Origin: Vicinamibacteria bacterium
GTDB lineage: Bacteria; Acidobacteriota; Vicinamibacteria; Vicinamibacterales; UBA2999
Assembly: GCA_025938035.1 (NCBI GenBank)
Contig: JAICQE010000064.1
Coordinates: forward strand, 1-20,621
Length of the DNA: 20,621 nucleotides
Reading direction: 5' to 3'
Shown here one piece after another: positions 1-20,621 of the stretch. The position numbers were made by a program, and so were the translations under genes. Positions within the stretch are counted from its first letter, which is position 1; the number at the start of each line of letters is the position of its first letter. The notes under the pieces are model-generated. The model saw only the letters and a program-made list of their open reading frames with translations, searched no databases and was not told the origin of the DNA.

Positions 1-213
1 CTGAACCATCTTCGGGAACGAAAACGGCGACTGCCGCGCGATGTCCGAGACAAAGCCGGGAATCGTCGCCACGTGGAGCGACAGCTGCCCCAGCGACATC
101 GACTTGGGATTCGGCTTCCACTCGAGGCGCTCGCCGGGCACCCGCTCCAGCACGCGGCGCGTCGTCTGCGCTTCCTGTTCCAGCTCCTGAATCAACGCTT
201 GGATCATCGACAT
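1..213 (-). CDS. DinB-like four-helix protein, N-terminal fragment
   Basis: The gene starts at ATG 213 and runs off the left edge; 71 codons are visible. The visible protein begins MSMIQALIQELEQEA and continues through a W-K-P-N segment to a H-V-A-T-I-P segment. This matches the start of DinB-superfamily proteins: a long first helix, then the helix carrying the first metal-ligand histidine. A good Shine-Dalgarno (GAAGGAG) lies just upstream and overlaps the stop codon of the SRPBCC gene 12 nt away, so this is the third gene of an arsR-SRPBCC-dinB operon. DinB-fold proteins are often metal-dependent thiol transferases or stress proteins; the substrate here is unknown. An ATG two codons further in is a possible alternative start. 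The C-terminal metal ligands lie outside the window, so catalytic competence cannot be judged. Confidence 0.75.
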   Translation of the reverse strand, partial: MSMIQALIQELEQEAQTTRRVLERVPGERLEWKPNPKSMSLGQLSLHVATIPGFVSDIARQSPFSFPKMVQ

Positions 214-225
214 GGTCTGTCTCCT

Positions 226-690
226 TCAGTGACTGCCGCGCCGGGCCTCGGCCTGCCGGCGCACGCGTTCGAGCAGTGGTGTCCATCCGCGCGGCATGCC
301 GTCGCGGAACTCGTCGGGGATGAACCCGAACGCGGAGTGCCGGAACGTAATCAGCGTGCCGCCGCTGATTTCCGTCAATCGATACTGCACGTTGGAGATC
401 ACCGGGTACGACATGAACAGCGGCCCGGTAATCTCGAGCAGCGTGGGGCGCTTGATCGCCTGGATCTGCCCCCAGAAATGTCCGTTGTCGCCGCCGAGGT
501 CGCGGAACCAGCGTCCGCCCGGTCGGGGCTCGATGATCATCGGCAGCGGCGTCCCATCGGGGGTTTCATTCCCCGGCCCCATCTGTTCGAGGAGCGCCGC
601 GAAGGTCGCGTCGAGCGGCGCGCGTACCTCGATCTCCTCGGTGATGTGGAATGTCAGATCTTCAACGGTTGTCGGTGCGGTCACGGTCAC
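226..690 (-). CDS. SRPBCC (AHSA1/START-like) domain protein
   Basis: A protein of 154 aa, the normal size for a single-domain SRPBCC protein. The start chosen is GTG 690, preceded by GCAGGAGGG; a second GTG two codons in is possible, and the longer open frame upstream is only a shadow of arsR. The family pattern is visible: an N-terminal strand 'ITEEIEVRAPLDATFAALLEQM', a 'PRPGGRWFRDLG' turn, 'GQIQAIKRPTLLEITGP', 'YRLTEISGGTLITFRHSAFG', and a C-terminal helix 'GWTPLLERVRRQAEA'. These folds bind hydrophobic ligands in a deep cavity; ligand and reaction are unknown. The gene overlaps arsR by 29 nt and is followed 12 nt later by dinB, so the three are almost certainly cotranscribed under ArsR control. 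Confidence 0.85.
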   Translation of the reverse strand: MTVTAPTTVEDLTFHITEEIEVRAPLDATFAALLEQMGPGNETPDGTPLPMIIEPRPGGRWFRDLGGDNGHFWGQIQAIKRPTLLEITGPLFMSYPVISNVQYRLTEISGGTLITFRHSAFGFIPDEFRDGMPRGWTPLLERVRRQAEARRGSH

Positions 691-1027
691 GGGTATTCCC
701 TCCTGCGTGTGCGGCTTCAGCCCGCGCCTTGACGCGCGAGAGCTGGTGCGTCCAGAACTGCTCGAACGTCTTCGTCCACTCGTGCAGCGGCCGGATGGCC
801 TGGACGTTCGTGCGATAGAAGACCTGACGCCCTTCACGCCGCACGTGTACGAGGCCGACGTCGCGAAGCACTTTCAGATGCTTCGAGACCGACGGCTGCG
901 CCAGCTTCAGCGTCGACACGATCTCGCCGACCGGTCGTTCGTCAGCAGCGAGATAGGCGAGGATGTCGCGGCGCCTGGCTTCGGCGACGGCGTTGAAGAT
1001 GTCCGAGGTGGTCGCGGCTCTGGGCAC
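662..1027 (-). CDS. ArsR-family winged-helix transcriptional repressor
   Basis: A protein of 121 aa with a winged-helix DNA-binding domain: 'RRRDILAYLAADERPVGEIVSTLKL' (first helices), recognition helix 'AQPSVSKHLKVLRDVGLV', and the wing 'HVRREGRQVFYRTN'. No CxC or similar metal-site motif is visible in the recognition helix, so it belongs to the non-metal branch commonly paired with SRPBCC proteins. I chose GTG 1027, not the upstream TTG at 1051, because the TTG lies inside the promoter. The GTG sits 7 nt after the -10 element, so the mRNA may be leaderless. The gene overlaps the SRPBCC start by 29 nt. It probably represses its own operon through the dyad in its promoter spacer. Confidence 0.9.
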   Translation of the reverse strand: MPRAATTSDIFNAVAEARRRDILAYLAADERPVGEIVSTLKLAQPSVSKHLKVLRDVGLVHVRREGRQVFYRTNVQAIRPLHEWTKTFEQFWTHQLSRVKARAEAAHAGGNTRDRDRTDNR

Positions 1028-1034
1028 GTCGTGG

Positions 1035-1064
1035 ACAATACATTCCCACAACGGAATATGTCAA
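1035..1064 (-). promoter_or_regulatory. arsR promoter with 5-6-5 operator dyad in the spacer
   Basis: Read on the minus strand, TTGACA (1064-1059) is followed 18 nt later by TATTGT (1040-1035); an alternative -10, TGTATT, sits at 16-nt spacing. The spacer holds a perfect inverted repeat ATTCC-N6-GGAAT (1042-1057). A dimeric ArsR repressor bound there would block both core elements. The predicted transcription start falls at or beside the GTG start codon at 1027. Confidence 0.75.
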
Positions 1065-1067
1065 GCA

Positions 1068-1123
1068 CCCCGATCCCTGATCCCCGACCCCTGGTCCCCG
1101 ATCCCTGGTCCCCGATCCCCGAT
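1068..1123. repeat. Tandem 7-bp repeat, eight units, G-quadruplex-capable
   Basis: Eight consecutive heptamers fit CCC(C/T)G(A/G)(T/C) with no slippage, in the plus-strand order CCCCGAT, CCCTGAT, CCCCGAC, CCCTGGT, CCCCGAT, CCCTGGT, CCCCGAT, CCCCGAT. On the minus strand this gives eight runs of three or four G separated by short linkers, enough for a G-quadruplex. The block starts at the last base of the TonB receptor stop codon and ends four bases before the -35 of the arsR promoter, so it fills the gap between two tandem transcription units. Confidence 0.9.
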
Positions 1124-4100
1124 CAGTAGGCGAACTTGACCGCCAGCTGCACGACGCGGGGATCGCCGGCGGTCGTAATCGATCCAAAGGCTGCGGATCC
1201 GAGGACGCCGTTCGGATTTCCAAAGGCCGGGTTATTCAGCAGATTGAATGCTTCGGCACGAAGCTCCAGCGTCATTCCCCGCTGAAGCCGCAGGCGCCGG
1301 CTGGCGGCAAGATCGACGTTGCGGTACCCGGGCCCCCGCACGGGATTGCGTGACGAATTCCCGAGCGTGAACTGCGGCGCCGCGCCGAAGGCAGCGGTGT
1401 TGAACCAGCGCGTGGTCGTCCGCCCGTCTTCCGGCAGCTCGGGATCGCCGACGAGATTCGGCCGCTGCGTGCCGAAACCGGCAAAGGCGTTGAAGTTCGT
1501 CTGCTGCGTGACGGCAATCGGCATCCCGGCCTGCAGCGTCACGATGGTGGAGAGCGTCCAGTCGCTGGCCAGGAGGCCGAGGACCCCACGCCGCGGTCCG
1601 AACGACGGCACGTTCCAGGCGCCGGACGCCACGAACACATGCGGGATGTCGCCGTTCGAATAGTCACGCTCGCGGCGCCGATCGAAGCTGTCCGCGACGG
1701 GAACGTTCGCAACCGGGCCCGTGAGCACCGACGCATCGAACACCGACGAGGCGTCGTCCATGAGACGCGAGCGCGTGTAGCTCGCCAGGTAGCTGAAGCC
1801 GCGCGCGAGACGCTGCTCCACCTTCGCCGTCAGCCCGTGGTAGTTGGTGTTGCCGACGTTGTGTCGATAGAGGCTGACCGTCGTGTACTTCGGAAACGGC
1901 TTGAGCAGCTGTGCGACGGTAATCGTCGGCTCGCCGAGCGATGAGGACCTCGGGATCTCGCCGAAGTACGGATTCGGGACGCGCGCCAGCAGCGAGTTGC
2001 CGAGCGCCAGCTGCTCAGGCGTCAGTTGATTGAGATTCGTATCAGGGATGCCGACACGCGTGATTTTCGACCCGACGTAGGCCACTTCAACGGAGACGTC
2101 GCGCGTGAGCTCGCGCTGCGCGGACGCATTCCACTGCTGCACGTATCCCGAGCCGAGATCGCCGGCGACCGAAAAAACACCCTGGCCGAGCCCGGCGAGC
2201 GGCGTCGGCTCCAGCGGTGCAACGGACGGCCCGTTCTGCAGGACGAATGCGGGATTGATCGTGTCGAGCGCACGCTGTGTGACTGTCTGCAGGAACGGGA
2301 AAGCCGGCGTCGTGAACGGCGTGGTGATCCCCGCCATCTCGATCCACACCATTCCATATCCGGCGCTGACGAGCGTGCGATCGGTCGCGCGGTATGCCAA
2401 TCCGAGCCGCGGACCAAAATTGTCCTTCTTGAGCGGACGCACGGGTTCAGTTCCCGGATACGTCAGTACCTGGTTGTCGAGATCGAACACCGCGGTCTGC
2501 CCGTTGATCTCGGTGGACGGGAAGTTCAGCGTGTAACGCACCCCGGCCGTGACCGTCAGCCGTTCGCCGACTTTCCAGTCGTCCTGAACGAAGTATTCCT
2601 GGAACCGCGCACGCTCCCTGATCTGCGACGTCTGCAGATCGATTGAAAAGCTCTGCACCTGCCCGAGCAGGAAGCTGGCCAGCGGCGATCCCGTGTCAGT
2701 AATGCCCGGCTGGTCGCTGCCCAGCTGGTTGAACGTGAAGGAGCCGGTTGGCGACGGCGGCTGGATGACGTTCAGCCGTTCCCAACGCCAGTCGAAGCCC
2801 CCCTTGACGGTGTGGCGCCCCTTCACCCAGGTCAGCGTGTCGGCGATCTCACTGACGCTGGTCCTGAAATCGGTTGCTGTATTGGGCGGCGACCCGAGCT
2901 GCGTGTAACCGCTGATGAGAAAGGTCGGCAGCGTGTTGGGGAACTGGGCTCCCGATGGAATTCCTGGAATGCTCAGCGCCGATCCCGCCGTGGTCGCAAG
3001 CTGCGCCGCCTCGCGCGTCACGTGGCGGCGCGTGTCGCCGACGCGGACCTCGTTGAGCAGCGTGCTGGAAAACGTGCGCTGATAGCTGGTCGCCAGAGCC
3101 CACGACACGGTGTTTTGCGGGCCCAGGGTGCCGGTCGTCACACCGCTGCCTTCCGGCAGCGGCGTCACGGGAACGAAGCGATCGCGGACGTTCGTGAAAC
3201 GCCCGAACACCGAGTCCTGGTTGTTCCTGAAGCGATGGTCAAGACGGACGGCCCATTGATTCTGGTCGTTCACTTCCGGCGCCGTCCGGCGGAAGTTGTT
3301 TGCCGTGCCGGCGGACGTCGGGAGCGGATATCGATTGAGCAGGGCAACCGCAACCGGATCCATGCGCTCGAGTGGGATCCTCCCGTCAACGAATGGCGTG
3401 CGAACAAACCCACCGCCCGACGCCACCGTCGTCGCGGGATCGAAGATCCGGGGAACGGTTCCGCCGATCGACTCGGTGAACACGCCTTGCCGCTGCAGCA
3501 GCGTGGGGACGGTAGAGGTGACGGTGCGTCCAATCTCCTGCCGCTGTCCCTGATAGTCGACGAAGAAGAACGTCCGATCGCGCAGCACCGGCCCCCCAAG
3601 GACCCCGCCGAACTGATTGCGTCGGAACACCGGCTTGACCGCGGGCGAGGGCGCGAAGAAGTTGCGCGCGTTCAGCTTTTCATCGCGAAGAAACTCGAAG
3701 GCCGTTCCGTGAAACTCGTTCGAGCCGCTGCGCGTCGTCAGGTTGACGACGCCGCCGTTGAAGCGGCCGAATTCCGCCGGCGGGCCGTTCGTCTCGATCT
3801 TGAATTCCTGAATGGAATCAACTACCGGGAAGTAGGCGACCTGTCCCGGCTCCGGTTGCAGCACCGAGATGCCGTCGAACAGATACTCATTCGCGCGCGG
3901 CCGTCCGCCGCTGATGCGCGGCAGCGGCGACGCCGGTGGCACGGCAACACCCGGAACCAGCGACGCGAGCGTGATGAAGCTGCGGCCGTTCAGCGGCAGC
4001 GCTGCAATCGTCTCCTCGGAAATGATCTGACCGAGGCTCGCCGTGGCCCGGAGAACCGGCGCGTCGGCGGTAACTGTCGTCGCATCGGTCAGGGCGCCAA

Positions 4101-4434
4101 CGACCAGCGTGAAATCAAGGCGAATGGTTTCGCCCGTTTCAACACGAATGCCTTTCCTGTGAATCGGACGGAAGCCCGGAAGCTCAACGTCGATGCGATA
4201 CTCGCCCGGCGGAAGCACAGGCAGGGTGTAGTCGCCGGACGAGGAAGAGACGGCCGTCCGAACGGCTCCTCCCCGCCCGCGTACAGCTGTAACGGTGGCG
4301 CCTGGAACAGGCGCTCTTTGCATGTCGATGATGGTGCCGGTCACCTGTCCGGCGCCGACCTGCGCGTCAGCGGACGCAGGGGCAAGGAGTGTCAGCAACA
4401 GCAGGAATCCCAGTGTTCGGTACGAGCGGAGCAT
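1123..4434 (-). CDS. Oar-like TonB-dependent outer-membrane receptor
   Basis: A protein of 1103 aa. ATG 4434 is chosen because it gives a clear signal peptide (MLRSYRTLGFLLLLTLLAPASADAQ); an AGAGGTGA Shine-Dalgarno lies about 11 nt upstream. Residues about 30-115 form a carboxypeptidase-regulatory-like beta sandwich ('GTIIDMQRAPVPGATVTA', 'YTLPVLPPGEYRIDVELPGF'). The plug domain follows ('LPLNGRSFITLASLVPGV', 'ANEYLFDGISV', 'VVNLTTRSGSNEFHG'). The rest is a large beta barrel with typical 'FFFVDYQGQR', 'FVQDDWKVGERLTVTAGVRY' and 'FNLLNNPAFGNPNG' segments, ending in a C-terminal aromatic (KFAY) as expected for Bam-dependent insertion. Such receptors import large ligands (glycans, peptides, metal chelates) using TonB energy. 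The substrate cannot be read from sequence. No SusD partner is adjacent; a tungstate-binding lipoprotein is divergent from it. Confidence 0.93.
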   Translation of the reverse strand: MLRSYRTLGFLLLLTLLAPASADAQVGAGQVTGTIIDMQRAPVPGATVTAVRGRGGAVRTAVSSSSGDYTLPVLPPGEYRIDVELPGFRPIHRKGIRVETGETIRLDFTLVVGALTDATTVTADAPVLRATASLGQIISEETIAALPLNGRSFITLASLVPGVAVPPASPLPRISGGRPRANEYLFDGISVLQPEPGQVAYFPVVDSIQEFKIETNGPPAEFGRFNGGVVNLTTRSGSNEFHGTAFEFLRDEKLNARNFFAPSPAVKPVFRRNQFGGVLGGPVLRDRTFFFVDYQGQRQEIGRTVTSTVPTLLQRQGVFTESIGGTVPRIFDPATTVASGGGFVRTPFVDGRIPLERMDPVAVALLNRYPLPTSAGTANNFRRTAPEVNDQNQWAVRLDHRFRNNQDSVFGRFTNVRDRFVPVTPLPEGSGVTTGTLGPQNTVSWALATSYQRTFSSTLLNEVRVGDTRRHVTREAAQLATTAGSALSIPGIPSGAQFPNTLPTFLISGYTQLGSPPNTATDFRTSVSEIADTLTWVKGRHTVKGGFDWRWERLNVIQPPSPTGSFTFNQLGSDQPGITDTGSPLASFLLGQVQSFSIDLQTSQIRERARFQEYFVQDDWKVGERLTVTAGVRYTLNFPSTEINGQTAVFDLDNQVLTYPGTEPVRPLKKDNFGPRLGLAYRATDRTLVSAGYGMVWIEMAGITTPFTTPAFPFLQTVTQRALDTINPAFVLQNGPSVAPLEPTPLAGLGQGVFSVAGDLGSGYVQQWNASAQRELTRDVSVEVAYVGSKITRVGIPDTNLNQLTPEQLALGNSLLARVPNPYFGEIPRSSSLGEPTITVAQLLKPFPKYTTVSLYRHNVGNTNYHGLTAKVEQRLARGFSYLASYTRSRLMDDASSVFDASVLTGPVANVPVADSFDRRRERDYSNGDIPHVFVASGAWNVPSFGPRRGVLGLLASDWTLSTIVTLQAGMPIAVTQQTNFNAFAGFGTQRPNLVGDPELPEDGRTTTRWFNTAAFGAAPQFTLGNSSRNPVRGPGYRNVDLAASRRLRLQRGMTLELRAEAFNLLNNPAFGNPNGVLGSAAFGSITTAGDPRVVQLAVKFAY

Positions 4435-4544
4435 GTCGACGAGAATCACCTCTGATGCCGCGCGGCGTCCAATTGATTGCACTGATGGGGCTATGGATGC
4501 CGCCAATGAACGGCAGCCCATCCGAGGCTAGTTACCGTACGCCC

Positions 4545-5375
4545 ATGAAGACGCGCAACTCAGGGCGACTCGTCTGTACGATTCTGGCCGGCTTGGCCAT
4601 CGGATGCGCGCAGCAGCCGCAGCAACCTCCCACGCTCGACGTCGCAACGACAACCAGCGTCCAGAATTCAGGGCTCCTCGACGCGCTGCTTCCTCACTTC
4701 GATGTGGCGACGGTACGCATGCACGCCGCGGGAAGCGGCCGCGCGCTCGAGATGTTGCAGGATGGGATCGTTGATCTCGTGATCAGCCACGCGCCGGAGG
4801 CCGAGGCGCGGTACCTGGCCGCCCATCAGGACTGGTCGTATCAGAAACTCGCCTTCAACCGGTTCGGTCTCGTCGGCCCGCCCACCGATCCCGCGGGCGT
4901 GAAGACCACCACCAACGTGCTGGATGCGTTCCGGCGAATCGCTCAGTCCAGCGTCGATTTCGTGTCGCGCGGCGACGCCTCGGGGACGCACGAGCGGGAG
5001 CAGATGCTGTGGAAGCAGGCCGGGGCGGTTCCGTCTGCTGGCCGGTTGCTCGTCAGCGGCCAGGGCATGTCGATCACCTTGCGGCACGCGCATGAGAAGC
5101 GCGCCTACACGCTCACCGACGAAGCGACGTTCTGGCAGCTTCAGAGGCAGGTGGATCTGGTTGTCGTGTCGGAGGGCGACGCTCTGCTGCTGAACACGTA
5201 CGCGGTAATTCATCCGCGCGACGCCGAAACCGCCGCGCGTTTTTCCGAGTGGCTGACGCGCGGCGAAGGGCGCCAGCGCATCGGCGACCACCGTATCGAG
5301 GGCCGCGCCGCCTTTCAGCCGTGGCCGGAGGGCTGCGCTGGCAGGACGCCCGACGCGCTTCCGTGCGGTACATGA
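4545..5375 (+). CDS. tupA: TupA-like tungstate-binding lipoprotein (orphan)
   Basis: A protein of 276 aa. The start at ATG 4545 gives a lipoprotein signal: a basic n-region MKTRNSGR, a hydrophobic stretch, and a lipobox ending at Cys21 (LAIGC). No good Shine-Dalgarno is visible. The mature part follows TupA closely: the oxyanion-loop motif TTTS (residues 35-38), 'SGLLDALLPHF', 'AAGSGRALEMLQDGIVDLVISHAPEAE', 'FGLVGPPTDPAGV', 'FVSRGDASGTHERE' (SRGD at 141-144), 'GQGMSITLRHAHEKRAYTLTD'. In TupABC this protein captures tungstate for the ABC importer that feeds tungsten-cofactor enzymes. No permease or ATPase follows; the next gene is convergent. The ligand is inferred from family; molybdate binding, or sensing without transport, is possible. 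A short cysteine-containing tail (residues about 262-276) extends past the usual C-terminus. Confidence 0.85.
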   Translation: MKTRNSGRLVCTILAGLAIGCAQQPQQPPTLDVATTTSVQNSGLLDALLPHFDVATVRMHAAGSGRALEMLQDGIVDLVISHAPEAEARYLAAHQDWSYQKLAFNRFGLVGPPTDPAGVKTTTNVLDAFRRIAQSSVDFVSRGDASGTHEREQMLWKQAGAVPSAGRLLVSGQGMSITLRHAHEKRAYTLTDEATFWQLQRQVDLVVVSEGDALLLNTYAVIHPRDAETAARFSEWLTRGEGRQRIGDHRIEGRAAFQPWPEGCAGRTPDALPCGT

Positions 5376-5378
5376 ACC

Positions 5379-5398
5379 GGCACCGCGAACGCGGTGGC
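5379..5398. terminator. Hairpin between convergent genes, possible bidirectional terminator
   Basis: CACCGCG-AA-CGCGGTG (5381-5396) is a perfect 7-bp stem with a 2-nt loop, extendable by flanking GG/CC with a one-base bulge. It lies in the 30-bp gap between the convergent tupA-like gene and the SRPBCC-NTF2 gene. There is no U tract, so intrinsic termination is only a possibility. Confidence 0.4.
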
Positions 5399-5405
5399 CC
5401 TCCGA

Positions 5406-6170
5406 TCAAGCCCAGAATCCCGTGACCTCCGCAATCCGGCCGTCCGCGTCGAGCACGAACAGATTCGTGCCGCGGCCGCGTTCCTGTCCGTCCTTGGCGA
5501 TCGCGACCCAGTCGGCGAGCACGTGCGCCTGGCAGTGGCGGATGTCGCCGCGCCGCTCGAGCCGCAGTCCGGGCATGAACCAATGCACGGCCGCGAAGTG
5601 AGCCTTCACATCCTCCTCGCCCGCAAGGCAGCTGAATTTATCGGAGACCTGAATGTCCTTCGTGCCGATCTCGTTCAGCGTCGCCTCGCGCGTGGCCGCC
5701 TGCGGATCGCTCCACGCGGCAAACCACCGATCGACCGTCTCCGCCGCGCCCGCGTTGACCTTGTTCGCCACCGCATTGGCAAAGAGCGAGAGCTGGAACC
5801 TCCAGCCCTGCACGTGATGGTCGCGCGCCGCGGCGTCGGAGAACTCGTGCGTGAGCTGCAGCAGCGTGCCCGCGGGGTGGCCGTCGAGCCGGATCGTGAC
5901 CTGTGAGCCGCCCAGCGGGATTGGCTTGCCGCTCGCGTAGCCGTATGTGAAGACGATCCGTTCGGGCGCGCGGACGTCGATGACTTCGCCCGCCACCTCC
6001 ACGCCGTTCGGGTGGCGAATCAGCAGCTGTCCCCCCGGCCGTGCGTCGATCGTCGATCCGGCGCCCCACCATGCAGCCCAGTCCGGCGTGCTGGTGAAGA
6101 ACTCGAACACGGTCGCCGGGCGTGCGCGAATGACGATCGTCCTGTCGAGGCGAACGGTGGAGGTAATCAT
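5406..6170 (-). CDS. SRPBCC (AHSA1) - NTF2/SnoaL-like fusion protein
   Basis: A protein of 254 aa. The start at ATG 6170 overlaps the arsR stop as ATGA, which implies translational coupling. Residues about 1-145 are an AHSA1-type SRPBCC domain ('TIVIRARPATVFEFFTSTPDWAAWWG', 'DARPGGQLLIRHPNGVEVAGEV', 'RIVFTYGY', 'GTLLQLTHEFSD', 'GWRFQLSLFANAV'). Residues about 150-254 add a second alpha+beta domain ('VDRWFAAWSDPQAATREATL', 'DIQVSDKFSCLAGEEDVKAHFAAVHWFMPGL', 'VAIAKDGQERGRGTNLFVLDADGRIAEVTGFW'), which reads as an NTF2/SnoaL-like fold. Both domains are ligand-binding or small-enzyme folds; no reaction can be assigned. The protein is almost certainly controlled by the ArsR encoded just upstream. 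The first domain is confident, the second a strong family-level inference. Confidence 0.87.
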   Translation of the reverse strand: MITSTVRLDRTIVIRARPATVFEFFTSTPDWAAWWGAGSTIDARPGGQLLIRHPNGVEVAGEVIDVRAPERIVFTYGYASGKPIPLGGSQVTIRLDGHPAGTLLQLTHEFSDAAARDHHVQGWRFQLSLFANAVANKVNAGAAETVDRWFAAWSDPQAATREATLNEIGTKDIQVSDKFSCLAGEEDVKAHFAAVHWFMPGLRLERRGDIRHCQAHVLADWVAIAKDGQERGRGTNLFVLDADGRIAEVTGFWA

Positions 6171-6517
6171 CGTTTCTTCCCCTTCGATTGGCGGCGCGGC
6201 CGCGGGCCGCGGCGGCTTTCCTTCAATTCCGCTTTGAGCTTCAGGTGCCAGAGCGCGTCGGTCCACATCTCCTCCAGCATCGCGGCGACCGGACCGAGCG
6301 CGTCGCGGCGGACCTTATAGACGCGGAACTGCGCGTCGGGGCGCGACTCGACGAGCCCGGCACCGGCAAGCACCTTAAGTTGGAGCGAGACCGCGCCGAA
6401 GGTGACGTCCGGCATGGCCTGGTGGATGGCGCCGGCCGTCAGCTCCTGTTCCCACAGCAGCCGCAGAATCTCGCGGCGGCGGGGCGACCCGATGGCGGAA
6501 ATCAGCGCGGCGTCCAC
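6167..6517 (-). CDS. ArsR-family winged-helix repressor (second copy)
   Basis: A protein of 116 aa starting at GTG 6517. The winged-helix domain spans residues about 5-75: 'AIGSPRRREILRLLWEQELTAGAIHQAM', recognition helix 'TFGAVSLQLKVLAGAGLV', wing 'ESRPDAQFRVYKVRRDAL'. A helix 'VAAMLEEMWTDALWHLKLKAEL' follows, probably for dimerisation, then a very basic tail (RRGPRPRRQSKGKKR). No metal-binding cysteines are present. It overlaps the SRPBCC-NTF2 gene by 4 nt (ATGA). The sequence differs clearly from the ArsR at 662-1027, so these are separate regulators and not a recent duplication. It is expected to repress its own promoter. Confidence 0.9.
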   Translation of the reverse strand: MDAALISAIGSPRRREILRLLWEQELTAGAIHQAMPDVTFGAVSLQLKVLAGAGLVESRPDAQFRVYKVRRDALGPVAAMLEEMWTDALWHLKLKAELKESRRGPRPRRQSKGKKR

Positions 6518-6530
6518 GATGTCAGGACGT

Positions 6531-6559
6531 AATTTAGATCAAACTAAAATACGTGTCAA
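6531..6559 (-). promoter_or_regulatory. arsR (second copy) promoter with 5-6-5 operator dyad
   Basis: On the minus strand, TTGACA (6559-6554) is followed at the ideal 17 nt by TAAATT (6536-6531). An inverted repeat TTTAG-N6-CTAAA (6548-6533) covers the spacer and most of the -10. The predicted transcription start is near 6524, leaving only about 7 nt of leader before the GTG at 6517 and no room for a normal Shine-Dalgarno. Confidence 0.78.
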
Positions 6560-6587
6560 GCCGGATCCAGCAGAATCTGGACGTGGA

Positions 6588-6605
6588 GTCCGGCTTCAGC
6601 CGGAT
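6588..6605. repeat. 18-nt GTCCG palindromic repeat, copy 1
   Basis: GTCCGGCTTCAGCCGGAT contains a perfect TCCGGCT-TC-AGCCGGA hairpin. It belongs to a family with three other copies in this window (consensus GTCCG-S-CT-NN-MG-S-CGGA). It overlaps the 3' end of the FMN reductase gene: the stop codon (6598-6596) begins at the loop edge and the preceding codons lie in the stem. Confidence 0.75.
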
Positions 6606-7168
6606 TGACCCCGCTTATGGCGCTGAACAAACGCCGTAAACGCTCCGACATACTCGCGGACGCGGGCGTCCGTCGCCGGGTCGCTGATCCGTCCCGCATC
6701 GTCGAACACCTTCGCCGCACCGGAGACGATGACGCGCCCTTCGAAGAACGGCAGGACACCGAGAATGCGCCAGACCGGCAGCCAGGCAGCCTGCGACAAC
6801 AGCGTGCCGCCCATGCCCGGCGTGGCGCCGATGAACCCAAGCGGCAGCCCGCGGAAGACGCGCGGGATATCGGCAGAGGGACGCGACAGCCAGTCGATCG
6901 CGTTCTTCAACACGCCCGGCATCGAGTTGTTGTACTCCGGCGTCGCAATCAGCAGCCCATCAGCCGCGGCGATCCGATCCTTGAGCTGCTGAACCGCCGG
7001 CGGGATGCCCTGCCCGCTCTCGAGATCCGCGTCATACAGTGGGATGTCGCGTATCGACGCAATCTCGAGCGCCGCACCCGCCGGCATCGCCTCCGCCGCG
7101 GCACGCAGGAGCATCGCGTTGTATGAGCCGCGGCGGAGACTGCCGGCGATGCCGATGATGGTCGCCAA
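6596..7168 (-). CDS. NADPH-dependent FMN reductase / quinone reductase family protein
   Basis: A protein of 190 aa, the usual length for this flavodoxin-fold family. The FMN phosphate loop is at residues 9-17 (GSLRRGSYN) and the hallmark flavin-contact motif is 'ATPEYNNSMPGVLKNAIDWLSRP' near residue 75-97; 'GFIGATPGMGGT' follows. These enzymes transfer two electrons from NAD(P)H through FMN to quinones, chromate, azo compounds or free flavin in the cytoplasm. The start must be TTG 7168: the in-frame codon before it is the TAG stop of the upstream gene, and the next ATG would delete the phosphate loop. There is no Shine-Dalgarno, so translation probably depends on re-initiation after the cupin gene. 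The last residues and stop lie in a palindromic repeat. Confidence 0.9.
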   Translation of the reverse strand: MATIIGIAGSLRRGSYNAMLLRAAAEAMPAGAALEIASIRDIPLYDADLESGQGIPPAVQQLKDRIAAADGLLIATPEYNNSMPGVLKNAIDWLSRPSADIPRVFRGLPLGFIGATPGMGGTLLSQAAWLPVWRILGVLPFFEGRVIVSGAAKVFDDAGRISDPATDARVREYVGAFTAFVQRHKRGQSG

Positions 7169-8014
7169 CTACTTCGGCTGCTTGCTCGGGTCGTCGGCCG
7201 GGTTGACGTAGTTCACGACAAACGGCCCCATCCCATGCACCTGAAATGTGGCGGCCGTTCGTGACAGGAAGTAGTGCCGCATCTCCGCCGGCATCGACGC
7301 ATAGCCGCCGGCAGCGAGCTGCGTCATCTTGCTCTCGTCGAACTGCTCGCCCATGCCGAGCGCCACTGTGCCCGAAAGGATGGTCAGGTTCTCCGTGCCT
7401 GGATGCCAGTGTGGAGCCACCTTGTAACCAGCGGGCACCTGCGCGCGGATGACGAACGGCTGCGCCTGCGTCGGATCACCGGAGACGACTGCGATCTTCG
7501 CTCCAGGAGGCAGGCTGGGCGGTGGGTCGCCCCACTTCAAATCGGATGGGGGCATCATCACGTGCGAGCCAGCAGCAGTCGCCGGTGCCGCGTCGGCGTT
7601 GAAGATGTCCTCGGCCACCTTCCACTCGCCGTTCTCCTTCTTCCAGGTGGTGACGTACTTGCCTTTCTCCGATCCACCGGCCATCGACATCTCGTAGGAG
7701 CCTGCGGTGTAGCCGATGTCGCCGCTGGCGGCGACGACGGCTCTGGTGGGGGCAAAGGACAGTGCGAAGCCCGGTGCACCGGCCATCTCGCCATACGTCT
7801 TGCGTATCGCGTCCGAGCCGGTCACGGCCGGCATCCCGGGAGCGTGGATGGTGGCGTCGGCCGCGAAGTACGACACGAACTTGTCGACGTCCTTCACGAC
7901 GCCCGACCATTCCCGATCCTTCGCCATCAGCGCGTCCTGTTCCTGCGCCACGTTCGCGGACCGGGCGCAACCGACGAGCGCCACGACAACCACCAAGTAC
8001 GCATAACGACGCAT
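7169..8014 (-). CDS. Lipoprotein with DUF4440/SnoaL-like and cupin domains
   Basis: A protein of 281 aa. The start at ATG 8014 has a strong Shine-Dalgarno (GAAGGAGGG). The lipoprotein signal ends at Cys16 (VALVGC), so the protein should be membrane-anchored. Residues about 24-140 look like a DUF4440/SnoaL-like domain ('EQDALMAKDREWSGVVKDVDKFVSYFAADATIHAPGMPAVTG', 'GDIGYTAGSYEM', 'YVTTWKKENGEWKVAEDIFN'). Residues about 165-270 form a cupin with metal ligands in place: His202, His204, Glu208 and a later His247 ('PHWHPGTENLTILSGTVALG', 'SMPAEMRHYFL'). The substrate is unknown. The stop abuts the TTG start of the flavoprotein gene, so the two are probably an operon. Start and domain calls are firm; the enzymatic role is open. 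Confidence 0.87.
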   Translation of the reverse strand: MRRYAYLVVVVALVGCARSANVAQEQDALMAKDREWSGVVKDVDKFVSYFAADATIHAPGMPAVTGSDAIRKTYGEMAGAPGFALSFAPTRAVVAASGDIGYTAGSYEMSMAGGSEKGKYVTTWKKENGEWKVAEDIFNADAAPATAAGSHVMMPPSDLKWGDPPPSLPPGAKIAVVSGDPTQAQPFVIRAQVPAGYKVAPHWHPGTENLTILSGTVALGMGEQFDESKMTQLAAGGYASMPAEMRHYFLSRTAATFQVHGMGPFVVNYVNPADDPSKQPK

Positions 8015-8022
8015 ACGACCCT

Positions 8023-8083
8023 CCTTCGTAGTGTCCGCCTTCCGGCGGACCGTCTGGCAGGTCCGGATTTTAAGCCACGAAGG
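8023..8083. repeat. 61-bp composite palindromic element containing GTCCG repeat, copy 2
   Basis: The element is bounded by perfect 7-bp inverted ends, CCTTCGT (8023-8029) and ACGAAGG (8077-8083). Inside are the hairpin GTCCGCC-TTCC-GGCGGAC (8033-8050) and a second stem, CGGACC/GGTCCG, that shares some bases with it. It fills most of the gap between the TerB-like gene and the cupin lipoprotein gene (both minus). Its outer end contributes the CGAAGG of the cupin gene's Shine-Dalgarno region. Confidence 0.7.
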
Positions 8084-8092
8084 CTACGACGA

Positions 8093-8665
8093 TTAGGCTT
8101 GGCGCCCTTTGAGGTCGGCGGCGAGGCCGGAGAGCAGCGCCCGCTCTTCGCTGGAGATCTTTCCGATCCCGAACACGCCGCCGGACGCTGACGCGATCTT
8201 TTCGGCGTAAGCGACGAGATCATCCGCATTCAGGCCCGGATCGGAGCCGGAGTCGAGCACCGCCCGGATGAGACGGCCGGCACGGCCAAACACCGCCTCG
8301 CTCGGCCGGTTCGCCAGCCAGGATGTGAGCTGCTGATCCGCAGCGCTCCCCTCGGCAATCCCGCGGCTCCTGGCAAAACGAACGATCAGGTCGCGCTCGG
8401 ACTGGCTGACGCCGCCTTCGGCCCACGCCATCTGGAGAATCGGCACGATCGGCAGCAGCGTCACAGTCTCCGCCGTGAAGCCGAGATCGAGAAGCTCCTG
8501 CGCCAGCGCCGGATCGGAGAGCCCGGCGGCGCGGCCGACGTCCGCGCGCGCGCGCTCGGCGTCCGCCGCGCGCTGGATCTTTTCGACCAGTTCCCGATCC
8601 TTCTTCCTGAAGTAATCGTCCTCGAGCGAGCGCCCCCGCTCCTGAATGATGTCGCGATCCGTCAT
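8093..8665 (-). CDS. TerB-like helical protein, cytoplasmic
   Basis: A protein of 190 aa starting at ATG 8665, with AAGGAG upstream. There is no signal peptide. Residues about 1-45 are highly charged and probably coiled coil (RGRSLEDDYFRKKDRELVEKIQ). The remainder is all-helical, with a segment resembling the TerB/TerB-like core, 'VPILQMAWAEGGVSQSERDLIVRFARSRGI', where AEGGVSQSER matches the acidic turn usual in TerB proteins. The C-terminal half has 'VFGIGKISSEERALLSGLAADLKG', which repeats the 'SxxERxLL' pattern and may be a second copy of the same turn. TerB domains bind metal or act in stress responses. The function here is unknown and the family call is by pattern only. Confidence 0.7.
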   Translation of the reverse strand: MTDRDIIQERGRSLEDDYFRKKDRELVEKIQRAADAERARADVGRAAGLSDPALAQELLDLGFTAETVTLLPIVPILQMAWAEGGVSQSERDLIVRFARSRGIAEGSAADQQLTSWLANRPSEAVFGRAGRLIRAVLDSGSDPGLNADDLVAYAEKIASASGGVFGIGKISSEERALLSGLAADLKGRQA

Positions 8666-8684
8666 CCGTGCGGCTCCTTCACCG

Positions 8685-8702
8685 CACCAATTGCTATATC
8701 AC
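8685..8702. repeat. 18-bp intergenic repeat, copy A
   Basis: On the minus strand it reads GTGATATAGCAATTGGTG. A 17/18 match occurs at 9308-9325. This copy overlaps the stop codon of the coiled-coil protein gene and lies about 20 nt upstream of the TerB-like gene start. TATAGC could be a -10, but no matching -35 is visible. Confidence 0.6.
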
Positions 8703-9256
8703 GGGTTCGGGCGGACGACTTCTTCTCCGGTCAGGCCGTACCGGCGAATGACCGGCGGCGTCTGCGCGAAGTCGCTGAAGCTGAGCCAGACGCGATTCTG
8801 CGGATCCAGGTACATCCGCGCGGCGACGCTCGTGCGCCGATCCAGGAAGCGGATGTGCGCGGCGCCCTTCGCATCGGCATTGAGGCTGATGCGCTCGGGG
8901 TTGCGTTCGTCGCCGGTTCCGCGCGGCGCGTCCAGCCCGATGACGGCGTCGCCGTTCGGCACGATTGAAATGCCGATGCGCTCGCGCCCTGTCGGATCCA
9001 CGATCTTCAAGCCGGTCCGCGAGTTTGCACCCTCCGCCATCGGTGCGCCGAGTACGATCGCCGCGCGTCCTGCCGCATCCTCCACGACGAGACCTTTGAC
9101 GCGCAGCACATCAGGTGCGGCCTGCTGCGCGCCCGTCCGCGACGCGCTCACGCTGAGGATGAGCAGCGCGCACAGCCCGAGAATCATCCATCGCAGCCGC
9201 CGGCTCTCCGCTTCGAGCCTGTTGAGACGTTCCATCGTTGCACTGGGATCGGCCAT
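8699..9256 (-). CDS. Membrane-anchored coiled-coil protein of unknown function
   Basis: A protein of 185 aa. I chose ATG 9256 because GGAAAGG precedes it by 6 nt; an upstream in-frame ATG at 9271 lacks such a site. Residues about 6-22 form a short heptad-like helix (TMERLNRLEAESRRLRW), followed by one membrane segment (MILGLCALLILSVSA). The exported remainder is beta-rich: 'LRVKGLVVEDAAGRAAIVLGAP', 'GLKIVDPTGRERIGISIVPNGDAVIGLDAP', 'RMYLDPQNRVWLSFSDF'. The repeated 'D-xx-GR-xx-I' turns suggest a small beta-repeat domain. I do not recognise a named family. It sits between a TIGR03435 gene and the TerB-like gene on the same strand. Confidence 0.75.
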   Translation of the reverse strand: MADPSATMERLNRLEAESRRLRWMILGLCALLILSVSASRTGAQQAAPDVLRVKGLVVEDAAGRAAIVLGAPMAEGANSRTGLKIVDPTGRERIGISIVPNGDAVIGLDAPRGTGDERNPERISLNADAKGAAHIRFLDRRTSVAARMYLDPQNRVWLSFSDFAQTPPVIRRYGLTGEEVVRPNP

Positions 9257-9307
9257 GACAAACCTTTCCATCGCTCACCGGCACATTACTGGGCTGGACT
9301 TGACCTT

Positions 9308-9325
9308 CACCAATGGCTATATCAC
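9308..9325. repeat. 18-bp intergenic repeat, copy B
   Basis: On the minus strand it reads GTGATATAGCCATTGGTG, one base different from the copy at 8685-8702. It lies between the TIGR03435 stop (9334) and the start of the coiled-coil protein gene, 52 nt upstream of its ATG. Confidence 0.6.
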
Positions 9326-9333
9326 CGATCGCG

Positions 9334-10149
9334 TCAATCCGCGGTCGGACGTTCAGCGCCGTCGATCACGACAAACTCGACGGGCCCTTTCGCCGGTTCG
9401 AGCTTGAGGCCGAGCTGTTCCTGCAGCGCGGTGAACAGGGCCGCGCGGTCGCCTGGTGGGGCACCGGCGGTGGCGTTCGGAGATTCGGCGCGAAAGTCGT
9501 CCGCCGTCCACGCCAGATGGAAATCGAAGGGGCCAGTGAGTCCAGTCCGATCCACGACCACGCGGTCGACGTTGGCGCCGAGGTAGGAGGCAAGCGCGGT
9601 CAGAGTCTGCCCGGTCGCCTGGACGGAACCCGTTGCCGCGCCGATGGTGCCGCTCAGTCGGCAGGGGTTTCCCGACGTCCCGGGAACCGCGCAGACAACT
9701 GACGAGAGCCGCAACTGCGGCCCGAGGGGACCGTCGCTGCGCGTCCGGACGAGAGCGTAAATGGACCCTTCGCGCGACTCGATATGCGTCCTGAGCCTGA
9801 ACCGGTCCTCGAGCAGCGTTCGAAGCATCTGAAAGATCGCCGCCGACGGCGCCCCGTCTGGAGCGCGTGCCGCGATGTCAAAACGATCCGACGCGATCCA
9901 GTCGGGTCCACCGATGACTTGCCCCGCCCGTGTTCGAAAGGCGGCCTCCACCAGGAGACGGAGAGATACGTTCGTCGCGGAATAGCCGCCGGGAACGGGG
10001 CCGAAGGAAACACTCGCTGATCCGCCGGTATTGGGCTTGATTGACGCCACGGCGAAGGCCACGCCAGTCTGAGCGGAAGCACTCGATTGCATCGTCGAGC
10101 AAAGGCCGACTGACGCGACGCATGCACAGGCAATGGTTCCAACACGCAT
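9334..10149 (-). CDS. TIGR03435 family exported protein (copy 1)
   Basis: A protein of 271 aa with GGAGG 4 nt upstream of ATG 10149. A signal peptide covers residues about 1-27 (ends SSASAQ). Family landmarks in order are 'FAVASIKPN', 'ATNVSLRLLVEAAFRTRAGQVIGGPDWIASDRFDIAARA', 'MLRTLLEDRFRLRTHIESREGSIYALV', 'VVVDRTGLTGPFDFHLAWTADDF', and 'FTALQEQLGLKLEPAKGPVEFVVIDGAERP'. TIGR03435 is expanded in Acidobacteria such as Solibacter and has no proven function; exported location is inferred from the signal. Four cysteines are present in the first 190 residues, two of them in 'VCAVPGTSGNPC', which could form a disulfide. A second copy lies at 11079-11906, with a DUF1080 gene between. Confidence 0.9.
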   Translation of the reverse strand: MRVGTIACACVASVGLCSTMQSSASAQTGVAFAVASIKPNTGGSASVSFGPVPGGYSATNVSLRLLVEAAFRTRAGQVIGGPDWIASDRFDIAARAPDGAPSAAIFQMLRTLLEDRFRLRTHIESREGSIYALVRTRSDGPLGPQLRLSSVVCAVPGTSGNPCRLSGTIGAATGSVQATGQTLTALASYLGANVDRVVVDRTGLTGPFDFHLAWTADDFRAESPNATAGAPPGDRAALFTALQEQLGLKLEPAKGPVEFVVIDGAERPTAD

Positions 10150-10203
10150 ACCGCCTCCGACGCCGGTTAGACGGGAGCCGGACCGCGCGGTTGGCCGCGA
10201 CTT

Positions 10204-11064
10204 TCAGCGGCACATGGCTGGATTGGCTTTAACGAAGTAGCTCTTATACGTGGCCGAGCGTTGATCCATGCAGCCTTCGAGATTCAGCAGCTCGACCTTG
10301 CGAAAATCGATAGGTGCTGTCTCCGCCTGCAGCGAGATGTACCCACCGGTCATCGGCGTTCCATCGACTTTGACCGCCGGATCGACCGGCGACACGCCGC
10401 CGCCGCCGATCTGCGGCTTCGAGTATTCGAGCACCGTCTTGCCATCAATGGTGTGCCGCACCAGCTCATCGCCGTGGACGAGCACCTCGACACGTACCCA
10501 CTGGTCACCGTCGTAGGTCGCCGACGTGGAGTTGGTGCAATGCGGCGTGTGCAGCTGACCGTTCATGACGACGTGAGCGCCCGGCGTGCAGAGATTCGCG
10601 GTCGTCCGCGGCCCTTTGCCGAGCCCGCCGAGCAGCTGGATCTCGAGCGCGATCGGAAAATCCTGATCCTTCAGCATCGTCCGCGGGTGCGGACTGTGCA
10701 GCATCAGGCCGTTATTGCGGATCGCCCAGGCGGGCGCGCCGCCCACCTGTTCGTCGACGAAACGGTACTCTGCGGCAAGCAGGTAATACGAAAACGGATC
10801 CTTATAGAAGATGTGGCCGAATTCGCCGTTGAACGACGGCCACTGGTCGTACCGGACCTGCAGCAGCCCGTCCGCCACGCGGAAGGTGTTGCGGAAGTTC
10901 TCGCCGAGGTCGTGCTTCGAGAACTTGATCGTCCAGTCCGCCAGGTCGCGGCCGTTGAACAGCTGGATCCACTCCCGCGCGTCCTGAGGTCTCTGCTGCG
11001 CGGGCGCCGGCGTCTGATACGCCATGATGCCCACGACAAGGGCTATGGGTGCGAAGCGACGCAT
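10204..11064 (-). CDS. DUF1080 / 3-keto-disaccharide hydrolase domain protein, exported
   Basis: A protein of 286 aa. ATG 11064 gives a signal peptide (MRRFAPIALVVGIMAYQTPAPAQQ), although no clear Shine-Dalgarno precedes it. The DUF1080 fold, a concanavalin-like beta sandwich, is shown by 'WIQLFNGRDLADWTIKFSKHDLGENFRNTFRVADGLLQV', 'YYLLAAEYRFVDEQVGGAPAWAIRNNGLMLHS', 'FPIALEIQLLGG', 'WVRVEVLVHGDELVRHTIDGKTVLEYSKPQ', and the terminal 'GGYISLQAETAPIDFRKVELLNLEGC'. Some members cleave 3-keto-glycosides or 3-keto-disaccharides in the periplasm. The C-terminus carries a Cys pair (GCMDQ...AMCR) outside the core. No 3-dehydrogenase partner is adjacent, so the substrate is inferred only from the family. 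It is 14 nt from the upstream TIGR03435 gene, hence probably cotranscribed. Confidence 0.88.
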   Translation of the reverse strand: MRRFAPIALVVGIMAYQTPAPAQQRPQDAREWIQLFNGRDLADWTIKFSKHDLGENFRNTFRVADGLLQVRYDQWPSFNGEFGHIFYKDPFSYYLLAAEYRFVDEQVGGAPAWAIRNNGLMLHSPHPRTMLKDQDFPIALEIQLLGGLGKGPRTTANLCTPGAHVVMNGQLHTPHCTNSTSATYDGDQWVRVEVLVHGDELVRHTIDGKTVLEYSKPQIGGGGVSPVDPAVKVDGTPMTGGYISLQAETAPIDFRKVELLNLEGCMDQRSATYKSYFVKANPAMCR

Positions 11065-11078
11065 GGCCGGATTGTAGG

Positions 11079-11906
11079 CTAGTCCTCGATCGGGCGCTGA
11101 ACCGAGTCGATGACGACGACGTCCACGGGCGCGCGCTGCGACTCCAGCTTCAGACCAAGCTGTTCCTCGAGAGCAACGAATAACGACGGCAACGCGCCGG
11201 GTTCACGGCCGGCGCCAGGGGCGGCGGTAAGTTCGGCTTCAGAGTTGAACCTCAGGTCGAAGTCGTAGCGGCCTGGCAATCCGGTGCGATCGAGAATCGC
11301 GCGCCCGACAACTCGCGACAGGTTTCTCGCCAACTCCTCCATCGACACCGCACCGGCAGTGATGACGCCCGCCCGGGTGCGGCCGCCGCATATCGGGCGG
11401 CCATCGCTCGCCGCGAGCGCTGCCCCACGCGCCTGTGCCGCCCGGGCCGCGTCGCAGTCGATTGTTGCCGACGAGCGCAGCTGCGGCCCCGGCCGGCCTT
11501 CAGCCCGGGCGCGAATCAGCGCAAAGATCGGCGTGTCGCGCGCTTCAACGTGCATCACGAGCTTGAAGCGATCAGCGAGCAGCGTTCGCAGCATCAGCAG
11601 CATCTGTTCCTGCGTTGCGGCATCGGATGCTTTCGCGGTGATGTCAAAGCGCACGCTGTCCAGCCAGTCGGGGCCTCCCTCAACGCGCGAGTTCTGCATG
11701 GAGTAGGCAAACGTCACGATGTGGCGGGGCGTTACGTTGGTGGCGACCAACACGCCTCCGGGCCTCGGCGTGAAACCGAAGTTTTCGTCGCCAGAGGCGT
11801 TGATCTTGATAGATGCGACTTCAAAAGAGGGACCCGGCGCCGACTGTGCGGCGGCGACGGCCGCTCCAGCGGCGCACAACAGAACAGCAGTCGCGTAGCG
11901 GTTCAT
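11079..11906 (-). CDS. TIGR03435 family exported protein (copy 2)
   Basis: A protein of 275 aa. ATG 11906 overlaps the stop of the upstream membrane-protein gene by 4 nt (ATGA), and GAGGA lies upstream. A signal peptide covers residues about 1-20 (MNRYATAVLLCAAGAAVAAA). The family order is intact: 'FEVASIKINASGDENFGFTPRPGGVLVATNVTPRHIVTFAYSMQNSRVEGGPDWLDSVRFDITAKA', 'MLLMLRTLLADRFKLVMHVEARDTPIFALI', 'ILDRTGLPGRYDFDLRF', 'FVALEEQLGLKLESQRAPVDVVVIDSVQRP'. The middle contains two cysteines (IDCDAA and RPICGG) that may pair. It differs throughout from copy 1, so the pair is an old duplication or was acquired separately. Function unknown. Confidence 0.9.
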   Translation of the reverse strand: MNRYATAVLLCAAGAAVAAAQSAPGPSFEVASIKINASGDENFGFTPRPGGVLVATNVTPRHIVTFAYSMQNSRVEGGPDWLDSVRFDITAKASDAATQEQMLLMLRTLLADRFKLVMHVEARDTPIFALIRARAEGRPGPQLRSSATIDCDAARAAQARGAALAASDGRPICGGRTRAGVITAGAVSMEELARNLSRVVGRAILDRTGLPGRYDFDLRFNSEAELTAAPGAGREPGALPSLFVALEEQLGLKLESQRAPVDVVVIDSVQRPIED

Positions 11907-12400
11907 TGCTGCCGTCCTCGACGGGATTCCACGCCGTAGAACACGAGATACGCGACTCCGATTCCCGCCGGTACGATGCCCACGAAGGTGAGGCCCAGCG
12001 GAAACCCTGGTGTTGACGCTCTGAGGAGAGCCACCCGGCGCCAGTCGTCCGCCATTTCGCGAATTTCCTCCTGCGTGTACCCAAGCTCGCGAGCCTGCCG
12101 GATCTGCTCATCCACCGACGGGCGGCTCCCGCTCGTCATCCAGACACCGACGAGAAAGACCGTCAACGTCAGGCCGCACGCGAGCCAGATCATTCCGCGC
12201 AGCAGGTAGGCCCGCGAGCCGTTCATCCCGTTCTCGAGACGGCTCAAGTCAGGCAGCGGCACTCCCTTTTCAAGTGCCGCCATCCACTCCCGATGCTGAA
12301 TCTCGCGGCGGCGGAATCGCAGCATCAGCCCCCAGGCCAGAAGTGCGGCGGCCGCAACCAGCAAGACGGCTCCAAAGACGAGGGCGTCGGTATCCGACAT
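11903..12400 (-). CDS. DUF6249-like membrane protein
   Basis: A protein of 165 aa starting at ATG 12400. Three membrane segments are visible: residues about 6-28 (ALVFGAVLLVAAAALLAWGLML), 70-90 (MIWLACGLTLTVFLVGVWMT) and 134-155 (GLTFVGIVPAGIGVAYLVFYGV). The loop 'RRREIQHREWMAALEKGVPLPD' matches the basic segment typical of small DUF6249-type proteins found beside ECF sigma factors. A predicted soluble helix pair lies at 95-125 (SVDEQIRQARELGYTQEEIREMADDWRR). The gene is divergent from the sigma factor and shares its mirror-image promoter, which suggests that the sigma factor controls it. It may act in the same envelope response. The DUF name is a pattern-level call. Confidence 0.8.
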   Translation of the reverse strand: MSDTDALVFGAVLLVAAAALLAWGLMLRFRRREIQHREWMAALEKGVPLPDLSRLENGMNGSRAYLLRGMIWLACGLTLTVFLVGVWMTSGSRPSVDEQIRQARELGYTQEEIREMADDWRRVALLRASTPGFPLGLTFVGIVPAGIGVAYLVFYGVESRRGRQQ

Positions 12401-12412
12401 AGGCTTTGCCCT

Positions 12413-12442
12413 TGAGACTCACCGGCACGGCGAAATGTTTCA
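12413..12442 (-). promoter_or_regulatory. ECF-type promoter for the DUF6249-like gene
   Basis: On the minus strand, -35 TGAAACATTT (12442-12433) is followed after 14 nt by GTCTCA (12418-12413). The predicted transcription start is about 6 nt before ATG 12400. The -35 is the mirror image of the sigma-factor promoter on the plus strand. Confidence 0.6.
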
Positions 12443-12469
12443 AGACGGTGGCGTGAAACATTTCCGCCG
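12428..12469. repeat. Inverted repeat in the divergent sigma/DUF6249 intergenic region
   Basis: Arms 12428-12442 and 12454-12469 are inverted copies: 15 of 16 positions pair, with one unpaired G in the right arm. They are separated by 11 nt. The inner part of each arm is the TGAAACATTT -35 element of one divergent promoter. Confidence 0.9.
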
Positions 12470-12484
12470 GTCCACCAGGTCTAA
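12454..12484 (+). promoter_or_regulatory. ECF-type autoregulatory promoter of the sigma factor gene
   Basis: The -35 TGAAACATTT (12454-12463) is followed after 15 nt by GTCTAA (12479-12484, continuing AG). The TGAAAC/GTCTAA pair has the form of an ECF (RpoE-like) promoter, not a sigma-70 one. The start is predicted near 12491, about 8 nt before the GTG start codon at 12499. Confidence 0.75.
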
Positions 12485-12498
12485 AGAACTGAAGCGGT

Positions 12499-13041
12499 GT
12501 GCCGACCACGCGCGACGACGAGATCCGGGCACTGCTCGTCCGGAAGCGGTTTACGGAAGCCTTCGAGCTGGCCATGTCGGCGTATGGCGGCCGGATGCTG
12601 GGGCTGGCCTTTTCGATCCTTGGCGATCGCGCGGAGGCCGAGGATGCAGTTCAGGACGTGATGGTTCGCATCTGGCGTGCGCTGCCGCAATTTCGCGCCG
12701 ACTCCGCGGTATCGACATGGATCTACACGATCACCAGGAACCGCTGTCTGACCATGCTCAAGCAGCGCCGTGCCCATGAGCCTGTTTCACTGGACGAACC
12801 CGGCACGCGCGAAGCGGCCGAAAGCGTTGTCGCAGCACCGGCACTGGAATCGGATGTGTGGACGCTGCTCGGCACGCTGCCGCTGCCCTACCGGCAGGCG
12901 TTGACGCTCTTCTATGCGGAAGAGAAGTCGTACGAGGAGATCGCCCGGATATTGGATATGCCGATCGGAACTGTGAAGACCCACATTCACCGCGGCCGGA
13001 AGCTGCTCGCCAACCTGTATGCGGAGGCACGTTCGAAATGA
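12499..13041 (+). CDS. ECF-subfamily RNA polymerase sigma factor
   Basis: A protein of 180 aa starting at GTG 12499, with only a weak GAAG upstream and a leader of about 8 nt. Region 2 is at residues about 20-90: 'FELAMSAYGGRMLGLAFSILGDRAEAEDAVQDVMVRIWRALPQFRADSAVSTWIYTITRNRCLTMLKQRR'. A linker follows ('EPVSLDEPGTREAAESVVAAPALES'). Region 4, residues about 120-175, contains 'LLGTLPLPYRQALTLFYAEEKSYEEIARILDMPIGTVKTHIHRGRKLLANL'. Region 3 is absent, as expected for ECF factors. The stop overlaps the anti-sigma start as ATGA, so the two are translated in fixed proportion. It very likely transcribes its own operon and the divergent DUF6249-like gene from the TGAAAC/GTCT promoters. Confidence 0.95.
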   Translation: MPTTRDDEIRALLVRKRFTEAFELAMSAYGGRMLGLAFSILGDRAEAEDAVQDVMVRIWRALPQFRADSAVSTWIYTITRNRCLTMLKQRRAHEPVSLDEPGTREAAESVVAAPALESDVWTLLGTLPLPYRQALTLFYAEEKSYEEIARILDMPIGTVKTHIHRGRKLLANLYAEARSK

Positions 13042-13400
13042 CGCCGTGCGCCCCGTTCGAGGACCGCCTCATCGACTACGCCGACCTCCGTCCCGGCGAC
13101 CGTGCTGTGGTGGACGAGCACCTCGCCGGATGCCCGGCGTGCCGCGAGTACCTGGCGACGCTCCGGGAAATCGACACGAAACTGACGGCCGACATGCGGG
13201 CGATACAGTTGAATCCCGAGCGCTATGCCGAAGTCAGACGTCAAACCGAGAGCGTGCGGCCAGTGGTTCGCGCATCGCGCCTGCCGGAATGGCTCGACTT
13301 CGTCGCTGCCTGTGCCGTGTGCGCCTTCGGCTATGGACTGGCGTGGCACTCCGGCGTGATTGCCTATCTGATCTCCACACTCTCATCGTCGCCGAACTGA
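13038..13400 (+). CDS. Zinc-finger anti-sigma factor, single-pass membrane protein
   Basis: A protein of 120 aa starting at ATG 13038 inside the sigma-factor stop (ATGA overlap). The N-terminal anti-sigma zinc-finger has the H-x3-C-x2-C signature: His28, Cys32, Cys35 in 'VDEHLAGCPACREYLATL'; the first half is 'FEDRLIDYADLRPGDRAVV'. A charged helical stretch covers residues about 40-80. One membrane segment lies at about 86-113 (LDFVAACAVCAFGYGLAWHSGVIAYLIS), leaving almost no periplasmic domain, so sensing must be within or near the membrane, or through a partner. It should hold the adjacent sigma factor inactive. The larger open frame upstream is a shadow of the sigma gene. Confidence 0.92.
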   Translation: MTPCAPFEDRLIDYADLRPGDRAVVDEHLAGCPACREYLATLREIDTKLTADMRAIQLNPERYAEVRRQTESVRPVVRASRLPEWLDFVAACAVCAFGYGLAWHSGVIAYLISTLSSSPN

Positions 13401-13450
13401 CGCATTCCATCTATACTGCACCCAGCTCAGCCTTAAAGACGGAGGTGCTT

Positions 13451-14245
13451 ATGCGTCGATGGATTGCTGCCGGATGGATGCTCGCCGTCGCCGTCGCGAC
13501 TGGGTCGCCCGCGCTCGCGCAGGCAGACCTGGCCAAGGCCCTCGCCGAACTGACGGCGCTGTCGAGCAAGGTGGGAAGCGCGGATACCCGCACGCGTGTC
13601 GATGCGATGCATCGCGTCCGGTTGATCGCGCTCTCGCGGGCCGATGTCGACGTCAAGCTGAAGGCGCTCGAGCTGCTCCGCCAGCCGGTCGGAAGTTCGT
13701 CCGATCACATCCGCATACCGGCCGTATACGCCATCGCCGAGATCGCGAACAGCTCCGCCGACGCGAAGGTCAAGCTGACGGCGGTCAACGCGTTTGCCGC
13801 GCCGTTGGACTCAGGTCAGGGGGAAATCCGCAACGCCACGATCGACGCGTTGAACAGCATCACGAGAAACCCGGTCGACCCTGCTCTCGCATCAGCCGCG
13901 GTGGCGGTGCTCGCGGCGCCGATGCGCAGCGGCGTCAACGGCGTGCGCATGCCGGCCATCAACGCGCTCGTGCAGGCCGTTGTCGGCAAGCTGAACTCCG
14001 CGGCGTCGCAGCAGGCGATAGAGCTGCTGAAACAACCGCTGGATTCGAGCGCTGCCATCGGCGGCATGGAAGTGCGGATGATGGCCGTTGCGGCGGTGGA
14101 GACGATCGGCGTCGACGCGCCCGACACCCAGGCCAAGGCGAAGGCGATGGGACTGCTCATGACCTACGCGGACAAGGGGAGCTGGGAGGCGAAGGCGCGC
14201 GCCCGCGCCGCGGCCGACCGCGTGCAGGCGACGATCAGCAAGTAG
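13451..14245 (+). CDS. Exported HEAT-like solenoid protein with 39-residue repeats
   Basis: A protein of 264 aa with GGAGG (13441-13445) ahead of ATG 13451. A signal peptide covers residues about 1-23 (ends SPALAQ). The rest is about six helical-hairpin repeats of 39 residues. The conserved proline of the unit pattern 'A-x-x-L-L-x-x-P-x-x-S-S-x-x-x-I-R-x-P-A-I-x-A-I' falls at residues 79, 118, 157 and 196, exactly 39 apart. Less perfect units begin near residues 32 and 228. Such alpha solenoids bind other proteins. A possible -10 (TATACT, 13412-13417) lies after the anti-sigma stop, without a good -35, so the gene may have its own promoter or be cotranscribed with the sigma operon. Partner unknown. 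Confidence 0.85.
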   Translation: MRRWIAAGWMLAVAVATGSPALAQADLAKALAELTALSSKVGSADTRTRVDAMHRVRLIALSRADVDVKLKALELLRQPVGSSSDHIRIPAVYAIAEIANSSADAKVKLTAVNAFAAPLDSGQGEIRNATIDALNSITRNPVDPALASAAVAVLAAPMRSGVNGVRMPAINALVQAVVGKLNSAASQQAIELLKQPLDSSAAIGGMEVRMMAVAAVETIGVDAPDTQAKAKAMGLLMTYADKGSWEAKARARAAADRVQATISK

Positions 14246-14262
14246 TCAGGACGGCAGCGGGG

Positions 14263-14286
14263 GTCCGCCTAAAGGCGGACACTACG
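14263..14286. repeat. GTCCG palindromic repeat, copy 3, between convergent genes
   Basis: GTCCGCCTAAAGGCGGAC (14263-14280) is a perfect 8-bp stem with a 2-nt loop, followed by ACTACG. It lies between the convergent HEAT-like gene and tctA. The TAG stop of tctA (14284-14282) is the TAG of the repeat's flanking CGTAGT. The hairpin could also act as a terminator for either gene, but it has no U tract. Confidence 0.8.
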
Positions 14287-15775
14287 ATCGCGATCGCGAA
14301 CGTGGCAGCCGCACGATGAACGGGAACATGGCGATGACGATCGCCAGCGTCGAGAGCGTTGCCGCGATCCCGTTGCTCCAGAACACGCCCAGCGATCCGC
14401 CGCTCAGAATCATCGACTGCCGGAACGCCACTTCGGCACGATCGCCAAGGACCAGCGCCAGCACGAGCGGCGCCACCGGATAGTCCAGCTTCTTGAACAC
14501 ATAGCCCACCGCCCCGAACACCAGCGCCAGCACCACGTCGAAGAGGCTGCTCGCCACGGTGTACGCCCCGGTCAGGCACGTCACGATGATCAGCGGGCCG
14601 ATGATCGAAAACGGAATGCGCAGGATCGATGCGAAGAACGGTACGGTCGCCAGCACGAGGATGACGGCGACGACGTTGGCGACGTACATCGACGCGATGA
14701 GTCCCCAGACGAACTCGCGCTGCTCGACGAACAGCAACGGGCCGGGCTGCAGCCCCCAGATCATCAGCCCGCCCATCATCACGGCCGCAGTGGCCGAGCC
14801 CGGCACGCCAAGCGCCAGCATCGGCAGCAGCGCCGAGACGCCGGCGGAGTGATCGGCCGCTTCCGGCGAGACAACGCCTTCAATCTCTCCCCGCCCGAAA
14901 TTGCCCTGCCGCCGCGAGAAGCGGCGCGCCACGCCGTACGACATGAACGACGCGGCGGTGGGGCCGCCGGGCGTGATCCCCATCCAGCAGCCGATCAACG
15001 TCGATCGCACCAGCGCCCACGCATAACGCGGCATCTGGCGCACGCTGCCGAGCACGTCGCGCAGCCCGACACGGGCTCGGACGCCCTCGAAGCGCAGCCC
15101 CTGCTCGACGGTGACGAGAATTTCGCCGATGCCGAACAGCCCGATCACCGCGACGAGAAACGGAATGCCGCGCACCAGCTCGTCGCTGCCGAACGTCAGG
15201 CGCACCTCGCCGGACACGGTGTCGAAGCCGACGGCCGCCAGCGCCAGCCCGACGAGCAGCGAAATCGCGGTCTTCGCCGGATGGCTGCCGCCCATGCCGA
15301 CGAAGCTGCAGAACGCCAGGAGATAGACGGCGAAGTACTCGGGTGCCGAGAAGCGCAGCGCGATCCCGGCGATCGAATCGGCGATGAGAGTGACGACGAC
15401 AACGCCCGCCAGCGCGCCGAAGCCGGCCGCCATGAACGCGGTCGCCAGCGCCTCCGCGGCCCGGCCCTGTTTTGCCAGCGGATACCCGTCGAACGTCGTC
15501 GCCACCGATGAGGGCTCGCCGGGGATATTGAACAGAATCGACGTCGTCGATCCGCCGAACAGCGCCCCCCAGTACATCGACGAGAGGACGATGATGCCGC
15601 TGATCGGCTCCATGCTGAAGGTCAGCGGCATCAGCAGCGTGACGCCGTTCGGTGCGCCCAGTCCCGGCAGCACGCCGACGAGGATGCCGAGCAGCACGCC
15701 GCCGGCCATCAGTGCGAGGTGATACGGCGTGACGGCAACCGCGAAGCCGTCGAGGAGCGGCGCGGCGTCAATCAT
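14282..15775 (-). CDS. tctA: Tripartite tricarboxylate transporter large permease TctA
   Basis: A protein of 497 aa, the normal TctA length. ATG 15775 overlaps the TPR gene stop as ATGA; the much longer open frame upstream is a shadow. Landmarks are 'LALMAGGVLLGILVGVLPGLGAPNGVTLLMPLTFSM', 'MYWGALFGGSTTSILFNIPGEPSSVATTFDGYPLAKQGRAAEAL', 'GIPFLVAVIGLFGIGEIL', 'GCWMGITPGGPTAASFMSYGVARRFSRR', 'GVVSPEAADHSAGVSALLPMLALGVPGSATAAVMMGGLMIWGLQPGPLLF', and 'LDYPVAPLVLALVLGDRAEVAFRQSMILSGG'. About 11-12 membrane helices are expected. It forms the inner-membrane secondary transporter with TctB and takes the anion delivered by TctC. The last residues (RSRSRS) come from a CGATCG tandem next to a palindromic repeat that supplies the stop codon. 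Confidence 0.95.
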   Translation of the reverse strand: MIDAAPLLDGFAVAVTPYHLALMAGGVLLGILVGVLPGLGAPNGVTLLMPLTFSMEPISGIIVLSSMYWGALFGGSTTSILFNIPGEPSSVATTFDGYPLAKQGRAAEALATAFMAAGFGALAGVVVVTLIADSIAGIALRFSAPEYFAVYLLAFCSFVGMGGSHPAKTAISLLVGLALAAVGFDTVSGEVRLTFGSDELVRGIPFLVAVIGLFGIGEILVTVEQGLRFEGVRARVGLRDVLGSVRQMPRYAWALVRSTLIGCWMGITPGGPTAASFMSYGVARRFSRRQGNFGRGEIEGVVSPEAADHSAGVSALLPMLALGVPGSATAAVMMGGLMIWGLQPGPLLFVEQREFVWGLIASMYVANVVAVILVLATVPFFASILRIPFSIIGPLIIVTCLTGAYTVASSLFDVVLALVFGAVGYVFKKLDYPVAPLVLALVLGDRAEVAFRQSMILSGGSLGVFWSNGIAATLSTLAIVIAMFPFIVRLPRSRSRS

Positions 15776-16524
15776 CGGGTGGCGGGAGCTGCCTTCGGCA
15801 TGCGCTTCAACAGCGCCTTCGCCTTCTTGAACCAGGGACGTTCGCGCCGCCGCAGGTATAGGGGCATGCTGTCGCGGCGGGTGACGATCCGCTGCGCCCA
15901 GCTGCGCGCTTCGTCGGTGCGGCCCTGCGCGGCGAGGAAGCTCGCGTAGTTGTAGTACGTCTCCGGCAGCGTGGACGACTCCGTCACCCGCGCGAACAGC
16001 GCATCCGCCCGCTGGACGTCGCCCGTCTGCGCGCAGGCGTGGGCGAGGAGCGCCAACGCGCGATGCGAGTCGTACCTCGGCTCGCGCGCGACGACCTGCT
16101 CCAGATCGTCCCTGGCCGCGGCCGCATCGTCGAGATGCAGCGCGGCAATCGCGCGGCGATAGCGCGCGTCCAGATGATCGCCGGGCCGCGCCAGCACCTT
16201 GTCGTAGCACTCGCGCGCGCGGGCGAACTTCTGTTCGTCGAGGTAGAGGTCGGCCAGCTCCTCGTAATTACCGGGCGCCGGGTTCTCGAGCACGAGCGCT
16301 TCGAGGTAGCGGATGCGCTTCTTGCGACCATAGGAGTCGAACGACTGCCGCAGCAGCGACAGATCCGGCACGACCTCGACGGCCAGGTAGATCAGCGCTC
16401 CCGGCGGTCCGCCGAGGAAGATGACGAAGAACCAGAAGTTGTCGGGCCGCCGTCGGAAGAAGTGCGCGACCGCCAGCAGCTGCAGGATCGCGCCCCACGG
16501 ATAGAGGAAGCCGATGAATCCCAT
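15772..16524 (-). CDS. TPR-repeat membrane protein between tctB and tctA
   Basis: A protein of 250 aa starting at ATG 16524, 3 nt after the tctB stop; its own stop overlaps tctA (ATGA). Two N-terminal membrane segments (residues about 3-23 and 29-52; 'FIGFLYPWGAILQLLAVAHFF', 'FWFFVIFLGGPPGALIYLAVEVVP') resemble the short hydrophobic leader of PLDc_N-type proteins. A basic patch follows, then about four or five tetratricopeptide units from residue about 85 ('NYEELADLYLDEQKFARARECYDKVL', 'LDARYRRAIAALHLDDAAAARDDLEQVV', 'ALALLAHACAQTGDVQRADALFARV', 'TYYNYASFLAAQGRTDEARSWAQRIV'). TPRs bind proteins. TTT operons normally run tctC-tctB-tctA, so this gene is an addition. It may be an assembly or regulatory partner of the transporter, or an unrelated gene captured by the operon. 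Confidence 0.85.
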   Translation of the reverse strand: MGFIGFLYPWGAILQLLAVAHFFRRRPDNFWFFVIFLGGPPGALIYLAVEVVPDLSLLRQSFDSYGRKKRIRYLEALVLENPAPGNYEELADLYLDEQKFARARECYDKVLARPGDHLDARYRRAIAALHLDDAAAARDDLEQVVAREPRYDSHRALALLAHACAQTGDVQRADALFARVTESSTLPETYYNYASFLAAQGRTDEARSWAQRIVTRRDSMPLYLRRRERPWFKKAKALLKRMPKAAPATR

Positions 16525-16527
16525 CGC

Positions 16528-16998
16528 TCAGTAGAGCCCGAGTGCGGCTTCGATCGGTCCCTTCGCCAGCGGCACGCGGAACCATAGATCGAACACGAGG
16601 AAGAACGCGAGAGCAATGGCAACGCCGTAGGCGGCGGACAGCAGCCAGCCGTACCCCCCGTGCCGGCGCATCATCCACGCGAGATAGACGGCGGAGGGAA
16701 CATAGCAGCCGAGCGGAAACATCGCCGCTACAAGGGCAATCGTCGGCCAGAGCACGCTGAGGCTGCGCCCGAGTTCCTCGCGGGTGACAAAAGCAGTCGT
16801 CGTGTCCGGCTTCAGGCGGACCTGAAACGTGCGGATAATCGCTGCCCCGATCAGCAGCACCCCGATACGGAACGGAAAGTAGCCCGAGCCGGGCCCCGTC
16901 TCGTTCCAGCCGATGTCATGCGTGAGGCTTTCCGAGACGACGACCACGCCGAGAAGCGCGACAGCAACAGCCGTCCAAATCTCGACGGTCCGTTGCAT
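16528..16998 (-). CDS. tctB: Tripartite tricarboxylate transporter small subunit TctB
   Basis: A protein of 156 aa with four membrane segments, the usual TctB size. I prefer ATG 16998 (AGGGGA about 11 nt upstream) over ATG 17040, which would add 14 polar residues and overlap tctC. The hallmark 'ETGPGSGYFPFRIGVLLIGAAI' is at residues 33-54, and 'WPTIALVAAMFPLGCYVPSAVYLAWMM' and 'AYGVAIALAFFLVFDLWFRVPLAKG' follow. TctB pairs with TctA in the inner membrane. Residues 60-67 (VRLKPDTT), in the loop after helix 2, are encoded by a palindromic repeat that occurs elsewhere in non-coding DNA. The loop tolerates this because it lies between helices. The call rests on topology, the GPG-FPF motif and operon position. 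Confidence 0.9.
   Translation of the reverse strand: MQRTVEIWTAVAVALLGVVVVSESLTHDIGWNETGPGSGYFPFRIGVLLIGAAIIRTFQVRLKPDTTTAFVTREELGRSLSVLWPTIALVAAMFPLGCYVPSAVYLAWMMRRHGGYGWLLSAAYGVAIALAFFLVFDLWFRVPLAKGPIEAALGLY
16804..16821. repeat. GTCCG palindromic repeat, copy 4, inside tctB
   Basis: GTCCGGCTTCAGGCGGAC matches the other three copies and shares the flanking CGT-x-GT with copy 2 and, in reverse, with copy 3. It is in frame within tctB and, with the next bases, encodes VRLKPDTT on the minus strand. Confidence 0.75.
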
Positions 16999-17020
16999 CG
17001 CGCAGGGCGTCCCCTCGCTG

Positions 17021-18010
17021 TTACTTGACGAGCCAGCCATCCTCGGCGAATTGTCCGCGCAGCCAGCGTTCGTCGGCCGCGATGTAGTCGGTCAGCTCGG
17101 TCCCGCTCAGAAACGCATCGGTCTGCGATCCGTTGCGCAGCCACGCCTTCCATTCTTCGGTGTCGCGAACCCTGGCCAGCACGGTCCGGTAGAACGCGAC
17201 CTGCTCGTCGGTCACACCTTTCGGCAGCCACACGGTCCGCGGCATCTGATAGCGTTCGATCGGCAGCCCCGCTTCCTTGCAGGTCGGAATACCGGCCGCA
17301 TCCGCGTAGTTCAGCCGCGCCGGGGAGAAGACGCACAGCGGGCGGATCGCGCCGGCGCGCCATTGCCCCATGTTTTCCTGCGGGTTGTTGACGTTGGCCG
17401 CAACGTGACCCCCGGCCAGCTGCACCGCCACCTCGCTGCCGGACCTGAAGGGCACGTAGGCGAACGCCACGTGGCCGACCTTCTCGATCTGCCGCACCAG
17501 GACCTGGTCGGTGTCCTTCGACGCCGTTCCGGCAATCGCCAGATGCTTGCTGGCGCCGCGTGCCGCGTCGAGGAACGTCGTCACGTCCCGGTACGGCGCG
17601 GTCGAGTTCACCCACAGCATGAACTCGTCGAAGGCCACGGCAGCCACCGGCTGCAGATCCGACCAGGCGTAGCCGACCGATGACCCCAGTGGCAGCAGCC
17701 AGACGTTGTTGGTCGCGAAGACCACCTTGTGCGGATTGCCGCTGGACCCTTTGGCGTAAACGAACGCCTCCGATCCGGAACCGCCGCCCTTGTTGGTGAC
17801 GATCACCGAGCCATCTATCAGCTTGTATTTCTGGATGATCGACTGAACGGTGCGTGCGAGAAGGTCGCTGCCGCCGCCGGGACCCGCGGCGACGACGAAC
17901 TCAATCGGCCGGTTCGGCGCCCACGCGGTGTCAGGGGCGGGCGCTGCGCACCCGGCAGTCGCCACCACTAGAAACGGCACACCGAGACACCGAGACACTG
18001 AGGTTTTCAT
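17021..18010 (-). CDS. tctC: Tripartite tricarboxylate transporter solute-binding protein TctC
   Basis: A protein of 329 aa; ATG 18010 follows AAGGGA with no spacer. The signal ends in a possible lipobox at Cys21 (VVATAGC). Mature landmarks of the family are 'WAPNRPIEFVVAAGPGGGSDLLARTV' (ligand loop), 'NKGGGSGSEAFVYAKGSSGNPHKVVFATN', 'DLQPVAAVAFDEFMLWVN', 'HVAFAYVPFRSGSEVAVQLAGGHVAANVNNP', and 'GAIRPLCVFSPARLNYADAAGIPTCKEAGLPI'. It binds an organic anion outside the inner membrane and hands it to TctAB. The 44-nt gap to the cupin gene and the first codons consist of an inverted CACCGAG-type repeat, so the signal peptide (KTSVSRCLGV) is repeat-derived. The open frame extending upstream to about 18676 is a shadow of the cupin gene. 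Confidence 0.93.
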   Translation of the reverse strand: MKTSVSRCLGVPFLVVATAGCAAPAPDTAWAPNRPIEFVVAAGPGGGSDLLARTVQSIIQKYKLIDGSVIVTNKGGGSGSEAFVYAKGSSGNPHKVVFATNNVWLLPLGSSVGYAWSDLQPVAAVAFDEFMLWVNSTAPYRDVTTFLDAARGASKHLAIAGTASKDTDQVLVRQIEKVGHVAFAYVPFRSGSEVAVQLAGGHVAANVNNPQENMGQWRAGAIRPLCVFSPARLNYADAAGIPTCKEAGLPIERYQMPRTVWLPKGVTDEQVAFYRTVLARVRDTEEWKAWLRNGSQTDAFLSGTELTDYIAADERWLRGQFAEDGWLVK

Positions 18011-18043
18011 TCCCTTGTCCCGGTGCCTTGGTGCCTCGGTGTG
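17978..18043 (-). repeat. Inverted repeat forming a hairpin around the tctC start codon
   Basis: The arms 18043-18023 (5' in the mRNA) and 17998-17978 (3') pair at 18 of 21 positions, and two of the three mismatches can be G-U pairs in RNA. The 24-nt loop holds AAGGGA and the ATG start of tctC. The arms consist of CACCGAG-related units, a repeat type different from the GTCCG palindromes. Confidence 0.8.
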
Positions 18044-18054
18044 TCGGGAGTCCG

Positions 18055-18969
18055 TCACCGGCCTTCGTTCGCCTCGAAGGAATGCGCGAGATCGGGATAT
18101 CCATTCATCGCCAGCCGCGCCGACAACCCGTCGCCGGCGAAGCTTGCGAGGTGCCACCGCTGCTTCGGCACGTAGACGATGTCGCCCTGCTCGGCGATGA
18201 AGGTGGGAAGCCCTTCGATCGTGTAGCGGATCTGGTTCAGCAGGATGAACCAGAACTCCGAGCTCTCGGTGTGGAAGTGTCCCTTGTCCGTCGGTGCGGG
18301 TGGCGGGATGCCCTTCCCGAGGATGATGTTGGCGAATCCGCGATCGTCGACGACGAACTGGCGTGTCTTGTCCGTGCCCGCGACGACGGCGTTGAAGTCG
18401 ACCCAGGGCTTGTTGCCGTTGTCGTAGGTTCCGCGTCCCGCAACGCGCGCGCGGACGAACTCCATGCCGGCGACGGGAACGGGCTTCTCCTCGATCGGAT
18501 ACATCTTCCTGGCGCGCGCAATGTTCACCTCCAGCCGCAGCGACGGCCGGTCGCCCACGGTCTCCATCGTGTACATCGTCCGGTACGGCACCTGGACGAT
18601 GTAGCCCTTCGACGCGGTGAACGGTTCCTGGCCGTCGATGGTGAAGCGGATCTGGCCATCCTGAACGACCCACCACTCGCGCGTGTCGGTGTTCATCCGG
18701 CGCGGCGTCTTGCCACCGACCGCCATCGAGATGTAATCGGCGCGCAGCGTGTCGTCGTCTACGACCGTCTCCACCCAGTCGGCTTTGCCTTTGTGCTTGG
18801 CGAGCACGTCAACGAGCTTCGTGTGCGGCTTGTGCGGCGGCGTCCAGTCGCCCGGCTTGACCGCCTTGGGCGACCAGACAATCTGCGGCGCCGGCCCGCG
18901 CTGCGCAAGGAGATCGGACAGTCCGAGCGAGACGAAAAGAAGGAGCGCGAAGACGACACTGCGCGCCAT
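18055..18969 (-). CDS. Exported bicupin protein with one degenerate cupin
   Basis: A protein of 304 aa; ATG 18969 overlaps the amidohydrolase stop by one base (TAATG). A signal peptide covers residues about 1-23 (ARSVVFALLLFVSLGLSDLLAQ). Two cupin domains follow. The second (about 185-300) keeps the metal ligands His231, His233, Glu238 and His273 in 'GHFHTESSEFWFILLNQIRYTI' and 'GDIVYVPKQRWHLASF'. The first (about 70-155) has the same frame ('RRMNTDTREWWVVQDGQIRFTIDG', 'KGYIVQVPYRTMYTMETV') but lacks the histidines, so it should not bind metal the same way. Bicupins include dioxygenases, decarboxylases and isomerases; the reaction here is unknown. Position between the amidohydrolase and tctC suggests it acts on the same compound. 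Confidence 0.87.
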   Translation of the reverse strand: MARSVVFALLLFVSLGLSDLLAQRGPAPQIVWSPKAVKPGDWTPPHKPHTKLVDVLAKHKGKADWVETVVDDDTLRADYISMAVGGKTPRRMNTDTREWWVVQDGQIRFTIDGQEPFTASKGYIVQVPYRTMYTMETVGDRPSLRLEVNIARARKMYPIEEKPVPVAGMEFVRARVAGRGTYDNGNKPWVDFNAVVAGTDKTRQFVVDDRGFANIILGKGIPPPAPTDKGHFHTESSEFWFILLNQIRYTIEGLPTFIAEQGDIVYVPKQRWHLASFAGDGLSARLAMNGYPDLAHSFEANEGR

Positions 18970-20396
18970 TACGATCCGCCTTCCTGATTGATCGAGCGAA
19001 CCTCTTTGCCGGCGATATACACCGAGCGAATCTTCCGGCTGTTTCTGATGTCCGTCAGCGGGTTCGCGTCGAGCACGACGAAGTCGGCCCACTTCGTCGG
19101 TTCCAGCGTCCCGAGATCCTCGGCGCCGAGGAACATCGCCGCGCGCCGCGTGGCCGCCTCGATCGCCTGCGCCGGCGTCAGGCCCGCCTCGACCATCAGC
19201 TGCAGCTCCCAGTGCTGCGAGTAGCCCGGGAAGCGCCCGGGCGGTCCAGCGTCGGTACCCGCGGCGAACGGAATCCCGGCATCGGCAAGACGCTTCAGGT
19301 TTGCCTTCGCGTGCTCGAAGAAGGCGGGAAACTTCTTGAAGTTCGGATTGCCGGCAATCGTCTTCTGACGTTCCGGGCTCTTGATCAGTTCGACCGTCTT
19401 CGCCGACACGCCACGCGTGAAGAAGGGGTCAGCGGCGAACTCCGGCGTCGAGCCGTAGGCGAACATCGACGCCTCGCGAGAGAGCGTGGACGCCACCTGC
19501 CAGGTGCCGTGTTTCTCCATGCCGTCGATGAGCGCCTGATCGATCGGCTGGTCGCGCACCATGTGCACGAACCCGTCGATGCCCTGGTCAACGAGCCGCT
19601 TCGCGTCTTCGAGATAGAACACGTGGGCAAGCACGCGCGCGGCGCGCTTGTGCGCCGCGTCGATGATCGCCTGCGAAATCGCCGGCGGCATCTTCGCCAT
19701 CGTGCCGAGCTCTGAATCCAGCCACAGCTTGATGAAGTCGGCGCCCTTGTCCAGCTGCGCGTTGACGTACGCCGTCGCCTCCTCCGGCGTCGCGGCCGCA
19801 TCGTTGACACCGGCGAGACCGCCATACCCGCCCTCGAACATCAGGCCCTGACCGGCGGAGTACACGCGCGCCATCGACAGCGCCTGGCCCGCCGTAGCGT
19901 TCGCGGAGGCGGCCGTGCGCAGCTCGTTGCGCAGCGGAAAGATCGTGTCCTGGTCGGTACCCATGCTGACGATCGTGGTGACCCCGTACGAGGCGTAGGT
20001 CTTCAGGTCGTTCTCGATGCTCTCCCGCGTGTGGAACTTTCTGTCCTGAACGAGATCGACCGTGTTGCCGACGTGCGCGTGCATGTCGATCAACCCGGGG
20101 ATCACGAACGCACCGTTCAAGTCGTTGACCGGCGCGCCGTCCGGCGCCTCGAGGTTGGCCTCCGGCCCGACCCATGCCACACGCCCCTGCTCGACGACCA
20201 TCGCCGCCGGCGACACGACCGCGTGGTCGCCGCCGTCGATCAGCGTGAAGTTGCGCAGGACGAGGGCATCGCTCGCGGCCGGCGCCCCGATGCGCATCGG
20301 CATCGAGCAACTCCACGAACTGCCGCCGGAACCGCTGCAACTGAGCGCAAGGATCCCGAGGAAGAGTGCGAGGCTACGAAACTTTGGTGCGGGCAT
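18969..20396 (-). CDS. Exported metal-dependent amidohydrolase
   Basis: A protein of 475 aa with an N-terminal signal and probable lipid-anchor Cys20 (ILALSC). It is an imidazolonepropionase-like member of the amidohydrolase superfamily. Metal and catalytic residues are in place: His106 and His108 ('GLIDMHAHVG'), Lys223 ('DFIKLWLD', likely the carboxylated bridging lysine), His258 ('VLAHVFY'), His278 ('GFVHMV') and Asp382 ('AAGTDAGPP'). The C-terminal 'LTPAQAIEAATRRAAMFLGAEDLGTLEPTKWADFVVLDANPLTDI' is the usual family ending. These enzymes hydrolyse amide, ester or cyclic imide bonds, and exported members often act on peptides or N-acyl compounds. The start at ATG 20396 overlaps the upstream gene by 23 nt. 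It probably heads or belongs to the bicupin-TTT operon, which could import the acid released. Confidence 0.92.
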   Translation of the reverse strand: MPAPKFRSLALFLGILALSCSGSGGSSWSCSMPMRIGAPAASDALVLRNFTLIDGGDHAVVSPAAMVVEQGRVAWVGPEANLEAPDGAPVNDLNGAFVIPGLIDMHAHVGNTVDLVQDRKFHTRESIENDLKTYASYGVTTIVSMGTDQDTIFPLRNELRTAASANATAGQALSMARVYSAGQGLMFEGGYGGLAGVNDAAATPEEATAYVNAQLDKGADFIKLWLDSELGTMAKMPPAISQAIIDAAHKRAARVLAHVFYLEDAKRLVDQGIDGFVHMVRDQPIDQALIDGMEKHGTWQVASTLSREASMFAYGSTPEFAADPFFTRGVSAKTVELIKSPERQKTIAGNPNFKKFPAFFEHAKANLKRLADAGIPFAAGTDAGPPGRFPGYSQHWELQLMVEAGLTPAQAIEAATRRAAMFLGAEDLGTLEPTKWADFVVLDANPLTDIRNSRKIRSVYIAGKEVRSINQEGGS

Positions 20397-20621
20397 CTTC
20401 GAGAATGCGCGTCGCGCGCGACGGGTTGAAGACGCCGCAGGAGCAGAAGCGCGTCAGCGTCGCGGCGCATTGCTCCGGCGTGCGCCGGTTTTCCTTGACG
20501 AAGTCGATCATCTTCTTCGCCAGCGAGTGGCTGATCATGCCGTGCCCGCACATCGTGGACAGCATCATCACCTGCGCGTTCGGCATCTTCTCGGTCTTGC
20601 CTTCGAAGCCGAGCGAGTAGC
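20374..20621 (-). CDS. Unrecognised Cys-containing protein, C-terminal fragment
   Basis: The reading frame is open to the right edge; 81 residues before the stop at 20374 are visible. They begin YSLGFEGKTEKMPNAQVMM and end RATRILEDARTKVS. Notable are 'STMCGHGMISHSLAKKMIDFV' and 'CAATLTRFCSCGVFNPSRA', with four cysteines and two histidines that could bind metal or an iron-sulfur cluster. The ATG at 20586 is internal, because sequence upstream continues in the same frame and is equally protein-like. It overlaps the amidohydrolase start by 23 nt on the same strand, so they are probably cotranscribed. I do not recognise the family. Confidence 0.7.
   Translation of the reverse strand, partial: YSLGFEGKTEKMPNAQVMMLSTMCGHGMISHSLAKKMIDFVKENRRTPEQCAATLTRFCSCGVFNPSRATRILEDARTKVS

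Follow-up and report, generated by a model that had tools for sequence, protein, structure and literature searches.

A REP-like palindromic repeat as coding sequence in a variable loop of the transporter protein TctB

A GTAG-tagged REP has very probably been fixed in a stop-free frame of tctB, where, between helices 2 and 3 of the transporter protein, it would be translated into a loop peptide that is shared with many unrelated proteins. REPs are short hairpin repeats whose spread is attributed to REP-associated tyrosine transposases. Direct observations concern the element with its frame, its relatives in the window (the whole stretch of 20,621 nucleotides that was analysed), the occurrence of the peptide in unrelated proteins and the variability of the loop.

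The tct locus

The window carries on its minus strand an operon-like succession of tctC, tctB, a gene for a TPR protein and tctA. The tctC gene encodes the periplasmic receptor of the TctCBA transporter (17021..18004; PF03401, 50.1 bits), tctB is located at 16528..17040 (Pfam TctB PF07331, 60.1 bits, profile positions 3-136 of 137) and tctA at 14282..15778 (PF01970, 472.5 bits). The tctB product consists of 170 amino acids, or of 156 if the ATG at 16998 is used. The cluster of the 156-residue protein is present in 33 contigs, which makes an assembly error in the tctB sequence unlikely. A TctB homologue with 79% identity is labelled by its source as belonging to a Vicinamibacterales bacterium, and the window encodes two proteins of the TIGR03435 family, which we take to be typical of Acidobacteriota. 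Both observations support the earlier suggestion that the DNA derives from a probable acidobacterium. A search with Rfam at gathering thresholds gave no match.

The window holds other repeats as well. For instance, ACACCGAG is present three times at 17979-18050, at the start of tctC in the signal-peptide region, and an inverted GGTGCCTCGGTGTG-like partner can be seen by eye just upstream; the triplet seems to be another repeat touching a coding start. Moreover, a 14-nt unit, CCCCGATCCCTGAT, occurs four times at 1068-1124 beside the 3' end of an outer-membrane beta-barrel gene (1123-4521).

Copies of the palindrome in the window

The palindrome GTCCG-N8-CGGAC is found exactly at 8033-8050, 14263-14280 and 16804-16821, the last being the 18-mer GTCCGGCTTCAGGCGGAC on the strand opposite the coding strand of tctB. 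A fourth site (6588-6605) has one mismatch. The earlier note had counted three sites besides the one in tctB; two of them are indeed exact, but the fourth is more plausibly a second subtype than a copy in decay. From the wider copies at 8026..8051 (plus strand, between two minus-strand genes) and 14262..14287 (minus strand, between convergent genes) a 26-nt consensus was drawn, TCGTAGTGTCCGNCTTNNGNCGGACC, to which both have zero mismatches by construction. Each consists of a GTAG tag, one unpaired T as spacer, a 7-bp stem and a 4-nt loop. The second subtype, ACGTGGAGTCCGGCTTCAGCCGGATT (6581..6606, plus strand), has a GTGG tag two bases from a 6-bp stem, and its minus strand reads IRLKPDST. The copy inside tctB, TCGTCGTGTCCGGCTTCAGGCGGACC (16797..16822, plus strand, the minus strand being the coding one), has one mismatch to the consensus, an interrupted stem and GTCG where the two exact copies have GTAG. 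By tag, spacer, stem and loop, the element fits the GTAG-type REPs, for which stems of 5-13 bp and loops of 2-20 nt are given in Table 1 of PMC3733652; REPs have also been searched for with GTAG or GTGG at 0-2 nt from the stem, 7-20 fully paired positions and a loop of 2-5 nt (PMC6006769).

In the window, the 18-mer palindrome is more common than expected by chance: three exact palindromes were observed, as compared to a mean of 0.027 and a maximum of 1 in 300 order-3 Markov simulations. Similarly, the 26-nt consensus with up to six mismatches gave four matches, as compared to a mean of 0.33 and a maximum of 1 in 30 simulations. Since both patterns derive from this very window, the figures flatter the element. 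When two mismatches were allowed in the palindrome, there was no enrichment in the window (33 vs 31.2). Independent support comes from other proteins. As a control, 398 genomes were drawn from the phylum to which the Xanthobacteraceae outgroup introduced below belongs, and the tagged pattern was found in none of them.

With four copies in 20.6 kb, one provides a TAG stop, one a TGA stop, one is the neighbour of a ribosome-binding site and one is a coding stretch. The TAG stop codon of tctA (14284-14282, minus strand) belongs to the copy at 14262..14287, and the gene for an NADPH-dependent FMN reductase (flavin reductase; assigned by Pfam, 6596..7168, minus strand) ends with a TGA (6598-6596, minus strand) within the subtype-2 copy. 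The copy at 8026..8051 adjoins AAGGAGG, a Shine-Dalgarno sequence by eye, upstream of a start at 8014. The frame that reads VRLK is open in all four copies, whereas the other frames are closed in some of them by TAG, TAA or TGA, which explains the stop codons donated by REP copies.

The coding copy in tctB

In the frame of tctB, the copy at 16797-16822 reads GTC CGC CTG AAG CCG GAC ACG ACG, that is VRLKPDTT, residues 60-67 of the 156-residue reading. The earlier claim of a palindrome lying in frame and encoding this peptide is thus borne out, with the qualification that the 18 nt at 16804-16821 encode only VRLKPD and the full peptide needs the wider element. In the tctB copy the palindrome is imperfect: with CGC in place of CGG, the sixth stem pair becomes G-G, and with ACG in place of ACT, the GTAG tag becomes GTCG. 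Both departures, at an Arg and a Thr codon, are synonymous and keep the peptide. The hairpin is worn and the peptide is intact, two synonymous changes being too few for a test of selection. DNA folding gave -6.2 kcal/mol for the plus strand and -4.2 kcal/mol for the minus strand of the tctB copy, as compared to -8.0 to -9.2 kcal/mol for the exact copies and -6.4 and -6.5 kcal/mol for subtype 2.

An AlphaFold model of moderate confidence (27 sequences, mean pLDDT 63.5, pTM 0.47) places VRLKPDTT at the end of a predicted helix (residues 40-62) and in the coil before the next one (residues 73-96). The peptide thus belongs to the stretch that joins helices 2 and 3, and the basic residues of this loop suggest that it is cytoplasmic.

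The loop in TctB homologues

At E ≤0.001, 337 TctB homologues were found, and the loops of 120 of them were read. Together with the protein P0173 and the outgroup L001 they make up 122 rows, in all of which the loop could be anchored between a conserved Gln and a Phe-Val-Thr. The outgroup was obtained by a TctB scan of genome contigs, in which 47 stretches matched the pattern and one, from a Xanthobacteraceae MAG, encoded a relative; PF01797 had no match in this outgroup genome. Loop types were assigned with regular expressions of our own, and strict and broad counts were kept apart. The loops have 8-46 residues. The strict pattern [VI]RLK[AP]D[TS] is present in 50 of the 120 homologues read, and by a broader pattern 75 of the 122 rows carry the K-type repeat. 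Only a different repeat, RGTGSAS...ASGPV with its relatives, was detected in 30 rows, and neither pattern in 17, several of which are visibly degenerate or contain other repeats. A loop can have one to four repeat copies, some of them partial. VRLKADTT and IRLKPDST, the peptides of both DNA subtypes of the window, recur in TctB loops, the latter being the translation of the non-coding subtype-2 copy. Degenerate forms such as ARLKPGPTT and VRLHAEST are also present.

Proteins with similar cores may differ strongly in the loop. P0011, which has the nearest core among the homologues listed (97% over 144 columns), continues after VRL with a repeat of the RGTGSAS...ASGPV type. P0074 and P0090 have identical cores and different repeat copy numbers, and the cores of P0091 and P0173 are likewise identical, with loops of 10 and 41 residues, respectively. 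Among 74 close pairs, 58 differ in loop length, a figure that is biased upwards, and five have identical loops; the protein database was clustered at 90% identity, so that near-identical TctB proteins are listed apart mainly if their loops or N-termini differ. On a TctB tree built from few columns and poorly resolved (68 of 115 inner branches open), the loop type (K or not) requires at least 25 changes, whereas 200 label shuffles required 37.8 on average and never fewer than 30. The loop state is partly inherited and often changed.

Six of the 120 loops lack a recognisable repeat (P0079, P0080, P0082, P0094, P0104 and P0106; 8-10 residues), and at least two of these may be worn repeats. The loop SLRVPDGES of the outgroup L001 (9 residues) is also without repeat. 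If the repeat were an insertion, as envisaged in the earlier note, an alignment with homologues should reveal extra residues. The loop is indeed hypervariable and built of repeats, but the single copy is not a net insertion, since the loop of the window has 10 residues and is no longer than the repeat-free loops. Either the single repeat was substituted for the loop without making it longer, or the loops that now lack a repeat go back to repeats that have worn away. The multi-copy loops, by contrast, are net insertions.

The second repeat, RGTGSAS...ASGPV, occurs in P0011, P0019, many of P0095-P0120 and P0173, alone or fused to VRLK repeats, and has tandem forms such as SLGQTVRGTGPA. A search with this repeat yielded TctB proteins only (four of four). 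The N-termini of P0013, P0021 and P0089 are a second variable zone, with GGTPEGVPY-like repeats.

The repeat peptide in unrelated proteins

With the loop of the homologue P0006, which has three copies, as query, 76 proteins were found at E ≤10, of which 52 have no TctB domain. Fourteen of the 52 were found at E ≤0.001, and the weaker matches were kept after reading. Exact RLK[AP]DTT is present in 48 of the 52, and the broader pattern counts 154 repeat copies. After masking of the repeats, the 52 proteins fall into 31 groups, which is an upper figure for real families, as several of the proteins resemble spurious ORFs that run through repeat arrays. Precomputed Pfam domains were available for 11 of the 52 proteins, and all 10 that were scanned matched Pfam. 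The check proposed in the earlier note, a search for such peptides in unrelated proteins, has thus yielded 52 proteins in 31 groups, some with the repeat inside conserved domains; these proteins may come from related organisms. Here and in the TctB homologues, the repeats were read from peptides and not from DNA.

The clearest case is P0143, an EngB-type GTPase (E 0.095), in which 63 residues stand where the PDB structure 3pqc has seven. This insert, which holds four VRLK-type copies and one SVRLQPD, is clearly absent from the homologue, whereas in the single-copy TctB loop residues are replaced and not added. In the PhzF-like isomerase P0137, three copies lie immediately ahead of the C-terminal matched stretch and in part overlap its start, and the copies of an ABC ATPase and of a uracil-DNA glycosylase precede the best-matched domain. 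Among the representatives of the 31 groups, the array is interior in 15, near the N-terminus in 10 and near the C-terminus in six; in 16 of the 31, it lies within 40 amino acids of an end. Neighbouring copies are 10 residues apart in 55 of 102 spacings, corresponding to head-to-tail arrays with a 30-nt step.

The query was in the VRLK frame of tctB, so that the search gives no measure of frame use among coding copies. Peptides predicted from the window DNA for other frames were detected in eight of the 52 proteins (SVRLQPD in three, SAFRRT in four, GPPEGGHY in one), as compared to at most 0.01 copies in shuffled proteins; in TctB, they are present in 1, 0 and 0 of 121 proteins, respectively. 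The four SAFRRT cases belong to one family, and SVRLQPD can also be reached from the forward frame by a Lys to Gln change. The peptides support, without proving, that the DNA element is present in both orientations. P0121-P0124, P0130, P0139, P0145 and P0150 form one family without Pfam match, with repeat arrays after a membrane helix, which we read as anti-sigma-like; in four of these proteins, SAFRRT comes after the array and may be a copy in reverse orientation. A tblastn search of plasmids with a repeat-rich protein gave no match.

Phage contigs

In viral contigs, the strict tagged pattern had no match and the next pattern one. In the contig L003 (10779-12500), a tagged copy at the end of the gene for the terminase small subunit, beside that for the large subunit, encodes PIPEVRLKPDTTAPTPAG with VRLKPDTT. 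An adjoining ORF of L003, weakly matched by HNH, includes a second copy, which has no GTAG tag and is read in frame as SSVRLKPDREPSW. The element has thus been found in frame in unrelated genes by peptide in 52 proteins and by DNA in tctB and the two ORFs of L003. The contigs L004, L005, L006, L008, L009, L010 and L011 gave loose-pattern matches only and were judged on reading to be chance matches or too distant. An ORF of the viral contig L007 ends with SSVRLKPDTSEAQPSK.

Relation to known palindromic repeats

The superfamily of GTAG REPs (Di Nocera et al. 2013, PMC3733652) resembles the present element in its tag, its stem-loop size, its location at gene ends and its stop codon, as these REPs often donate a TAG to a neighbouring ORF. 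GTAG REPs also lie inside ORFs and add amino acids. For instance, clusters of them code for 43-82 residues in Thauera and R. conorii, and two Xanthomonas have different REPs at nearly the same position in recB. However, a single loop that is re-decorated across many relatives was not found described in the accessible part of that paper, whose main text mentions "acidobacter" once, with respect to transposases with long terminal repeats. The transposases noted for Acidobacteria in another survey belong to class 3, and the structures on their flanks are atypical, with CnGA as foot instead of GTAG (PMC6006769). REP counts have been given for three other Acidobacteriota (PMC12306157), and REPs as such are not new to this phylum.

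The earlier note had likened the repeat to the coding palindromes of Rickettsia. As a way of working the comparison is fair, because the RPE are palindromes that lie in frame in unrelated genes and encode a conserved peptide (Ogata et al. 2000, 2002, as described in PMC10969869 and PMC3733652). The element itself, however, is closer to the GTAG REPs (PMC3733652). An RPE is given as having about 150 bp (PMC10969869), and RPE-4 and RPE-6 carry a CGTC tag, whereas the element described here has 26 nt, with GTAG in two copies and GTGG in one. At 16798-16801, the tctB copy has CGTC as well, in our view by a single change from CGTA, since the exact relatives have CGTA.

A short perfect stem, a tetranucleotide near the stem and a short loop are also features of the group 3 RAYT/TnpA-REP systems, and the loop TTTA of a Marinomonas REP is that of the copy at 14262 (PMC8266576). 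In the window no transposase was found, as none of the 18 proteins to which Pfam was applied matched Y1_Tnp. For the mitochondria of Nematomorpha, inverted repeats within protein-coding genes have furthermore been reported, there as perfect repeats of up to 284 bp (PMC6649704). Coding REPs from other phyla and the coding palindromes of Rickettsia are already in print (PMC3733652, PMC10969869). New are the occurrence in a probable member of the Acidobacteriota, the head-to-tail coding arrays and the one recurrently re-decorated loop. Among the openly licensed papers listed by the searches, no such report for Vicinamibacterales was found, and the peptide names VRLKPDTT and VRLKADTT gave no paper.

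Origin of the coding repeat

Judging by its class, the GTAG REP would move as a single-stranded DNA hairpin with the help of a RAYT-type enzyme (PMC8266576) and would land by chance in a frame where extra or replaced residues are tolerated. In tctB, one copy would have been fixed in this way, in a stop-free frame that encodes the loop joining helices 2 and 3, and would be read as protein; TctB with the repeat is presumably made. The loop appears to tolerate very different sequences, so that repeats may come, go and multiply while the transmembrane core stays conserved, and the peptide is likely to be near neutral in TctB. The same peptide is present in many unrelated proteins, where it lies in linkers, at termini or in loops, and where the copies are presumably encoded by the same DNA element in related organisms. 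Single copies may arrive via transposase-mediated transfer, and head-to-tail arrays, mostly with a 30-nt step, may then grow by slippage or unequal recombination; for the arrays with the 10-residue step, slippage is the probable route. The CnGA foot beside the transposases noted for Acidobacteria (PMC6006769) speaks against the transposase step. Other points against the reading as a whole are the single-copy loop, which does not exceed the repeat-free loops in length, the restriction of the RGTGSAS...ASGPV matches to TctB proteins and the scarcity of the tagged pattern in viral contigs.

It is highly improbable that the loop is ordinary inherited TctB sequence and its likeness to the repeat a coincidence. 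The single-copy loop does have the length of the repeat-free loops (10 vs 8-10 residues), the outgroup loop of L001 has PD at a similar place, and the loop state is partly inherited (25 changes vs a shuffled mean of 37.8). However, a coincidence would have to account for a 26-nt match with one mismatch to a consensus that two non-coding copies meet exactly, for the tandem copies in homologues and for the copies in 52 non-TctB proteins. It is also conceivable that the hairpin is kept for a role in RNA or DNA, for instance in differential expression within the tctCBA transcript or in protein binding, the peptide being a by-product. The other three copies lie at gene ends or beside a ribosome-binding site, and REPs at such places have been proposed to be RNA elements (PMC3733652). 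We nevertheless consider such a role very unlikely for the tctB copy, as its stem is broken at pair 6, its tag reads GTCG, its fold is weaker than that of the exact copies, and the codons CGC and ACG lose the hairpin or tag and yet keep the peptide.

The persistence of the peptide with two codons off the hairpin form would also fit selection for the peptide itself, in-frame copies being retained because a hydrophilic, extended KPDTT linker is useful to many proteins; a linker or tail is plausible for the 16 of 31 arrays near an end. This explanation is unlikely, given that close relatives swap the repeat for unrelated repeats or lose it and that ARLKPGPTT and VRLHAEST occur, and a test would need more than the two synonymous changes. 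A spread of the coding copies mainly by tandem duplication and recombination between copies, without a transposase, deserves more consideration, although it seems doubtful to us. The head-to-tail arrays with their dominant 10-residue step (55 of 102 spacings) point in this direction, but the first arrival in unrelated genes would be left unexplained, and possible reverse-orientation copies are present in seven of the 52 proteins (four in one family, three ambiguous). The fixation of a GTAG-tagged REP in a stop-free frame of the loop remains the preferred reading for tctB.

Implications

If this reading is true, coding palindromic repeats extend to the Acidobacteriota and to bacteria known mostly from metagenomes. 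In proteins mined in bulk from metagenomes, arrays of the VRLKPDTT type may mislead annotation and structure prediction. The predicted tryptic peptide LKPDTTTAFVTR would be a clear target for metaproteomes; trypsin rarely cuts before proline. Moreover, a transporter loop that is re-decorated by different repeats would be a natural series in which to test how mobile DNA gives rise to new stretches of protein and how much change a membrane protein can bear. It is possible, with somewhat less than an even chance in our view, that the REP subtypes of Vicinamibacterales are a standing source of protein sequence, which enter stop-free frames, form head-to-tail arrays and are swapped time and again at the TctB loop that joins helices 2 and 3, where close relatives would consequently differ most, and which phages may carry in their genes.
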